Part shown: in pieces, positions 1-64,000 of the stretch
How positions within the stretch are numbered: the first letter of the stretch is position 1
How the letters are laid out: every line of letters begins with the position of its first letter
DNA from: Methylocystis iwaonis
GTDB lineage: Bacteria > Pseudomonadota > Alphaproteobacteria > Rhizobiales > Beijerinckiaceae
Direction of reading: 5' to 3'
Assembly (NCBI RefSeq): GCF_027925385.1
Contig: NZ_AP027142.1
Span: 310,001-374,000 of the forward strand
Length of the DNA stretch: 64,000 nt
Position numbers and translations under genes: made by a program
Notes under the pieces: model-generated
What the model saw: the letters and a program-made list of their open reading frames with translations, nothing else
Told to the model about the DNA's origin: nothing
Database searches by the model: none

Positions 1-444
1 GCCTGCGTCTCCTACAAGATCGGCGACGCCGTCTTCGTCGGCGACACGCTCTTCATGCCGGATTATGGAACCGCCCGCGCCGATTTCCCGGGCGGAGACG
101 CGCGGGACCTTTACCGGTCCATCCGCCGCCTGCTGGCCCTGCCGCCGCAGACGCGGCTCTTCATGTGCCACGACTACAAGGCGCCGGGCCGTGATTTCTA
201 TCTTTGGGAAACGACGGTCGCCGAGGAGCGCGCCAAAAACGTGCAGATAAGGGACGGGGTGAGTGAAGATGAGTTCGTCGCGGATCGCCAGAAGCGGGAC
301 AAGGCGCTAACGGCGCCCCGTCTTCTGCTGCCATCCATCCAAGTGAATATCCGCGCCGGCCGCTTCCCGCCGCCGGGACCGGACGGCGTCCGCCGGCTCC
401 TTGTCCCGGTAAAATTCAAAGGCGCCGCAGCGCCCGCGGAGTAG
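1..444 (+). CDS. MBL-fold metallo-hydrolase, ETHE1/Blh-like (C-terminal part)
   Basis: The window opens inside this gene; frame 1 is open from base 1 to the TAG at 442-444, giving 147 residues. The early stretch GDTLFMPDYGTARADFPGG, followed by LFMCHDYKAP, matches the C-terminal metal-site half of persulfide dioxygenase-like (ETHE1/Blh) beta-lactamase-fold hydrolases: the Asp of GDTLF and the His of CHDY are the expected metal ligands. Known relatives oxidise glutathione persulfide or detoxify sulfide, and in Rhizobiales the Blh type is often linked to the BigR sulfide sensor. The N-terminal HxHxDH motif is off the window, so activity and the BigR link cannot be checked. An R1 palindromic repeat follows the stop codon. 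Confidence 0.8.
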   Translation, partial: ACVSYKIGDAVFVGDTLFMPDYGTARADFPGGDARDLYRSIRRLLALPPQTRLFMCHDYKAPGRDFYLWETTVAEERAKNVQIRDGVSEDEFVADRQKRDKALTAPRLLLPSIQVNIRAGRFPPPGPDGVRRLLVPVKFKGAAAPAE

Positions 445-460
445 CGTCACACCAATCGGC

Positions 461-549
461 CCGCCGTCATTGCGAGCGAAGCGAAGCTATCCAGGGCCGC
501 CACACGGCTCTGGATTGCTTCGTCGCTTCGCTCCTCGCAATGACGGCGG
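461..549. repeat. Palindromic repeat R1, copy a
   Basis: A 16-base perfect inverted repeat (CCGCCGTCATTGCGAG at 461-476, complement at 534-549) encloses a second stem-like region containing TCCAGGGC and TGGATTGC. It sits between two convergent genes. A second copy is at 18770-18856 with the same ends and the same ATCCAG/CTGGAT core. Confidence 0.9.
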
Positions 550-557
550 GCGCTCAG

Positions 558-1448
558 TTAGTTTCGCTCGCGCAGATAGTCTTCCAGCAAAGCGACAGCG
601 GCCTTGCGTTCCGCCTCATTGGCGGTCGCCAGCGCCTTTGCGTGCGAGTCGACGATCCATTGCTCGTTGACCCCGCCGCCCGCCGCAGCGTCGCGGGCGA
701 GCGTCAAATACATCAGTCCGCGCGCTTTCTGCGCGCCGCCGCCCGCCTCGCCGTTGAACATCAATCGGCCAAGCATGGCTTGCGCCTGCGCATGGCCTTT
801 GCGCGCGGCAAGCTCGAGCCAATTGACGCCCTGCCGCATGTCTTTCTTCACGCCTGCGCCGTCGAGATACATGCGGGCGAGATAAAACTGCGCGTCGGCG
901 TTGCGGAAATAGGTCGCCGCGTAGCGGAAGAGATCAAAGGCGCGGTCGAGATCGGGCTCGATCTTGGCCGAGGTCAGGCCGTCGCGCAGATAAAGGCCGA
1001 CCGCCACAAAGGCGTTCGCCGCCATGGAGCGCTCGCGCGGGTCCGGCTCCTCCTCGGCGAAATGGTCGACGATCTTCGAGAAGTAATCGTAAGCCTTGGC
1101 GTCGTCGCGGTTGACGCCGTCGCCGTCGGCGTACATCCGGCCGAGCTTCCACTGCGCCAGCGGCTCGCCCCCTTCGGCGGCGTAGCGCAGCGCGGCGACG
1201 GAGGTGGCCGCATCGCCGGCGTGATAGCTCTCCAGCCCGGCGCGCAGAGCGGCGCGGGGATTCTTGAAGATGGGAAGCGGCGTTGTCTCCGGCGCGCGCG
1301 CGGAGGGGGCGTCGAGCGCCGGGGCGGGGGCGACGAAGGCGGTCACGAGCATGGCGAAGCTCGCCGCGAAGAGGCCGAGCGGAAGCGCCACACGCTTTGT
1401 CGTTTGCGGTGCGGCGAGAGTAAAATATTTTTGCGCGGATCCGACCAT
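558..1448 (-). CDS. exoR: ExoR-like Sel1-repeat periplasmic regulator
   Basis: A 296-residue protein with an N-terminal hydrophobic segment (signal peptide or anchor, about residues 20-45) followed by Sel1/TPR-like repeats, visible as AAEGGEPLAQWKLGRMYADG, QFYLARMYLDGAGV and AQAMLGRLMFNGEA. The layout and the NPRAALRAGLESYHAGD region resemble rhizobial ExoR, a periplasmic inhibitor of the ExoS-ChvI two-component system that controls exopolysaccharide, motility and acid response. I chose the ATG at 1448 because GAGGAAG lies about 10 bases upstream; a longer frame up to 1517 exists. No exoS or chvI is nearby. The ExoR assignment is by resemblance of the repeat region; a generic Sel1 protein is the alternative. 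Confidence 0.75.
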   Translation of the reverse strand: MVGSAQKYFTLAAPQTTKRVALPLGLFAASFAMLVTAFVAPAPALDAPSARAPETTPLPIFKNPRAALRAGLESYHAGDAATSVAALRYAAEGGEPLAQWKLGRMYADGDGVNRDDAKAYDYFSKIVDHFAEEEPDPRERSMAANAFVAVGLYLRDGLTSAKIEPDLDRAFDLFRYAATYFRNADAQFYLARMYLDGAGVKKDMRQGVNWLELAARKGHAQAQAMLGRLMFNGEAGGGAQKARGLMYLTLARDAAAGGGVNEQWIVDSHAKALATANEAERKAAVALLEDYLRERN

Positions 1449-1877
1449 AATTATCCGACTTCCTCGACCCGAGACGCCAAGCTGGCGCCTGAACGCGACA
1501 CACGCACCGGCCGGCATCCTCGACGCGCAACGAAAAATAGGAGAGCGCGCCCACGGGGCGAGGTCGCCGCCGAAGGTGTCTTCCCGCGTCTTGGAGGAGC
1601 AAGTGACAGGGGGGAGCTTATCTCAGCTTTTATGGCTGAAAAGGGGCTTCTGAGCCATGTTCGCGGCTGTTAAATCTAATCTTCGGTGCCTGTTGCAACA
1701 ACAACACAACTACTGTTGCAAAATTGCAGCAGGCGGCAGGCTTGGGCCCTGCCATTCGGCTCGAATCCTACCGAGAGATTAACGCTGTGCGTTTCTCGCC
1801 CCTTGGGAGTTGTGCTTACATCCCCAGAGGCCGATGGGGCGAATCAGGGCCCCGGCCCCGCGCATAAGGACCGACGC
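1449..1877. other. Intergenic region between divergent exoR and cytochrome genes
   Basis: A 429-base stretch carrying the 5' regions of two divergent genes. A short CAACAAC-rich patch lies near 1696-1712. No convincing gene, hairpin terminator or known riboswitch was recognised; open frames here lack ribosome sites and family resemblance. Confidence 0.6.
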
Positions 1878-2255
1878 ATGGCATCATATTCACGCGCCCC
1901 CGTCTTCATCAGCCTTGCTGCGAGCGCCGCGCTTTTCGCTGCGCCCGCTCTCGCCGCCGGGGATGCGCAAAAGGGCGCGGTCATCGCCAAGCGCTGGTGC
2001 GCGAGCTGCCATGTCGTCTCCGGCGATCAGACGACGGCGGTCGCCGACGCGCCCTCCTTTTTCGACATCGCCAAGCGGCGCGCCGACAAAAAGCAAATCG
2101 GCAATTTCCTCATCGACCCGCACCCGCCGATGCCGGACATGCATCTTTCGCGCAGGGAGATCGACGACATCACGAGCTACATCCGCAGCCTCGATCCGAG
2201 CCCCCGGCCCCCGGAGCAGAAGGACAAGGACGATGCGCTGCCGCAGAAGGGCTGA
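1878..2255 (+). CDS. Small periplasmic monohaem cytochrome c
   Basis: A 125-residue protein with a signal peptide (cleavage probably after ALA near residue 27), one haem-binding CASCH motif (Cys41, Cys44, His45) and a downstream PPMPDM segment supplying the likely axial methionine (Met85 or Met88). This is the class I c-type cytochrome layout, so it should carry electrons in the periplasm. The ATG at 1878 is preceded by AAGGA at 1866-1870 and puts the signal peptide at the N-terminus; the frame stays open further upstream to 1686 but without signal character. It lies 16 bases before queE, but no functional link to queuosine synthesis is evident. The redox partner cannot be inferred. Confidence 0.85.
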   Translation: MASYSRAPVFISLAASAALFAAPALAAGDAQKGAVIAKRWCASCHVVSGDQTTAVADAPSFFDIAKRRADKKQIGNFLIDPHPPMPDMHLSRREIDDITSYIRSLDPSPRPPEQKDKDDALPQKG

Positions 2256-2271
2256 GTAGGACGAGAAGCGC

Positions 2272-2904
2272 GTGGCTTACGCGGTCAAGGAAGCTTTCAA
2301 AACGCTGCAGGGCGAAGGACGGCACGCGGGCCGCGCCGCCGTCTTCTGCCGCTTCGCCGGATGCAATTTATGGAGCGGGCGGGAGCAAGATCGCGCGGCG
2401 GCCGAATGCCGCTTTTGCGATACGGATTTCATCGGAACGAGCGGCGAGGGAGGGGCCAAATTCGCCGACGCCCAGGCGCTCGCCGCGCATCTCGCCGCGC
2501 TTTGGGGACCGGGCCGCGAGGGCCGGTTCATCGTGCTGACCGGCGGCGAGCCTATGCTTCAAATCGACGCGGCCCTTGTGGACGCGCTCCACGCGGAGGG
2601 GTTCGAGATCGCCGTTGAGACCAATGGGACGCTCCCCGCAACGCCCGGCCTGGATTGGATTTGCGTCTCTCCCAAGGCCGGAACGACGCTCGCGCAGACG
2701 CGCGGCGACGAATTGAAGCTCGTCTATCCGCAGGAAGGAGCCGATCCGGCCGTCTATGAAAACCTGGACTTCCGCCATTTTCTGTTGCAGCCCATGGACG
2801 GCCCCGAGATTCTGCGCAATACGAGGGCCGCGGTCGACTACTGCCTCGCCCATCCGCGCTGGCGGCTGTCGCTGCAAACGCACAAGATGATCGGGGTGAA
2901 GTGA
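2272..2904 (+). CDS. queE: 7-carboxy-7-deazaguanine synthase QueE
   Basis: A 210-residue radical SAM enzyme that converts 6-carboxytetrahydropterin to 7-carboxy-7-deazaguanine in the preQ0/queuosine pathway. The early sequence FKTLQGEG and GCNLWSG is typical of QueE. The cluster-binding cysteines have the long spacing Cys-x14-Cys-x2-Cys (from GCNLW to CRFCDTDF) seen in many proteobacterial QueE proteins, followed by LTGGEPMLQ, the SAM-contacting GGEP motif. The start is GTG at 2272. The stop overlaps the GTG start of queD in GTGA, so the two are translationally coupled and supply successive steps of one pathway. Confidence 0.92.
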   Translation: MAYAVKEAFKTLQGEGRHAGRAAVFCRFAGCNLWSGREQDRAAAECRFCDTDFIGTSGEGGAKFADAQALAAHLAALWGPGREGRFIVLTGGEPMLQIDAALVDALHAEGFEIAVETNGTLPATPGLDWICVSPKAGTTLAQTRGDELKLVYPQEGADPAVYENLDFRHFLLQPMDGPEILRNTRAAVDYCLAHPRWRLSLQTHKMIGVK

Positions 2905-3281
2905 CGGTGGCGAGTTTCGAGGTCTTCCGCGAATTCTATTTCGAGGCGGCGCACGCCCTCTACGACCCCGAGGCGAAGGACGGCGGCAAATACCGCAACC
3001 TTCACGGGCACTCCTTTCGCGTGCGCGTGACCTTGCGCGGCGAGCGCCATGGCGAGGAGCAATGGGTCATGGACCTCGGCAAGCTCGGCCGCCGGCTCGC
3101 AGAGCTGCGCGAGAAGCTCGATCATTCCTTCCTCAATGATCTGGAAGGTCTCGGCAAGCCGACGCTCGAAAACCTGTGCCTTTATATCTGGCGCGACCTC
3201 GCGCCCGCGCTCCCCGGCCTCTGCGAGGTTGGCATTTTTCGCGATAGCTGTTTCGAAGGCTGCGTTTACAGGGGCGACTAG
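2901..3281 (+). CDS. queD: 6-carboxytetrahydropterin synthase family protein QueD
   Basis: A 126-residue protein of the PTPS/QueD fold, which makes 6-carboxytetrahydropterin from dihydroneopterin triphosphate. The zinc histidines are clear (AAH at residue 18 and LHGHSF at 35-37), as are the LDHSFLND and PTLENL motifs carrying the catalytic His/Asp and substrate-binding Glu. Oddly, the residue four before HGH, normally the catalytic Cys in bacterial QueD (GHKC-x3-HGH), is Tyr31 here (GGKY-x3-HGH). No Cys lies in the first 90 residues. Coupling to queE still argues for a role in queuosine synthesis. A PTPS-like protein with altered chemistry is the alternative. Confidence 0.82.
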   Translation: MTVASFEVFREFYFEAAHALYDPEAKDGGKYRNLHGHSFRVRVTLRGERHGEEQWVMDLGKLGRRLAELREKLDHSFLNDLEGLGKPTLENLCLYIWRDLAPALPGLCEVGIFRDSCFEGCVYRGD

Positions 3282-3283
3282 GC

Positions 3284-4183
3284 TCAACCCAGGAAGGCGG
3301 GCGCCTCCGCCACGAGATAGTCGATCGCCCGCCTGACGCGCATCGGCATTTGCGGCCCTTGCGGCCAGAGCAGCATGACGTCAAACACGACGGTCGGCTC
3401 GTTTGGCATCACCTCGACCAGCGCGCCGGTCTCCAGCCACTTCTTCGCCAGATAGGATGGGAGCCAGGCGAGGCCGAACCCCATGACGGCGGCGCTGGCA
3501 AGCGCGTCGAGATCGTCGAAACGCGCGCGGGCCGTTGTCGCGAAGGCGGGGACGCGACCGCAGGCGTCGGGCAAGCGCCAATGGCGCATGGCGTTGGCGC
3601 GCGTGTAGATCAGCAGATCGTGGTTTTCGAGATCGGCCGGCGTCGCCAGCGCGCCGCGTTGCGCCAGATAGTCGGGCGCGGCGCATATCGTCATTCTTTG
3701 CGCGCCGAGGCGCCGGCCGGCGACGCCGGTGGAATCCAGCGTTGCGGCGATCCGGACCGCCAGATCATAACCTTCCTCGATCAGATCGACGGGCCGGTCG
3801 GAGAAGGACATTGCGAGCTCGAGGCGCGGATGCGCCGCCGCAAATCTCAAGAGCAATGGCGCAACGCAGTGGCGACCGAGGCAGACCGGCGCCGTGACCC
3901 GCAAGACGCCGGCTGGCTCCCGCTGGCCCGAGGCCATCGCGCCACGCGCCGCGTCGAGTTCGGCCATCGCGCGCCGCGCGTGCTCATAATAGAGCTGGCC
4001 ATCTTCCGTCAGGCTCTGGCTGCGCGTGGTGCGATGGAAGAGACGAACCCCGAGCTGCGCCTCGAGCCGCGCGATGGCTTTGCCCACCGAGGACCGCGAC
4101 AGGTTGAGCGCCCGGCCGGCGGCCGAGAAGCCGCCCGCCTCCGCGCAAGCCAGAAAAATCGACGTGAGGCTGAGACGGTCCAT
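3284..4183 (-). CDS. LysR-family transcriptional regulator
   Basis: A 299-residue LysR-type regulator. The N-terminal winged helix-turn-helix is clear (FLACAEAGGFSAAGRALNLS, then KAIARLEAQLGVRLFHRTTR), and the rest has the two-lobed effector-binding fold with LRVTAPVCLGRHCVAPLL and the PVDLIEEGYDLAVRI segment typical of the CrgA/DsdC-like subgroup. The start at 4183 puts MDRLSL at the N-terminus, as in relatives; the open frame continues upstream through a palindromic repeat and is unlikely to be translated. It is divergent from the alcohol dehydrogenase at 4461, the obvious candidate target. The effector is unknown. Confidence 0.88.
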   Translation of the reverse strand: MDRLSLTSIFLACAEAGGFSAAGRALNLSRSSVGKAIARLEAQLGVRLFHRTTRSQSLTEDGQLYYEHARRAMAELDAARGAMASGQREPAGVLRVTAPVCLGRHCVAPLLLRFAAAHPRLELAMSFSDRPVDLIEEGYDLAVRIAATLDSTGVAGRRLGAQRMTICAAPDYLAQRGALATPADLENHDLLIYTRANAMRHWRLPDACGRVPAFATTARARFDDLDALASAAVMGFGLAWLPSYLAKKWLETGALVEVMPNEPTVVFDVMLLWPQGPQMPMRVRRAIDYLVAEAPAFLG

Positions 4184-4228
4184 CAGCGCCTCATTCCATT
4201 TCCGGTTGAACAGCTCGCGTTGGGGCGT

Positions 4229-4331
4229 GTCATTCCCGGCGGGCTGAAAGCCCGACCGGGAATCCAGAGCCACAGAAGCGCTGATTTTGCTCTGGATTCC
4301 CGATCGCTCGCTCGCGAGCGTCGGGAATGAC
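4229..4331. repeat. Palindromic repeat R2, copy a
   Basis: A two-part palindrome: GTCATTCCCGGCGGGCTGAA at the left, GGGAATCCAGAG and CTCTGGATTCCCGATCGCTC in the middle, and GCGTCGGGAATGAC at the right. Similarity to copy c extends outside the stems: a left flank (TTGAACAGCTCGC) and a right flank (GCCGAACC then ATCAAACGGATCT). It occupies the LysR/dehydrogenase intergenic region. Confidence 0.92.
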
Positions 4332-4460
4332 GCCGAACCGATCAAACGGATCTCGTTTCATTGGCTCTCAAAACGATACAATATGCAGAGCAATCAGCGC
4401 AACTGTAGCGCCTTTGGCGCATTTATCGTTCCAGCTCCGCATGAACACAGGAGCATTGGG

Positions 4461-5489
4461 ATGAAGGCTTGGACGATCGATTCTTTCGGCCGCGATAATC
4501 TGAAGCTCGTCGAATTGGCGCGCCCCGAGCCGGGCCCCGGCGACGTGCTGGTTCAGGTCGCGAATGTTTCCCTGAATTATCGCGATCAACTCGTCGTCGA
4601 GGGGAAGCTCGGCGGCGGCTTCGATTTTCCCTTCACGCCCGGCTCCGATCTCGCGGGGAGGGTGGCGGCCTGCGGCGCGGGCGTGACGCGTTTCAGCGTC
4701 GGCGACCGCGTCATATCGAGCTATGTGCCCGGCTGGATCGACGGGCTTCCTCCGGGATCGGCGGCGCGGCCCTATACGACGACGATGGGCGGGCCGCTGC
4801 CGGGCGTGCTGGCGGAGTTCGTCGCTCTGCCCGCCGATTGGCTGGTCCGGGCGCCGGGGAGCCTGTCCGATGCGCAGGCGAGCACGCTGCCGGTCGCCGG
4901 CGTCACGGCCTGGATTGCCCTGGTCGAAGCAGGGCGGCTTCGCGCCGGTCAGACCGTCCTCGTGCAGGGCACGGGCGGCGTCGCGCTGTTCGGCGTGCAG
5001 ATCGCGCGTGCGCATGGCGCAAGGGTGATCGTCACCTCCAGCGACGACGGCAAGCTCGAACTGGCCAAGGCGCTCGGCGCCCATATTGGCGTCAATCGCA
5101 CCGCCGGCGATTGGGCGAAGGCGGTGATCGAGGCCACGGACGGGCGCGGTGCCGATCACATTCTCGAAATCGCCGGCGGCGCAAATCTGGCGAAATCCGT
5201 GGAGGCGGCCGCCGTCGGCGGCCAGATTTCGATCATCGGCATCATTGAGGGCCTCGACCTCACGGCGCCAGCGCTTCCCCTCATGCTCAAGCAACTTGTT
5301 ATCAGGGGCGTTTTCGTCGGCCATCGCCGCGCCACCGAGGATTTCGTCGCGGCGGTCGAGACGATCGGCCTGCAGCCCGTAATCGACCGGCGCTACCCCT
5401 TCGAGGCGCTGCCCGAGGCTCTCGCCCATCTGGCGCGCGGGCCCTTCGGAAAGATCGTCGTCGACGTCGCGCAAGCACAAAATGGCTGA
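4461..5489 (+). CDS. Zinc-independent MDR-family alcohol dehydrogenase / quinone oxidoreductase
   Basis: A 342-residue medium-chain dehydrogenase/reductase. The GroES-like domain includes SLNYRDQLVV and the conserved PFTPGSDLAG; the nucleotide-binding domain has the glycine motif VQGTGGVALFGVQIA. Catalytic-zinc ligand cysteines of classical alcohol dehydrogenases are not visible, so it resembles the NAD(P)-dependent quinone oxidoreductase-like branch. The start at 4461 is supported by AGGAG about eight bases upstream. It is divergent from the LysR gene, with an R2 palindrome between them, so LysR control is likely. The substrate cannot be told from sequence. Confidence 0.88.
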   Translation: MKAWTIDSFGRDNLKLVELARPEPGPGDVLVQVANVSLNYRDQLVVEGKLGGGFDFPFTPGSDLAGRVAACGAGVTRFSVGDRVISSYVPGWIDGLPPGSAARPYTTTMGGPLPGVLAEFVALPADWLVRAPGSLSDAQASTLPVAGVTAWIALVEAGRLRAGQTVLVQGTGGVALFGVQIARAHGARVIVTSSDDGKLELAKALGAHIGVNRTAGDWAKAVIEATDGRGADHILEIAGGANLAKSVEAAAVGGQISIIGIIEGLDLTAPALPLMLKQLVIRGVFVGHRRATEDFVAAVETIGLQPVIDRRYPFEALPEALAHLARGPFGKIVVDVAQAQNG

Positions 5490-5717
5490 CCGGCGCGTGC
5501 TCGCGTGATGGGCGCGTGGGTCGATCCCCGCGCGCCATTCATAGATTTGTTCTCTCCGCCTATCCGAAAAGAGCCCTAGAAATCATGCGGCATCGTCGCT
5601 ATTGCGCTTCTAAGGCGCGGTCTCTACGCTTGCGCCCATCATTTCAGCAAAAAGTCCGCCGAGGCGGCCGCAGCCGGCGCCGCCTACAAGAGCGGAGTCG
5701 AGGGGAACCCACAGGAA

Positions 5718-7679
5718 ATGGCGAATAACAAGGTCATCAGCGCCGACGAGGCGATTGCGCTCATCCGCGACAATGATGTCGTGACCACCACGGGCTTCGT
5801 TCAAAGCTGCATCCCGGAGGCGCTTCACGCCGCGCTGGAGAAGCGTTTCGTCGAGTCCCAGCATCCGCGCGACCTGACCTTGATCATGACCGCCGGAGCC
5901 GGCGACTCCAAGGGCCTCGGCACCGGCCGCTTCCATCACGAGGGCCTGCTCAAGCGCGTCATCGCCGCCAATTTCGGCCGCATGCCCAAGGTCGCCCAGG
6001 CCGCCCAGGAAAATAAGATTCTGGGCTACAACCTGCCCCAGGGCGTCATCTCGCAGCTCTACCGCGCCTGCGCCGCCGGCCAGCCCGGCCTGTTCTCGAA
6101 AGTCGGCCTTTATACTTATGTCGATCCGCGCTTTGGCGGCGGCAAGGTGAACGACGTCACCACCGAAGACATCGTCAAATATCACAACATCCAGGGCGAG
6201 GAGTGGCTCTTCTACATCTCGACCAAGATCGACGTCGCCTTCATCCGCGGCACCTCGGCGGATCCTTCCGGCAATATCAGCATGGAGAAGGAAGCGCTCG
6301 TCCTCGACAATCTCGCCCAGGCCATGGCCGCGCATAACAATGGCGGCCTTGTCATCGCGCAGGTCGAGCGCATCGTCGAGCAGGGCTCGATCAAGCCCAA
6401 GGACGTGCATGTGCCAGGCATTCTGGTCTCGGCCGTCGTCGTCGCCGATCAGCCGGAAATGCACCGGATGAATTACGGTGTCATGTACAATGCGGCGCTC
6501 GCCGGCGAAGTCCGCGTGCCGGTCGAGAAGCTTTCGAAAATGCCGCTCGACGAGCGCAAGGTGATTGCCCGCCGCGCCTCCTTCGAGCTGCCGCCGAATG
6601 GCGTCGTCAACCTCGGCGTCGGCGCGCCGGAAGGCATCGCCGCCGTCGCCAATGAAGAAAAGCTCACGCCCTATATCACGCTGACGACGGAAGCCGGCGC
6701 GATCGGCGGCGTGCTCGCCTCGGGTTCGAGCTTCGGCGCGGCGACCAACGCCGACAGCATCATCCAGCAGAACCAGCAGTTCGACTTCTATGATGGCGGC
6801 GGTCTCGACATGACCTGCCTCGGCATGGCCGAATGCGACCTGCAGGGCAACGTCAACACCTCGAAGTTCGGTGGGCGCCTCAACGGCTGCGGCGGCTTCA
6901 TCAACATCAGCCAGAACGCGCGTCTCGTCGTCTTCGCCGGCACCTTCACCAATGGCGGGCTGCGCGTCGAGATCGCCGACGGCAAGGTCAATATCCTTCA
7001 GGAAGGCCGCAACAAGAAGTTCCTGAATTCCGTCGAGCAGACGACCTTCTCGGGCAAATTCGCGCAAAAGCGCAAGCAGCCGGTCTATTACGTCACGGAG
7101 CGCTGCGTCTTCCAGCTCAAGGAGAATGGTCTGGAGCTGGTCGAGGTCGCGCCCGGCATCGACATCGACAAGCACATTCTGCCCTTCATGGACTTCAAGC
7201 CGATCATCAATGATCCGCAGCTCATGGACCGTCGCATCTTCATCGACGAGCCCATGGGGCTGATCAACGATCTGCTCAACCTCAATCTCGATCAGCGCAT
7301 CAGCTACGACGCCGCGCGCAATATTCTCTTCCTCAATCTCGAGGGCTGGAATGCGCGCACCAAGAAGGACGTCGACGAAATGCGCCAGGCGCTCGTCGCG
7401 GCCTGCCAGAAGGTCGGCAAGCGCGTGAATTCCGTGGTCAACCACGATGGCGCGCGGATCGCCGAGGCGCTCTACGACGATTACGCCGAGATGATCGAAT
7501 ATCTGAGCCAGCATTATTATCTGACGACGACGCGCTATGCGACGAGCGCCTTCGCCCGCATGAAGATGAAGGAAGCCATGGCCAAGCGTGGCCTGCAGCC
7601 CCACGTCTTCGAGCGCCGCGAGGCGGCCGAGACCTTCCTCGAAGTGGTCGCGGCCGAAGAGGAAAAGGCGCCTGTATAA
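5718..7679 (+). CDS. Fused acyl-CoA:acetate/3-ketoacid CoA transferase with C-terminal extra domain
   Basis: A 653-residue single-chain family I CoA transferase resembling YdiF/propionate CoA-transferase: the alpha-like half runs to about residue 270 and the beta-like half to about 525. The catalytic glutamate is expected in TTEAGAIGG, and GGGLDMTCLGMAE and SKFGGRLNGCGGFI match the beta half. Such enzymes move CoA between short acyl groups and acetate or acetoacetate. The final 120 or so residues (after RRIFIDEP, with YDAARNILFLNLEGW) go beyond the usual family length and look like a STAS/SpoIIAA-type alpha-beta domain. It stands alone, with a perfect inverted repeat just after the stop. A role in acetate or polyhydroxybutyrate turnover is inferred from the EMC context. 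Confidence 0.88.
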   Translation: MANNKVISADEAIALIRDNDVVTTTGFVQSCIPEALHAALEKRFVESQHPRDLTLIMTAGAGDSKGLGTGRFHHEGLLKRVIAANFGRMPKVAQAAQENKILGYNLPQGVISQLYRACAAGQPGLFSKVGLYTYVDPRFGGGKVNDVTTEDIVKYHNIQGEEWLFYISTKIDVAFIRGTSADPSGNISMEKEALVLDNLAQAMAAHNNGGLVIAQVERIVEQGSIKPKDVHVPGILVSAVVVADQPEMHRMNYGVMYNAALAGEVRVPVEKLSKMPLDERKVIARRASFELPPNGVVNLGVGAPEGIAAVANEEKLTPYITLTTEAGAIGGVLASGSSFGAATNADSIIQQNQQFDFYDGGGLDMTCLGMAECDLQGNVNTSKFGGRLNGCGGFINISQNARLVVFAGTFTNGGLRVEIADGKVNILQEGRNKKFLNSVEQTTFSGKFAQKRKQPVYYVTERCVFQLKENGLELVEVAPGIDIDKHILPFMDFKPIINDPQLMDRRIFIDEPMGLINDLLNLNLDQRISYDAARNILFLNLEGWNARTKKDVDEMRQALVAACQKVGKRVNSVVNHDGARIAEALYDDYAEMIEYLSQHYYLTTTRYATSAFARMKMKEAMAKRGLQPHVFERREAAETFLEVVAAEEEKAPV

Positions 7680-7686
7680 GAGATAG

Positions 7687-7715
7687 GCCACGCGACTTTC
7701 ATATTGTCGCGTGGC
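7687..7715. terminator. Perfect 10-bp hairpin after the CoA transferase
   Basis: GCCACGCGAC at 7687-7696 pairs perfectly with 7706-7715 around a 9-base AT-rich loop. It begins seven bases after the transferase stop and could end its transcript, although no T-run follows. It contains the GTG at 7711, which makes that codon an unlikely start for the next gene. Confidence 0.55.
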
Positions 7716-7740
7716 TACCTATCTGCCGGGGATTTTGCAG

Positions 7741-8598
7741 ATGTATTGGCAAACCGCAACCAGCCATCTCACCAAAGACTTTTTGAGCGCCGTTCTTTTT
7801 ATTGCTTCCTTCTGGAAGGGCGATGATATACTGTCAGATCAGGGAAAAAAAGACCTATATTCATATTTTAGAGCGGAAAATCTGTCGAATGCGGACCGTG
7901 AGACCTTAGATTTTATGAGATTATATTTCAATGACGAACAATCAATTGCGTATTTTGCATTGAATATATTAAGGTTTACCTTTATATCGCTGCTGATCGG
8001 ATTGTCTATTTATGTATTTTCGATACCAGGGTTTGCCTTACAACTATTAACCGACAGTGACTCTTTATACCGATTCTCTGAACAAGTTGCTAGTGATGGC
8101 TTTTTAAAAGCTTATCTCATAAATTTCATTGGTGTTAAGTTATATTTTTCCAGAATCAGGGATTTTCCAACATCTCCTTGGGCTAACCTCATTGTCGATA
8201 TTTCGACTAAGATATTTTTATTCTTTGGCCTCACAGCGATCAGCTATCTACTTCACGCGCATTTTCTAGGTTCGTTTAAAGGAGACTATTTGCTTGCCCT
8301 GCGCGCGATCGGGCCGACGATATGGAATGCGCTCCTTCTTAAGAATCTAACTTCAGCTTATCTAGTTTGCGTCGCGGTCGGCTCCTTGCCGTTGTTCTTG
8401 ACTGCGTTCAGCTATTACATGCGTTCGAATGCGTCCTTCTCCCGGCTCGTCAGAGCAATATTTCTCTGGCTTCCTTTTGAAGGGAGACCGATACGGGCCT
8501 TATCGGTGATCAGCGGCGCGTTCTACGCTGTGTTTTTTGCGATTTCCTCAATATTTATCCTCGGTCTAGGCAATCTGATGGAAGCTTCGTTCAAATAA
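7741..8598 (+). CDS. Unrecognised AT-rich multi-pass membrane protein
   Basis: A 285-residue protein that I cannot place in a family. An N-terminal soluble stretch of about 75 residues (YSYFRAENLSNADRETLDF) is followed by about four hydrophobic segments: ILRFTFISLLIGLSIYVF, ISTKIFLFFGLTAISYLL, AYLVCVAVGSLPLFLTAF and AFYAVFFAISSIFILGL. ATG 7741 is preferred, with GGGGA eight bases upstream; the GTG at 7711 lies in a hairpin. The base composition differs sharply from its neighbours: the 60 bases from 7861 hold only 24 G or C, with many A/T-ending codons. That suggests recent horizontal gain. The 3' end is closer to host composition. Confidence 0.75.
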   Translation: MYWQTATSHLTKDFLSAVLFIASFWKGDDILSDQGKKDLYSYFRAENLSNADRETLDFMRLYFNDEQSIAYFALNILRFTFISLLIGLSIYVFSIPGFALQLLTDSDSLYRFSEQVASDGFLKAYLINFIGVKLYFSRIRDFPTSPWANLIVDISTKIFLFFGLTAISYLLHAHFLGSFKGDYLLALRAIGPTIWNALLLKNLTSAYLVCVAVGSLPLFLTAFSYYMRSNASFSRLVRAIFLWLPFEGRPIRALSVISGAFYAVFFAISSIFILGLGNLMEASFK

Positions 8599-9092
8599 GC
8601 AAAGGCCCCGTCGCCTTGTGCGAACGGGGCCCAATGCTTCTCTCGGAAGCTGCTGGTATGGTCCAGTTTCGGGAAGGACGCCCGCTGCTTGGCCTTCGCG
8701 GCGAGCTGTCCTCAAATGCTAAGGAATTTTTCGGAACGGGACATGTCAGGCAGCGCTGAGCCTGGCTTCCCGCTTTGACCGGAACCAAACGCCGGTCAAA
8801 TGATCTGACCCGGTGGCGTCATGCTCCTCCGCAACTAAAGTTGCTCGACCGCTCCGCCGGTGACAGGGAGTCCGCCGGCGTCTCCTGTATCGCTGCCGCA
8901 TCGAGGTCCCGCCCGAGCGATCCCGCCTCTATTTGCCGAAGCGGTTGCGATGTAAGGGAAATGTTGCTCCCGTTTCCTGTTTCCGTCAAGCGACAAGTTG
9001 AAGCAGGCGATCAGCGATCCTACCACTTTTGCGCCTTGCACGATGCACGATCAACGCATATAGATATCTTTATATCTCGCGTTAGAGGCCGC
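8599..9092. other. 494-base leader region before the methionine operon
   Basis: It starts with a hairpin (CCCCGT at 8606 pairing with ACGGGG near 8628) and holds several short GC-rich inverted repeats. The frame of the downstream regulator stays open across much of it but has no family resemblance. No known riboswitch could be matched with confidence. A candidate operator sits at its 3' end. Confidence 0.5.
9063..9076. promoter_or_regulatory. Candidate operator of the ArsR-methyltransferase regulator
   Basis: GATATCTTTATATC is a perfect inverted repeat (GATAT, four-base spacer, ATATC) centred 25 bases before the ATG of an ArsR-type regulator gene. It is an AT-rich island in a GC-rich leader and is where an autoregulatory ArsR dimer would be expected to bind. 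Binding is inferred. Confidence 0.6.
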
Positions 9093-10103
9093 ATGACCGC
9101 CCCCAATTCCCTCAGGCTGGACCCCGCGCTCGCGGCGCTCAACGCCGCCGCCGAGGAGACTCGGCTGCGGCTGCTCGCGCTGCTTTCGCAGTCCGAGCTT
9201 ACCGTCAGCGAGGTCGTCACCATTCTTGGCCAGTCGCAGCCGCGCGTTTCCCGCCATCTGAAGCTTCTGGTAGAGGCAGGCCTGGTCGAGCGCCGGCGTG
9301 AAGGCGCCTGGGCATTCTTCCGACTGTCGCCCTCGGGACAGGCGGGGGCTATGGCGCGCGACATCGCCGCCTGGCTCGACCCCAATGATGCGGTTCTCGC
9401 CGAGGATCAGGCGCGCCTCGAAGACGTGCGCCAGGCCCGCGCCGAAAACGCCGCCCGCTATTTCGCCGCCCACGCCGCCGAATGGGACGATATCCGCTCG
9501 CTGCATGTGCCCGAGACGCGGGTCGAGGACGCCATGCGCGAGGCCGTGGGCGATGCGCCGGTGCGCACCCTGCTCGATCTCGGCGCCGGCGCCGGGCGCA
9601 TGCTGGAGCTCTTCGCCCCGCTCGCGGAACGCGCCATCGGCGTCGATCTTTCGACGGCTATGCTTGCCGTCGCGCGCGGACGCATGGAGGAGACGGGGCT
9701 GCGCAACGTCCAATTGCGCCAGGGCGACATTTACGCTTTGCCGATCGAGCGCAACTCCGTCGATCTCGCGATCATGCATCAGGTGCTGCACTATCTCGAT
9801 GATCCGCCGCGCGCGCTGCGCGAGGCGGCGCGCGTATTGGCGCCCGGCGGGCGGCTGCTCGTCGTCGACTTCGCGCCCCATCAGGAAGAGGCGCTGCGCG
9901 ACAAGCACGCCCATCGCCGCCTCGGCTTTTCCGAAACCGAGATCGCCGACCTTCTCGCCCAGGCGGGCTTGGAGACAGTGAAGCACCGCGCGCTTTCGCC
10001 TGCGCCCGGCGAAGGCGCAAAGCTCACTGTTTCACTGTGGCTCGCGCGCGATCCGCGCATGTTCGCCGATCCGATTCCTGCTTCTTCCTATGAGACCGCC
10101 TGA
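9093..10103 (+). CDS. ArsR-type regulator fused to a SAM-dependent methyltransferase domain
   Basis: A 336-residue two-domain protein. Residues 1-90 are an ArsR winged helix (EETRLRLLALLSQSELTVSE then QPRVSRHLKLLVEAGLVERR) without an obvious metal-binding Cys pair. Residues 140-300 are a class I methyltransferase: LLDLGAGAGRMLELF is the SAM-binding glycine loop, VDLSTAMLAVAR motif II, and HYLDDPPRALREAARVLAPG the post-loop region. In alphaproteobacteria this fusion commonly heads met operons, where it probably senses SAM or S-adenosylhomocysteine. Its TGA overlaps the metF ATG, so the operon regulator-metF-metH is coupled. The ATG at 9093 is chosen because the ArsR domain begins there. Whether the methyltransferase fold is catalytic or a sensor is unknown. 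Confidence 0.88.
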   Translation: MTAPNSLRLDPALAALNAAAEETRLRLLALLSQSELTVSEVVTILGQSQPRVSRHLKLLVEAGLVERRREGAWAFFRLSPSGQAGAMARDIAAWLDPNDAVLAEDQARLEDVRQARAENAARYFAAHAAEWDDIRSLHVPETRVEDAMREAVGDAPVRTLLDLGAGAGRMLELFAPLAERAIGVDLSTAMLAVARGRMEETGLRNVQLRQGDIYALPIERNSVDLAIMHQVLHYLDDPPRALREAARVLAPGGRLLVVDFAPHQEEALRDKHAHRRLGFSETEIADLLAQAGLETVKHRALSPAPGEGAKLTVSLWLARDPRMFADPIPASSYETA

Positions 10104-11002
10104 TGTTCAACGCGCTGCATCCGACCGCCTCCGGCACGCGGTTCAATATCTCTTACGAATTCTTTCCGCCCAAGACGGCGGAGATGGAGACGCAGCTCTG
10201 GGCGTCGGTGAAGCGCCTCGAAGCGTTGCGGCCGCATTTCGTTTCCGTCACCTATGGCGCGGGCGGCTCGACGCGCGAGCGCACCCATGCGATCGTCGCG
10301 CGCATCGCCCGCGAGACCATCATGAAGCCGGCGGCGCATCTCACCTGCGTGTCGTCCTCAAAAGAAGAGATCGACGAGATTCTTCGCGCCTATTGGGAGG
10401 CTGGCGTGCGCCACATCGTGGCGTTGCGCGGCGATCCGCCGACAGGCGTGGGCACGGTGTTTGAACCCAATCCCAAGGGCTACGCCAGCTCCTCCGATCT
10501 CGTGAACGGCATTCGCCGCCTGCATGATTTCGAGATTTCGGTGTCGACCTATCCCGAGGGCCATCCGGAGAGCCGTTCCATCGAACAGGATCTCGACGCG
10601 TTGCAAGCGAAGATCGACGCCGGCGCGACGCGCGCTATCACGCAATTCTTCTTCGACAACGACGTCTACTTCCGCTTTCTCGACAAGGCGCGCGCGCGCG
10701 GCATAACGATCCCGATCGTGCCGGGCATCATGCCGATCCGCAACTTCAAGCAGGTTGCCAACTTCGCGGCGAAGGCGGGCGCAAGCGTGCCGCGCTGGGT
10801 CGCCGAGCGTTTCGACGGCCTCGACGAAGATCAAGAGACCCGTGCGCTCGTCGCCGCGACGACCGCCGTCGAGCAGGTGATGGGCCTCGCCCGCGCCGGC
10901 GTCGAGGAGTTTCATTTCTACACCAACAACCGCGCCGATATGGTCTTCGCCATCTGCCACCTGCTCGGCGTTCGTCCCCTTCGTGAGAAAGCAGACGCAT
11001 GA
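10103..11002 (+). CDS. metF: 5,10-methylenetetrahydrofolate reductase
   Basis: A 299-residue FAD-dependent TIM-barrel reductase that makes 5-methyltetrahydrofolate for methionine synthase. Typical MetF motifs are [13 protein letters not shown] near the N-terminus, [34 protein letters not shown] and [14 protein letters not shown]. Length matches bacterial MetF. The ATG overlaps the previous stop (TGATG) and the TGA overlaps the metH start (ATGA), giving a tightly coupled three-gene operon. Its product is the direct methyl donor for the next enzyme. Regulation is most likely by the ArsR-methyltransferase encoded first in the operon. Confidence 0.96.
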
Positions 11003-14000
11003 CTTTCGACAAAGCTCACGGCCCGAACATTCTGAAGGCGCTGGAAGAGGCGGCGAGCAATCGCATCCTCATTCTCGACGGCGCCATGGGCACGATGGTC
11101 CAGCGCCATAAGTTCGAGGAAAGCCATTTCCGCGGCGAGCGTTTCAAGGATCACCCTAAGGATCTGCGCGGCAACAATGATCTCTTGATCCTCACCCAAC
11201 CCGAGGCGATCAAGGCGATCCACGTCGCCTATCTCGAAGCCGGCGCCGATATCATCGAGACCAACACTTTCAGCGGCACGACGATCGCGCAGGCGGATTA
11301 CGGGCTCGAATCCATCGTGTTCGAGCTCAACCGTGAAGGCGCCAAGCTCGCGCGCGCGGCGGCCGACGAAGTGGCGGCAAAGACCGGCGTGCGCCGTTTC
11401 GTCGCCGGCTCGATGGGACCGACCAATCGCACGGCGTCGATTTCGCCGGACGTGTCGAATCCAGGCTTTCGCGCCGTCACCTTCGACGAGCTGCGCGCCG
11501 CTTATAAGGAGCAGGCGCTTGGCCTTATCGCCGGCGGCGCCGACATCATGCTGGTCGAGACTGTCTTCGACACGCTGAACGCCAAGGCGGCGATCTATGC
11601 GCTTGAAGACGCTTTCGAGGAAGTCGGCACGCGCTTCCCGATCATGATCTCGGGCACGATCACCGATCTCTCCGGGCGGACGCTCTCCGGCCAGACCTCG
11701 GTCGCCTTCTGGAATTCGCTTGCGCACGCCAAGCCATTTTCCATCGGCTTCAATTGCGCGCTCGGCGCGCGCGAGATGCGCCAGCATATCGCCGAGATCG
11801 GCCGCGTGGCCGACACGCGCATCTGCGCCTTCCCTAACGCCGGCCTGCCAAATGAGTTCGGTCTCTATGACGAGAGCCCGGAATATATGGCGGAGCTTGT
11901 CGGCGAATTCGCCGCGGCTGGGCTGGTGAATGTTCTCGGCGGCTGCTGCGGCACGACGCCCGATCACATCGGCGCCATTGCGCAAAAGGTGAAGGGCATG
12001 GCGCCGCGCGTCGTGCCGAAGATCGAGCCGCTGCTGCGTCTTTCGGGGCTCGAGCCCTTCGCGCTCACCAAGGATATTCCCTTCGTGAACGTCGGCGAGC
12101 GCACCAATGTCACGGGCTCCGCCAAGTTCCGCAAGCTCATCACCAATGGCGACTACACGGCGGCGCTCGACGTCGCGCGCGACCAGGTGGCCAATGGCGC
12201 GCAGGTGATCGACATCAATATGGACGAGGGCCTGCTCGATTCGCAGCAGGCCATGGTCGACTTCCTCAATCTGCTCGCCGCCGAGCCGGATATCGCCCGC
12301 GTGCCGGTGATGGTCGATTCGTCGAAGTTCAGCGTGATTGAAGCTGGCCTGAAATGCCTGCAGGGCAAGGGCGTGGTGAACTCCATTTCGCTGAAGGAAG
12401 GCGAAGAGAAATTCATCTCCGACGCTCAGAAAGTGCGCCGCTACGGAGCCGCCGTGGTGGTCATGGCCTTCGACGAAACGGGCCAGGCCGATACGCTTCG
12501 ACGCAAGATCGAAATCTGCGCGCGCGCCTATAAGATTCTCACCGAAGAAGTCGGTTTCCCGCCGCAGGACATCATCTTCGACCCGAACATCTTCGCCGTC
12601 GCGACGGGCATCGAGGAGCATGAGAATTACGGCGTCGACTTCATCGAGGCCACCCGCACCATCAAGCGCGATCTCCCTTACGCCCATGTCTCGGGCGGCG
12701 TCTCCAACCTCTCCTTCTCCTTCCGCGGCAATGAGCCCGTGCGCGAGGCGATGCATTCCGTCTTCCTCTACCACGCCATTCAGGCGGGCATGGATATGGG
12801 CATCGTCAACGCCGGACAGCTCGCGGTCTACGCCGAGATCGATCCGGAGCTGCGCGAGCTTTGCGAAGATGTGGTGTTGAACCGCCGCAAGGACGCGACC
12901 GAACGGCTGGTGGAAGCGGCGGAGAGATTCAAGGGCGCTGGCGCCAAATCGGCCGAGAAGGACGCGGCCTGGCGCGAGAACAGCGTCGAGAAGCGTCTCG
13001 AATATGCGCTCGTGAACGGCGTCACCGAATATATCGACGCCGACGTCGAGGAGGCGCGTCAGAAAGCGACGCGCCCGCTCGACGTCATCGAAGGCCCGCT
13101 GATGGCCGGCATGAATGTCGTGGGCGATCTCTTCGGCGCCGGCAAAATGTTCCTGCCGCAAGTCGTGAAATCCGCGCGCGTGATGAAGCAGGCGGTCGCC
13201 TATCTCATGCCTTTCATGGAAGACGCGAAGGACGCCCGCTCTTCCGCCGGCAAGATCCTGCTCGCCACGGTGAAGGGCGACGTGCACGACATCGGCAAGA
13301 ACATTGTCGGCGTGGTGCTCGGCTGCAATAATTTCGAGGTGATCGACCTCGGCGTCATGACGCCGGCGGCAAAGATTCTCGAAATCGCGAAGCAGGAGAA
13401 AGTCGATCTCATCGGCCTCTCGGGCCTCATCACGCCCTCGCTGGATGAGATGTGCTTTGTCGCTTCCGAGCTGGAGCGTGAAGGGCTCGATACGCCGCTC
13501 CTGATCGGCGGCGCCACGACGAGCCGTGTGCATACGGCGGTGAAGATCAACCCCAACTATCGCCGCGGGCAGGCGGTCTATGTCACCGACGCGAGCCGCG
13601 CGGTGGGCGTCGCGCAGGCGCTCGTCTCGCAGAAGACGCGCGGCGACTACATCGCCGAAACGCGCGCGGAATATGAGCGCGTCGCGGATGCGCATGCGCG
13701 CGCGCAGGCGGAGAAGCAGCGCGTCTCGCTCGCGCAGGCGCGGGCCAATCGCTACAAGATCGATTGGGCGGCCTATGAGCCGACCAAGCCGAGCTTCACG
13801 GGCGCGCGCGCCTTTGCGAGCTACGACGTCGCGGAGCTCGTGCCCTATATCGACTGGACGCCCTTCTTCCAGACCTGGGAGTTCAAGGGCCGCTATCCCG
13901 CTTTGCTCGACGATCCCGAGCGCGGCGCGGCGGCGCGCCAGCTCTTCGAGGATGCGCAGGCGATGCTGAAGCGCATTGTGGAAGAGCGCTGGTTCACGCC

Positions 14001-14721
14001 CAAGGCGATCATCGGCTTTTGGCCGGCGAACAGCGTTGGCGACGACATCGCGCTTTACACGGGCGAGTCGCGCAACGAGGCGCTCGCGACCTTCTTTACG
14101 CTGCGCCAGCAGCTCGGAAAACGCGACGGCAAGGCCAATATCGCGCTTTCCGATTTCGTCGCGGCGAAGGAGAGCGGCAAGGCGGATTATGTCGGCGCCT
14201 TCGTCGTCACCGCGGGCGCGGAGGAGGAGAAGATTTCCGCCCGCTATGCGCGCGCCAATGACGACTATGGTTCGATCATGGTGAAGGCGCTCGCCGACCG
14301 CATCGCGGAAGCCTTCGCCGAGCGCATGCACGAGCGCGTGCGCCGTGAGTTCTGGGCTTACGCCAAGGACGAGACCTTTGCGCCGCAAGAGCTGATCGGC
14401 GAACCCTACGCCGGCATCCGCCCGGCGCCCGGTTATCCGGCGCAGCCCGACCACACCGAGAAGGCGACGCTGTTCACGCTTCTCGACGTCGAGAAGCGCA
14501 CGGGCGTGAAGCTCACGGAAAGCTTCGCGATGACGCCGGCCGCGTCGGTCAGCGGCCTCTATATCGGCCATCCGCAGGCGCATTATTTCGGCGTCGCCAA
14601 GGTGGAGCGCGATCAGGTCGAGGATTACGCGCGCCGCAAGGGCATGTCGGTAACGGAGGTCGAGCGCTGGCTGGCGCCCATCCTCAACTATGAGCCCGCG
14701 ACGGCTGAAGCGGCGGCGTAA
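10999..14721 (+). CDS. metH: Cobalamin-dependent methionine synthase
   Basis: A 1240-residue full-length MetH, which methylates homocysteine using 5-methyltetrahydrofolate and methylcobalamin. Domains in order: homocysteine-binding barrel (zinc cysteines Cys253 in GFNCALGA, Cys316-Cys317 in GGCCGTT), pterin-binding barrel ([17 protein letters not shown]), cobalamin cap and Rossmann domains (GDVHDIGKN, with His763 as the cobalt ligand), and a C-terminal reactivation domain ending with [18 protein letters not shown]. All domains are on one chain, unlike the split MetH of some Rhizobiales. A strong hairpin terminator follows the stop. It requires cobalamin, as do Ecm and the EMC pathway elsewhere in the window. 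Confidence 0.97.
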
Positions 14722-14725
14722 AAAA

Positions 14726-14759
14726 GGCGCGGCCGGCGCTTTGCGTCGGCCGCCTTTTT
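14726..14759 (+). terminator. Rho-independent terminator of the met operon
   Basis: A GC-rich stem (GCGGCCGGCG paired with CGTCGGCCGC) directly after the metH stop, followed by TTTTT. It is a standard intrinsic terminator and also marks the start of an AT-rich gap before the next gene. Confidence 0.85.
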
Positions 14760-14966
14760 CGAGAATTCCACAGTATTTCAAAAACAACTCAAACTTTACG
14801 CAAAAACATCCTCATTTAGTATACAAAACTTCGCAGTCTTGAATACAACTTGCAAACCCTTGCAAGCATTCGGGAATTTGATTTCCAAAAAATTGACTAT
14901 GCTTGCTTCGCGGCATGATGGCGCGGTCTTTCTCGGCGGGGCCGCGTCTTTTTTTGGGCGAGCAAA

Positions 14967-16262
14967 ATGAAACTGTCAGCAGGGCGGAAAGCGTTTTCGG
15001 CGCGAGGATCATTCTTTCGGGAGGACTCCGGCTCGACCGGCGTTATCTTCGGTTTGGCCTTCATCCCCGCCTTTCTGATGGTGGGCGCCGCGCTCGACTA
15101 TCGCAACGCCACGGTCATGAAATCGCGGCTCCAGAGAGCGGTCGATTCCGCCTCGATTGCGATTGCGCAGGCCGATGCGACGACCTCGCTCACGGCGCAG
15201 CAAGCGATTGCGCAAAACATCGTCTACGCCCAGCTCGGTTGGACGGCGACCGCGATTGGCGTGACCGTTGCTGCGAATGACCACACGGGCGGCTATGTGG
15301 TGAGCGCCGCCGCACGCGTCCCCACGATCATCATGAAGCTCGCGCAGGTGGACGCCATCCCGATCTCCGCTTCCGCGACGGCGGCGCAGACCCAGGCGAG
15401 CGTCAGCGGCGGCGGCGCAGGCTGCGTCCTCTCGCTCAACCAATCCGCCGTGGAGGCGCTCGACTGGACCGGCAACGCCAATGTCACGCTCCAGAGCTGC
15501 GACATTTACGGCAATTCCGGCGCGAGCGATGCGCTCCAGGTGAGTGGCTCGGCGCAACTATCGGCGCGGATGGTCAGCGTGAACGGCAATATCGCTGTGC
15601 AGGGCGGCGGGACGCTCAACGCCATCCAACTGACCGGGCAGCCGCGCCTGCCGGACCCCTATGAGTCGCTCCCTCTGCCGAGCTTCTCCGGCTGCGACCA
15701 CAACGGATTTTCGACCAATGACGGCGGCCCACTCAACCCCGGCGTCTATTGCAACGGCCTGTCGATCAACACCAACAGCGGCTCCAAAGGGCCCGTGACG
15801 CTGAACCCGGGTCTTTATGTCATCGACGGCGGCCAGCTCTCCATCAACAGCCAGGCGCAGGTGACCGGCGTCGGCGTGACGATCGTCTTTACGCAACACT
15901 TGGGGACTGGCTGGGCGAATGCGACCATCAACGGCGGCGCGCAAGTCGATCTCGAGGCGCCCCTGCCGGGCGCGACAGCCGGCGTCCCCGGCGTCGTCAT
16001 ATATGGCGACCGCTCGATGGCGACGGGGACGCCGTTCAAGTTGAACGGCGGCTCCTCGCAGACCTTCAAAGGCGTGGTTTATCTTCCCGAAGCCAGCGTG
16101 TCGTTCAACGGCGGCGCGGCGACGTCGAGCGGGTGCATGCAACTGATCGCCGATACGGTGACATTCACCGGAGATTCCAACATCGACATCTCAGGGTGCG
16201 GCGCGTTCGGCGTGACAAGCTTCGGCTATAGCCTTCAGCGCACGGTGCGGCTCGCCTTTTGA
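14967..16262 (+). CDS. Tad-domain surface/pilus-associated protein
   Basis: A 431-residue protein. Residues 20-60 hold a TadE/TadG-like hydrophobic segment (GSTGVIFGLAFIPAFLMVGA) followed by ALDYRNATVMKSRLQRAVDSASIA, the signature of the putative Flp-pilus assembly TadG family. Beyond residue 150 the sequence is rich in Gly, Asn, Ser and short repeating beta-type units (NANVTLQSCDIYGNSG, NAIQLTGQ, GTPFKLNGGSS) and has scattered cysteines, suggesting a secreted beta-helix-like region. Standard TadG has a VWA-type C-terminus; I do not see a MIDAS motif. No other tad/cpa genes are present. The 200 bases upstream are unusually AT-rich and contain TTGACT at 14893, a possible -35 element. Confidence 0.75.
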   Translation: MKLSAGRKAFSARGSFFREDSGSTGVIFGLAFIPAFLMVGAALDYRNATVMKSRLQRAVDSASIAIAQADATTSLTAQQAIAQNIVYAQLGWTATAIGVTVAANDHTGGYVVSAAARVPTIIMKLAQVDAIPISASATAAQTQASVSGGGAGCVLSLNQSAVEALDWTGNANVTLQSCDIYGNSGASDALQVSGSAQLSARMVSVNGNIAVQGGGTLNAIQLTGQPRLPDPYESLPLPSFSGCDHNGFSTNDGGPLNPGVYCNGLSINTNSGSKGPVTLNPGLYVIDGGQLSINSQAQVTGVGVTIVFTQHLGTGWANATINGGAQVDLEAPLPGATAGVPGVVIYGDRSMATGTPFKLNGGSSQTFKGVVYLPEASVSFNGGAATSSGCMQLIADTVTFTGDSNIDISGCGAFGVTSFGYSLQRTVRLAF

Positions 16263-16418
16263 AAGCCGTTCCGTGCGGGCGGCTTCCACGGCGCATGTTT
16301 TCGCCCTATGGAGGTTGAAGCGCGTCCGGCCGTCTCTTAAGGTGCCGCCTTCTCTGGCCGCGCCGAAGGGACCGATCTCGCTTGGGGGGCGCTTGGGCCG
16401 CGACTGAGAGTATGTGAC

Positions 16419-18500
16419 ATGTCCGTTTCAATTGCCCGGGGGCCCGGCGCCCCCGCCGCCTTCGGTTGGGCCGCCGTTTTCGCCCTTGCGCTTTTTTCGC
16501 TCTATACGCTTGCGAGCGCGCGCGGCGAGCCGGTCAACGCCATGTGGCTGGTCACGGCGGCGATCGGCGTTTACGCCATCGGCTATCGTTTTTATTCGCG
16601 TTTCATCGCGGACACTGTGCTCGGCCTCGACGCCAGCCGCAGCACGCCCGCGCACCGTCGCAACGACGGGCTCGATTATGTGCCGACGGATAAATGGGTG
16701 CTGTTCGGCCATCACTTCGCGGCCATCGCCGGCGCAGGTCCGCTGGTCGGTCCCGTGCTCGCCGCGCAAATGGGCTATTTGCCGGGAACGCTCTGGCTTT
16801 TGACCGGCGTCATTCTCGCCGGCGCGGTGCAGGATTTTCTCGTCCTTTTCATCTCGACGCGCCGCGACGGCCGCTCGCTCGGCGATCTCATCAAGACGGA
16901 GATGGGCCCCATCCCCGGCGTCATCGCGATGGCGGGCATTCTCTCCATCATGATTATTCTGCTCGCGGTGCTGGCGCTCGTCGTCGTCAAGGCGCTGGCG
17001 GATAGTCCGTGGGGCTCCTTCACTGTTTTCGCCACGCTCCCCATCGCGGTCTTCATGGGCGTCTATGGCCGCTACATCCGGCCCGGCCGCATCGGCGAAA
17101 TGTCGATCATCGGCTTCGTTCTGCTTCTGGCCAGCATCGCCTTCGGCCGCACTGTCGCCGAGAGCGCGACGCTCGCGCCGCTCTTCAGCTATAAGGGCGA
17201 GACGCTGGCCTTCATGCTGATCGCCTATGGCTTCGTCGCCTCCGTGCTGCCTGTATGGCTGCTGCTCGCGCCGCGCGACTATCTCTCGACCTTTCTGAAG
17301 ATCGGCACGATCCTGTCGCTGGCGCTCGGCATCTTCGTCGTCTGGCCGGAGTTGAAAATGCCGGCGGTGACGCGCTTCATCGACGGCACGGGGCCGGTCT
17401 TCGCCGGCAGCGTGTTCCCCTTCCTCTTCATCACCATCGCCTGCGGCGCCGTCTCGGGCTTCCACGCGCTCGTCTCTTCCGGCACGACGCCGAAGATGAT
17501 CGCCGACGAGACGCAGACGCGTTTCATCGGCTATGGCGCCATGCTGATGGAGAGCTTCGTCGCCATCATGGCGCTGATCGCCGCGAGCTGCCTGGAGCCC
17601 GGGGTCTATTTCGCCATGAACAGCGCTCCGGCTGTGATTGGCGTAACACCAGAAACCGCGGCGGCCGCCATTTCCTCATGGGGCTTTCCGGTCGCGCCGG
17701 AGACGCTCGCGGGCGTCGCGCATGATGTCGGCGAGAAGAGCGTGCTCTCGCGCACCGGCGGCGCGCCGACGCTCGCTGTGGGCATGGCGACGATCCTGTC
17801 CTCGGTCATCGGCGGCTCCGCCGCAATGTCCTTCTGGTATCACTTCGCCATCCTGTTCGAAGCGCTGTTCATCCTCACCACGATCGACGCCGGCACGCGC
17901 GTCGCCCGCTTCATGATTCAGGATCTCGTCGGCACATTCGTTCCGGCCTTCCGCAACACAAAAGCCTGGGGCCCCAATCTCGCGGCGACGGCGATCGCCG
18001 TCACCGGCTGGGGCTATTTCCTCTATCAGGGCGTCATTGATCCCTTGGGCGGCATCAACACGCTTTGGCCCTTGTTCGGCATCGCCAATCAAATGCTCGC
18101 GGCGATGGCGCTCACGCTCTGCACCGTCGTGCTGTTCCGCATGAAGCGCGAGCGTTACGGCTTCGTCGCGATCATCCCCACGACATGGCTCTATATCTGC
18201 ACCATGACGGCCGGGCTCGAGAAAATCTTCCACGACGATCCGAAGATCGGCTTCCTCGCCCATGCGAGGAAATTCGCCGCCGCCGCCGACAGGAGCGAGA
18301 TTCTCGCGCCGGCGAAGACGCTCGAACAGATGCGCCGGGTGATCTTCAACGATTACGTGGATGCCGGTCTCTGCGCGATGTACATCGTGCTCGTGCTCGC
18401 CATTCTGGGCTTCGCCCTGTCATCGATACGGCAGGCGCGCGCCGCCGAGGCCGCCACCACCCGGGAAAGCGAAGATGAACTGCTGCCTGCCAGGGCTTGA
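16419..18500 (+). CDS. cstA: CstA-family peptide/pyruvate transporter
   Basis: A 693-residue membrane protein of the carbon starvation CstA family, with about sixteen hydrophobic segments. Family landmarks are [25 protein letters not shown] near residues 95-120 (written here only as a landmark region), [16 protein letters not shown] near 345, and [16 protein letters not shown] near 540. CstA and its relative BtsT import peptides or pyruvate into the cytoplasm. The next gene, ybdD, overlaps its end by 26 bases, the usual cstA-ybdD pairing. Peptide use under carbon limitation is the likeliest role; pyruvate uptake is the alternative. Confidence 0.93.
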
Positions 18501-18693
18501 TCTCGCAAAGCTTGCGAACAAGCTACGCGACGGCGCGCGGCTGATGGTCGGGCAGGGCGATTACGACGCCTATGTCGCGCATATGCGCGAAAAACATGAC
18601 GAGCGGCGGATTATGACGCGGGAGGAATTCTTCCTGGAGCGGCAAGCAAGCCGTTTCGGCGAAGGGGGCCGGCGCGCGCTACGTTGCTGTTGA
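18475..18693 (+). CDS. YbdD/YjiX-family small protein
   Basis: A 72-residue protein with the family pattern VGQGDYDAYVAHMREKH and MTREEFFLERQASRF. YbdD/YjiX proteins are almost always encoded directly after cstA/btsT and probably assist the transporter; the biochemical role is not known. The ATG at 18475 lies inside the last codons of cstA in another frame, so the two are translationally coupled. It has a CC pair near each end (NCCLPG and the C-terminal RCC). A mosaic of palindromic repeats follows directly. Confidence 0.88.
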   Translation: MNCCLPGLDLAKLANKLRDGARLMVGQGDYDAYVAHMREKHDERRIMTREEFFLERQASRFGEGGRRALRCC

Positions 18694-18769
18694 GCGCGCC
18701 TCATACGAGATCCGCTTGATGGGTTCGGTATCACTCCCGACGCTCCGCAGCGAGCAATCGGGAATTACC

Positions 18770-18856
18770 GCCGTCATTGCGAGGAGGCGGAGCCGACGAA
18801 GCAATCCAGCGCCGCATCGCTGCCCTGGATTGCTTCGCTTCGCTCGCAATGACGGG
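18770..18856. repeat. Palindromic repeat R1, copy b, nested in an R2 copy
   Basis: Begins CCGTCATTGCGAGG and ends CGCAATGACGG, with ATCCAG and CTGGAT inside, matching the R1 copy at 461-549. Both flanks are R2 sequence: 18705-18769 carries the R2 right end (GATCCGCTTGATGGGTTCGG, CGACGCTC, ATCGGGAAT) and 18857-18911 the R2 left end (GAGCAAAACCAGCGCT, GCGAGCTGTTCAAACCGAAA). The R1 element therefore appears to sit inside an R2 element. Confidence 0.88.
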
Positions 18857-18914
18857 CGCTGAGCAAAACCAGCGCTCCCAAGCCCCAATGCGAGCTGTTC
18901 AAACCGAAATGGCT

Positions 18915-20888
18915 TCACGCTCCGGTTTCATCGCACAACAAATCGACGACCTGGCGGATTTCTTCCGGCGCGAAGGGCTTCTCGACAACGGGGCAGCCCG
19001 AACGCACGATGAAGCGGTCGGCCGCAGGGCCCAAAATGTCGCCGGTCACGAAGGCGATGCGATTCGTCATCGGCGGATGTTCGACGCCAAGCCAGTCGTA
19101 GAGCGCCGGGCCGTCGCCGTTGGGCATGCGGATGTCGCATAGGATGAGGTCGACCGCCTTTTCGGCGAGCGCCTGCTTTGCCTGCTCGCCGCTCGTCGCA
19201 ATCTCGCAGTCGAAGGCGAGTCGGCGCAAAATCTCCGCGAGCAGGCCGGCGATTTCGACCTCGTCATCGACGATCAGCGCGCGCCGCTGTCGCGTCGCCG
19301 GTTGCGACGGGGCCGAATCGGTTGCGACAACGGCGGTCTCGGTCGCCTCGATCGGCAGTGTTACCACGAAAACAGCGCCCACCCCCGGCTGTTGCGGCTC
19401 CAGAATGAGCGAGCCGCCATGAGCCTCGATGAGGCCGCGCGAAACGGCGAGCCCGATGCCGGTTCCGACCCCCTGTGGCTTCGTCGTGAAAAAAGGATCG
19501 AAAATGCGATTGCGAATGGCGTCGGGAACGCCCGGACCATTGTCTGAAATCAGGATTTCGAGCTTCTGCGTCGACGGCTCCGCGCGCGCGACGATGGCGA
19601 TCCGGCGCGGCGCCGGCTGCGCTTCCAGCGCCTGCTTGGCGTTCACCACGAGATTGAGCAGCACCTGATGGAGCTGGTCGCTGTCGGCGAGAAGCGGCGG
19701 CAGATCGGCTGGAATATCCTTCGTCACCTCGATGCCGGCCGTGCGTAGCCCATAGGACAAAAGTTCGAGCACACGCTCGACGAGTTCCGGGATCTCGACG
19801 CGCCCACGCTCGGCTTCCCGCTGGCGCGCCATGGCGAGAAAGATTTTCACGATGCGGGCGCAGCGGTTGGCTGCGGTTTCTATTTTTGTTCCACGGTCGG
19901 CAAATTCCTCGAACTGCTTATCGAGAATGGCGTGCGCTTGCGCCGCCTCGCGCAGCATCAGCGCCTGTCCGATGACGATAGAGAGTGGATTGTTGAGCTC
20001 GTGCGCCACGCCGGCGAGGAGAGACCCGAGGGCTGCGAGTTTTTCGCTCTGATAGAGGGCTTCTCGCTGCCGTTCGATTTGCGCCTGCGCTTCCCGCGTG
20101 GGACGCAGATCGCGAAGATGCGCGGTAAAAAGCGCGCTCGGCCCGGAGCCGACTGCGGTGATCGCCAGCTCGATCGGAATGCGCGAACCATTGGCGCACA
20201 TGGCCTCGAGCTCGACGCGTTTGCCGATGACCGAGGATGGCCCGCCCGACCGGAAGCGCGCCAGGCCGGCATCGTGACTGGCGCGCATTTCGGGGGGCAC
20301 GATCAGCTCGGCCACGGTCTTGCCGATCGCCTCTTCGCGGGAATAGCCGAAGGTGGCCGCCGCCGCCGGGTTGAACTCGACGACATGGCCTTGCGCATCG
20401 ATGACGACGATGCAGTCGAGCGCGGAATCGACAACGGCGGAATGGATGGCTTCGCGCGCCTTGTGCGACTCGAGCCATTCGGCATGTGTCGTTTCGCATT
20501 CCTCCGGTTCGGCGACATGATGCGCGACGCAGACGACGCCCTGCATCGCGCCGCCGGGCGCGAAAGGTTTGAGCTCCTCTTCGAGAGAGCGGCGCGCGCC
20601 GTCTTCCTCGATTGTGCGGCGCAGATGTTGCGGTTTGCCGGCGACAAGCCCTGGCATCGCCGCCCGATAGGAGGCGCCCGCCTCAGGGCCGAGAACCTCC
20701 TCGACGAATTTGCCGAGGACGCAATCTTCCGTGGCTCCGAGGCTCGCGAGAAACTCACGATTGACGTAACGGTAACGCAGCTCGACATCGAGAAACGCCG
20801 CTCGGCCCGGGATCGCGTCGAAAAGGGCGCGCAACAAAGCGCCGCCATCCGAAACGGCGTTGGTCGTCGCTTTTTGCTGGATGCTCAT
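18915..20888 (-). CDS. Hybrid sensor histidine kinase with PAS domains and C-terminal receiver
   Basis: A 657-residue soluble signalling kinase. Two PAS domains (about residues 20-110 and 165-285, the second with VVEFNPAAAATFGYSREEAIG) precede a HisKA domain with the phospho-accepting His296 in GVAHELNNPLS. The ATPase domain shows ISDNGPGVPDAI and FFTTKPQGVGTGIGLAVS. The receiver domain at 530-657 has the phosphorylatable Asp585 in LILCDIRMPNGDG and the conserved Lys of EKPFAP. There are no membrane segments, so it senses a cytoplasmic signal. Its ATG overlaps the stop of the response regulator-cyclase gene (ATGA), so the two work as one system. The signal and output are unknown. Confidence 0.9.
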   Translation of the reverse strand: MSIQQKATTNAVSDGGALLRALFDAIPGRAAFLDVELRYRYVNREFLASLGATEDCVLGKFVEEVLGPEAGASYRAAMPGLVAGKPQHLRRTIEEDGARRSLEEELKPFAPGGAMQGVVCVAHHVAEPEECETTHAEWLESHKAREAIHSAVVDSALDCIVVIDAQGHVVEFNPAAAATFGYSREEAIGKTVAELIVPPEMRASHDAGLARFRSGGPSSVIGKRVELEAMCANGSRIPIELAITAVGSGPSALFTAHLRDLRPTREAQAQIERQREALYQSEKLAALGSLLAGVAHELNNPLSIVIGQALMLREAAQAHAILDKQFEEFADRGTKIETAANRCARIVKIFLAMARQREAERGRVEIPELVERVLELLSYGLRTAGIEVTKDIPADLPPLLADSDQLHQVLLNLVVNAKQALEAQPAPRRIAIVARAEPSTQKLEILISDNGPGVPDAIRNRIFDPFFTTKPQGVGTGIGLAVSRGLIEAHGGSLILEPQQPGVGAVFVVTLPIEATETAVVATDSAPSQPATRQRRALIVDDEVEIAGLLAEILRRLAFDCEIATSGEQAKQALAEKAVDLILCDIRMPNGDGPALYDWLGVEHPPMTNRIAFVTGDILGPAADRFIVRSGCPVVEKPFAPEEIRQVVDLLCDETGA

Positions 20889-21826
20889 CTGACCGCGCTT
20901 TCTCCGTTGGACGCGCTTGCCGCGATTGCTGCGCTCGGCCCCTCGTGCAGCCATAATTCCATCGGCTCGGCGATATTCTTGAGCGCATGTCGCCTCGCGA
21001 CGAAATCTCCGCGAATTTTGCCGCGCGTCATGGCGCGCGCGACATCCGAAATCATCACCGATCCGGCCGGCGCAGCTTCCTGAATGCGGGCGGCGAGCGC
21101 CACGACTTCGCCGAACCGGTCTCCGTTACGAACAACGACATCGCCGACGGCGACGCCAATGCGCAGCCGCAGCGATTGCGCCTGCCCATGGGCGGCGGCG
21201 TAGGCGCGCGTTTCCGTCTGGCACTCCAGGGCCCATTCGACGGCGTTCTGCACGCTCGGGAAGTCGATGAGCGCGCCGTCGCCCAGCATTTTGAACAGAT
21301 TTCCCGCGCGGCGTGGAAGCGATTGCGTGACCACGTCCCGAAAAAAACGATCGGTGAGCGCAAGTCCGTTCTGCTCGTCGGTCTGGATCAAAAGCGTGTA
21401 GCCGACGATGTCGATCGAAGCGATGGCCGCCAGTCTTTTGCCGGCGAGCGCGGCGCGCGCCATCTTGCGACGTCGCAACAGGCCGCGTATGCGCGCCAGC
21501 ATTTCCCGCATATGATAGGGCTTAGTGATATAATCGTCGGCGCCGGACTCGAGCCCGACGATGCGGTCGATGGCCGAAGCGACCGCCGTCGCGAAGATAA
21601 TGCTCGTGGAGCCGCGGGCGTTGAGCCACCGCGCGAGCGACAGCCCGTCTTCGCCCGGCATGTTGATGTCCAATATGGCGAGATCGACAGCTTCGAATTC
21701 GACCATCGCGCGAAACTCAGCGACGCTCGCCGCCGCGAGGACGCGGTAGCCATTGCCCGAGAGAAATTCCGCGAGCAGCTCGCGCAGGTCCTGTTCGTCC
21801 TCGGCGATCGCAATGGTTTCCTGCAT
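20885..21826 (-). CDS. Response regulator with class III nucleotide cyclase domain
   Basis: A 313-residue protein. Residues 1-118 are a receiver (DE at 10-11, Asp53 in LAILDINMPGEDG, Lys102 in TKPYH). Residues 130-295 are a class III adenylate/guanylate cyclase homology domain: metal-binding Asp139 (SIDIVGYT) and Asp183 (KMLGDGALIDF), with base-contacting Lys179. The usual transition-state Asn-x3-Arg reads Ala243-x3-Arg247 (VVALAAR instead of VNxAAR), so activity may be low or absent. The ATG at 21826 fits receiver length; an in-frame start at 21859 is possible. The stop overlaps the kinase start, so the kinase probably phosphorylates this receiver to control cyclic nucleotide output. Confidence 0.87.
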   Translation of the reverse strand: MQETIAIAEDEQDLRELLAEFLSGNGYRVLAAASVAEFRAMVEFEAVDLAILDINMPGEDGLSLARWLNARGSTSIIFATAVASAIDRIVGLESGADDYITKPYHMREMLARIRGLLRRRKMARAALAGKRLAAIASIDIVGYTLLIQTDEQNGLALTDRFFRDVVTQSLPRRAGNLFKMLGDGALIDFPSVQNAVEWALECQTETRAYAAAHGQAQSLRLRIGVAVGDVVVRNGDRFGEVVALAARIQEAAPAGSVMISDVARAMTRGKIRGDFVARRHALKNIAEPMELWLHEGPSAAIAASASNGESAVR

Positions 21827-21944
21827 CGGCCAAATTTTCCAAAATTGTTGTTGCGACACTATAAGAGTTCTAATCTGCTACGCAAAATGCGCGGGGTCAC
21901 ATCTCTCTGTTGATCCTCCCGCGGATTCCGCTAGGGTTTTCGCC

Positions 21945-22787
21945 ATGCGCGCCGAGTTTCCGGAGAATCCCGCGAGCGCCCTCTTGGCCCTGCTCGATTG
22001 GTATGCGGCCGTCGGCGTCGATCTCGCGCTTGATGACGCGCCGCACGATCGCTACGCCGATAGCGCGCGCGTAGCGTCTGCGCCGGTCGTTGGGGCGCCA
22101 GCGGCGCCGGCCCGGCGCGAGCCGCCGCCCGCCATCGCCCCCGAGACGCAAGCGGCGCGGCCACGGGTCGCCGCCATCGCCGCGCCGGACGAGGCTGTCC
22201 GCGCCGCCGAGGCCGCCGCCGCGAGCGCCAATAATCTGCAAGACCTCGCCGCCGCGCTGGCCGAATTCCCCCACGCGCCGTTCCGCGACATGGCGCAGCA
22301 TTTTCTGTTCGGCGCGGGCGCGCCCGGCGCGCGGCTGATGGTTCTGGATGCGGCGCCGGGAGCGACGGAGGAGTCGACGGGCGAAGCTTTCAGCGGCCTG
22401 CAGGCGAAGCTCCTCGACAATATGCTCGCCGCGATCGGCCACAATCGCGAGAGCGCCTATCTCGCCTATGTCTCGCCCTGGCGCCCGCCTGGCGATCGAA
22501 ATCTGACGCCGCCCGAGGCCGCCACTTTCGCGCCATTCGCACGCCGCCACCTGGAGCTGGCGCGCCCCGAGGTTCTGCTGCTATTCGGCGACGCCCCGGC
22601 GCGCGTCATGCTCGCGACCACTGAGCCGCTCGCGAAATTGCGCGGCAAGCCGTTCGACATCGCCAGCGGCGCGCATATGGCGCGCGCTTTCGTTTTCTCG
22701 GGGCTCGATTCGATGCTGAAGAGCCCGGCTCTGAAGCCGGCGGCGTGGCGGGATTTGCGGGCGGCGGCGGGCTCGTTGCGCGCCTAA
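21945..22787 (+). CDS. Degenerate uracil-DNA glycosylase family 4-like protein
   Basis: A 280-residue protein with an Ala/Pro-rich linker (residues 40-95) and a C-terminal region aligned in pattern to family 4 (Fe-S) uracil-DNA glycosylases: AKLLDNMLAAIGHNRESAYL, YVSPWRPPGDRNLTP, PEVLLLFGDAPARVML. The key parts are altered. There is no cysteine in the whole protein, so the 4Fe-4S ligands are gone. The water-activating motif, usually GEAPGxDED, is DAAPGATEE (135-143). The usual HPxxLL motif is replaced by FVFSGLDSML (249-258). It therefore looks like a catalytically dead or repurposed relative. The ATG at 21945 begins the recognised N-terminus; the neighbours are signalling genes and ecm. Confidence 0.8.
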   Translation: MRAEFPENPASALLALLDWYAAVGVDLALDDAPHDRYADSARVASAPVVGAPAAPARREPPPAIAPETQAARPRVAAIAAPDEAVRAAEAAAASANNLQDLAAALAEFPHAPFRDMAQHFLFGAGAPGARLMVLDAAPGATEESTGEAFSGLQAKLLDNMLAAIGHNRESAYLAYVSPWRPPGDRNLTPPEAATFAPFARRHLELARPEVLLLFGDAPARVMLATTEPLAKLRGKPFDIASGAHMARAFVFSGLDSMLKSPALKPAAWRDLRAAAGSLRA

Positions 22788-22792
22788 ATTAC

Positions 22793-22852
22793 TCCCTCCC
22801 TGTCCTCCCCCGCTTCGCGACCCGCAAGCAGGGGAGGGTTGGGGAGGGGGCC
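22793..22852. repeat. C/G-rich inverted repeat between convergent genes
   Basis: TCCCTCCCTGTCCTCCCC is mirrored by GGGGAGGGTTGGGGAGGG around GCTTCGCGACCCGC. It fills the gap between the convergent glycosylase-like and ecm genes and may act as a bidirectional terminator. It resembles the ends of the R4 family only loosely. Confidence 0.6.
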
Positions 22853-24841
22853 TTACGCGACCGTCTTCTCGATGATATGCGCCAGGTCCGTCATGATGAC
22901 GTTGAGGTCATAGTTCTTCGGCGTATAGACCGCAGCCACGCCCGACTCGAGCAGGAGCTTCTCATCCGCCGGCGGGATGATGCCGCCGACCACCAGCGGG
23001 GCCGAAACGCCCTCCTCCTTCATCAGCCGCATCACCTCATGGGCGAGCGTCACATGCGAGCCGGAGAGGATGGAAAGGCCGATGCAATGCGCGCCTTCCT
23101 TCTTCGCGGTCTCGACCAGCTCGGCCGGGGTAGAGCGAATGCCGGCGTAAATCACGTCGAAGCCGGCGTCGCGCGCGCGGACGGCGATCTGCTCGGCGCC
23201 GTTGGAATGGCCGTCGAGGCCCGGCTTGCCGACGAGGAATTTGGCGCGCTTGCCGATCTTCTGCGAGACGCGCTCGACCTCGCCGCGCACCGCGTCGAGC
23301 TGGCCGCCGACCTGGCGCGCAGTGGAGGAGACGCCCGTCGGCGCGCGATATTCGCCGAAGACGCCGCGCAGCACATTGCCCCATTCGCCGGTCGTCACGC
23401 CCGCCTTTGCGGCGGCGATCGACGGCTCGACCATGTTGCGGCCTTCCTTGGCGGCGCGGACAAGCTCGTCGATGGCGGCCTGCGCCGCCTTGTTGTCGCG
23501 GGCCTCGCGCCAGGCGTTCAGCCGTGCGATCTGCTCGGTCTCTACACCCTCCGGCACGACCATGATCGAATCTTCGCCCGTGGCGAGCGGCGACGGCTCG
23601 GTCGAGGTGAATTTGTTGACGCCGACGACAGTCTGCTCGCCCGCCTCGATCGCCTCGAGACGCGCGGTGTTGGATTCGACGAGCTTCGATTTCATGTAGC
23701 CAATCTCGACCGCCGCCGCCGCGCCGCCCAGCGCGTCGATCTTCTTCAGCTCGGCCTTGGCCTCTTCCTTCAGCTCGGCGACCTTGCGGGCGATCTCGGG
23801 ATTGCCGTCGAAGATGTCGCCATATTCCAGAAGGTCAGTCTCATAGGCCATGATCTGCTGCATGCGCAGCGACCATTGCTGATCGAAGGGACGCGGCAGG
23901 CCGAGCGCCTCGTTCCAGGCCGGAAGCTGCACGGCGCGGGCGCGGGCGTTCTTGGAGAGAACCACCGCCAGCATTTCGATGAGAATGCGATAGACGTTGT
24001 TTTCCGGCTGCTGCTCGGTCAGGCCAAGCGAATTGACCTGCACGCCATAGCGGAAGCGGCGCAGCTTCTCATCCTTCACGCCATAGCGGTCGCGGGTAAT
24101 CTCCTCCCACAGCTCGGTGAAGGCGCGCATCTTGGAGAGTTCCGTGACGAAGCGCATGCCGGCGTTGACGAAGAAGGAAATGCGGCCGACGACCTGGCCG
24201 AAGTCCGCCTCGGAAAGGCCGGCGGCCTTCACGCCGTCGAGGATGGCCACGGCGGTGGCCAGCGCATAGGCGAGCTCCTGGGCCGGCGTCGCGCCCGCTT
24301 CCTGCAGATGGTAGGAGCAGACGTTCATCGGGTTGAATTTGGGGCATTCCTTCGTGGTGAAGAGAATGAGGTCCTGCGTCAGGCGCAGCGACTGCTTCGG
24401 CGGGAAGACATAAGAACCGCGCGACAGATATTCCTTGATGATGTCGTTCTGCGTCGTGCCCTGCAGCTTTACGCGCGGCGCGCCTTGTTCTTCAGCGGCC
24501 GCAATGTAAAGCGCCATCAGCCACACGGCTGTGGCGTTGATGGTCATCGACGTGTTCATCTCGGCCAGAGGAATGCCGTCGAAGAGCGCGCGCATGTCGC
24601 CCAGATGCGAGACCGGCACGCCGACCTTGCCGACCTCGCCGCGCGAGAGGATGTGGTCGCTATCGTAGCCGGTCTGGGTCGGCAGGTCGAAGGCGATGGA
24701 GAGGCCCGTCTGGCCCTTGGCGAGATTGGAGCGATAGAGCCGGTTCGACGCCTCGGCGGTCGAGTGACCGGCGTAGGTGCGGAACATCCAGGGCTTATCG
24801 CGGCCAGCGTTCCGGGTCTTCTCGGCAGACTTGTCGTTCAT
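22853..24841 (-). CDS. ecm: Ethylmalonyl-CoA mutase
   Basis: A 662-residue adenosylcobalamin-dependent mutase. The barrel domain starts with KPWMFRTYAGHSTAEASNRL and has SIAFDLPTQTGYDSD, a pattern close to MeaA/Ecm of Methylobacterium. The C-terminal B12 domain (about 525-660) has GKPGLDGHSNG, with His545 as the cobalt ligand. Ecm converts ethylmalonyl-CoA to methylsuccinyl-CoA in the EMC pathway. Assignment over methylmalonyl-CoA mutase rests on the single-chain length, the MeaA-like N-terminus, and the presence of ccr and mcd within 6 kb. It needs a cobalamin supply, like MetH. The gene runs opposite to ccr. Confidence 0.92.
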   Translation of the reverse strand: MNDKSAEKTRNAGRDKPWMFRTYAGHSTAEASNRLYRSNLAKGQTGLSIAFDLPTQTGYDSDHILSRGEVGKVGVPVSHLGDMRALFDGIPLAEMNTSMTINATAVWLMALYIAAAEEQGAPRVKLQGTTQNDIIKEYLSRGSYVFPPKQSLRLTQDLILFTTKECPKFNPMNVCSYHLQEAGATPAQELAYALATAVAILDGVKAAGLSEADFGQVVGRISFFVNAGMRFVTELSKMRAFTELWEEITRDRYGVKDEKLRRFRYGVQVNSLGLTEQQPENNVYRILIEMLAVVLSKNARARAVQLPAWNEALGLPRPFDQQWSLRMQQIMAYETDLLEYGDIFDGNPEIARKVAELKEEAKAELKKIDALGGAAAAVEIGYMKSKLVESNTARLEAIEAGEQTVVGVNKFTSTEPSPLATGEDSIMVVPEGVETEQIARLNAWREARDNKAAQAAIDELVRAAKEGRNMVEPSIAAAKAGVTTGEWGNVLRGVFGEYRAPTGVSSTARQVGGQLDAVRGEVERVSQKIGKRAKFLVGKPGLDGHSNGAEQIAVRARDAGFDVIYAGIRSTPAELVETAKKEGAHCIGLSILSGSHVTLAHEVMRLMKEEGVSAPLVVGGIIPPADEKLLLESGVAAVYTPKNYDLNVIMTDLAHIIEKTVA

Positions 24842-24921
24842 TTGGCTCCTCCTCGCCGCTGCGATAGCACAGAGGGGCGTTTTGACAAGTCACGCCTTAG
24901 ACGCAGCGCCGTGAACGCCTT

Positions 24922-25386
24922 TCACTCCTCCGACCGCGCCTTCGCCTGCTTCTGGGCCTCCTCCGGCCATAGCTCCCGCAGCGGCATCGGCAGGTCAGAC
25001 ACGACCTTCGCGGTTTCGTTGAAATCCAGCTCCCGCCACAAGACCTCGAAGACCCCCCGCGCCGCCGTGGCCACGTCGACGGGGAAGCCCGGTGGCAGCT
25101 CGATGGCGATCCGCTCCTCGAATTGCTCGATCCGGCGTTGGACGTCCGGCTTGTCGGCGAGCCGATAGCCTTCGAAGTAAAGCCCGCGCACCAGCATGGG
25201 GAGCTGCGCGCCAAGATGCATCGCCTGCTCTGGCGTCAGCCGATCGCGCAGCGCATGGAGCACGGCGCGCAGCGCGCTATAGGCGTGCGGCCGGTCGCCC
25301 AGCTTGTGGTCCTCGGCGAGGCTCTTGAGCCAGACATTGGTGAGCTGGACCGTGTGATCGAGCGCGGATACCTGGGTGTCGCTCAT
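24922..25386 (-). CDS. DUF2267 domain protein
   Basis: A 154-residue soluble acidic protein matching the DUF2267 pattern: AYSALRAVLHALRDRLTPEQAM, AQLPMLVRGLYFEGY, then a second related helical unit FEVLWRELDFNETAKVVSDL. The family is widespread in Rhizobiales, often stress-related, without a known biochemical function. It lies upstream of ecm in the same direction, separated by 80 bases, and divergent from ccr. A role in the EMC pathway is not supported beyond position. The final 20 residues are charged and probably disordered. Confidence 0.82.
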   Translation of the reverse strand: MSDTQVSALDHTVQLTNVWLKSLAEDHKLGDRPHAYSALRAVLHALRDRLTPEQAMHLGAQLPMLVRGLYFEGYRLADKPDVQRRIEQFEERIAIELPPGFPVDVATAARGVFEVLWRELDFNETAKVVSDLPMPLRELWPEEAQKQAKARSEE

Positions 25387-25600
25387 GACGCACGCCTTTC
25401 GAAAAGCCTTCGCCCCGCGCCCAATCTGCCCCGATGTCCAGAATTATGCGTCGGCCGCGCGCCCGCAAGCTGGGGCGGGCGTCGGATCGCCTTAGTTAAG
25501 TCTCTGAACGGCGCTTTAAGGGGAGCTTCACCCCAAAGAATTCCCCGTATATGAATGCGCCCGGCGGGACGGCGACCGCGAAGAGGCCGTCATCCTTGGC

Positions 25601-25707
25601 GCGCTTTCCGCTCGAACGACCGTTCGAGCGATTAGAATTCGCGCCAATAGGCGTTTTGGAGCGAATTCCGATCGAAAAAGTCTGCAACTTTTTCGGAATT
25701 CGCTCTG
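25601..25707. repeat. Palindromic repeat R5, copy a
   Basis: Two adjacent hairpins: GCTCGAACG/CGTTCGAGC at about 25610-25628, then GAGCGAATTCCGATCGAAAA mirrored by TTTTTCGGAATTCGCTC up to 25706. A related element with the same order is at 50080-50188. The outer GAGCG-ATTC ends resemble the terminal repeats of the IS630-type element at 49028-50077. Confidence 0.8.
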
Positions 25708-25750
25708 AGGAAATTCGACCGACGGGCCGCCGAGATGAAAGAAGCGCCCG

Positions 25751-25755
25751 AGGAG
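25751..25755 (+). promoter_or_regulatory. Ribosome-binding site that fixes the TTG start of ccr
   Basis: AGGAG lies eight bases before the TTG at 25764. No ATG or GTG exists in frame at this distance, and the protein aligns with known Ccr from a few residues after the TTG, so this site decides the start. Confidence 0.75.
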
Positions 25756-25763
25756 ACGCGACG

Positions 25764-27020
25764 TTGACCGATAAAAAAGATCTCTACGAGTTGGGTGAAA
25801 TTCCGCCGCTCGGCCATGTTCCCAAGAACATGTACGCCTGGGTGGTGCGCAAGGAGCGTCACGGCCCGCCGGATCAGGCGATGCAGCTCGAGGTCGTGCC
25901 GACCTGGGAGCTCGACAGCCATGACGTGCTCGTTCTCGTGATGGCGGCCGGCGTCAATTACAACGGCGTCTGGGCGGCGCTCGGCGAGCCGATCTCGGTC
26001 CTCGACGCGCACAAGCACCCCTATCACATCGCCGGTTCCGACGCGGCGGGCATCGTCTGGGCCGTCGGCTCCAAGGTGAAGCGCTGGAAGGTCGGCGACG
26101 AGGTCATCGTCCACTGCAATCAGGACGACGGCGACGATGAGGAGTGCAACGGCGGCGATCCGATGTTCTCCGCCTCGCAGCGCATCTGGGGCTATGAGAC
26201 GCCGGACGGCTCCTTCGCCCAGTTCTGCCGCGTGCAGGACCGCCAGCTCATGCAGCGCCCCAAGCATCTCACCTGGGAAGAATCGGCCTGCTACACGCTG
26301 ACGCTCGCCACCGCTTATCGCATGCTCTTCGGCCATGAGCCGCATGAGCTGAAGCCCGGCCACAATGTGCTGGTGTGGGGCGCCTCGGGCGGCCTCGGCG
26401 TCTTCGCCGTGCAGATCTGCGCGGCGTCGGGCGCCAACGCCATCGGCGTGATCTCGGACGAATCCAAGCGCGATTACGTTATGTCGCTCGGCGCGAAGGG
26501 CGTGATCAACCGCAAGGATTTCAAGTGCTGGGGCCAGATGCCCAAGGTCAACTCGCCCGAATATGTCGAGTGGACCAAGGAAGCGCGTAAGTTCGGCAAG
26601 GCGATCTGGGACATCACCGGCAAGAAGGACGTCGACATCGTCTTCGAGCATCCCGGCGAAGCGACCTTCCCGGTCTCCTGCCTCGTCGCCAAGCGCGGCG
26701 GCATGGTGGTGTTCTGCGCCGGCACCTCGGGCTTCAACATCACCTTCGACGCCCGCTATGTGTGGATGCGCCAGAAGCGCATCCAGGGCTCGCATTTCGC
26801 GCATCTGAAACAGGCGGCCGCCGCCAACCAGTTCGTGATCGACCGCCGCGTCGACCCCTGCATGTCGGAGGTCTTCGCCTGGGACAAGATCCCGCTGGCG
26901 CATATGAAGATGTGGAAGAACGAGCACGCCCCCGGCAACATGGCGGTGCTGGTGAACGCCCCCGAGCCCGGCCTGCATACGGTCGAGGACGTGGTCGAGG
27001 CTTACAACAAGAAGAAGTAA
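25764..27020 (+). CDS. ccr: Crotonyl-CoA carboxylase/reductase
   Basis: A 418-residue MDR-family enzyme that reductively carboxylates crotonyl-CoA to ethylmalonyl-CoA with NADPH and CO2, the committed step of the EMC pathway. Diagnostic stretches are DLYELGEIPPLGHVPKNMYA, VIVHCNQDDGDDEECNGGDP, NVLVWGASGGLGVFAVQICA (nucleotide loop), GAKGVINRKDFKCWG, and VFEHPGEATFPVS. The conserved Asn, Phe and His residues of the CO2-binding pocket fall in these regions. The start is TTG at 25764 with AGGAG upstream; length then matches known Ccr. With ecm and mcd it forms a nearly complete EMC cluster, needed to regenerate glyoxylate for the serine cycle or to grow on C2 compounds. Confidence 0.95.
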   Translation: MTDKKDLYELGEIPPLGHVPKNMYAWVVRKERHGPPDQAMQLEVVPTWELDSHDVLVLVMAAGVNYNGVWAALGEPISVLDAHKHPYHIAGSDAAGIVWAVGSKVKRWKVGDEVIVHCNQDDGDDEECNGGDPMFSASQRIWGYETPDGSFAQFCRVQDRQLMQRPKHLTWEESACYTLTLATAYRMLFGHEPHELKPGHNVLVWGASGGLGVFAVQICAASGANAIGVISDESKRDYVMSLGAKGVINRKDFKCWGQMPKVNSPEYVEWTKEARKFGKAIWDITGKKDVDIVFEHPGEATFPVSCLVAKRGGMVVFCAGTSGFNITFDARYVWMRQKRIQGSHFAHLKQAAAANQFVIDRRVDPCMSEVFAWDKIPLAHMKMWKNEHAPGNMAVLVNAPEPGLHTVEDVVEAYNKKK

Positions 27021-27064
27021 GCTGCTCTCGGGAATAGCAAGCCTTCGGCGGTGGGCGCCAAAGA

Positions 27065-27193
27065 CCTCCCCTTTACGGGGAGGTCGGTGGTCGAAGGCCG
27101 CCGGGTGGGTTCGCGCCGCAACGTAGTGGTGGGGCTGCAACCCGCCCACGACCCCGTTTCCGGGGCCGCCCTTGCCGTAAGGGGCAACCTACC
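27065..27193. repeat. Palindromic repeat R4, copy a
   Basis: Starts CCTCCCCTTTACGGGGAGG, followed by AAGGCCGCCGGGTGGG, then CCACCC-type and GGGGCCGCCCTTGCCGTAAGG sequence at the far end. A close relative lies at 60961-61087. This copy is intergenic, between ccr and the convergent host-attachment-like gene. Confidence 0.9.
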
Positions 27194-27251
27194 TCGTCAT
27201 GGCCGGGCTTGTCCTGGCCATGACGGTTCTGCAATGCGTGAAGACGTCGGC

Positions 27252-27713
27252 TCAAGCCTGCGGCTTCAGCGCCAGGGCCTTCTCGATTTCCGGGAGCGGG
27301 TGCTTGGTCAAATCCTTGTCCAGCTCGCCCGCAACCTTGCTCTGCGCCTTGGCGCTCAGATCCTTGCGGATTTCGCCCAGTGTGCGGGGCGGGGCGACGA
27401 TGACGATTTCTTTCAGCTCGCCGCTTTCGGCGGCGGCGTTGATGCGGTCGGCCATGGCGCGGGCGAAGCGCTCTTCTTCGAGCTCATGCCAGTCCACATT
27501 CCCCATGCCGCTGCGCGCATGAGAGCCGGCGGCGGCGAAGGCGCGACCCGGGGCGTCCGATCCCTGCTCGCGGGTCGGCGGATTCTCTTCGACGCGCGTT
27601 TCGATCACGCGCAGATCGAGAATCTCGGCGTCGCCGTGGTTGGAGAAGAATAGCGCGCGTCGGCCATCGCCGATCAGAACCCACGCGCCATTATGGACAG
27701 CAACTGCGCTCAT
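27252..27713 (-). CDS. Host attachment family protein
   Basis: A 153-residue soluble protein matching the host-attachment family (first described in Agrobacterium plant attachment): it begins AVAVHNGAWVLIGDGRRALFF, contains HARSGMGNVDWHELEEERFA, and continues with IVIVAPPRTLGEIRKDLS. The fold resembles eRF1/baeRF-type RNase H-like domains, and family members lack a proven biochemical role. It is the only gene between ccr and a small membrane protein and is separated from both by more than 100 bases, so no operon is evident. The name should not be taken as proof of host interaction here. Confidence 0.85.
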   Translation of the reverse strand: MSAVAVHNGAWVLIGDGRRALFFSNHGDAEILDLRVIETRVEENPPTREQGSDAPGRAFAAAGSHARSGMGNVDWHELEEERFARAMADRINAAAESGELKEIVIVAPPRTLGEIRKDLSAKAQSKVAGELDKDLTKHPLPEIEKALALKPQA

Positions 27714-27824
27714 AGCGTCCCTCGCTCACAAAAGCTCACGCCTTGGATGTGGCGGCTGGAGGAGGGGAGAGCAAGCGTGGCCGTGGCGCGTCGAAAGGAC
27801 GCGCCCACCCACGTCTCAAGTATA

Positions 27825-28109
27825 TCAGGCGGCGAGCTTCTCAGGGGCCGCCGCCGGGGCCGGCGTCAGCTTTTCGACAACCGCCTTCAGATCGCCAGCG
27901 GCCTGGGGCGCGACGCCCGCAAGCGCGGCCACGCGGCGCTTGATGCCGGCCTCATTTACCGCCCAGGCGAGATAGCAGACGGCCGCGACGAACAGCAGCG
28001 CCGTGAAGGGCTCGCCATTGCCCAGGAAGGAGAGGTCCGGGGCGCATTCATTCGCGTATTCGCAGGCGTCCGACCAATCCTGGAGATATGTTTTGACTGC
28101 TTCCAACAT
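27825..28109 (-). CDS. Small single-pass membrane protein of unknown function
   Basis: A 94-residue protein I do not recognise. Its N-terminal part has two cysteines in ACEYANEC (residues 16 and 22), then a hydrophobic span FTALLFVAAVCYLAWAV (about 35-51), followed by a basic turn KRR and an Ala/Pro-rich tail. The AGGAGGT-type site (minus strand, just upstream of 28109) supports the ATG. It lies 111 bases upstream of the host-attachment-like gene in the same direction. It is probably a real gene because of the strong ribosome site and normal codon use, but its role is open. Confidence 0.7.
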   Translation of the reverse strand: MLEAVKTYLQDWSDACEYANECAPDLSFLGNGEPFTALLFVAAVCYLAWAVNEAGIKRRVAALAGVAPQAAGDLKAVVEKLTPAPAAAPEKLAA

Positions 28110-28366
28110 CGTAACCTCCTTGGCCCGTCATCATCGTGCCGGAAAAACCTTTCCCGCTCGTGGACGCGCCGACCTCTAGCTCATGTATGTCGCCGTGCTT
28201 GTGCGTTGCAACATATATTGCGCCGAGAAGCTTTCGCCAGAGTAAATTCCAACCTGCCTCGAAAAGCTATCCCGAAGGATAACAAGGCTCCGCGCCATGT
28301 TGTCGCACTGCAAAAACATTGAGCAGAGCGTGCGACAGCGAGCCGACAAAGCTGTCGGCAAGCCAA

Positions 28367-28394
28367 CAAAAAACGGGGCCCCGTAAGGGACCCC
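28367..28394 (-). terminator. Rho-independent terminator of mcd
   Basis: Read on the minus strand, GGGGTCCC-TTAC-GGGGCCCC forms an eight-pair stem (one G-U pair) followed by G and six T residues. It is correctly placed about 145 bases after the mcd stop. Confidence 0.8.
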
Positions 28395-28415
28395 GCAAAT
28401 AGCGTTCCATTCGTT

Positions 28416-28518
28416 GTCATTCCCGACGCCCGCACTGCGGGCGATCGGGAATCCAGGGCAAAACCAGCGCTCTGTGGCTCTGGATTCCCAGTCGGGCTTT
28501 CAGCCCGCCGGGAATGAC
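28416..28518. repeat. Palindromic repeat R2, copy b
   Basis: GTCATTCCCGACG and GATCGGGAATCCAG on one side, CTGGATTCCCAGTCGGGC and CCGGGAATGAC on the other. It is in the opposite orientation to copies a and c and lies between the mcd stop and its terminator. Confidence 0.9.
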
Positions 28519-28539
28519 AAAGACCCAAAGGAGAGGGCG

Positions 28540-30213
28540 TCAGCCCTCCAGCAGGCGCCGCGCGATGACCTGCGCCTGAATCTCCGCCGCGCCCTCGAAG
28601 ATGTTGAGGATGCGCGCGTCGCAGAGGACGCGGGAGACCGGATATTCCAGCGCGAAGCCGTTGCCGCCGTGAATCTGCAGGGCGTTGTCCGCCGCCGCCC
28701 AGGCCACGCGGGCGCCGAGCAGCTTCGCCATGCCGGCTTCGAGGTCGCAGCGCTTGCCCTCGTCCTTCTCGCGCGCGGCGAAATAGGTGATCTGGCGGGC
28801 GATGTGAACCTCCACCGCCATCGACACGATCTTGTTGAAGACGCGCGGGAAGGCGAACAAGGGCTTGCCGAACTGGATGCGCTCCTTGGCGTATTTCAGG
28901 CCGAGGTCGAGGGCGCATTGAGCGACGCCTAGGGCGCGGGCGGCGGTCTGGATGCGGGCGGATTCGAAGGTCTCCATGAGATGCTTGAAGCCCTTGCCCT
29001 CCTCGCCGCCGAGCAGGTTTTCGGCCGGCACCTCGAAATTATCGAAGCCGATCTCGAACTCCTTCATGCCGCGATAGCCGAGCACCTCGATCTCGCCGCC
29101 GGTCATGCCGTTCGCGGGGAAGGGATTTTCATCCGTGCCGCGCGGCTTTTCGGCAACGAACATGGAGAGGCCCCTGTAGCCCTTCTCGTTCGGATTGGTG
29201 CGCGTCAGCAGCATCATGATGTCGGCGCGGACCGGATGGGTGATCCAGGTCTTGTTGCCGGTGACCTTATAGACGTCGCCCTCGCGCACGGCGCGGGTGC
29301 GCAGGTTCGCAAGGTCGGAGCCGTTGTTCGGCTCGGTGAAGACCGCCGTCGGCAGGATTTCGCCGGCCGCGATGCCCGGCAGATATTTCTGCTTCTGCGC
29401 TTCCGTGCCGCCCACGAGAATAAGTTCGCCTGCGATCTCGGAGCGGGTGCCGAGCGAGCCGACGCCGATATAAGCGCGTGACAGCTCCTCGGAGACGACG
29501 CACATGGCGATCTTGCCCATGCCCGAGCCGCCATATTCCTCAGGGATGGTGAGGCCGAAGACGCCCAGCTCCGCAAGGCCGCCGATCACCTCCAGCGGAA
29601 TATAGGCGTTCTTGGAATGCCACTCATGGGCGAAGGGCACGACATTGTCGGCGGCGAATTTGCGCATCTCGCTGCGGATGGCTTCCAGAGTCTCGTCGAG
29701 ACCGGAGGCGCCGACAGTTTCGGCCGCCGAATGATGGTCGATCAGCTCGGCGAGGCGGGCGCGGTTCGCCGGCGTGTTGCCGGAGAGGATGAGCGCGTCG
29801 ACGCAGGCCGGGCGCGCGGCGGCGACCTTGGCCGAGGAAAGGCCGAAATCCGAGAGGCGGACGAATTCGCCCTGGCTCATCGGAATGCCGCCATAGACCT
29901 GGGCGAGCAGCTCGGCGTAGCCGATCTGGTTCAGTAGCTCTTCCGTCTCGCCATAGGCGCCCTCGGCCGAGAGGCGCTCGGCGTAGTCGATGAGTTCCTT
30001 GAGGCCCTGCACATAGGTCGCGAACCAGGAGAGGCCGTGGGCGGCGTGCTGGTCGGCTTCGATCAGCTCGTTGGAAAGCTTGCCGTCCTTCGTCACGCGG
30101 GCGCGCACGCTGGCGAGCGCGTCATTATAGAGCGTCTCGACGGCGACGAGCGCCTCCTTGGCGTTGGCGAGCCAGCTTTGGGGATCGAGTTTCGTCGCGA
30201 CGGCTGCGGTCAT
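28540..30213 (-). CDS. mcd: Methylsuccinyl-CoA dehydrogenase
   Basis: A 557-residue flavoprotein of the acyl-CoA dehydrogenase family with an N-terminal extension of about 150 residues, a hallmark of Mcd. The dehydrogenase core has FGLTIPEEYGGSGMG, VFTEPNNGSDLANLRT, GNKTWITHPVRADIMML and, near the C-terminus, NALQIHGGNGFALEYP and ILNIFEGAAEIQ. The catalytic base Glu lies in the last region. Mcd oxidises methylsuccinyl-CoA to mesaconyl-CoA in the EMC pathway. The ATG at 30213 is supported by AGGAAAG just upstream. With ecm and ccr in the same 8 kb the assignment is strong. A generic acyl-CoA dehydrogenase is the weaker alternative. Confidence 0.92.
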   Translation of the reverse strand: MTAAVATKLDPQSWLANAKEALVAVETLYNDALASVRARVTKDGKLSNELIEADQHAAHGLSWFATYVQGLKELIDYAERLSAEGAYGETEELLNQIGYAELLAQVYGGIPMSQGEFVRLSDFGLSSAKVAAARPACVDALILSGNTPANRARLAELIDHHSAAETVGASGLDETLEAIRSEMRKFAADNVVPFAHEWHSKNAYIPLEVIGGLAELGVFGLTIPEEYGGSGMGKIAMCVVSEELSRAYIGVGSLGTRSEIAGELILVGGTEAQKQKYLPGIAAGEILPTAVFTEPNNGSDLANLRTRAVREGDVYKVTGNKTWITHPVRADIMMLLTRTNPNEKGYRGLSMFVAEKPRGTDENPFPANGMTGGEIEVLGYRGMKEFEIGFDNFEVPAENLLGGEEGKGFKHLMETFESARIQTAARALGVAQCALDLGLKYAKERIQFGKPLFAFPRVFNKIVSMAVEVHIARQITYFAAREKDEGKRCDLEAGMAKLLGARVAWAAADNALQIHGGNGFALEYPVSRVLCDARILNIFEGAAEIQAQVIARRLLEG

Positions 30214-30337
30214 TTCTTTCCTGTCTGGAATAGGGCCCGTTGAGGGCGCGGCCTGTGGAAAAATTTGCGCCCTACATGCCGCCATTTCGCCCGGGACGCA
30301 ACTGGAAGGGGTATCCGCAAATCTCGGCTTCGCCGCC

Positions 30338-30841
30338 CTAATGTCCGGTCAGCATCGCGATTCTCGCCGCGCCCAATTTCAAAAAGAGCCTCAAGGGAAA
30401 TCCCCGATAGCTCGGCGCGTCGGATGGCAATTCCATTTCCGACTTTCGGCGGCGCGTTTGGGTTCTCATTTCGATCGGCGGCGGGTTGCCGTCATAACGG
30501 AGCCGATAGGTCGAGACCCAGAACCCCGGGTCGAATTTCACGAACATGCCGGAGTTGCAGCAGGAAGCGACCATCCTTCGCGTCGGCGAATTGGGTTTCA
30601 GCCGATGCTCTTCGAGAAGATCGGCGCCGGAGACGCAACGGAATCGATCATCGCGGTAGGTCAAATAAGGCGTGCCGCCGTCGGGGTCGCGGACCGGCGC
30701 GGCGTTGGGGAGCGCTTCGATCCGCCGGCCGCCTTCCTGGCAATCCGCGCAATAGCAGACCGCGCTCAGGATCGGCTCGCCGACGGCTTCGCAACGGACG
30801 CGCCCGCAGGCGCAGGAGGATATTCTGGTGGTGGGTCTCAT
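30338..30841 (-). CDS. Gfa/CENP-V-fold zinc protein
   Basis: A 167-residue protein with the cysteine pattern of glutathione-dependent formaldehyde-activating (Gfa)-like proteins: Cys10/12/17 (CACGRVRC), Cys29/31/34 (CYCADC) and Cys94/95 (SCCNSG). These bind one or two zinc ions. Some members bind glutathione and formaldehyde, but most are of unknown function. The start at 30841 begins MRPTTR; upstream there is an R2 repeat, whose flank provides the GGAAATG leader sequence. The R-rich stretch RTQTRRRKSEME is unusual. A formaldehyde role would suit a methylotroph but is not demonstrated by sequence. Confidence 0.85.
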   Translation of the reverse strand: MRPTTRISSCACGRVRCEAVGEPILSAVCYCADCQEGGRRIEALPNAAPVRDPDGGTPYLTYRDDRFRCVSGADLLEEHRLKPNSPTRRMVASCCNSGMFVKFDPGFWVSTYRLRYDGNPPPIEMRTQTRRRKSEMELPSDAPSYRGFPLRLFLKLGAARIAMLTGH

Positions 30842-30875
30842 ATCATTTCCGTTTGAATAGCTCGCATGGGGACTT

Positions 30876-30979
30876 GTCATTCCCGGCGGGCTGAACGCCC
30901 GACCGGGAATCCAGAGCCCAAAAAGCGCTGGTTTTGCTCTGGATTCCCGATCGCTCGCTGCGCGAGCGTCGGGAATGAC
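30876..30979. repeat. Palindromic repeat R2, copy c
   Basis: The closest relative of copy a: GTCATTCCCGGCGGGCTGAA, GGGAATCCAGAGCC, GCTCTGGATTCCCGATCGCT and GCGTCGGGAATGAC, with the same outer flanks (TTGAATAGCTCGCATGGGG on the left, ATCAAACGGATCT on the right). It lies between two genes transcribed leftward. Confidence 0.92.
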
Positions 30980-31012
30980 GCCGAACTAATCAAACGGATC
31001 TAGAGCCCCCGA

Positions 31013-32371
31013 TCAAACCGGCGCCACCCACAGCGGCAGGCCTCCCCTTGGCCGCGTCGTAAAGTCAGGGGCAAGCTCCAGCCGATGGCCTTCGACCGTC
31101 GTGAAACGAAAATCACGAACGAGCGTCGCGAGAATGGCAGTCATCTCCAGCATCGCGAAGCTCATCCCGATGCAGATGCGCGGGCCCGCGCCGAAGGGCA
31201 AATAGGCGCAACGGTGGCGCGCCTTGGCCTTTTCGGGCGTGAAACGGTCAGGATCGAAGGCGTTCGGCTGGTCCCATAATTTCTCGTGACGATGCAGCGC
31301 CCAGATCGCAACAAAGATCGGCTCCTTTTTGAGAACCTTATGCGGGCCGAGCGTCGTATCTTCCCGAGGCTGGCGGCCGATGGCGGCGGCGGGCGGAAAG
31401 AGGCGCATCGCCTCCTGAACGACCTGTTTGGTGAATTGCAGCCTCTCGACCGTCTCCGGCCCGATGTCGTCGGCGCCGGCGATCTCTTGGACCTCCGCGC
31501 GCAGCCGTTCCTGAGACGCTTGGTCCTTTGCGAGCAGCCATAGGCTCCAGCCGAGCGCCACGGCGGAGGTTTCGTGTCCGGCGACCATCAGGCCGTAGAG
31601 ATTGCCGATAAGCTCAGAATCCGTCATCGTTCTGCCGCTCTCGGGGTCGGTGGCATTGAGCATCAGATCGACGATGGCGGGCGTATGGGCGCGGGTGGCG
31701 CGGCGCGCGGCGACGATCCGCGCGGTTTCGTCATAGAGGTAGCGCATGTCCCGGTTGATCTGCGACGATCCCGGAAAAGGCAGCCAGTTCGGAAGGCTGA
31801 GCAGCGCCAATATGCGCTGCCAACTGACGCCTGAAAGCGCCCGCGTGAGCGCGGTGAGAAACCGCTCGCGGTCGAATGTCCCCTGCGCGCCGAGAACGGC
31901 GCTTTCGATGATGGAGAAAGTGACTTCCGACATCGCTTTCATGGCGTCGATCGGCGCGGTCGGCCGTTCTCGGCGCCAGGCTTGGCAAAGCTCCCCCGCG
32001 CAGCGCGCGAAGATTGGCGTCAGCGCCAGAAGATTTTCGTGCCGGAACGCCGGCGCCAAAGCGCGCCGTTGCCATTTCCAATCGGCGCCCTCAGAAAAAA
32101 ACAACGAACCCTTGTTGATTGCTCCTGAAAGCGCCTGAATTGTCATCACGTCGCGTTGGAAAAATTCCGCGCGCGTGAGCAGCATTTCTTCAACGAGGGC
32201 CGGGTCCGTCAGATAGATGGTTTTCGGCACGATCGGCCAAATGCCGCGCAACGACCAGAATCCCTCCCGATACGCCGCTGGCGGCCAGTTTTCGAGGAAG
32301 TTACGCTGGGTCGAGCGAAAACTCGGACGCTCATTGGGGGTGAAAGGCATAAAATCAGGATCGTGAAGCAT
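31013..32371 (-). CDS. Cytochrome P450
   Basis: A 452-residue haem-thiolate monooxygenase without a membrane anchor. The I-helix oxygen-binding motif is AGHETSA, the K-helix EAMR gives the ExxR motif, and the haem loop FGAGPRICIG supplies the axial cysteine. The pattern resembles the broad CYP102/CYP4-like fatty-acid and alkane hydroxylase group, but substrate is not predictable. No ferredoxin or reductase gene is adjacent. The start at 32371 (MLHDPDF) is preferred; the ATG at 32410 lies inside the palindromic operator shared with the divergent TetR gene. Regulation by that TetR protein is likely. Confidence 0.92.
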   Translation of the reverse strand: MLHDPDFMPFTPNERPSFRSTQRNFLENWPPAAYREGFWSLRGIWPIVPKTIYLTDPALVEEMLLTRAEFFQRDVMTIQALSGAINKGSLFFSEGADWKWQRRALAPAFRHENLLALTPIFARCAGELCQAWRRERPTAPIDAMKAMSEVTFSIIESAVLGAQGTFDRERFLTALTRALSGVSWQRILALLSLPNWLPFPGSSQINRDMRYLYDETARIVAARRATRAHTPAIVDLMLNATDPESGRTMTDSELIGNLYGLMVAGHETSAVALGWSLWLLAKDQASQERLRAEVQEIAGADDIGPETVERLQFTKQVVQEAMRLFPPAAAIGRQPREDTTLGPHKVLKKEPIFVAIWALHRHEKLWDQPNAFDPDRFTPEKAKARHRCAYLPFGAGPRICIGMSFAMLEMTAILATLVRDFRFTTVEGHRLELAPDFTTRPRGGLPLWVAPV

Positions 32372-32407
32372 CGCGGGTCGCCCCTGATGAATCGATAATG
32401 GCAATAC

Positions 32408-32423
32408 CATACCTTATAGTATG
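32408..32423. promoter_or_regulatory. Candidate TetR operator between P450 and tetR
   Basis: CATAC-CTTATA-GTATG is an inverted repeat with five-base arms and a six-base AT-rich spacer, centred between the divergent P450 and TetR genes. TACTAT/TATAAG on the minus strand could serve as a -10 for the P450. Binding by the neighbouring TetR is inferred. Confidence 0.6.
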
Positions 32424-32461
32424 TTTTTGGCAAGAGCCGCGCGCTGTGCGAGCCTAACCCT

Positions 32462-33019
32462 ATGAGTCGTTTCAAGAAGGAAGACTGGCTGGCGCTCGGC
32501 GCAAAGCTGCTGGCGGAAGAAGGCCCGGCGGCGCTGACGATCGACCGCCTCACAGCAGCGGCGCGGCGCACGCGCGGTAGCTTCTACCACCATTTCGAAG
32601 ACCGCGACGCCTTCCTGCACGCCATGATGGAGCGCTGGCGTACGCAGGTGATCGAAATCGCCGGCAAGCGCTATGAGGCCGCGCAATCGCAAGCTGAGGT
32701 CCGCGCGCTGATGCGCGAGCAGCCTTTCGAGCTCGATTTCCGCTTCGAGCGTGAAATCCGTCGTCTCGCGGCGAGCGAGCCGATCGTGCGCGAAATATTG
32801 AACCAGGTCGACTGCGCGCGGATCGAGGGGCTTGCGTGCCTGCTGACGCATATGCGCCCGGACATCGACGATCCGATGTCCTTCGCCTTCGTGCAATATT
32901 GCGCGGTCGTCGGCGCGCAATGGCTGCTGGAGGACCCCGACGATCCGCGCCTGCCGGCGATTCGCAGAACAGGTAACCGCCTCTTCGGTCTCAGCGAGCC
33001 GGAAGAGCCTGTGCAGTAA
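32462..33019 (+). CDS. TetR-family transcriptional regulator
   Basis: A 185-residue regulator. The N-terminal helix-turn-helix covers AKLLAEEGPAALTIDRLTAA and RTRGSFYHHFEDRDAFLHAM, the standard TetR signature. The C-terminal ligand domain is not conserved enough to suggest an effector. It is divergent from the cytochrome P450, and the 90-base gap between them contains the palindrome at 32408-32423. A TetR repressor of the P450, relieved by the P450 substrate, is the simplest reading. Confidence 0.9.
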   Translation: MSRFKKEDWLALGAKLLAEEGPAALTIDRLTAAARRTRGSFYHHFEDRDAFLHAMMERWRTQVIEIAGKRYEAAQSQAEVRALMREQPFELDFRFEREIRRLAASEPIVREILNQVDCARIEGLACLLTHMRPDIDDPMSFAFVQYCAVVGAQWLLEDPDDPRLPAIRRTGNRLFGLSEPEEPVQ

Positions 33020-33100
33020 CGGCTCGCCCTCATCCTTGGGATGGACGAGGGCGAAATGCGCCTCAAACCATTGCCGCTTGGACAGCGCGCGGTGGGACGT

Positions 33101-33203
33101 GTCATTCCCCGCGGGCTGAAAGCCCGACCGGGAATCCAGAGCCAAAATAGCCTAATGCTGCTCTGGATTCCCGATCGCTCGCGAAGCGAGCGTCGGGAAT
33201 GAC
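33101..33203. repeat. Palindromic repeat R2, copy d
   Basis: GTCATTCCCCGCGGGCTGAA, GACCGGGAATCCAGAGCC, CTCTGGATTCCCGATCGCTC and GCGTCGGGAATGAC. It lies between the convergent tetR and trpB genes and ends three bases before the trpB stop codon. Confidence 0.92.
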
Positions 33204-33206
33204 GGG

Positions 33207-34445
33207 TCACATCTCGCCGAGAACCTCCGCGACCGTGAAGATATCCTTGTCGCCGCGACCGCTCAGATTCATCACCATCAGATGGTCCTGCGGCTTTTGT
33301 GGCGCCAGCTCGAGCACTTTCGCGATGGCGTGCGAGGGCTCCAGCGCCGGGATGATGCCCTCCAGTTTCGAGCAGATCTGGAAGGCGGCGAGCGCCTCCT
33401 TATCCGTGGCGTTGAGATATGTCACGCGGCCGGTCTGATGCAGCCAGCTATGCTCCGGGCCGACGCCGGGATAATCCAGGCCCGCCGAGATTGAGTGGCC
33501 TTCGAGAATCTGCCCGTCGTCGTCCATGAGCAGATAAGTGCGGTTGCCGTGCAGCACGCCCGGCCTGCCGCCGGCGATCGACGCCGCATGGCCGTTGGGC
33601 ACAGAGACGCCATGCCCGGCCGCCTCGACGCCGTAAATCTCGACGTCGCGATCGTCGAGGAAGGGGTGGAACAGGCCGATGGCGTTGGAGCCGCCGCCGA
33701 TGCAGGCGACGAGCGAATCGGGCAAGCGCCCTTCCGCCTCCTGCATTTGCGCGCGCGTCTCATTGCCGATGATCGACTGGAAATCGCGCACCATGCCCGG
33801 ATAGGGATGCGGACCGGCGGCCGTGCCGATGCAATAGAAAGTGTTGGAGACGTTGGTCACCCAATCGCGCAACGCCTCATTCATCGCGTCCTTCAGCGTG
33901 CGTGCGCCGGATTGCACCGGATTCACCGTGGCGCCCAGCATTTTCATGCGGAAGACGTTCGGCTTTTGCCGCTCGACGTCGACGGCGCCCATGTAGACGA
34001 CGCATTCGAGCCCGAAGCGCGCGCAGGCCGTAGCCGTGGCGACGCCATGCTGGCCGGCGCCCGTCTCGGCGATGATGCGCTTCTTGCCCATGCGCTTGGC
34101 GAGCAGAATCTGCCCCAGCACATTGTTGATCTTATGGGAGCCTGTGTGGTTCAGCTCTTCGCGCTTGAAGTAAATCTTCGCGCCTTTTCCCTCCTCCGCA
34201 TTCTGGCGGACATGCTCGGTCAGGCGTTCGGCGAAATAGAGCGGCGAGGGGCGCCCGACATAATGCGTGTGAAGATGCGCGAGCTCCGCGTGGAAGGCGG
34301 GATCGTTCCTGGCTTCGTCATAGGCGCGCTCCAGATCGAGCACGAGCGGCATCAGCGTCTCGGCGACGAAGCGGCCGCCGAAAATGCCAAAACGGCCATT
34401 CTCGTCCGGGCCGGCGCGGAAGGAATTGGGAAGCGGCTTGGTCAC
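33207..34445 (-). CDS. trpB: Tryptophan synthase beta subunit
   Basis: A 412-residue PLP enzyme that condenses indole with serine. Clear motifs are [17 protein letters not shown] at the start, the PLP-lysine loop [26 protein letters not shown], and the phosphate loop [16 protein letters not shown] chose GTG at 34445 because GAGGA lies eight bases upstream and the protein then begins like other TrpB; the longer frame to 34550 has no family support. trpF lies upstream in the same direction but is separated by an AT-rich foreign-looking gene. trpA is not found downstream: the repeat and convergent tetR follow. Confidence 0.96.
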
Positions 34446-34559
34446 GGAGCGGTTCCTCTTTGCGGTCGATCCTTGCAGGTCGGAATTCTGCCTCGTCTTA
34501 AACAATTGCTGTTGTCCGAGGAAGTCCCGGCTTACTGTGGCGGTTTTCACGGCAGGCCA

Positions 34560-35489
34560 TCATTTATCGTCCAGTCGGAACCTAATTTTGTGTTCTCGGG
34601 TGATAATTATCCCAATAAGGAGAGGGGAAAGAACGATTGCTGCGATCAATATATTTACCCTGAGAATACCTAGTGTTAATAAAACTAAAAACGCAGCTTC
34701 GGCAGTTATCAAAATATTTAGCCACGTCGATGCGGACATCCACCAAGATGTTTGCCGATATGCTTTTAAGCGAGATTGGTGGAATCTAAATCTAAATAGT
34801 GCATGAGAATACACTAACAAGATAGATGATGTCAGCACCAAGAGAGTTGCTGCCATAAGTTCTTTAGATAGGTAAAGTATTTTCGATAGGCCAAGGGGAT
34901 TTTCGCTCTGGTATATGTAGCTGATTCCGGCAACTGATAGCGCGAATGTGGCGGTGCTCCAATTAGGAAGCTGCCATATCAAATTGTCGAAGTGTCTATA
35001 TTCTTCATTATATTTTTGGATCTTAACGTCTAAAATCGGTTCTCTGACTCGGATTTCGATTAACTCTTCGATAGAAGTGCCACGTATCTTTTCGTCGAAT
35101 ATTTTCGTTAGATCGTCCGTGTTCCGATCTGGGTGTGAGCACTTGCCGTGTTTGACAGTATGGATGGTCGCTCCTGGCGAAAGATATACATTATGAATTA
35201 TACCAGGACTTGTGGTGAATATCTGATCATCCGCATATTTTGATAGTATGATGCGATCGTCTCGCAGTTCAGCGTAAACTATCCACCCATTTTGGACGAT
35301 ATATGTCTCTAATACCTCCTTATGATAGTGACTTTCTTGCCAGCCACCTTCCGTCGACTCAGTTCGAATGTACGCAGTGCCGTCTAACTTTCTCAGCCGA
35401 AAGCGCAATTCGCCGTTTTTCATCCGTTCGTGGCAAGTGGCGATGCCGTGCTCATTTGCTGCAATTTCAGACTCGATGCACTCAGACAT
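34560..35489 (-). CDS. Membrane-anchored cupin protein, AT-rich, inserted between trpF and trpB
   Basis: A 309-residue protein with a clear cupin: Gly48-x5-His54-x-His56-x4-Glu61-x6-Gly68 (GWQESHYHKEVLETYIVQNG region) and a second motif SPGIIHN with His99, so a metal site is complete. After a linker, about four hydrophobic segments follow (TFALSVAGISYIYQ, AATLLVLTSSILLVYSHALF, LNILITAEAAFLVLLTLG, ILIAAIVLSPLLIGIII), ending in a basic tail. I do not know a named family with this fusion. Base composition is AT-rich with codons unlike the neighbours, suggesting horizontal gain into the trp locus. It is in the same direction as trpF and trpB. Function is unknown; small-molecule sensing or binding at the membrane is a guess. 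Confidence 0.82.
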   Translation of the reverse strand: MSECIESEIAANEHGIATCHERMKNGELRFRLRKLDGTAYIRTESTEGGWQESHYHKEVLETYIVQNGWIVYAELRDDRIILSKYADDQIFTTSPGIIHNVYLSPGATIHTVKHGKCSHPDRNTDDLTKIFDEKIRGTSIEELIEIRVREPILDVKIQKYNEEYRHFDNLIWQLPNWSTATFALSVAGISYIYQSENPLGLSKILYLSKELMAATLLVLTSSILLVYSHALFRFRFHQSRLKAYRQTSWWMSASTWLNILITAEAAFLVLLTLGILRVNILIAAIVLSPLLIGIIITREHKIRFRLDDK

Positions 35490-35560
35490 GATTCGCCTCG
35501 CAAAAATACCTCGATTGCCTGGCGCAAAATTCAGGAAATGCGCTCAAGTAAAGCGATCCC

Positions 35561-36217
35561 TTAGCGGAGAAGACCATCAAAAACCCGGACCTCCAGCAAA
35601 AATTTTGCAATCTTCCCCGCGTCCTTTACGCCTCTCTCCCGCTCGACGCCGGATGACACATCTACCGCCGGCGCATTGGTGTGGCGCAGGGCTTCCCTTA
35701 CATTTTCTGCGTCCAACCCCCCGGAGAGCATCCAGTTTGCGGCGCTTATGTTGCGCAGCAAATCCCAGTCGAAGGCGACCCCTGCGCCGCCGGGAACCGC
35801 AGCGCCCGGCGCCGGCTTGGCGTCGAACAACAGAATATCCGCGACGTCCTCGTAAGATTGCGCGGCCGCAACATCCTCGGCGGTCGCGACGCCGATCGCC
35901 TTGATCACCGGAAGGCCGAAGCAGGCCTTCACCGCGGCGACGCGCGCCGGGGTTTCACGCCCATGCAATTGCAGAAGGTCGGGCTCGAGGTTGTCGATGA
36001 CTGCTTGGAGCGCGTCGTCCGTGGCGTCGACCGTCAGCGCTACTTTGCGAATGCGCCCCGAGCCCAGCGCCCCCAGTGTCCGCGCCGTTTCGAGATCGAT
36101 ATGGCGCGGGCTTTTCTCGAAGAAGACAAAGCCCGCCATGTCAGCGCCGGCGGAGACGGCCGCGAGCAGCGTCTCGGGGGATGAGAGGCCGCAGATTTTG
36201 ACGAGCGTATCGGACAA
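35561..36217 (-). CDS. trpF: Phosphoribosylanthranilate isomerase
   Basis: A 218-residue TIM-barrel isomerase of tryptophan synthesis. Typical motifs are VKICGLSSPETL with the catalytic Cys, GFVFFEKSPRHI, LLQLHGRETP, VIKAIGVAT, LLFDAKP with the catalytic Asp, and WMLSGGLDAENV followed by VDVSSGVE. Length is normal. In most relatives trpF and trpB are adjacent or overlapping; here they are 1.1 kb apart, with the AT-rich cupin gene between. Transcription toward trpB would have to pass through that gene. Confidence 0.96.
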   Translation of the reverse strand: MSDTLVKICGLSSPETLLAAVSAGADMAGFVFFEKSPRHIDLETARTLGALGSGRIRKVALTVDATDDALQAVIDNLEPDLLQLHGRETPARVAAVKACFGLPVIKAIGVATAEDVAAAQSYEDVADILLFDAKPAPGAAVPGGAGVAFDWDLLRNISAANWMLSGGLDAENVREALRHTNAPAVDVSSGVERERGVKDAGKIAKFLLEVRVFDGLLR

Positions 36218-36287
36218 TGCAGCCTCTCGGACCGCGAGCCTTCAGGCTCGCCTGGCTTGGATGCGCGCCCGAAGGCGCGCGGTCCTT

Positions 36288-37700
36288 TTAGCCCCGATTA
36301 TACACGTCCTGGAATCGGACGATGTCGTCCTCGCCGAGATAGGAGCCGGTCTGCACCTCGATCAGCTCCAAATCGATCTTGCCGGGGTTGATCAGGCGGT
36401 GCTTGCAGCCGATCGGCAGATAGATCGACTCATTCTCGTGCACGAGATGGACTTCGTCGTCGCGGCCGACCTCGGCCGTGCCGCGCACCACGATCCAATG
36501 TTCGGCGCGGTGGAAATGCTTTTGCAATGACAGGCGCTCGCCCGGCTTCACCACGATGCGCTTCACCTGATAGCGCTGGCCCTCGTCGATCGACTGATAA
36601 TAGCCCCAGGGACGGAAGATGCGCTTATGCGCCGCCGCCTCGCGGCGGTTCTGCGTCTTCAGCTCGTCGACGAGATGTTTCACCCTGTCGCCGTGCTCAT
36701 GGTTGAGAACCAGCACTGCGTCCTGCGTCGTCACAACGATGACGTCGTCGACGCCCACGACTGTGGTCAGCGCCTCCTCGGAGCGTACATGGACATTTTT
36801 GGCGTCCATCACCACGCCATGGCCGCGCACCGAATTGCCCTTCTCGTCGCGCTCCGACAATTCCCAGACGGCGCGCCAGGTGCCGACGTCCGACCAGCCG
36901 ATGTCGGCGGGAATCAGCGCCGCCTTCTCGGTCTTCTCCATCACGGCGTAGTCGATAGATTTCTTGGGCGCGCGGGCGAAGGCTTCGGCGTTCAGCACGC
37001 AGAAATCGAGATCGCGGGCCGCGCCGTCGATCGCCGCCTCGGCGGCTTCGGCAATCGTGGGCTCGAAATGGGCGATCTCGGCCTGCATGACGTCGGCGCG
37101 GAAGATAAAATTGCCGCTGTTCCAGAAATAGCCGGCGTCGATATAGCGCTGCGCCGTCTCGCGATCCGGCTTTTCCACGAAGGCGTCGAGCTTGAGGACC
37201 TCGCTTCCCTCGTGCAGCGGCGCGCCAGGCCGCAGATAGCCGTAGCCGGTCGCCGGGTGGTCGGGCTTGACGCCGAGCGTGACGATATAGCCCTCGGACG
37301 CGGCTTCGGCGGCTTCCTTGCACAGCGCGACGAGGCCGGCGCGGTCGCGCACCACATGGTCGGCGGCGAGCACGACGACGATCGTCTCGGGCGCGCGGCG
37401 CGCGGCGAGGCCAGCCGCCACGGCGACCGCCGGGCCCGAATCGCGGCGCGAGGGCTCGAGCACGACGTCGGCCTCAGCGCCGATCGCGCGTAGCTGGTCG
37501 CTGATCAGAAAGCGATAATCGCTGTTGGAGATGACGATCGGCTTTTCGAACGCCGGGTCGGCCAGCATCGCCATGGTCGTCTGGAAGGTCGAACGCTCGC
37601 CGACGAGAGGAATAAACTGCTTGGGAAGGCTCTCTCTCGACTCGGGCCAGACGCGCGTTCCGGAGCCCCCGCACATAATCACAGGAAGAATTTTAATCAT
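36288..37700 (-). CDS. Mannose-1-phosphate guanylyltransferase / mannose-6-phosphate isomerase
   Basis: A 470-residue bifunctional enzyme of the AlgA/ManC/CpsB type. The N-terminal nucleotidyltransferase has IMCGGSGTRVWPESRESLPKQF near the start (split landmark: GGSGTRVWP, then LPKQF) and FVEKPDRETAQ. The C-terminal cupin-type isomerase has WGYYQSIDEG, VKPGERLSLQKHFHRAEHWI and GCKHRLINPGKIDLELIEVQ, with metal-binding histidines. It makes GDP-mannose for exopolysaccharide or lipopolysaccharide. A 14-bp perfect inverted repeat lies just upstream. Together with the ExoR-like protein it indicates exopolysaccharide production, though the two genes are far apart. Confidence 0.94.
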   Translation of the reverse strand: MIKILPVIMCGGSGTRVWPESRESLPKQFIPLVGERSTFQTTMAMLADPAFEKPIVISNSDYRFLISDQLRAIGAEADVVLEPSRRDSGPAVAVAAGLAARRAPETIVVVLAADHVVRDRAGLVALCKEAAEAASEGYIVTLGVKPDHPATGYGYLRPGAPLHEGSEVLKLDAFVEKPDRETAQRYIDAGYFWNSGNFIFRADVMQAEIAHFEPTIAEAAEAAIDGAARDLDFCVLNAEAFARAPKKSIDYAVMEKTEKAALIPADIGWSDVGTWRAVWELSERDEKGNSVRGHGVVMDAKNVHVRSEEALTTVVGVDDVIVVTTQDAVLVLNHEHGDRVKHLVDELKTQNRREAAAHKRIFRPWGYYQSIDEGQRYQVKRIVVKPGERLSLQKHFHRAEHWIVVRGTAEVGRDDEVHLVHENESIYLPIGCKHRLINPGKIDLELIEVQTGSYLGEDDIVRFQDVYNRG

Positions 37701-37720
37701 TCAGTCCTTCTCCGGCCCGA

Positions 37721-37755
37721 CGGTTTTCGGCTGCTTCGACTGCAGCCGAAAACCG
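37721..37755. repeat. 14-bp perfect inverted repeat upstream of manC-type gene
   Basis: CGGTTTTCGGCTGC at 37721-37734 and its exact complement at 37742-37755, separated by seven bases. It begins 20 bases upstream of the ATG and could be an operator, a leader hairpin or a terminator of the upstream helicase gene without a T-run. Confidence 0.75.
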
Positions 37756-37901
37756 CTCTTCACCGTTAGGTTAAGCAGATGAGAAGAAGAAAGCGCCAGC
37801 CCTCTTCAAAATTTTGCACAAGGCTCTGTGTCGCCGAGAGCGAAAAGCTCATTCCGCTTACTTATTGTCAAGAATTTGGCTGGAGTCCAGCTACTCGATT
37901 T

Positions 37902-40900
37902 TTAGGCTTTCCCCTTTTTCTCGAGCTCCGCCTTCAATGCCGCGAGCTTTGCGAAGGGCGAATCCGGGTCGGGCTGGCGCTCGCGTCTCTCGGGAGCCGC
38001 GAAACCGCCGCCCGGCCGGCCGCGCCTGTCGTCGCGCGGGCCCCGGTCCGGCCGCGGCTTGTCGAAGCGCGGCTTGTCGAAATGCGGCTTGCCGGCGGGG
38101 CGGGGAGCGCCTTCGGCCGTGGCGGCGCCATCCGGCTGGCGCGGACGGTCGCGGCGGGGCGGGCGGCGTTCGCCCTCGGCGCCGCCTTCGCGCGGTCCGC
38201 GCTGAGGCGCGCCTTGATGACGGCGCGGGCCGGCATGGGCGTGGCGCTGCGGCGCCCAGACTTCGATCGTCGCGGGCGCTTCCGGCGGGGCTCCTTCCGC
38301 GGCGGCGGGCGCCTCGGCGGTTGCTTCGACCGCGGTCGCCTCTGCCGGCGCCTCGATGGCGGCGGTTTCAGCGACGACGTCGACGGCCGCTTCCACCGGG
38401 GCTTCGGCGACGGGCTCCGCGGGCGTCTCAGGCGGCGCAGTCTCGGCAGTGGTTTCGCTCGCGGTCTCCGCCGCGGTTTCTTCCTCGCCCGCCGGCTTTG
38501 GCGCGATCGGCTCGGTCGAGGCGGCCGGAATCAGCGGCACGGTGATCGCTGGACCCGGGCGCTGCGCGGAGGCATAGCCGAGCGACTTCAGAATCGAAGA
38601 GAAAGCCTCGCCCGAGCAGCCGGTGAGCGAGGTCATGGCGACGGTGACGACGAACCCCTCGCCATCGGCCGCGCCGGCGGGCGGCTCGCCCGCCGTGACG
38701 CCGGGCTTATAGGCGATCGCCGGGCGGATGAGATCGGCCAGGCGCTCCAGAATATCGACGCGCACCACCCGCTCGCCGCAGACGCGGAAACCCGCGGCGC
38801 GGTAGAAGCCCTTATGGATCGTGGGATCGGCCGCGAAGGAGGTGCGGCCCGAGGCCGCGAGATGCGGCACTTCCTCGAGGCCCTTTACGGTGTCGAGCCC
38901 GCCGTGCTGCAGCGCCCAGAGGAGCGAGGCCAAAGCGCGCGGCGCCGGCTTCAGCAGCAGCGGCAGATAAATGTGATAGGCGCCGAATCGCACGCCGAGC
39001 TTGCGCAGGGCGGCGCGGTCCTCCTGGGAGAAGGACTTCACGTCCTTGGCGACGCGGGCGCGGTCCAGCACGCCGAGATCCTCGGCGATCTGGAAGGCCA
39101 CGCCGCGCGTGACCCCCTCGAGCCCCTCGCCCTTTTCGAGCGTCTCCAGCGAGCCGAGGAGCTTTTTCACATGCTGCGCCAGCCAGAGATTGAGGCGGGT
39201 CTGGACCTTCTCCAGCGCCGCGCCGGTGAGCTGCTCGTCGGCGAGGATGCGGGTCGTGGGCGTGAGCACGCTCGCGCCGGCGGCGATTTTCGCCACAGGC
39301 TCGCCGAGCCAGCGGATGACGCCGTCATTGCCGAGCACGAAGGCGTCGTCGACGGCGTCGAAGACGCGGGTGGCGCGCGCCTCGAACTCCCCGGCAAGGG
39401 CCTTCTGGGCCGCCGCATTCAGGGCCTTGGCGGCTTCGCCGGCCGCCCCCGGATCGGGCGTGAAGCGAAAGCCCTGGAGGCTCCCGACATGCTGGCCTTC
39501 CACCAGCACGTCGCCGGCGGCGTTGATTTCGGCTTCGAGCATCGCATTCTCTCTTAAACGGCGCATCAGCACGCTGGTGCGGCGATCGACGAAACGCTGC
39601 GTCAAACGGGCGTGCAGCGCGTCGGACAGGCTGTCCTCTACCCGACGCGCGACGCTCTGCCAATGCTCGGCGTCATCGAGCCAGCCAGAACGGTTCGAGA
39701 TAAAGCTGACCGTGCGGACCTGCGCAAGCCGGTTGGACAGCGTGTCGATGTCGCCGTCGACCCTATCGACGGCGTCGATATGTTTCGCCATCCAATCGGG
39801 AGGAATTTTGCCGCGCCTTGCGATGAAAGAAAAGACCGACAGAGCGAGATCGGCGTGGGCGGCCGGCGAGGTCTTGCGATAATCGGGAATTTGACAGGCT
39901 TCCCAGAGCCTTGTGACGTCGGCCGGAGTCTTGGCGTTCTTCTGCGCGATTTCGTCGCGGCTCGCCGCCTCCAGGGTCAACTGGTCGACGGCGATGGGCG
40001 CGCGGGTGAAGCGCGGATGGTCCGGCGTCTTGTCCAGCGAATGGGACAGCGCCTGGATCGACGAGAAGTCGAGATTGCTGTTGCGCCATTGCAGGAGTTG
40101 GACGGGATCGAAGCGATGGTCCTCCAGCGCCTCGATCAGCTCCTCCTCGAAAGGCGGGCAGCGGCCCGTCGCCCCAAAGGCGCCGTCGCTCATATGGCGA
40201 CCAGCGCGGCCGGCGATCTGGCCGAATTCCGCCGGGGTGAGGCGGCGATAGCGCCAGCCGTCGAATTTGCGGTCGGAGGCGAAGGCCACATGATCCACAT
40301 CGAGATTGAGTCCCATGCCGATGGCGTCGGTCGCAACGATGTAATCCACGTCGCCCGATTGGAAGAGTTCGACCTGGGCGTTGCGGGTGCGCGGCGAAAG
40401 CGCCCCGAGCACCACCGCCGCGCCGCCCCTTTGGCGCTTGATCCATTCTGCAATGGCGTAGACCTCCTCGGCCGAGAAGGCGACGATGGCGGTCTTGGGC
40501 GGCAGGCGAGAAATTTTCTTGTCGCCGGCGAAGGTCAGTCGCGAGAGACGCGGGCGCGAAAAGATCGGCGCGCCAGGGAAAAGCTCGTTGATGAGCGGCG
40601 CCATGGTGTCGGCGCCGATCAGCAGGGTCTCTTGCCGACCGCGCCAGCGCAGCAGCCGGTCGGTGAAAATGTGCCCCCGGTCGAGGTCGGCGGCGAGCTG
40701 GATCTCGTCGATCGCCAGGAAATCCACGTCGATGTCGCGCGGCATGGCCTCGACGGTCGAGATCCAATAGGCCGGCGCGCGGGGTTTGATCTTCTCTTCG
40801 CCGGTGATCAGCGCGACGGCCTCGGAGCCCACTTTCGCGACCACGCGGCCATAGACCTCGCGCGCCAGCAACCGCAGTGGCAGGCCGATGATCCCCGTCG

Positions 40901-41012
40901 GAAAGGAGAGCATGCGCTCGATGGCGTGATGGGTCTTGCCGGTGTTGGTGGGGCCGAGCACCGCCGCGACCCCATGGGCGGCGGCGCGGCTTCCAGGCGG
41001 GAGCGGCGGCAT
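37902..41012 (-). CDS. Suv3-like DExH/D RNA helicase with disordered C-terminal tail
   Basis: A 1036-residue helicase. The nucleotide loop is GPTNTGKTHHA, motif II is DEIQ, and motif VI is FGQIAGRAGRH, the combination found in mitochondrial SUV3 and its alphaproteobacterial relatives, which unwind RNA for the degradosome. The helicase core and helical region run to about residue 800. The last 200 or so residues are low complexity: first Ala/Glu/Thr/Pro-rich, then Arg/Gly/Pro-rich with repeated KPHFDKPRFDKPRPDRG, suitable for RNA binding. The start is MPPLPPG at 41012, overlapping no gene. It is transcribed toward the manC-type gene with 200 bases between. Confidence 0.9.
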   Translation of the reverse strand: MPPLPPGSRAAAHGVAAVLGPTNTGKTHHAIERMLSFPTGIIGLPLRLLAREVYGRVVAKVGSEAVALITGEEKIKPRAPAYWISTVEAMPRDIDVDFLAIDEIQLAADLDRGHIFTDRLLRWRGRQETLLIGADTMAPLINELFPGAPIFSRPRLSRLTFAGDKKISRLPPKTAIVAFSAEEVYAIAEWIKRQRGGAAVVLGALSPRTRNAQVELFQSGDVDYIVATDAIGMGLNLDVDHVAFASDRKFDGWRYRRLTPAEFGQIAGRAGRHMSDGAFGATGRCPPFEEELIEALEDHRFDPVQLLQWRNSNLDFSSIQALSHSLDKTPDHPRFTRAPIAVDQLTLEAASRDEIAQKNAKTPADVTRLWEACQIPDYRKTSPAAHADLALSVFSFIARRGKIPPDWMAKHIDAVDRVDGDIDTLSNRLAQVRTVSFISNRSGWLDDAEHWQSVARRVEDSLSDALHARLTQRFVDRRTSVLMRRLRENAMLEAEINAAGDVLVEGQHVGSLQGFRFTPDPGAAGEAAKALNAAAQKALAGEFEARATRVFDAVDDAFVLGNDGVIRWLGEPVAKIAAGASVLTPTTRILADEQLTGAALEKVQTRLNLWLAQHVKKLLGSLETLEKGEGLEGVTRGVAFQIAEDLGVLDRARVAKDVKSFSQEDRAALRKLGVRFGAYHIYLPLLLKPAPRALASLLWALQHGGLDTVKGLEEVPHLAASGRTSFAADPTIHKGFYRAAGFRVCGERVVRVDILERLADLIRPAIAYKPGVTAGEPPAGAADGEGFVVTVAMTSLTGCSGEAFSSILKSLGYASAQRPGPAITVPLIPAASTEPIAPKPAGEEETAAETASETTAETAPPETPAEPVAEAPVEAAVDVVAETAAIEAPAEATAVEATAEAPAAAEGAPPEAPATIEVWAPQRHAHAGPRRHQGAPQRGPREGGAEGERRPPRRDRPRQPDGAATAEGAPRPAGKPHFDKPRFDKPRPDRGPRDDRRGRPGGGFAAPERRERQPDPDSPFAKLAALKAELEKKGKA

Positions 41013-41687
41013 GAGGATTTGTCGCTTTTCTTTTTTCTGACCCCGGGCGCCGTCATCGCCGGCGCGGCCGTCTCATAACGGAACTTTCGACGGAGCGCGA
41101 ATTCACCTTCTGAACAGCCGGCGAACGAATCGCGGCCGAATCGCTGACTCGCCCCGAGTCACGCTTCGTTCCAACAAGATATGGTGTGACCTGCCTAAGT
41201 GCGACCCAGACATGGTAGATATTAGTTTCGGTTCCGTCCGCAAGATCGTACGGTCGGCGGGACTCGCGGGGCCGCTTCTGTCAACCCTCGAAACGAGCCG
41301 CTTTTTGGCGGGCCAATTAACCAGCCGGGGAAAGCGGGAACGCAGCAAGTACGAATCGCTTCTCTGGCTGGTTGCTGGTTGGTTCTGTTCAGATCTTGTG
41401 GCGCCACTCGGCAGGAGCGCAAAATGTAGCGCGGCCGCACTGGAACGCGTTCTGTCGCCCGAGAAGGAAAACGATCGGCTGTTAAGGAAACCGTCTCATT
41501 CCGGCGCCGGCCCGTCGAGTGTGTGCGAGGCTCGGTGATCTTGCCGCCCGCCGCCGCCGTCCCTCAACATGGTTAACGCGGGAGCTTTACGGTAGCCGCC
41601 CCGGCTTGCGCCGATAAACAGGGCCTTAAGCTGTCGCCCGCATAGTGCGCGCGAACCATCGGAAAAACAGGACGTTTCGGGGCGCGC
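41013..41687. other. 675-base gap without a recognised gene
   Basis: Lies between the divergent helicase and membrane-protein genes. The longest open stretch (41212-41538, plus strand) has no clear ribosome site or family resemblance and does not read like a protein from this genome. No repeat of the R1-R6 families and no tRNA was seen. Promoters for both flanking genes must be here. Confidence 0.5.
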
Positions 41688-43697
41688 ATGGGCATCGCCT
41701 TAAGTGAAATTCGCGCCACCCTCGAAGCCTTCGCGCTCCTGTCGCTTATCGTCAGCGGCGCCGGCGCGGCCATCGCCGATCGGCTACGTTTCCCCGGCTT
41801 CGTCGAAGGCTCGCGGCTCGAGCGTCTGGGCCTGTCGCTGATCTGCGGCTTCGGCTGCGTCCCCGTGATCCTTAATCTCGCCGCCCGCCTCGGGCCCGAA
41901 TCGATGACGATCGCCGCCTTGGCGCTTGCCGCACTGGGCTGGGCAGCGCTGGCGCGGCCGGGCGTGACGAGCTCGCGGCTGCATCCCGCCTGGATCGGCG
42001 TCGCGCTGTTTTGGATCGTCTTTGCCACGGCGCTCCTCGTGGACATGCCGGGCGTCGGCACGCTGCAGCATTCGCTGCTCGCTGTCGATTATGTGAAGCA
42101 CGCCGCGGCGACCTGGTCGCTGGCGCAGTCCGGCGCGCCTCCCTGGAGCCCGACCTTTTACGATCCGGCCCGGGGGATGTCCTATTACTACCTCTTCTAC
42201 ACCTTGCCCGCCGCGGTCGCCGTCGTCGGCGCGCCGCTCGGCATTGCCGCGCGCCACGCCGTCTACGCCTGCGCGCCGCTGATCGGTTTCGCGCTGTTCG
42301 CGCTCGCCCAGGCGGCGCTTGCGCAGAGCGGCGCCGAAACGGCTGTTGGAACCGCGGAGACGCGGCCCCGCGCGCGCAATGCGCTGCTGCTGGCGTTGCT
42401 CTTTGCGACGGGCCTCGATTTCCTGCCGCTCATGACGGTCTATGTCGCGGGCGAGGGAAGCGCGGACTTTCTCTTCCTGCATTTCAGCGACTGGGACGAG
42501 CAGGTCACCTCCTGGTTCAACAGCGTGATGTGGGTGCCGCATCACGTCGCGGCGCTCTGCGCGGCTTTTGCCGGTTTTATCGCGCTCACCGCGCCCGGCG
42601 CCGACTGGCGGCGCGTGGCGCTCGCGGGCCTCGCCTTCGCCTCGATGGCGGGCGAATCCGTCTATGTCGCCATGCCGGCCGCGCTCGGCGCCGGCTTCTG
42701 GCTGCTCTCCCTTCTCTGGCGGCGCCGGATCGACGATGCGATTCGTCTCGGGATTGCCGGCGTTCTTGCGCTTGGCTTGGCCGCGCCATGGCTCGTAACG
42801 CTGCTGCCGCGCGTTGGGGGCGGTGGCGAGGCGGCGCCAATCGCTTTCGCCTTGCGCGGCCCGGAATGGATCGACATCCTCGCCGGCTCGCGCGAAGCCG
42901 GGGCGATGTACCGCGGCCTGTCGATACCGCTCTTCTATCTCATCGATTTCGGCGTCTTCGCGCTCGGCTCGGTCGTCTTCTGGCGCAAGGCGGGCCGGCG
43001 GGGGCGCGCGAGCGAATTCGGCTTGCTGCTCATCTGCCTTACCGTCGCCTCCCTGCTGATCGGCTCATTCTTTCGCTCGACGGTCCTTCTCAACGATCTT
43101 GGCTGGCGGGCGATGCTTTTTGCGCAATTCGCGACGCTCATCTGGACTGCGGCGGCGGCGCGGCAAGGGCATTTGTTTCGCGGCGGGATCGGCGCCGCCG
43201 CCATCGTCTGTCTCGTCCTCGCCTATCTGGCGTTGGGCGTCGCGGTCGCGCAACTACGTCTTTATTTCCCGCTCGAGCACACGCGCGCGACGCTTGCGGA
43301 CGAGATGGCGGCCTGGAGCTGGTTAGATGCGCATCTGCCGACGGGCGCCGTCGTGCAGGCGTATCCCGAAAAGAACCGCGCCTATGGCTACGGGCTCTAT
43401 GGGCGTTTTCCTGTCGCCGTCGCCGATCGGCATAATGCGCGACTCTTCGGCGCCCGCGAGGCCGAGATCGACGAGCGCATCGCTTTTCTCGGGCCACTCT
43501 TTGTCGATGCGACGCTCTCGTTCGACGAGGCGCGCCGTCGCGCCGCGCGCCATAATATCGCGGCGCTGGTCGTCGCTTCGCGCGACCCGGTCTTTGCCGC
43601 GCCCGGCGCCTGGACCGCGACGGCGGCGCCCGCCTACGCCAATCAAAATTTCCGGGTCTATCTCCTGAACGGCGCCGATCATGACGCAAATGACTGA
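41688..43697 (+). CDS. Large polytopic membrane protein, possible GT-C glycosyltransferase
   Basis: A 669-residue protein with about twelve hydrophobic segments and a soluble C-terminal part of some 130 residues. Near residue 163 it has GMSYYYLFYTLPA, reminiscent of the YYY-type membrane proteins and of GT-C sugar transferases using lipid-linked donors; an early loop VDYVKHAAATWSLAQ could hold acidic/basic catalytic residues. I do not see a definitive DxD motif. The C-terminal segment (DEARRRAARHNIAALVVASR) resembles the lumenal tail of such transferases. It overlaps the next membrane gene by 17 bases, so the pair is one unit. Surface polysaccharide modification is a reasonable guess. Confidence 0.7.
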   Translation: MGIALSEIRATLEAFALLSLIVSGAGAAIADRLRFPGFVEGSRLERLGLSLICGFGCVPVILNLAARLGPESMTIAALALAALGWAALARPGVTSSRLHPAWIGVALFWIVFATALLVDMPGVGTLQHSLLAVDYVKHAAATWSLAQSGAPPWSPTFYDPARGMSYYYLFYTLPAAVAVVGAPLGIAARHAVYACAPLIGFALFALAQAALAQSGAETAVGTAETRPRARNALLLALLFATGLDFLPLMTVYVAGEGSADFLFLHFSDWDEQVTSWFNSVMWVPHHVAALCAAFAGFIALTAPGADWRRVALAGLAFASMAGESVYVAMPAALGAGFWLLSLLWRRRIDDAIRLGIAGVLALGLAAPWLVTLLPRVGGGGEAAPIAFALRGPEWIDILAGSREAGAMYRGLSIPLFYLIDFGVFALGSVVFWRKAGRRGRASEFGLLLICLTVASLLIGSFFRSTVLLNDLGWRAMLFAQFATLIWTAAAARQGHLFRGGIGAAAIVCLVLAYLALGVAVAQLRLYFPLEHTRATLADEMAAWSWLDAHLPTGAVVQAYPEKNRAYGYGLYGRFPVAVADRHNARLFGAREAEIDERIAFLGPLFVDATLSFDEARRRAARHNIAALVVASRDPVFAAPGAWTATAAPAYANQNFRVYLLNGADHDAND

Positions 43698-44274
43698 GAC
43701 GCGCTCGACGCTCCGCCGCGCCTTCGCGCTCGTCCTTCTCTACGCCGCGGCGACCCTCGTCGGCGGCGTGATCTTCGTCGCGCTGCTGCGCGCGGCGCTG
43801 GCTTTCCTCGGCCCCGGCGTCATGTTCTACCGCGGCGTCGGCGCGCTCATTGTCGACTTCTTCCTGCTGATCGTGCTGGTTGCAGCGGCGGCCGCGCGCC
43901 TGCCGCGCCGTTTCGGGATCGACGGCGCCGACGCGCTCGGCGCTGCGATCGTGGCGACATCGCTTCTCCTCGCGGCTTTCGTTCTGGGACCGATCACCGC
44001 CGATCGATCGATCTCGGTTTTCATGTTGTCGCAGTTCGACGCCGCCGATCGTCCATTAACGGGCGCGGAAGCGCGCGACGCCTTTGTGCGCGTCTATGTG
44101 GACGATTGGGCGCAGATTGACCGGCGGCTGAAGGAGCAGGCGCTCTCCGGCAATCTCGAACAGGGGCCGGAGGGCTGGCGTCTGACCGCGCAGGGCCGCG
44201 CCTTCATGAAGACCGCACGCGCCCTGTCGTCGATCTTCGGCGGCGACCCGCGCTTCGTCGGGCGCAAGAATTAG
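43681..44274 (+). CDS. Membrane protein of unknown function
   Basis: A 197-residue protein with four hydrophobic segments in the first 120 residues (FALVLLYAAATLVGGVIFVALL, GVGALIVDFFLLIVLVAAAAA, ALGAAIVATSLLLAAFVLG) and a soluble C-terminal region ending SIFGGDPRFVGRKN. I do not recognise the family. Its start lies within the final codons of the preceding large membrane gene (17-base overlap), so they are translationally coupled and probably act together at the membrane. The C-terminal part (WAQIDRRLKEQALSGNLEQG) reads like a winged-helix or small regulatory segment but without proof. Confidence 0.7.
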   Translation: MTQMTETRSTLRRAFALVLLYAAATLVGGVIFVALLRAALAFLGPGVMFYRGVGALIVDFFLLIVLVAAAAARLPRRFGIDGADALGAAIVATSLLLAAFVLGPITADRSISVFMLSQFDAADRPLTGAEARDAFVRVYVDDWAQIDRRLKEQALSGNLEQGPEGWRLTAQGRAFMKTARALSSIFGGDPRFVGRKN

Positions 44275-44670
44275 GAGAAGGGGCCGTAACAGTTCTCGCT
44301 GCGAAGCCGCTGACTCTGGTCGAATCGCCGCCGCACGGACAGTTTCTGAGCACTGGTTTGCCAGAAATTCACTCGTCGACAAACCTCCGAGGCGGCCTCG
44401 TCCTTCGAGACGCGAGCTTTGCTCGCTCCTCAGGAAGAGGCCTAAGTGTTTGGCGTAGATGCAGAAACACCTCATGCTGAGGAGCCTGCGCAGCAGGCGT
44501 CTCGAAGCACGAGGGGAGTCAACGCCACTTATCGGCCGCCGCATGTCCGCGCCCTCTCACGTGCCGCAAAATTGCCTGTGCGTGAATCGCGCCGCCGGCC
44601 GCCCCGTCTTTGACTTGCCCCGCCGCCCTTGGCTACAAGCCTCCCTCCCTTCACGGAGAGAGGCGAGCAT
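44275..44670. other. Gap before tex with R3 repeat
   Basis: A 396-base gap. Bases 44381-44527 are an R3 repeat. The remaining sequence includes the tex ribosome site (GGAG near 44655). No gene was recognised. Confidence 0.6.
44381..44527. repeat. Palindromic repeat R3, copy a
   Basis: AAACCTCCGAGGCGGCCTCG opens the element, followed by TCCTTCGAGACGCGAGC, GCTCGCTCCTCAGGA, then CTCATGCTGAGGAGCCTGCG and GCGTCTCGAAGCACGAGG. The GAGACGCGAGC and GCGTCTCGAAGC parts are mirrored. Copy b is at 52629-52769 with near-identical sequence. Confidence 0.9.
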
Positions 44671-47004
44671 ATGGCGTCGATCGTCGAGCGGCTGAGCGAG
44701 GAACTTGCGGCGAAACCTTGGCAGGTGGAGGCTGCGGTCGGCTTGCTCGACGGCGGTTCGACAGTGCCCTTCATCGCGCGCTACCGTAAGGAGGCGACGG
44801 GCCAGCTCGACGATACGCAGCTTCGCAAGCTGGAAGAACGGCTGCGGTATCTTCGCGAGCTCGAAGAGCGCCGCAAGGCGATTCTCGAGTCGATCGACTC
44901 GCAGGGCAAGCTCGACGATGCGCTGAGGCGCGTCATCATGGAGGCTGACAATAAGGCGCGCCTCGAAGATATTTATCTGCCCTTCAAGCCCAAACGTCGC
45001 ACCAAGGCGCAGATCGCCATCGAAGCCGGCCTCGCGCCGCTTGCCGAGGCGCTGCTCGCCGCGCCCGATAAAGACCCGAAGGCTCAGGCGGAAGCCTTTG
45101 TCAACGCCGAGAAGAATGTCGCGACCGTCGAAGCGGCGCTGGAGGGCGCGCGCGCCATTCTCGTCGAGCGCTTCGCGGAAGACGCCGACCTCATCGGCGC
45201 GCTGCGCGAAACCCACTGGCAGCAGGCGGTTCTCAAATCAAAGCCGCGCGAGGGCAAGGAAGCCGCCGGCGCTAAATATTCAGATTACTTCGAGTTCTCC
45301 CAGCCCATCTCCAAGCTTCCCTCACACCGCATCCTCGCGCTGTTCCGTGGCGAGAAGGAGGAGATGCTGGAGCTCGAAATGGCGCCGGAGGCGGAGCCCG
45401 GTCTCGGGGGCTATGAGAGCCGCATCGCGCGCCGCTATCAGATCGAGGATCGCGGCCGGCCCGGCGATAAATGGCTCACCGATACGGCGCGCTGGGCGTG
45501 GCGCACAAAGATCGAGCTGCATCTTTCGGTCGACGCGCGATCGCGCCTGTGGCGTCTCGCGGAAGACGAAGCGATTCGCGTTTTCGCCGAAAATCTGCGC
45601 GATCTTCTGCTCGCCGCGCCGGCTGGCGCGCGCGCGACCCTCGGCCTCGACCCGGGCTTTCGCACCGGCGTAAAGGTCGCCGTCATCGACGCCACCGGCA
45701 AGATCGTCGCCACCACCCCCATCTATCCGCACGAGCCGCAGCGGCGCTGGGACGAATCGATCGCGACGCTCGCGAGCCTGGCGCGCCAGCACAAGATCGA
45801 ACTTATCGCCATCGGCAATGGCACGGCCTCGCGCGAGACGGATAAGCTCGCGAGCGAGCTAATCTCCAAGCATCCGGAGTTGAAGCTCACCAAGATCGTC
45901 GTGTCGGAGGCGGGCGCCTCGGTTTATTCGGCTTCCGAATACGCCTCCAAGGAACTCCCCGACCTCGATGTGACGCTGCGCGGCGCCGCCTCCATCGCGC
46001 GACGTCTGCAGGACCCGCTCGCCGAACTCGTGAAAATCGAGCCCAAATCGATCGGCGTCGGGCAGTACCAGCACGACCTTTCCGAGATGAAGCTGTCGCG
46101 CGCGCTCGACGCGGTGGTCGAAGACTGCGTGAACGCCGTCGGCGTCGACGTCAACACGGCTTCCGCCCCGCTGCTCGCGCGCGTGTCGGGCCTCGGCGAG
46201 ACGCTCGCCGCCAATATCGTCGCGCATCGCGACGCCAACGGGCCTTTCCGCACGCGCGCGGAATTGAAGAAGGTGCCGCGCCTCGGCCCCAAGGCCTTCG
46301 AGCAAAGCGCCGGCTTCTTGCGCATCATCGACGGCGACGATCCGCTCGACCGCTCGGGCGTGCACCCGGAAACCTATCCGCTGGTGCGTCGCATCCTCGA
46401 CGCGGCGAAGACCGACATCAAATCGCTGATCGGCAATACGAATGAATTGCGCAAGCTGAAGCCCGCGCAATTCGCCGACGAGACTTTCGGCGTGCCAACC
46501 GTCACCGACGTGCTGGCGGAATTGGAAAAGCCCGGCCGCGATCCGCGCCCCGCCTTCAAGACCGCGACCTTCCAGGAGGGCGTCGAGACGCTCAACGATC
46601 TGAAGCCCGGCATGGTCCTGGAGGGCGTCGTCACCAATGTCGCGGCCTTCGGCGCCTTCGTCGACATCGGCGTGCATCAGGATGGTCTGGTGCATATTTC
46701 GGCCCTGTCGAAGGAGTTCGTCAAAGACCCGCGCAGCGTGGTGAAGCCCGGCGACATCGTGAAAGTGAAGGTCATGGAGGTGGACGCGCCGCGCAAGCGC
46801 ATCTCGCTCTCCATGCGCCTCGACGACGCTCCGGGCCAGCAGGGCAAGGGCGGGCAAAGCGGCGGCCCCGGCCGCGATCAGGGACGCCCGCGCGGGCCGC
46901 AGCAATTCACCTCGGCGCCGAAGGGCGGCAAGCCGGCCGGCAATAGCCCCGGCGGACTCGGCGAAGCGCTGCTGGCGGCGATGAAGCAGAAGGGCGGGCG
47001 TTAA
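44671..47004 (+). CDS. tex: Tex-family RNA-binding transcription accessory protein
   Basis: A 777-residue protein with the complete Tex layout: helical N-terminal part ([20 protein letters not shown] and [15 protein letters not shown]), a YqgF-like RNase H fold ([19 protein letters not shown]), helix-hairpin-helix motifs (LNKKV-type region [19 protein letters not shown]), and a C-terminal S1 domain ([20 protein letters not shown], then [19 protein letters not shown]). It binds nucleic acids and influences transcription and stress survival. The last 60 residues are Gly/Gln-rich and disordered. The ATG at 44671 follows a GGAG-type site. It converges with the diacylglycerol-kinase-like gene, and the two stop codons overlap. 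Confidence 0.95.
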
Positions 47005-47381
47005 AAAGAGGCGATCGCATAGGGCGCGAAGACGCTCGCGCCGATCGCCGCCGCTCCCAGCGCCGCAATCAGAACGGCGCCGGCGGCGACGTCCTTCGCC
47101 TTCTCGACCTCGGGATGATGCTGCGGCGAGACGACGTTGCAGACATGTTCGAAGGCGGTGTTCACCGCCTCGGCCACCCAGACGATCGTCACCGCGGCAA
47201 AGAGCCAGCGCCATTCCTCGGGCCGGACCTTATAGGCAAGCCCCGCCGCCACAACGCCAATGGTTGCGCCGGCGTGAAGCCAGGCGTTGTGCTGGGAACG
47301 CAGCATGAAGCCTAGCCCCGCGAAAGCATAGGAAAAACTTTTCAACCGCGCCTGCGGCGAAAAGGCGCCCGGCTTTTTCAA
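47001..47381 (-). CDS. Diacylglycerol kinase-family membrane enzyme
   Basis: A 126-residue protein of the small trimeric DgkA/undecaprenol kinase family. Motifs are [19 protein letters not shown] at the N-terminal helix, [14 protein letters not shown] carrying catalytic Glu and Asn, and [21 protein letters not shown] with the metal-binding residues. Three membrane helices are visible. The GL-FMLRSQ-N pattern is closer to the Gram-positive-like undecaprenol kinase branch than to E. coli DgkA. Its start overlaps the stop of the winged-helix gene (ATGA), so the regulator and kinase are co-translated. It phosphorylates a lipid alcohol, either diacylglycerol or undecaprenol. Confidence 0.88.
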
Positions 47382-47752
47382 GGGCTGGCTCTCCCCGAAT
47401 CGCGGACGCTCGCCATGGCGGATGCTTTGCCGGCGTCGTCGACCAGGCGTTCGAGCACTTTGAGATATTCGGAAAAGCGTTTGCGTCCCGGGCTTGTGAT
47501 GCGGCAGGTCGTCAGAGGGCGATTCTCCTCCAAACGCTTATCGATGACGATGAGTCCGTCTTCCTGCAGCACGGCGAGATGGCGGCTGAGATTGCCGTCG
47601 GTCAGGCCGCAAAGGCGTTTGAGCTCCGAGAAAGGCAAGCCCTTCGGAAAAGAGAGGAGCGCGGTCAGAAGGGCGAGGCGCGCCTTCTCGTGGATGACGC
47701 GGTCGAGGCCCTCATAGGCGAAACGTCCTTTCTCGGCCTCGTGCCGCGGCAC
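47378..47752 (-). CDS. Winged-helix transcriptional regulator
   Basis: A 124-residue regulator of the winged-helix HTH_34-like type: RLALLTALLSFPKGLPFSELKRLCGLTDGNLSRHLAVLQEDGLIVIDK spans the helix-turn-helix and wing (given as a landmark, GLTDGNLSRHLAVLQEDGLI being the core). Family members are typically encoded with a small membrane protein or enzyme. Here its stop overlaps the start of the lipid-kinase gene, which is the obvious partner. No effector-binding domain is present. The start at 47752 has no strong ribosome site. Confidence 0.85.
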   Translation of the reverse strand: MPRHEAEKGRFAYEGLDRVIHEKARLALLTALLSFPKGLPFSELKRLCGLTDGNLSRHLAVLQEDGLIVIDKRLEENRPLTTCRITSPGRKRFSEYLKVLERLVDDAGKASAMASVRDSGRASP

Positions 47753-47912
47753 TGTCTCCTCCGTTACTCGCGACCGGGGCGCCCCTGGCCACCTGCCTGG
47801 CCAAGTCTCCGCCTAAGCTTTGCGTGGCAAAGTATGCGGCGGCCTGGGCGCGCGTCAAGCGCGCGCGGGCCCATGTCAGGGCGCGGAATTCGGGTAAACA
47901 AACCCTCCGCAG

Positions 47913-47958
47913 CCGCGTCATGCCCGCGCTTGTCGCGGGCATCCACGCCGGGACATGA
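47913..47958. repeat. Palindromic repeat R6, copy a
   Basis: CGCGTCATGCCCGCGCTTGT followed by CGCGGGCATCCACGCCGGGACATGACG. The same palindrome occurs in inverted orientation at 48017-48052, and a related shorter one (CGTCATGGCCGGGCTTGTCC then TGGCCATGACGG) sits at 27196-27228. Confidence 0.75.
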
Positions 47959-48000
47959 CGACACGCGGGGAGAAGAAGCGGCGTTGGTCCTCTCATATTC

Positions 48001-48308
48001 TTAAGCTTTCGGCGCGGCGTGGATGGCCGCGACAAGCGCGGTCATGACGCGGGGACACGCGCGGTTCATTCTCTGAAAGTAATGGTCCCGCTCGACGCCG
48101 TCATAGCGGCCGGTCTTCAAGCAGCAGCGCTTGAAAGCTTTTCATGGAGCCGCAGGGACAGGGATCGGCGCGGCCGAGCTTTTCCACGAGCTCCTTATCG
48201 CCGTGAATGATTCGCGCGCCGCGCTTCACATGGGTTTCGGAGTTGAAGCCCTTACGGCGTTTGGACGTGCGCTCGAAAGCAGGCGAAGTTGTCTAAAATT
48301 TTCGGCAT
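48001..48308 (-). pseudogene. Frameshifted SEC-C zinc-motif protein gene
   Basis: On the minus strand, one frame reads [20 protein letters not shown] and then [16 protein letters not shown], a SEC-C motif start (PCPCGS). It would then terminate early ([14 protein letters not shown]). If one base near 48133 is skipped, the reading becomes [20 protein letters not shown], which completes the SEC-C Cys-Cys signature. A second change of frame is needed near 48293 to reach the ATG at 48308 (MPKIL), otherwise translation would need a GTG inside. The gene looks broken by two small indels or carries sequence errors; the 3' end runs into the R6 palindrome. SEC-C proteins are small zinc proteins linked to translocation or metal use. 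Confidence 0.6.
48017..48052. repeat. Palindromic repeat R6, copy b (inverted)
   Basis: GCGTGGATGGCCGCGACAAG followed by CGCGGTCATGACGCGG, the reverse complement of the core of copy a at 47913-47958. The two copies face each other across 58 bases. Confidence 0.7.
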
Positions 48309-48338
48309 AATCGCCTCCCCTATGCATTTTGAGAAAAA

Positions 48339-48412
48339 TGGAGCGGGTGAAGGGAATCGAACCCTCGTATTCAGCTTGGAAGGCTGCTGCTCTACCATTG
48401 AGCTACACCCGC
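48339..48412 (-). tRNA. tRNA-Gly (anticodon TCC)
   Basis: On the minus strand the gene starts GCGGGTGTAGCTCAATGG at 48412, contains an anticodon loop CTTCCAA with TCC at 48378-48380, a T-arm GAGGGTTCGATTCCCTT, and ends CACCCGCTCCA. The seven-pair acceptor stem (GCGGGTG with CACCCGC) is perfect and CCA is encoded at 48339-48341. It decodes GGA. Confidence 0.96.
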
Positions 48413-48584
48413 GACCCTTTTTCTATGCCAAGCCGCGCGCCGCTTTGCAACGGCGAATCCGTCGCGCGGGCTGCGCGCATTTATCTATTTGACAGCGCCG
48501 CCGGAGCCCACTAACCCGAGCGCCCGATGGTCAATCAACAGGCGGGCGTTCCAACGCTGCCCCTTTCGTAAGGATCAACGAACC

Positions 48585-48947
48585 GTGGCCAAACCGGAAC
48601 TCGGCGCCAAGCGCCAATGCCAGTCCTGCGCAACGAAATTCTACGACCTCAACAAGAGCCCGATCGTCTGCCCGAAGTGCGGGACGATCTTCCAGATCAC
48701 CGCGCTTTCGCGCGCGCCCGGCCGCGTGGAGGAGGAAGAGAGCGAGGTCGAGAAGGAGGGCGTGGAAACCGTGTCGCTCGACGAGGTCGAGGAGAGCGAG
48801 AATGCGGCCGAGACGCTCGATGTCGATGAAGACGTTGAGATCGACGACGCCGGCGACGACGACACCTTCCTCGAAGAGGAAGAGGGCGAGGACGACGACG
48901 TCTCCGGCCTCATCGACGGCGACATCGAGACCGACGACGAGGGGTGA
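48585..48947 (+). CDS. FYDLN-acid zinc-ribbon protein (TIGR02300 family)
   Basis: A 120-residue alphaproteobacterial protein: KPELGAKRQCQSCATKFYDL then NKSPIVCPKCGTIF form a four-Cys zinc ribbon around the diagnostic FYDLN, followed by a very acidic tail rich in Asp and Glu (EDVEIDDAGDDDTF, EEEEGEDDDVSG). Function is unknown; the ribbon suggests nucleic-acid or protein contact. The GTG at 48585 with AAGGA ten bases upstream places the conserved AKPELG at the N-terminus; the frame is open further upstream but without support. A strong terminator follows. Its neighbour upstream is the tRNA gene on the other strand. Confidence 0.92.
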   Translation: MAKPELGAKRQCQSCATKFYDLNKSPIVCPKCGTIFQITALSRAPGRVEEEESEVEKEGVETVSLDEVEESENAAETLDVDEDVEIDDAGDDDTFLEEEEGEDDDVSGLIDGDIETDDEG

Positions 48948-48991
48948 GCGTCGCGCCCCTTTCGGGCGCCCCGCAAACAGCCAACAAAAAA

Positions 48992-49017
48992 CCCGCGGCG
49001 AGCGCCGCGGGTTTTTT
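48992..49017 (+). terminator. Rho-independent terminator of the FYDLN gene
   Basis: CCCGCGG-CGAGCG-CCGCGGG stem followed by six T residues, 45 bases after the stop. A run of A before the stem makes it potentially bidirectional, also shielding the neighbour from the IS transcript. Confidence 0.88.
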
Positions 49018-49040
49018 GTTTGGGCTAGAGCGGATTCGTC

Positions 49041-49682
49041 TTAAACCGGCTCATATCCAGCGGCGGCGAAGAAATTTGCGCATTCAGCGGGGGAGAACTC
49101 CTTCAGCAATGCGCCGATCCTGTTCCATAGGGCGTCGACGGTCCGCTCCGCGGCTTTGCGGAGCAGAGCTTTGAGTTTGGAGAAGGCCTTCTCGATCGGA
49201 TTGAAATCGGGACTGTAGGGCGGAAGATAGAGCAGCGTCGCGCCGGCCGCCTCGATGGCCTTGCGCACGCCGGCGCCCTTGTGGCTCCCCAGATTGTCCA
49301 TCACGACAATGTCGCCCGGCGAGAGCGTCGGAACGAGAACCTGATCGACATAAGCCTGGAACCATTGACCATTGATCGGGCCGTCGAGAACCATCGGCGC
49401 CGTCATTCCAGTCAGGCGCAGGCCGGCGACGAATGTCGTCGTCTTCCAATGCCCATGCGGAACGCTGGCGCGCAGCCGCTCGCCTTTCGGCGCGCGCCCG
49501 TTCTTGCGCGCCATATTGGTCGTGGTCCAGGTCTCGTCGATGAAGACGAGCTTTTCGGGATCGAGATCGAGCTGGTTGTCGAACCAGGTTTCGCGCCGCT
49601 CCTTCACATCCCGCCGGTCCTGCTCGCTCGCATGGGCGGTCTTTTTTTGTAGGTTAGACCGCAGCGGTCGAGAAAGCCCCAC
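49041..49682 (-). CDS. IS630 transposase, DDE catalytic part (orfB frame)
   Basis: The catalytic half of the transposase. The acidic triad is visible: [11 protein letters not shown] (first Asp), [14 protein letters not shown] (second Asp), and [20 protein letters not shown] (final Glu), the IS630/Tc1-mariner arrangement. Upstream it overlaps the helix-turn-helix frame by 79 bases. It has no own ribosome site and is expected to be made only as a fusion with the first frame after a -1 shift at 49642-49648. All catalytic residues are present, so it should be functional. Confidence 0.92.
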
Positions 49683-49987
49683 AGCGTCGCTCGGCTTGCC
49701 TTGATCCCGCGTTCGGCGAGGAGCCGTTCCAGCAGTTCGCTGATGGTCAGGTCCGGCGTCGCCTCGATCAGCGCCAGCAGGAAATCGCGGTGCGGGTCGA
49801 GCTTGCAGCGTTTCGGCTGTCCCTGCTTGCGTGCGCCGCGCTCGCCGCTCTGGCGCGCGCGGCGAACCCAGACGATCGCGGTCGCATCACCGACCCCGAA
49901 ACGCGCCGCCGCCTGACGCGCCGAAAGCCCCTTCAACGCGACGTCGATCACTCGGTCGCGCAAATCCTGGCTGTAGGCTCGAGCCAT
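49604..49987 (-). CDS. IS630 transposase, N-terminal DNA-binding part (orfA frame)
   Basis: A 127-residue frame with helix-turn-helix motifs: [40 protein letters not shown] and [13 protein letters not shown] are typical of IS630-family N-termini. After YKK the frame enters A AAA AAA G (minus strand, 49648 down to 49642); slipping back one base continues into the catalytic frame as [13 protein letters not shown]. The unshifted product ends soon after (RASRTGGM) and might act as an inhibitor, as in other split transposases. Confidence 0.9.
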
Positions 49988-50079
49988 CTTCCTCCTCCGT
50001 CATGCACATGACGTAAGGAATCAGTCTTTCGCCGATTCGGGAATCCTCTCTTGAATCGGAAAATGACGAACCCGCTCTA

Positions 50080-50188
50080 GCGCGCTTTCCGCTCGCATGG
50101 AATCACGCGAGCGGAAAGCGCGCAGAGTCAAAAAATTGGAGCGCATTCTTATCGCAAAAGTCTATCAACTTTTGCGGAATGCGCTCTG
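50080..50188. repeat. Palindromic repeat R5, copy b
   Basis: A perfect 17-bp stem GCGCGCTTTCCGCTCGC with its complement (50080s to 50122), then a second hairpin GAGCGCATTCTTATCGCAAA mirrored by TTTGCGGAATGCGCTC up to 50186. It lies immediately right of the IS630 element and left of the mucR stop. Confidence 0.85.
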
Positions 50189-50195
50189 GGAACGG

Positions 50196-50603
50196 TTATT
50201 TGCCGCGACGGCGGCGCTGCTGGCCCAGGCCCATCTCTTTGGCGAGATTGGAGCGCGCCTGGGCGTAATTGGGGGCGACCATCGGATAATCGGCCGGCAG
50301 GCCCCATTTCTCGCGATATTCCTCGGGGGAAAGGCCGTATTGCGTGCGCAGATGACGCTTCAGGGATTTGAACTTCTTACCGTCTTCCAGACAGATGATG
50401 TAGTCGTTCGTCACCGAGCGCTTGGGCGCGATGGCGGGCTTCGGCGGCTCGGCCGGGGCGGCGGCGACGCTGGAGCCGACGCGCTGCAACGCATTATATA
50501 CTTCGCTGATGAGCTGAGGCAGATCGGAGGCTGGCACGGAATTGTTGCTGACATAGGCCGATACAATGTCCGCGGCGAGTTCGATATTGTTGGGCAGGTT
50601 CAT
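50196..50603 (-). CDS. mucR: MucR/Ros-family transcriptional regulator
   Basis: A 135-residue regulator. The C-terminal zinc-finger-like domain contains [20 protein letters not shown], followed by [20 protein letters not shown] and [17 protein letters not shown], the MucR signature. The finger positions are Cys71, Asp74, His84, Gln88 and Tyr89, where Ros has Cys, Cys, His, His, His; MucR proteins with Asp at the second place are known, but loss of both distal histidines is unusual. MucR controls exopolysaccharide, motility and cell-surface genes by binding AT-rich promoters, often including its own; the upstream 150 bases are AT-rich. The ExoR-like gene and manC-type gene make a regulatory link plausible. 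Confidence 0.92.
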
Positions 50604-50977
50604 TTAAGGGCGCCTATTGCGTCACGTGGGGACCCTGAGAGGGCTGGCGTCTTCTCTCGGGAAGCGTCGCCGCTTCAAATAGCTCGGACAAAACCTTTTA
50701 CGCGACGGGCTTTATCGAACAGGCGAAGACTAAACGTCAATTTATGCCATTTATCCCCGTCCATCAAGAATTATGCTCCATTAAATTTAGGTCATCTCAT
50801 TTACGCCATATGTTTCTCTTTCGAGCGCGCCGCAGCAGCGCAGAGCCGCCCAGAATCGCAAAGTCTTGAGCCCGTCCATGGGACGAACAGGCGAAGATCG
50901 GCCTAGATGAGGTTATGGAGGATGGTTATTGAGCAGTAACACAATGCCTTGCCTGTTCGACTCGACTTGGAGCCGCA
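50604..50977. other. Divergent intergenic region with AT-rich block
   Basis: A 374-base region between mucR and the acuI-like gene. Bases 50728-50815 are AT-rich (repeated ATTTA/TTTATGCCA-type sequence), a likely promoter and MucR-binding zone. Nothing else was recognised. Confidence 0.55.
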
Positions 50978-51964
50978 ATGTCCACTTTCAGGGCCGTACG
51001 AATTGATGTCCAGTCGGGCGCCCAGAGCGCCGATTATGTGGAGATGACAGAGGACGAGCTAATGCCCGGCGACGTCGATCTCGCGGTGCTCTACTCGGCG
51101 ATCAATTACAAGGACGGTCTGGCGGTGACCGGAAAAGCCCCGGTGGTGCGCCGCTTTCCGATGATTCCGGGCGTCGATCTCGCCGGGCGGGTCACCCGAT
51201 CGGCGCATGCGGGTTTTGCGCCGGGGGACCTCGTCGTCGCCACGGGCTGCGGCTTGGGCGAGGCGCATTTTGGCGGCTTCGCGCAGAAGGCGCGGCTCCC
51301 CGGCGAATGGTTGGTCAAGCTCCCCGGCGCGTTGACGCCCGCGCGCGCGATGACGATCGGCACGGCGGGGCTCACCGCCATGTTCTGTCTTTTCGCGCTC
51401 GAGCGGCATGGCCTCTCGCCCGCTGACGGAATGGCCGTGGTCTCCGGCGCCTCGGGCGGCGTCGGCTCCTTCGCCGTCGCCCTCCTGGCGCAGGCCGGCT
51501 GGCGCGTCGCCGCCATCACCGGGCGTCCCGCCGAGGCCGATTATCTGAGATCCATCGGCGCGGCCGAAATATTGACGCGGGAGGATTTTTCGTCCCCCGG
51601 CAAAGCGCTGCAAACCCAACGCTTCGCCGCCGGCGTCGATACGGTCGGCGGCGCCACGCTGGCGAATATGCTTGCGCAGACCCGGTTCGACGGCGCGATC
51701 GCCGCCTGCGGCAATGTCGGCGGCATGGATCTGCCCGCGAGCGTCGCGCCTTTCATCCTGCGCGGCGTGTCGCTGCTCGGCGTCGAAAGCGTTCGGCCAA
51801 GAATAAATTTGCGCCGCGAAGCCTGGGCGCGGCTCGCGACAGACCTGGACGTCGCGATGATCGACGCCATGTGTGAGATAATCCCCTTCGATCAGGCGCT
51901 GGAGAGGGCGCGCTCGATCGTCGGCGGGAAGATACGCGGGCGGGTCGTCATCGAGATGCGCTGA
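50978..51964 (+). CDS. acuI: AcuI/YhdH-type acrylyl-CoA reductase
   Basis: A 328-residue MDR reductase close in pattern to YhdH/AcuI, which reduces acrylyl-CoA to propionyl-CoA with NADPH. Landmarks are SAINYKDGLAVTGKAPVVRR, PMIPGVDLAGRV, AHFGGFAQKARLPGEWLV, and the nucleotide loop VVSGASGGVGSFAVALLAQA, then GVDTVGGATLANML and FILRGVSLLGVESV. All of these are strongly conserved in AcuI. It may protect from toxic acrylyl-CoA formed in propionyl-CoA metabolism, which fits the EMC pathway that yields propionyl-CoA. A ribosome site GGAG lies just upstream. It is divergent from mucR. Confidence 0.88.
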   Translation: MSTFRAVRIDVQSGAQSADYVEMTEDELMPGDVDLAVLYSAINYKDGLAVTGKAPVVRRFPMIPGVDLAGRVTRSAHAGFAPGDLVVATGCGLGEAHFGGFAQKARLPGEWLVKLPGALTPARAMTIGTAGLTAMFCLFALERHGLSPADGMAVVSGASGGVGSFAVALLAQAGWRVAAITGRPAEADYLRSIGAAEILTREDFSSPGKALQTQRFAAGVDTVGGATLANMLAQTRFDGAIAACGNVGGMDLPASVAPFILRGVSLLGVESVRPRINLRREAWARLATDLDVAMIDAMCEIIPFDQALERARSIVGGKIRGRVVIEMR

Positions 51965-52123
51965 GCGTCGCTTCGACCAATTGTCGCAGCGCCGCCCGAC
52001 GCCTCGACGAACGCATTCGCTTCGGTTGTAATCGGCTTTCGGCCGCCGAGCGGATCGCGCTCCCGGACCGCGCTCTTGGACCGTTTAGCTTTTCATGCCC
52101 TCGGGGCGCCAAAGGTAGGACGC

Positions 52124-52591
52124 ATGAGTTCGGCATTCACCAAAGAACAGGACGACGACAATCCGCGCGAGGATTTGCCGGATCGTCCGATCAGCCCGCA
52201 TCGCAATCTGGTGACGCAAGAAGGCTTGCAGCAGATCGACGACGCTATGACGCGCCTGCTGGCCGATCTGGAAAAGGCGAACGCCGCTGGCGACAATCAT
52301 GCGATCGCGCTCGCCCAGCGCGATTTGCGCTACTGGCGGGCGCGCCGCGCCAGCGCTGAGATCGTGCCGCGCATCGCCGACCATTCGCATGTGCGCTTCG
52401 GCCACCGAGTCGTGGTGGAGCTGGAGGGGGGGGAGCGCCGGGCGTTCCGCCTTGTGGGCGAAGACGAGGCCGATCCGGCGAAGGGGTTGCTTCCCTATGT
52501 CGCCCCGCTTGCGCAGGCCCTGATGGGCAAGGCTGTCGGCGACGAGGTCGAGGTCGGCCATCACCGCGCGCAGATCGTCGAGATCGCGTAA
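52124..52591 (+). CDS. GreA/GreB-like transcription elongation factor homologue
   Basis: A 155-residue protein with a GreA/GreB C-terminal domain (VRFGHRVVVELEGGERRAF, LVGEDEADPAKGLLPYVAPL, AQALMGKAVGDEVEV) and a short N-terminal helical part (LQQIDDAMTRLLADLEKANA). This compact form matches alphaproteobacterial Gre-like proteins that may bind RNA polymerase but lack the full coiled coil of GreA, so the RNA-cleavage stimulation is uncertain. The ATG at 52124 follows AGGTAGGA. A short hairpin follows the stop, then an R3 repeat. Confidence 0.85.
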   Translation: MSSAFTKEQDDDNPREDLPDRPISPHRNLVTQEGLQQIDDAMTRLLADLEKANAAGDNHAIALAQRDLRYWRARRASAEIVPRIADHSHVRFGHRVVVELEGGERRAFRLVGEDEADPAKGLLPYVAPLAQALMGKAVGDEVEVGHHRAQIVEIA

Positions 52592-52596
52592 CAAAA

Positions 52597-52618
52597 AGCC
52601 GCGCGTTTCCGCGCGGCT
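52597..52618 (+). terminator. Hairpin after the Gre-like gene
   Basis: AGCCGCGCG-TTTC-CGCGCGGCT, a nine-pair perfect stem six bases after the stop codon. It is followed by AATTTG rather than a T-run, so termination may be weak. Confidence 0.6.
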
Positions 52619-52628
52619 AATTTGTCGC

Positions 52629-52769
52629 CAAACCTCCGAGGCGGCCTCGTCCTTCGAGACGCGAGCTTCGCTCGCTCCTCAGGATGAGGCCTAAGTGTTT
52701 TTGCAGAAGCTCCTCATGCTGAGGAGCCTGCGCAGCAGGCGTCTCGAAGCACGAGGGGCGTCACCGCCA
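52629..52769. repeat. Palindromic repeat R3, copy b
   Basis: Nearly identical to 44381-44527: AAACCTCCGAGGCGGCCTCG, TCCTTCGAGACGCGAGCTTC, GCTCGCTCCTCAGGATGAGG, CTCATGCTGAGGAGCCTGCG and GCGTCTCGAAGCACGAGGGG. It sits between the convergent Gre-like and ParA genes. Confidence 0.9.
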
Positions 52770-52837
52770 TTTTATCAGCAGTCTGAGCCGCGCGTTCCCG
52801 CGCCGCTCGACTTCGTTCTCTATCCTTCGCGCCGGCG

Positions 52838-53644
52838 CTATGCCGCTTTGCGCGCAACCTTCTTGGCGGGGCTTTTGGTTTCCTGCGTTTCGGCTTTCTG
52901 CGCAACCGCGGCCGCCTTCTGAGGCGCTTCCGGCTTGGTGACGGCGGCCTTCGGCGCAGAGGCTTTTTGAGCCGGGGCGGGTTTTTCCGCTGCAGCTTTT
53001 TCAGCCGCCGGCTTCGCCGAGGCGCGCTTCAGGCGGCGCTTGATCGAGCTCCACAGCTCTTTCATTTCCTGCGCGGCCACGCCCTCGGGGTTATATTCCG
53101 CGACCCCGAGGCCGAGACGCGCGGCTTCCTGGTAGTCGACGCGCGAGGAGACGAGCGGCGCAAGCAGACCGCCCATCGCCTGCAGCGCCTTGGCGCCGAG
53201 ATCGACGCGCGCGCTCTGTTGCGACGGCGGGCATTGGTTGAGCAGGAAGGCGTAGTCGCAACCTTCCTCCTTCACTTGCGCGCGGGTTTTTTCGCTGGCC
53301 CAGAGATCGAAAGCGTTCGGACGCGCGGGAATGATGCAAAGGTCCGCCGCGCGCACGGCGGCAAGCAATTGTTCGCCGTCATGGCCCGGCGCGTCGAGGA
53401 TGACCAAAGTGATCCCCTTTTTTTCCAACGCCGAGATTGCCTTGGCGAGCTTTCCCGCCGGCACGTGCTCGACGCCGATGTCGGACGCCTCGCGCGAACT
53501 CGCCCATTTGACGAGGGTTTGGAGCGGGTCCAGATCGAAGATGAAAACGCGCTCGCCGGCCGCGCGCGCGGCGACGGCGACGCTGCTCGCGAGGGTGCTC
53601 TTGCCCGCGCCGCCCTTTTGCGTAACGAAAGCTATTGTTCGCAT
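52838..53644 (-). CDS. Orphan ParA-family ATPase with Ala/Lys-rich tail
   Basis: A 268-residue ParA/MinD-type ATPase. The deviant Walker A is KGGAGKST (residues 10-17), followed by IFDLDPLQTLVKWA and VILDAPGHDG (Walker B-like). The ATPase core ends near residue 200; the last 60 residues are rich in Ala, Lys, Pro and Glu (AEKAAAEKPAPAQKASAPKA), a probably disordered nucleic-acid-binding tail. No parB or parS is adjacent, so it is unlikely to be the chromosome partition protein; orphan ParA proteins often position other cargo. Start and family are clear, partner is not. Confidence 0.9.
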   Translation of the reverse strand: MRTIAFVTQKGGAGKSTLASSVAVAARAAGERVFIFDLDPLQTLVKWASSREASDIGVEHVPAGKLAKAISALEKKGITLVILDAPGHDGEQLLAAVRAADLCIIPARPNAFDLWASEKTRAQVKEEGCDYAFLLNQCPPSQQSARVDLGAKALQAMGGLLAPLVSSRVDYQEAARLGLGVAEYNPEGVAAQEMKELWSSIKRRLKRASAKPAAEKAAAEKPAPAQKASAPKAAVTKPEAPQKAAAVAQKAETQETKSPAKKVARKAA

Positions 53645-53836
53645 TCTTTTGGTTCCGTTTTGGCGTTTGCTCGGTTCGGCAAGGCTTTACGCGAAACGCG
53701 GCAATTGTCGGCAGCACCCAAGCTTATGCGGCCGAATCATTTACTTGCGTGCAGGGTAAGCTTTGGCTAACGCGCCGTCGAGGCGTCAATTGATCGGCGC
53801 CGACACAAGTAAAGACTCTGACCATCCGAGATTCCA

Positions 53837-55147
53837 ATGCCCGACCTCTTCGAAAACGCGAAACTCGACGAAAGCGCGCCGCGCCCCTTGGCGGACCGTC
53901 TGCGCCCGACTCGCCTCGAAGAGGTGGTTGGACAAGATCACTTGCTCGGAGCTGACGGCGCGCTCACGCGGCTCGTTCGCGGCGGCTCGCTCGGCTCGCT
54001 TATTCTTTGGGGGCCGCCCGGCTCCGGCAAGACAACGGTGGCGCGCCTGCTCGCGCATGAAACGAAACTCGCTTTCGTGCAGATTTCAGCGATCTTCTCG
54101 GGCGTCGCCGATCTCAAGAAGACATTCGAGGCCGCGCGTGCGCGCCGCGCGACGGGCCAGGGCACGCTGCTCTTCGTCGATGAGATCCATCGTTTCAACC
54201 GCGCCCAGCAGGATAGTTTTCTGCCTGTGATGGAAGACGGCACGATCACTTTGATCGGCGCGACGACGGAGAATCCGTCCTTCGAGCTCAACGCCGCTTT
54301 GCTGTCGCGCGCGCGTGTGATGACCTTCAAATCGCTCGACGCTGCGGCGATCGAAAAGCTGCTGGCGCGCGCCGAAGAAACAGAAGGCAAGAAGCTGCCG
54401 CTCGACGACGACGCCCGCGAGGCGTTGGTCGCTATGGCCGATGGCGACGGCCGCGCCGCGCTCACTCTGTCGGAAGAAATCTGGCGCGCGGCGCGCGCGG
54501 GCGAAATCTTCGACCGCGCCGCGCTCTCGGACGTCGTTCAGCGCCGGGCGCCCATCTACGACAAGGCGCAGGAGGGGCACTACAATCTCATCAGCGCGTT
54601 GCACAAATGCGTGCGCGGCTCGGACCCCGACGCGGCGCTCTATTACTTTGCGCGCATGCTGGACGCGGGCGAAGACCCGCTCTTTCTGGCCCGGCGTATC
54701 GTGCGCATGGCGGTCGAAGACATCGGCCTCGCCGATCCGCAGGCGCTCGTGATCGCCAACGCCGCGAAGGACGCTTATGACTTTCTCGGGTCTCCGGAAG
54801 GCGAGCTCGCTCTGGCGCAGGCGGTGATCTATGTGGCGACGGCGCCCAAATCCAACGCCGGCTATGTCGCCTATAAGAAGGCGCGCCGCCTCGCGCAGGA
54901 GAAGGGCTCGCTCATGCCGCCCAAGGTCATCCTCAACGCGCCGACCAAGATGATGCGCGAGGAAGGCTATGGCGAGGGCTATGAATATGATCATGATTCG
55001 CCCGACGCCTTCTCCGGGCAGAATTACTGGCCCGACGCGCTCGGGCGCCAGCGGCTCTATCAGCCGGTCGAGCGCGGCTTCGAGCGAGAGCTCGCCAAGC
55101 GCCTCGATTATTGGGAGCGGTTGCGGCGCGAACGCAACGCAAAATGA
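53837..55147 (+). CDS. rarA: Replication-associated recombination protein A (AAA ATPase)
   Basis: A 436-residue AAA+ ATPase of the RarA/MgsA/WRNIP1 family that acts at stalled replication forks. Walker A is GPPGSGKTT, Walker B LFVDEIHRFNRAQQD, sensor 1 IGATTENPSFELNAALLSRA, and the C-terminal tetramerisation part has HYNLISALHKCVRGSDPDAA, then ARMLDAGEDPLFLARRIVRM and EDIGLADPQAL. Length is normal. The N-terminus MPDLFENA supports the ATG at 53837. It stands alone, 190 bases from the orphan ParA gene on the other strand. Confidence 0.95.
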   Translation: MPDLFENAKLDESAPRPLADRLRPTRLEEVVGQDHLLGADGALTRLVRGGSLGSLILWGPPGSGKTTVARLLAHETKLAFVQISAIFSGVADLKKTFEAARARRATGQGTLLFVDEIHRFNRAQQDSFLPVMEDGTITLIGATTENPSFELNAALLSRARVMTFKSLDAAAIEKLLARAEETEGKKLPLDDDAREALVAMADGDGRAALTLSEEIWRAARAGEIFDRAALSDVVQRRAPIYDKAQEGHYNLISALHKCVRGSDPDAALYYFARMLDAGEDPLFLARRIVRMAVEDIGLADPQALVIANAAKDAYDFLGSPEGELALAQAVIYVATAPKSNAGYVAYKKARRLAQEKGSLMPPKVILNAPTKMMREEGYGEGYEYDHDSPDAFSGQNYWPDALGRQRLYQPVERGFERELAKRLDYWERLRRERNAK

Positions 55148-55335
55148 CCGGGGAACTGCACGATTATGTTGCGCAATTGTCACGCAGGCTGGCAAACGTG
55201 ATGCACAAGGCTTGTTCAGGTCGCCTTTCGATTGACCGTCCGCGAGGTCAGCCGTAAGTCTAGCCGTGACGGCGCGGAGGTCGCATTCAAGCGGCAGAAG
55301 CCCAAGAATTCGAAATGTCTACGAAGGGGTCGATT

Positions 55336-56244
55336 ATGGCCAAGTTTCCTGTCGCCGCCGGCGTTGTGCTGGCTCTTGTTGCGGGTTCCGCTTTTGCCGC
55401 CGATCTCCCGTCGCGCAAGGGACCGCCGCCGGTCTTTGTTCCCCCGGCGCCGAGCTTCACCTGGAACGGCCTCTATGGCGGTATCAACATCGGCTATGGT
55501 TTTGGCGCCGGCTCCAATGAGACGGGCGGCTTCATCTATCCGTCGCCGTCGGCTGCTCCGGGCTTCTCCGCCGCGTGGAACGCTCCGCAGAATCTGAACG
55601 GCGTCACGGGCGGCGGTCAGATCGGCTACAACTTCCAGTTCTCGCCGTGGCTCGTTGTCGGCGCCGAAGCTGACATCCAGGCGGCCGACATCAACAGCCA
55701 GTCGAATGTGGTCGGCGCGACGACCAGCCCGTCGACGGCTTTCGCCGCCACTGCGGCGCGCGGCCCCATTCTGCATAGCGCCTTCGTGAACTCCGCGAAG
55801 AGCGTCGATTGGTGGGGCACGGTTCGTGGCCGCATCGGCGTGACGCTTCCGTCCTGGCCGAATCTGCTGGTCTACGGCACGGGCGGCTTCGCCTATGGCC
55901 AGGTGGATCAGACCGTCTCGGTCGCCGACATCTTCCTGACCGGCCCCGTCGGCGGCGCCGTGATCGGCCGCGCCAAGTCGTTCGGCACCAAGACGGGCTG
56001 GACCGCCGGTGGCGGCGTCGAGTGGTCGCCGCTCGCTTTCCCGGCCTGGTCGCTGAAGGTGGAATATCTCTACACCGATCTCGGCTCGACCAATGTGGTC
56101 ATCCCGGGCGTGCTCACGACCTTCGTGGTTCCCGGCTGGGCTGGTTCGCACAGCTCGCCGACCCAGTTCCACACGGTTCGCGCCGGCCTGAACTGGCACT
56201 TCAATCCCTTCGCCGCTCCGGCGCCGGTTCTGGCGAAATACTAA
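55336..56244 (+). CDS. Outer-membrane beta-barrel protein, Omp25/Omp31-like
   Basis: A 302-residue outer-membrane protein. A signal peptide (MAKFPVAAGVVLALVAGSAF, cleaved after AFA) is followed by DLPSRKGPPP, the common start of rhizobial Omp25/31-type barrels, then WNGLYGGINIGYGFG. Alternating hydrophobic strands include GGQIGYNFQFSPWLVVGAEA, TVRGRIGVTLPSWPNLLVYG, GWTAGGGVEWSPLAFPAWSL and a C-terminal FHTVRAGLNWHFNPF. The ending APAPVLAKY fits the family. The ATG at 55336 has AAGGGG upstream; a second ATG at 55315 is less likely. A strong terminator follows. Role: outer-membrane structure or small-solute passage. Confidence 0.9.
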   Translation: MAKFPVAAGVVLALVAGSAFAADLPSRKGPPPVFVPPAPSFTWNGLYGGINIGYGFGAGSNETGGFIYPSPSAAPGFSAAWNAPQNLNGVTGGGQIGYNFQFSPWLVVGAEADIQAADINSQSNVVGATTSPSTAFAATAARGPILHSAFVNSAKSVDWWGTVRGRIGVTLPSWPNLLVYGTGGFAYGQVDQTVSVADIFLTGPVGGAVIGRAKSFGTKTGWTAGGGVEWSPLAFPAWSLKVEYLYTDLGSTNVVIPGVLTTFVVPGWAGSHSSPTQFHTVRAGLNWHFNPFAAPAPVLAKY

Positions 56245-56270
56245 GACTTTAGCCAGTTCATGAAATCATG

Positions 56271-56305
56271 AAGCCCGGCCCTTGTGGCCGGGCTTTTCCT
56301 TTTTA
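56271..56305 (+). terminator. Rho-independent terminator of the outer-membrane protein gene
   Basis: AAGCCCGGCC-CTTGT-GGCCGGGCTT, a perfect ten-pair stem 27 bases after the stop, followed by TTCCTTTTTATT. Confidence 0.9.
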
Positions 56306-56433
56306 TTACAAATAGGTCATGTAACGCGACCGGCATGGACACGCTTCACCGCCGGGTATAGCAAAGGCCGTCGGAACTCATAGGGGATAAGCCCCGCTCG
56401 AATCGTGTCGCGCTTGGCCTGGGGGTCGCACGG

Positions 56434-57687
56434 GTGCTAACCCTGTTCAAAGGACTTTGGCGCGACGCGCCCCGGAGCCCCATCGCAGAAATGCCCCGCA
56501 AAGCGCCTCTCCTTCTCGCAATCATTGCGAGCCTCGCTATTGGCGCGGCTCTGCCGGGCCTTGTGGCGAAGATGCGCGGAAGCGCGCCCGCGGATTCCGG
56601 GGCTGGCTCCCAACAGACCGCGAGTCCCGCCGCCCCCGAAGGGCTGATCAAGCTTTCGCCCGAGCAGATCGACGCCGCCAAGATCGGCGTCGCGAAGGCG
56701 GGCCCCGGCGTGCTCAAGCGCCAGATCACCGTGCCAGCGACGGTGAAGCCCGATCCCGACCATCTCGCCCGCGTCGCCGCCAAGGTCTCTGGCGTCGTCG
56801 CCGAAATGCGCAAGAAGCTCGGCGACGACGTGGCGAAGGGCGAGACGATCGCCGTCATCGATTCGCGCGAGGTCGCTGACGCCAAGAGCGAATATCTCGC
56901 CGCGCTCGCCAATTACGAGCTGCAATCCCAGCTCTTCCAGCGCGAGAAGGGCCTCTTCGAAAAGAAGATCACCGCCGAGCAACTGTTCCTGAAAGCCAAG
57001 GCGACTTTCACGGAAGCAAAGCTTCGCCTCGATCTCTCGCGCGGCAAGCTCGCCGCCCTCGATCTCTCCGAAAACGAGATGACGGCGCTCGCCAATCAGC
57101 CCATCGCCCGCTTGCGCGAGAAGGAGATTCGCGCGCCGATCAAGGGCCGCGTCATCGAGCGCCTGACCAATCTCGGCCAGCCGGTGACGCCGGAAAGCCA
57201 GATTTACGTTCTGGCCGATCTTTCCGAGGTGGAAGCCGAGCTCGCGGTTCCCGTCGCCAATCTCGCCAGCGTGCGCGTGGGACAGCCGGTGGTCGTCAAG
57301 GGGGCGGATGGGCGCGCTTTCGAAGGCGCCGTGCGCGTCGTCAACGCCCTCATCACCCCCGAGACGCGCACGGGCCATGTCGTCGCCTCCTTCAAAAACC
57401 CGGATTACGCAATTCACCCTGGCGTTTTGCTCAACGCCGAGATCGCACTTGAACAGAGCCCCGCGAAAGTCGTCGCGCCGCGCGCCGCGGTGCAGCTCAT
57501 CCACAACGAGCCGACGGTCTTCGTGCGCGTGAAGAATGGCTTTGAAAAGCGCGTCGTCGAACTGGGCGACGGCGACGAAGGTTCTGTGGAGATCGTGAAA
57601 GGCCTCTCGCCCGGAGAGACGATCGCGGTCGATAACAGCTTCGTGCTGAAGGCCGAAGCCGGCAAGAGCGAAATTCCCGAGGAGTGA
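56434..57687 (+). CDS. CzcB/CusB-type periplasmic adaptor of heavy-metal efflux
   Basis: A 417-residue membrane-fusion protein. An N-terminal hydrophobic anchor (APLLLAIIASLAIGAALPGL) precedes a lipoyl-like hairpin and beta-barrel: RVAAKVSGVVAEMRKKLGDD, VIDSREVADAKSEYLAALAN (coiled-coil start), EIRAPIKGRVIERLTNLGQP, and LADLSEVEAELAVPVANLAS. It bridges the inner-membrane pump CzcA and the TolC-like outer-membrane protein encoded next. The start is either GTG at 56434 or ATG at 56491 (MPRKAP); the second gives a standard anchor length. No His-rich metal-binding N-terminus is present. Metal selectivity is not evident from the adaptor. Confidence 0.9.
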   Translation: MLTLFKGLWRDAPRSPIAEMPRKAPLLLAIIASLAIGAALPGLVAKMRGSAPADSGAGSQQTASPAAPEGLIKLSPEQIDAAKIGVAKAGPGVLKRQITVPATVKPDPDHLARVAAKVSGVVAEMRKKLGDDVAKGETIAVIDSREVADAKSEYLAALANYELQSQLFQREKGLFEKKITAEQLFLKAKATFTEAKLRLDLSRGKLAALDLSENEMTALANQPIARLREKEIRAPIKGRVIERLTNLGQPVTPESQIYVLADLSEVEAELAVPVANLASVRVGQPVVVKGADGRAFEGAVRVVNALITPETRTGHVVASFKNPDYAIHPGVLLNAEIALEQSPAKVVAPRAAVQLIHNEPTVFVRVKNGFEKRVVELGDGDEGSVEIVKGLSPGETIAVDNSFVLKAEAGKSEIPEE

Positions 57688-57700
57688 CGGCTCTAAGACC

Positions 57701-60700
57701 ATGATGCAGCGGATCATCGCCTTTTCGGTCCATAGCCGCTGGCTGGTCGTCCTCCTGGTCGCGCTGGTCGGCGCCTTCGGCGCTTTCGCGCTCGTGCATC
57801 TGCCGATCGACGCCGTTCCCGACATCACCAATAATCAGGTGCAGATCAACGCCCGCGCGCCGGCCCTCTCCGCCTTCGAGATGGAGAAGCAGGTCACTTA
57901 TCCGATCGAGAACGCGCTCGCGGGCATTCCGGGTCTCGACTATACGCGCTCGCTCTCGCGCAACGGCTTTGCGCAGGTGACAGCGGTCTTTTCCGATGGC
58001 GTCGATATTTTTTTCGCACGTCAGCAGGTGAATGAGCGCGTTGCCCAGGCGCGCGAGGATTTTCCGCCGCAGATCGAGCTGCGCATGGGCCCGATCGCGA
58101 CGGGCCTTTCCGAAATCTACATGTGGACCGTGCGCTACGCGGAGCCGCACAAGCTCGCCGACGCCGGCGAACCCGGCTGGCAGCGCGACGGCGCCTATCT
58201 GACGCCGGAAGGCGCGATGCTGCGTACGACCGTCGCGCAGGAATCCTATCTGCGCACCGTGCAGGACTGGATCATCCGCCCGCAATTGCGCACGGTGCCG
58301 GGCGTCGCCGGCGTCGATTCGCTCGGCGGGTTCATGCGGCAATATCATGTGCAGCCCGACCCCGCGAAGCTGACGTCGCTCGGCCTTTCCTTCGGCGATC
58401 TTGCGGCGACGATCCAGAAGAACAACGTCAGCCGCGGCGCCGGCTATGTCGAGCGCAATGGCGAGGGCCTCGTCGTGCGCAGCGGCGGCCGGCTGGAGAC
58501 TGTCGAGGACATCGCCAATGTCGTGGCGACGACGCGAAATGGCGTGCCCGTGCGCGTAGGCGAGATCGCCAATGTCGCCATCGGCAAGGAGCTGCGCACG
58601 GGCTCCGCCAGCATGAATGGCGAGGAGGTGGTTATCGGCACGGCGCTGATGCTGATCGGCGCCAATAGCCGCACCGTCTCGGCGGCGGTGGACGCCAAGG
58701 TGAAAACCGTCACGAAGTCCCTTCCCCCGGGGATCGAAGTCAAGACGATCCTGAACCGCACGCTCCTGGTCGACGCGACCATCAAGACCGTCGCCAAGAA
58801 TCTCCTGGAGGGCGCGGGGCTCGTCATCCTCGTGCTCTTCGTGATGCTGGGCAATTTCCGTGCGGCGGTGGTGACGGCGACGGTCATTCCGGTGACCATG
58901 CTGCTGCTCGCCATCGGCATGTATATCGGCAAGATCAGCGCCAATCTGATGAGCCTCGGCGCGCTCGATTTCGGCCTCATCGCCGACGGCGCCATCATCG
59001 TGGCGGAGAACAGCCTGCGCCGCCTCTCCGAACGCCAGCATATGGCGGGGCGCCCGCTCACCACCGAGGAACGTCTCGAGACGGTCATCGATTCAGCCGT
59101 CGAGATGCGGCGACCCACCGTCTATGGCCAATCGATCATCATTCTCGTCTATCTGCCGATCCTGAGCTTCACGGGCGTCGAAGGAAAGATGTTCCATCCG
59201 ATGGCGATGACCGTCATCATCGCGCTTCTGTCGGAGTTCCTTCTCTCCCTCACCTTTTTCCCCGCGATGATCGCGCTCTTCGTCTCGGGCGCCAGCGAAG
59301 AGCACGACAATGCGATCGTGGGCTCGCTCAAGCGCATGTATGAGCCGGCCTTGCGCTGGGCGATGGAGGCGCCGGTGAAGGTGATGGCGATCGGCGTCGC
59401 CTCCTTCCTCTTCGCCGTGCTTCTCTATTTGAACCTCGGGCAGGAGTTCATCCCCAAGCTCGACGAGAAAAATCTCGCGATGCAGGCAAATCGCATTCCG
59501 AGCACCTCGCTCACGCAGTCGCAGGCGATGCAGATCGACGTCGAGAACGCCATTCGCAAGCTGCCGCAGGTCGATTACGTCTTCTCGAAGACCGGCACGG
59601 CCGAGGTCGCGACCGACCCGATGCCGCCGAATCTGACCGACACTTTCATCATGCTGAAGCCGGAAGATCAGTGGCCCGACCCGCATCTGCCCAAGGACAG
59701 GCTAATCGACGACATCTCGGCCGAGATCTCCAAGCTGCCCGGCAACGCCTATGAGTTTTCGCAGCCCATTCAGTTGCGCTTCAACGAGCTTCTGGCCGGC
59801 GTGCGCGGCGATATAGCCGTGAAGGTCTTCGGCGAAGAGTTCGACGCCATGCTGAAGACGGCCAATCATATCGCCGCCATTCTGCGCGCCACGCCGGGCG
59901 CGACCGACGTGAAGGTCGAGCAGGTGACCGGCCTGCCGGTGCTCGACATCAAGGTCGATAAGAGCGCCATTGCGCGCTACGGCCTGTCGCTCGGCGCCGT
60001 GCAGGACACGATCGGCGCGGCGATCGGCGGCGAGCAGGCCGGCATGATCTTCGAGGGCGACCGCCGCTTCCCGATTTTCGTGCGCTTGCGCGACAATCTG
60101 CGCGAGGACGCAAACGCTTTGGAGACGATCCCGGTTTCCTTGCCGCCCGACGCGCAGGGCCATATCTCGACCATTCAGCTCAAGCAGGTTGCAAGCTTTT
60201 CCACGGTCGACGGGCAGAACCAGATTTCCCGCGAGAACGGCAAGCGGCGCGTGGTCGTCAGCGCCAATGTGCGTGGACGCGACATCGCCTCGGTCGTCAA
60301 CGAAGCGCGCGCCAAGGTCGACGCCAAGGTGCAAATCCCCGCCGGTTATTGGATCGAATGGGGCGGCCAGTTCGAAAATCTCGCGGCGGCGCGGGCGCGG
60401 CTCATGATCGTCGTGCCGGTCTGCTTCTTCATGATCTTCCTGCTGCTCTTCTCGGCGCTGGGCTCGGCGCGCGACGCCCTGCTCGTCTTCTCCGCAGTGC
60501 CGCTCGCATTGTCCGGCGGCGTGCTCGCTCTGTGGCTGCGCGGCATGCCCATGTCCGTCTCGGCGGCTGTGGGTTTCATCGCGCTTTCCGGCGTCGCCGT
60601 GCTCAACGGCCTTGTCATGCGCACCTATATTCACCAGCTCATGGTGAGCGGCATGGATGAGCGCGCGGCGATCTTCAAGGGCGCCATGACGCGTCTGCGT

Positions 60701-60919
60701 CCCGTGACGATGACGGCGCTTGTCGCCTCACTCGGTTTCGTGCCAATGGCGCTCGCGACGTCGACGGGCGCTGAAGTGCAGCGGCCGATCGCCACTGTCG
60801 TCATCGGCGGGCTCATCAGCGCGACGGTGCTCACCCTCATCGTGCTGCCGGCGCTTTACGCCTTCTTCGGTGAAAACAAAGCCTCGCTCGCCGCCGCGCG
60901 TGAAAGGGAGGCGGTGTGA
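57701..60919 (+). CDS. CzcA-family heavy-metal RND efflux pump
   Basis: A 1072-residue inner-membrane transporter of the heavy-metal RND class, with 12 predicted membrane helices and two large periplasmic loops. The proton-relay helix shows DFGLIADGAIIVAENSLRRL, corresponding to the DFGxxxDGAxxxxEN signature of Czc/Cnr-type pumps for divalent cations such as zinc, cobalt, nickel or cadmium. The early region HLPIDAVPDITNNQVQI is typical of HME-RND. CusA-like methionine pairs for copper were not seen, though I could not check all sites. It is 13 bases after the adaptor and its stop overlaps the TolC-like gene (GTGA). Confidence 0.93.
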   Translation: MMQRIIAFSVHSRWLVVLLVALVGAFGAFALVHLPIDAVPDITNNQVQINARAPALSAFEMEKQVTYPIENALAGIPGLDYTRSLSRNGFAQVTAVFSDGVDIFFARQQVNERVAQAREDFPPQIELRMGPIATGLSEIYMWTVRYAEPHKLADAGEPGWQRDGAYLTPEGAMLRTTVAQESYLRTVQDWIIRPQLRTVPGVAGVDSLGGFMRQYHVQPDPAKLTSLGLSFGDLAATIQKNNVSRGAGYVERNGEGLVVRSGGRLETVEDIANVVATTRNGVPVRVGEIANVAIGKELRTGSASMNGEEVVIGTALMLIGANSRTVSAAVDAKVKTVTKSLPPGIEVKTILNRTLLVDATIKTVAKNLLEGAGLVILVLFVMLGNFRAAVVTATVIPVTMLLLAIGMYIGKISANLMSLGALDFGLIADGAIIVAENSLRRLSERQHMAGRPLTTEERLETVIDSAVEMRRPTVYGQSIIILVYLPILSFTGVEGKMFHPMAMTVIIALLSEFLLSLTFFPAMIALFVSGASEEHDNAIVGSLKRMYEPALRWAMEAPVKVMAIGVASFLFAVLLYLNLGQEFIPKLDEKNLAMQANRIPSTSLTQSQAMQIDVENAIRKLPQVDYVFSKTGTAEVATDPMPPNLTDTFIMLKPEDQWPDPHLPKDRLIDDISAEISKLPGNAYEFSQPIQLRFNELLAGVRGDIAVKVFGEEFDAMLKTANHIAAILRATPGATDVKVEQVTGLPVLDIKVDKSAIARYGLSLGAVQDTIGAAIGGEQAGMIFEGDRRFPIFVRLRDNLREDANALETIPVSLPPDAQGHISTIQLKQVASFSTVDGQNQISRENGKRRVVVSANVRGRDIASVVNEARAKVDAKVQIPAGYWIEWGGQFENLAAARARLMIVVPVCFFMIFLLLFSALGSARDALLVFSAVPLALSGGVLALWLRGMPMSVSAAVGFIALSGVAVLNGLVMRTYIHQLMVSGMDERAAIFKGAMTRLRPVTMTALVASLGFVPMALATSTGAEVQRPIATVVIGGLISATVLTLIVLPALYAFFGENKASLAAAREREAV

Positions 60920-62523
60920 GACGCGCGCGCCGCACAGGAAAATCGGCCGAGCGCCAAATACCTCCCCTTTACGGGGAGGTCGGCGGCCGAAGGCCGCCGG
61001 GTGGGGTTCTCTCGGCAACGACAGTTATTGGGGCTTGCCCCACCCGACCCCGCTTGCGCGGGGCCGCCCTCCCCGTAAAGGGGAGGGATGAGCTCACGCC
61101 CAGCGGTTGCGCGGCCGCTTTCGTGCGGGCCGCCTTTTTTGCTCTGTGTTTCACATCGTCTGCGGCGTCGGCCGAGACGCTCGATGGCGCCTTGCTGCGC
61201 GCTTACAACAATAGTCCGGTGCTGAATTCTGGCCGCGCCGGCGTGCGCGCGCTCGACGAGAAGGTGCCGCAGGCGCGCTCGGGCTTGCGTCCGCGCGCCA
61301 ATGCAAGTCTCTATCTCGGCAAGCAGGAAAATCGCGCGATCGCGCGGCAAATCGACGAGGAAATTGCCAATCCGGCCTTAACCCGCGTCCAGACCAAAAG
61401 CATTCAGACAGGGGGCAGCATGCCCCGCTCGGCGACCCTCACGGTGGAGCAGCCCGTCTTCGACGGCTTCAAAACGCAGAACGCCACCCGCATGGCGGAA
61501 ACGAATGTCTTCGCTGGGCGCGAGCGGCTGCGTCTTACCGAGCAGCGCGTGCTTTTCAACGCGGCCTCCGCCTATATGAACGTCTTGCGCGACACGGCCG
61601 CGCTCAAATTGCAGGAAAACAACGTCGCGGTTCTCGCCGAGCAATTGCGCCAGACGCGGGAGCGCTACAATTACGGCCAGATTACTTTGACCGACATTGC
61701 GCAGGCCGAGGCGCGGCTCGCCGCCGGGCAGTCGCTCGTCGGTCAGGCGCGCGCCGCGCTCGAGGCGAGCGTCGGCTTTTATCGGCAGACGATCGGCGTC
61801 GAACCGAAGAAATTAGCCCCCGGCGCCGCGGTCGATCGTCTGATTCCGAAAACCCGTGAGGAGGTCGAGCGCATCGCCCTGGGCGAGCATCCGGTCATTC
61901 TCGCGGCTTTGCACGACGCCGACTCGGCTGACCTCGACATCAAGGTGATCGAAGGGGATTTCATGCCGAAATTCTCGATCGTGGGCAATGTCTTCACCCA
62001 GACGGACACCAGCGGCGTCTATAACCGCAATATCGGCGCATCGATCGGCGGGCGGCTCAATGTGCCGATTTACGAGGGCGGCATAACCTATTCGCAGGTT
62101 CGGGAAGCCAAGGAGACGGCGGGGCAGCGACGTCTCGACGTCGATGTCGCGCGCGCCGACGTCATCGCGCTGGTGCGCGCCAATTGGGGCGCCCTGCAAG
62201 CCGCGAAAACCCAGATCGCCGCCGCGCAGGCGCAGATCGCCGCCGCCGAGCGCGCGCTCTATGGCGTGCGGGAGGAGGCCAAGGCGGGGCTGCGCACGAC
62301 GCTCGACATTCTCAACGCGCAGCAGGAATTGCTGAACGCCCGCATAAGTCTCGTCTTCGCCCAGCGTGAGCGCGTGGTCGCCTCTTACGCCGTGCTCGCC
62401 GCCATGGGCCGGCTGTCGACGGAAACGCTCAGCCTGGACGCGTGGCAATACGACCCGGCGGTCCATTTCGAGCAGGTGAAAGACTCCTGGGTCGGGACCG
62501 CGACGCCCGACGCCGGGCGTTGA
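60916..62523 (+). CDS. TolC-family outer-membrane efflux channel with repeat-derived N-terminal segment
   Basis: The mature part (from about residue 85) is a full TolC-type channel: AETLDGALLRAYNNSPVLNS, VEQPVFDGFKTQNATRM, LRQTRERYNYGQITLTDIAQ, GGRLNVPIYEGG and a C-terminal DILNAQQELLNARISLVFAQ. It completes the tripartite CzcB-CzcA-TolC pump. The GTG at 60916 overlaps the czcA stop. However, bases 60961-61087 are an R4 repeat, so residues 16-57 are repeat-derived (PLYGEVGGRRPPGG), placed before the signal-like FVRAAFFALCFTSSAASA. The true start may instead be GTG at 61123, which gives a short signal peptide but lacks a visible ribosome site. Confidence 0.85.
   Translation: MRRARRTGKSAERQIPPLYGEVGGRRPPGGVLSATTVIGACPTRPRLRGAALPVKGRDELTPSGCAAAFVRAAFFALCFTSSAASAETLDGALLRAYNNSPVLNSGRAGVRALDEKVPQARSGLRPRANASLYLGKQENRAIARQIDEEIANPALTRVQTKSIQTGGSMPRSATLTVEQPVFDGFKTQNATRMAETNVFAGRERLRLTEQRVLFNAASAYMNVLRDTAALKLQENNVAVLAEQLRQTRERYNYGQITLTDIAQAEARLAAGQSLVGQARAALEASVGFYRQTIGVEPKKLAPGAAVDRLIPKTREEVERIALGEHPVILAALHDADSADLDIKVIEGDFMPKFSIVGNVFTQTDTSGVYNRNIGASIGGRLNVPIYEGGITYSQVREAKETAGQRRLDVDVARADVIALVRANWGALQAAKTQIAAAQAQIAAAERALYGVREEAKAGLRTTLDILNAQQELLNARISLVFAQRERVVASYAVLAAMGRLSTETLSLDAWQYDPAVHFEQVKDSWVGTATPDAGR
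60961..61087. repeat. Palindromic repeat R4, copy b, inside the tolC-like frame
   Basis: CCTCCCCTTTACGGGGAGGT, GGCCGAAGGCCGCCGGGTGG, then CTTGCCCCACCCGACCCCG and GGGGCCGCCCTCCCCGTAAA-GGGGAGGG. It matches 27065-27193. Here it lies in frame at the 5' end of the tolC-like gene without creating a stop codon. Confidence 0.9.
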
Positions 62524-62602
62524 AGACATTTCATACAAAGCGTTTTACTCTGCGGCCAATCGCCGCTCGCGTTGCGGCGCAACAAAGAAGAGGAAACGCT
62601 AT

Positions 62603-63097
62603 ATGCGAGGCGCGTATCTGAAATTCTTCGCCAGAGGTTTTGCGCTGGCGCTGGTCGCGGCGCCCATGGCCGCCGGTCCGGCCGCGGCCATCTGCTGGTT
62701 CGGCTGCGGCGATCCGACCGAGGAGCACGCCCGCAAGATTTTCGAAAATCTCCTCCCGCAGCATTTCGACAAGCCCGGCAAGATTCTCGAATTCAAACAG
62801 ACGATGTCGGAAGCGCTCGAAATGCACGCGACCGGCGAGAAGGGCTTCGAGATCTTCTTCAACGCCAAAGTGCAGTTTCCGGAAGGCGCCAATCTCGAGT
62901 GCAAACCCGACGACGCTGGCAAGGTCAAGGAAGGCTGCTCGCCCAGCAAGCATTATGTGACGGCGCCGCGTAACTCCGATCCCAAGGGCAAGCAATATGT
63001 GGCCCCGGGCGAAACGGTCGTCTTCGATGAGGAATATCGCTTCTACGAAGACTCGAACGGCTGGAAGGGCCCGGACGGCAAAGTCTATCGGCAGTAA
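62603..63097 (+). CDS. Secreted protein of unknown function
   Basis: A 164-residue protein that I do not recognise. A signal peptide is clear (FARGFALALVAAPMAAGPAA, cleavage near residue 29). The mature part begins AICWFGCGDPTEEHARKIFE with two cysteines (31, 35), and has two more (CKPD, GCSPSKH), so one or two disulfides are likely in the periplasm. The rest is alpha-beta with FKQTMSEALEMHATGEKGFE and FYEDSNGWKGPDGKVYRQ. AGAGGAAACG just upstream supports the ATG at 62603. It follows the efflux operon by 79 bases in the same direction, but a link to metal export is only positional. Confidence 0.75.
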   Translation: MRGAYLKFFARGFALALVAAPMAAGPAAAICWFGCGDPTEEHARKIFENLLPQHFDKPGKILEFKQTMSEALEMHATGEKGFEIFFNAKVQFPEGANLECKPDDAGKVKEGCSPSKHYVTAPRNSDPKGKQYVAPGETVVFDEEYRFYEDSNGWKGPDGKVYRQ

Positions 63098-63108
63098 GCA
63101 AAAAATAT

Positions 63109-63131
63109 GGGCGCGCAATAATTGCGCGCCC
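63109..63131. terminator. Bidirectional hairpin between convergent genes
   Basis: GGGCGCGCAAT-A-ATTGCGCGCCC is a perfect 11-bp inverted repeat. Read on the minus strand it is followed by ATATTTTTT and would end the small Cys-rich gene at 63173-63412. It is also 12 bases after the stop of the plus-strand secreted protein. Confidence 0.75.
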
Positions 63132-63172
63132 CTGAGCGTCGGCCTCTACTCGCTCGAAGAGGCGAAACGATC

Positions 63173-63412
63173 TTACTTCAGCAGGTCGGAGTTCTGCGGG
63201 CAGCCGGCCTTCTCATTGCAGGCCTTGAAGTTGGCGCGCAGCTCGTCGACATTCGCGCCGTAGTTCTGCTTGCGGGCGAGATATTCGTCGTAGCACTTCG
63301 ACGCGGCCGCAGCCTGCTTGTCATCGTCGGCGTTGCGGGTGTCGCAATCGGCGAAGGCCGGGGTCATCATGCTGGCAAACAGGGCCGCCGCAACAAAGGC
63401 GAATTTGTTCAT
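63173..63412 (-). CDS. Small Cys-containing secreted protein, paralogue A
   Basis: A 79-residue protein with a signal peptide (MNKFAFVAAALFASMMTPAF, cut after AFA) and a mature part of about 57 residues with four cysteines (23, 40, 65, 71) in CDTRNADDDKQ, SKCYDEYL and ACNEKAGCPQNS. I know no family name. The next gene downstream in coordinate (63756-63989) has the same layout and the same ends, so they are tandem paralogues. GAGGAAG seven bases upstream supports the ATG at 63412. Metal or protein binding in the periplasm is possible; proximity to metal efflux is only suggestive. Confidence 0.78.
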   Translation of the reverse strand: MNKFAFVAAALFASMMTPAFADCDTRNADDDKQAAAASKCYDEYLARKQNYGANVDELRANFKACNEKAGCPQNSDLLK

Positions 63413-63755
63413 TTTGACGCTTCCTCTTCTCATATTTTCGGCTGTGCTTGCTTGCGCTGGCGTAGAACCCTCCCGCCGACAGTAACGGCCCCTCATAACG
63501 CGCAAAGCGGGGCGGACGATGGGGGAAGATTGGCCCAGTGTCAATCACACGTCATTGATATGACAGAGACGAGGGGGCGATCGGCAGGCTGGCGAGCACC
63601 CGCTTCCCTATTGCTAAAGATTGAATCCAAAAGATTATTCCCATAAGGGCCCCCCGCTCTCGGGCGCCTCCCCGGGGCTAAAAATTTTGAGATGGCCGGC
63701 AAGAAGGGCGCGCTTTTCGCGCGCCCTCGCATTTTTCTCAGCCGCGAGGAAAAGC
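63413..63755. other. Gap between the two paralogous genes
   Basis: A 343-base spacer with the promoter region of paralogue A and a GC-rich hairpin at 63706-63726. No other gene was recognised. Confidence 0.5.
63706..63726. terminator. Hairpin after paralogue B
   Basis: GGGCGCG pairs with CGCGCCC around a T-rich loop, about 30 bases after the stop of the minus-strand gene at 63756-63989. On the plus strand it is followed by TCGCATTTTT, on the minus by CTTCTTG; termination for the minus gene would be weak. Confidence 0.5.
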
Positions 63756-63989
63756 TCAGAGCCCCTTCGAATTCTGCGGGCAGCCGCACTTCTCGTCGCA
63801 GGCCTTCTTGTTGGACTTGACTTTCGACATATCGGCCGTCCAGCCCTGCTGATCCTTCAGATATTGATCCTCGCACTTGGAGGCGCAGACGGCCTGCTCG
63901 TCTTCCGCATGGGTGTCGCAGCTCGCGAAGGCCGGAGCGGTCATCGCCGCAAAGATAGCGATGGCCGTGGCAATGGAGAATTTCTTCAT
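63756..63989 (-). CDS. Small Cys-rich secreted protein, paralogue B
   Basis: A 77-residue protein with a signal peptide (MKKFSIATAIAIFAAMTAPA, cut after AFA) and a mature part with six cysteines (24, 35, 39, 64, 68, 70). It shares with paralogue A the start CDT, an SKC-x3-YL segment and the end GCPQNS; it adds CASKC and EKCGC. The extra pair could form another disulfide or a metal site. The duplicate arrangement, both on the minus strand with 343 bases between, suggests tandem duplication and divergence. Function is unknown. Confidence 0.78.
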   Translation of the reverse strand: MKKFSIATAIAIFAAMTAPAFASCDTHAEDEQAVCASKCEDQYLKDQQGWTADMSKVKSNKKACDEKCGCPQNSKGL

Positions 63990-64000
63990 CCTGAGCGTTC

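Follow-up and report, generated by a model that had tools for sequence, protein, structure and literature searches.

The window (the whole stretch of 64,000 nt of Methylocystis iwaonis DNA that was analysed) contains a gene that constitutes a recent single-gene insertion between trpF and trpB and that encodes a cupin metal site joined to four predicted membrane helices. The protein's family is rare, lacks a name and is strictly conserved, with a sporadic, laterally acquired distribution. Judged from sequence and predicted structure, the protein may be a membrane switch that a small molecule triggers, possibly as a protection from viruses. Feature coordinates are collected in Table 1.

Table 1. 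Features of the inserted gene, its product and its flanks, in window coordinates
Feature	Position	Strand	Basis
Cupin and four-helix membrane protein, 309 aa, ATG start	34560..35489	-	ORF call, homologues, AlphaFold2
Metallo-cupin domain, residues about 16-117	35139..35444	-	AlphaFold2 strands 16-114, cupin fold matches, conservation
Four-helix membrane module, residues 160-309	34563..35012	-	AlphaFold2, full length and alone; module also found alone or with another cupin
Signature YxxxYRHFDxLIWQxPxW, residues 160-177, start of TM1 (predicted cytosolic edge)	34959..35012	-	Alignments, conservation
Signature RFRxHQ, residues 233-238, end of TM2 (predicted cytosolic edge)	34776..34793	-	Alignments, conservation
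trpF (PRA isomerase), upstream neighbour	35561..36217	-	PF00697 match
trpB, downstream neighbour	33207..34550	-	PF00291 match
1141 nt without homology to the matching G006 site	34469..35609		Comparison with G006

Insertion at the trpF-trpB junction

The cupin-membrane gene begins 71 nt past trpF, stops 9 nt ahead of the trpB-containing ORF and runs in the same direction as both; the plus-strand reading of 34560-35489 is riddled with stops. The sequence-only reading had proposed that an AT-rich gene of foreign composition separates two genes that usually adjoin, and comparison across the genus bears this out. We located trpF in 36 of 39 genus genomes and compared 30 loci (our own and 29 from relatives). 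By BLAST ends, trpB lies 54-235 nt from trpF in 26 of the 29 relatives' loci; two show no trpB within the compared stretch, and one (L053, genome G012) has 1266 nt between the two genes. The gene is absent from the junctions of the relatives examined, and these empty sites rule out a long-standing neighbour of trpF and trpB. The family profile matches two of the 39 genus genomes, the window genome and G016, where the match is a 156-aa frame comprising the cupin part only.

Genome G006, from the same species as the window genome, has no family-profile match and an empty trpF-trpB site. Homology to it stops at 35610 and restarts at 34468, G006 carrying between these points about 210 nt rich in GC palindromes; the spacers of the four relatives inspected (L035, L036, L039 and L046) are likewise filled with GC-rich palindromic repeats, REP-like by eye. 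Next to the insert, the first three 250-nt blocks towards trpF are 0.82, 0.88 and 0.91 identical to G006 and those beyond them 0.84-1.00 (most at or above 0.90); towards trpB, 1.2 kb shows an identity of 0.95-0.99. The lowered identity on the trpF side fits entry of the gene by homologous recombination through trpF. A search for mobile-element ends around the insert returned only short, chance-like repeats, with no clear terminal repeats. BLAST aligns the trpB ORF of the window to its relatives only from residue 27-37 on (17 in L053), so its first part probably came from the insert, and the true trpB start is probably the GTG near 34445. At the G012 junction, an ORF of 359 aa runs on the opposite strand (L069 5333-6412); it is Fic-like by eye, and its DNA encodes HPFSDGNGR, which we take to be the Fic signature. 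With two such inserts the trpF-trpB junction seems to take insertions and is a possible insertion hotspot.

In 500-base windows, GC content dips to 0.41-0.44 over the gene versus 0.61-0.66 in the flanks. The gene itself has a GC of 0.426 and a GC3 of 0.435, against a mean GC3 of 0.795 (sd 0.069) across the 32 other window genes of at least 200 aa called with a simple gene caller, and a codon-adaptation-like index of 0.31 against a mean of 0.68 for the same genes. The lowest GC3 in that set (0.46; codon index 0.34) belongs to a second AT-rich gene, 7711-8598 on the plus strand, which encodes 295 aa with several hydrophobic stretches by eye; it is the sole gene of the set to resemble the cupin-membrane gene and was probably also acquired. 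Elsewhere the window holds dispersed repeats of about 100-140 nt at 28416-28519 and 30837-30980, 84-86% alike to another G006 site, and two adjacent minus-strand ORFs at 49041-49987 that look by eye like a two-frame IS630-type transposase. By eye, the surroundings of the cupin-membrane gene consist of housekeeping genes, with neither a defence gene nor a cyclase, NTase or TIR gene next to it.

Cupin domain and membrane module

A family search over 3001 candidates yielded 241 homologues at E ≤ 1e-3; together with purifying selection between two Balneolaceae copies (L010 vs L011, dN 0.019, dS 0.110), this rules out a chance ORF. Identity to the window protein is 35-47% in a 38-row alignment. We scored conservation at 31 positions in 120 of the 241 homologues, window protein included. 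Fourteen positions are identical in all 120 (R29, R31, Y40, T43, W50, H54, H56, E61, K113, H114, D168, I171, W172 and R235), and D36, H99, H110, Y164, H166, Q238, W177 and S252 are kept in 119 or 118. The complete cupin site read from the sequence (G48, H54, H56, E61, G68 and H99) is present as described, its remaining positions being retained in 119 (H99), 115 (G68) and 98 (G48) of the 120. Cupins of the family that occur unfused keep R29, Y40, W50, H54, H56, E61, H99, H110 and K113 in ten of ten cases, R31 in nine, R42 in seven and H114 in six. At L005 (9977-10936) the homologue is broken across two ORFs, by a frameshift or an assembly error.

AlphaFold2 predicts for the full-length protein (mean pLDDT 91.3) a cupin barrel followed by four long helices (162-194, 209-239, 253-275 and 280-303), in agreement with the roughly four membrane helices anticipated from the sequence; folded alone, the membrane module reaches a pLDDT of 91.9 and a pTM of 0.86. 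In structure searches the cupin half matches, among others, quercetinase, oxalate decarboxylase, phosphoglucose/phosphomannose isomerase and KdgF. No match to a known fold was accepted for the membrane half, its hits (STAT, 14-3-3, syntaxin, CorA and designed bundles) being taken as generic helix packing. Loop 2 averages 5.3 lysines and arginines and the tail 4.3, versus 0.8 and 0.4 for loops 1 and 3, a distribution that follows the positive-inside rule and therefore places the cupin half, by prediction, on the cytosolic side.

No named family accounts for this protein, as the sequence-only reading had surmised, and the profile libraries gave no match to a well-characterised one. Neither Pfam nor the families of PADLOC-DB 2.0.0 match the window protein at E ≤ 10, and nothing significant comes from NCBIfam (one weak match, flhB, 0.79) or PHROGs (cysteine dioxygenase, 0.096, over the cupin; phrog_29214, 0.46). 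Sequence matches to solved structures were weak and were judged to be chance. The parts of the literature that our searches reached contain no membrane cupin of a similar kind, and the combination of cupin and membrane module was found in none of the profile libraries or literature so covered.

The membrane domain also occurs by itself. At least 101 proteins carry it, among them stand-alone forms (many of about 165-175 aa) and fusions to a second cupin type (PF07883, PF00190), and the membrane signature stays conserved in the proteins that consist of this domain alone. Conservation in the absence of a cupin argues that the domain has a function of its own (pore, oligomer or chemistry) and is more than a tether. 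Loci L021 and L019 encode cupin and membrane domain in adjacent separate genes, and at L020 a divergent membrane gene precedes the cupin gene; hhalign links this divergent form (L012, L014, L020) to the main membrane domain (98%, E 9e-14 and 2e-14). We built a tree of 106 membrane domains, with 46 of 136 rows bearing the first cupin type (a random draw plus the window protein) and all 44 stand-alone, 14 second-cupin and two unassigned rows. The 14 second-cupin fusions fall in a 37-row clade that is otherwise stand-alone (support 100/98), one row of the first cupin type (P0178, on a long branch) groups among stand-alone forms, and the window protein itself also has a long branch. The three architecture labels require eight changes on the tree versus a shuffled mean of 43.6, and the two cupin types are themselves related (hhalign 90%, E 1.9e-6, 78 columns). 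From the tree and the alignments, cupins and membrane domain appear to have been joined more than once, which argues that the two halves work together; some stand-alone forms may instead have lost their cupins, or include truncated or split genes.

Distribution and neighbourhood of relatives

Counts in wider sets of genomes include our own genome and are lower bounds, since only the best candidates per genome were scored. The family profile matches at least one of 199 family genomes (our own), at least three of 385 class genomes (our own, G522 and G450) and at least one of 398 phylum genomes (our own). The G450 match (L065) lies within a long membrane protein that resembles an MBOAT transferase by eye, and was judged false. 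The membrane profile alone matches at least one of the 398 phylum genomes and at least three of the 385 class genomes (our own, G522 and, weakly, G359 at 8.1e-4). A phage or plasmid gene is disfavoured: the phage sequence search gave no records, the plasmid search two records covering the cupin half only (none with the membrane half as query) and the viral contig search a single contig.

To describe genomic context we gathered 30 loci outside the window (29 from genomes, one viral) and, in 20 of them, scanned 145 genes within 4 kb, one of which is L020's own membrane gene; the scan left out L011 (a near copy of L010), nine cupin-only loci and genes shorter than 100 aa or longer than 2600 nt. 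At 1e-8, PADLOC matched 78 families among the neighbours, of which the best 25 were considered. Recognisable defence genes occur in at least four of the 20 loci. At L006, a TIR_2 protein lies 90 bp upstream (Pfam 2.9e-7; PADLOC TIR-TM 2e-64 over its first 185 residues); L020 has HEC-01A (8.9e-156), HEC-01B (1.6e-79) and Vsr (7.8e-20); NERD+UvrD and NACHT proteins (3.9e-170 and 3e-9) occur at L027; and at L030 an Mrr-like nuclease with a TIR-like part lies 110 bp downstream (1.6e-11; 9.7e-13). L006 is the one case among the ten loci with the window architecture (L002-L010 and L031), the others being the divergent form (L020), a gene for the membrane domain alone (L027) and a second-cupin fusion (L030). 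No defence gene was recognised by eye among the listed neighbours of the remaining 16 loci or of the G522 locus (L067). The count excludes matches to PDC-S14 (1.3e-72), mad2 (five members), DpdF and PsyrT (perhaps RecQ, by eye), as well as a mad8 match at L029 (3.7e-7) and a 780-aa neighbour at L021. In the latter (7583-9922), upstream of the cupin and membrane gene pair, a stretch of about 110 residues is matched by the models for PbeA (7e-13) and type IV restriction (3.8e-10). A small control took in 109 genes lying beyond 4.5 kb in 16 of the 20 loci (L019, L024, L028 and L030 contributed none) and gave five PADLOC families at 1e-8 with one member each: three of RtcR type, one subtilase and one 2OG protein. 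The portions of the literature searched for TIR-TM held nothing relevant. The neighbour evidence is suggestive of the defence or stress module that the sequence-only reading had raised, without being proof of it.

Apart from the near-copies L010 and L011, an all-versus-all comparison of neighbours revealed common synteny in three Bradyrhizobium genomes only, other neighbour families common to several loci being scattered. Around 8000-10450 of the three Bradyrhizobium loci (L015, L017 and L026) there are, by eye, phosphoheptose isomerase-like genes, with an HAD-type ORF in two. Together with L022, these loci carry unfused cupins near phosphoheptose isomerase-like, epimerase and glycosyltransferase-like genes, again by eye.

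Candidate functions and known systems

The reading we place first, tentatively and short of calling it probable, is that of a membrane effector under the control of a cytosolic cupin sensor, probably as defence or stress cargo. The cupin would use its metal ion and the invariant Arg, Lys and His residues to bind a small metabolite, probably an anion, and binding would switch the membrane module, where a polar cluster (H166, D168, R235, H237, Q238 and S252) at the predicted cytosolic face would gate a pore or a membrane-perturbing oligomer; the benefit spreading the gene would be defence or a stress response, most likely a phage-triggered membrane shutdown. This reading draws on the near-invariance of the metal site and polar residues, mostly kept in the ten unfused cupins too, on the membrane signature of the proteins without a cupin, on the positive-inside charge pattern, on the recurring pairing of cupin and membrane parts (as fusions, as adjacent genes at L019, L020 and L021, and with a second cupin type), on sporadic distribution and single-gene insertion, and on the defence genes near four of 20 loci. 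Against it, the window gene has no defence neighbour and its architecture has one in ten loci, the defence-neighbour control is small, and no fold match was found for the membrane module.

The near-invariant polar residues fit an enzyme just as well, and the main rival, which we regard as possible but somewhat doubtful, is a membrane-tethered cupin isomerase, lyase or dioxygenase acting on a sugar-phosphate, nucleotide-sugar or lipid-linked substrate, with helices that hold the enzyme or its substrate at the membrane. A complete metal site plus R29, R31, Y40, K113 and H114 in 120 of 120 homologues would suit catalysis, as would the enzymes among the fold neighbours of the cupin half and the sugar- or heptose-type genes near unfused relatives, which also count against a gated effector. 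However, that synteny is restricted to the three Bradyrhizobium genomes, H114 is missing from four of the ten unfused cupins, a membrane signature conserved without a cupin implies more than an anchor, and the sporadic lateral distribution is unlike that of a housekeeping pathway gene.

A homeostasis device, in which transport by the four-helix module is under the control of a cupin sensing a metal or small anion, with no defence role, would also account for the metal site and for the polar cluster at the predicted cytosolic helix face; we consider it improbable, as no transport or metal genes recur among the listed neighbours by eye and a CorA-like match (0.006) appears in only one of 38 members. 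Least likely, and quite improbable, is passive cargo, a recombination-borne gene useless to its host and being lost: absence from the same-species genome and foreign codon use agree with it, but the frame is intact, the family's near-invariant residues are retained and the Balneolaceae copies are under purifying selection.

A bolder form of the gated-effector proposal, which we hold to be unlikely as a whole, would make the metal cupin the receptor of a membrane immune effector, the first such family, with a phage-induced metabolite (previously unrecognised, probably phosphorylated or oxidised) opening a new four-helix pore whose module became joined to cupins on two or more occasions. The family lacks annotation, both its halves bear near-invariant residues that look catalytic or ligand-binding, and its membrane module is reusable and named by no profile library used here. 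If the cupin gates that module, the receptor domains of bacterial membrane effectors would come to include cupins, and the way would be open to a new signalling metabolite; even if the protein is an enzyme, it offers a clean target, with one gene, a well-predicted structure and obvious point mutants.

Among the closest known systems is the cupin superfamily, which the window protein matches through the predicted double-stranded beta-helix barrel, the HxH...E...H ligand set read from the sequence (H54, H56, E61 and H99) and structural matches such as KdgF and archaeal phosphoglucose/phosphomannose isomerase. The window protein departs from it by its fusion to four membrane helices and by a near-invariant set of its own (R29, R31, Y40, W50, K113 and H114). 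Of 38 family members, 22 match Cupin_2 (PF07883) at E ≤ 1 (best 6e-4), whereas the window protein, with no match at E ≤ 10, falls below its gathering cut-off.

The octameric membrane protein family 8xMP (PF24838) is similar in comprising small multi-helix proteins beside TIR or STING genes, and looks like a defence membrane effector; the parts of the literature searched for it held nothing relevant. Its members at L074 (1486-1908) and L075 (1477-1875) lie beside a ThsB_TIR and a prokaryotic STING protein, respectively, and that at L070 (1474-1923) beside an ORF that is TIR-like by eye. Two relatives match 8xMP weakly (L012 at 0.016, 15.5 bits; L020 at 0.0037, 17.5 bits; gathering cut-off 30 bits), but the window protein itself does not, and membership was not upheld by hhalign (probability 0.5-2.2%), which is weak evidence given the shallow 8xMP alignment of seven sequences. 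A PADLOC search with the 38 members carrying the membrane module returned one match, the CorA-like one.

The membrane effectors of Pycsar (Pycsar TM), CBASS and Thoeris combine a cytosolic ligand-binding domain with a few membrane helices and spread by horizontal transfer. The putative sensor of the window protein differs in being a metal cupin and not a cNMP-binding, SAVED, STING or macro domain; Pfam finds no cNMP-binding domain in it, and one in 38 relatives matches at 0.014. Cupins and ligand-controlled membrane effectors are each already known; their combination and the membrane module are, as far as the profile libraries and literature covered here extend, new.
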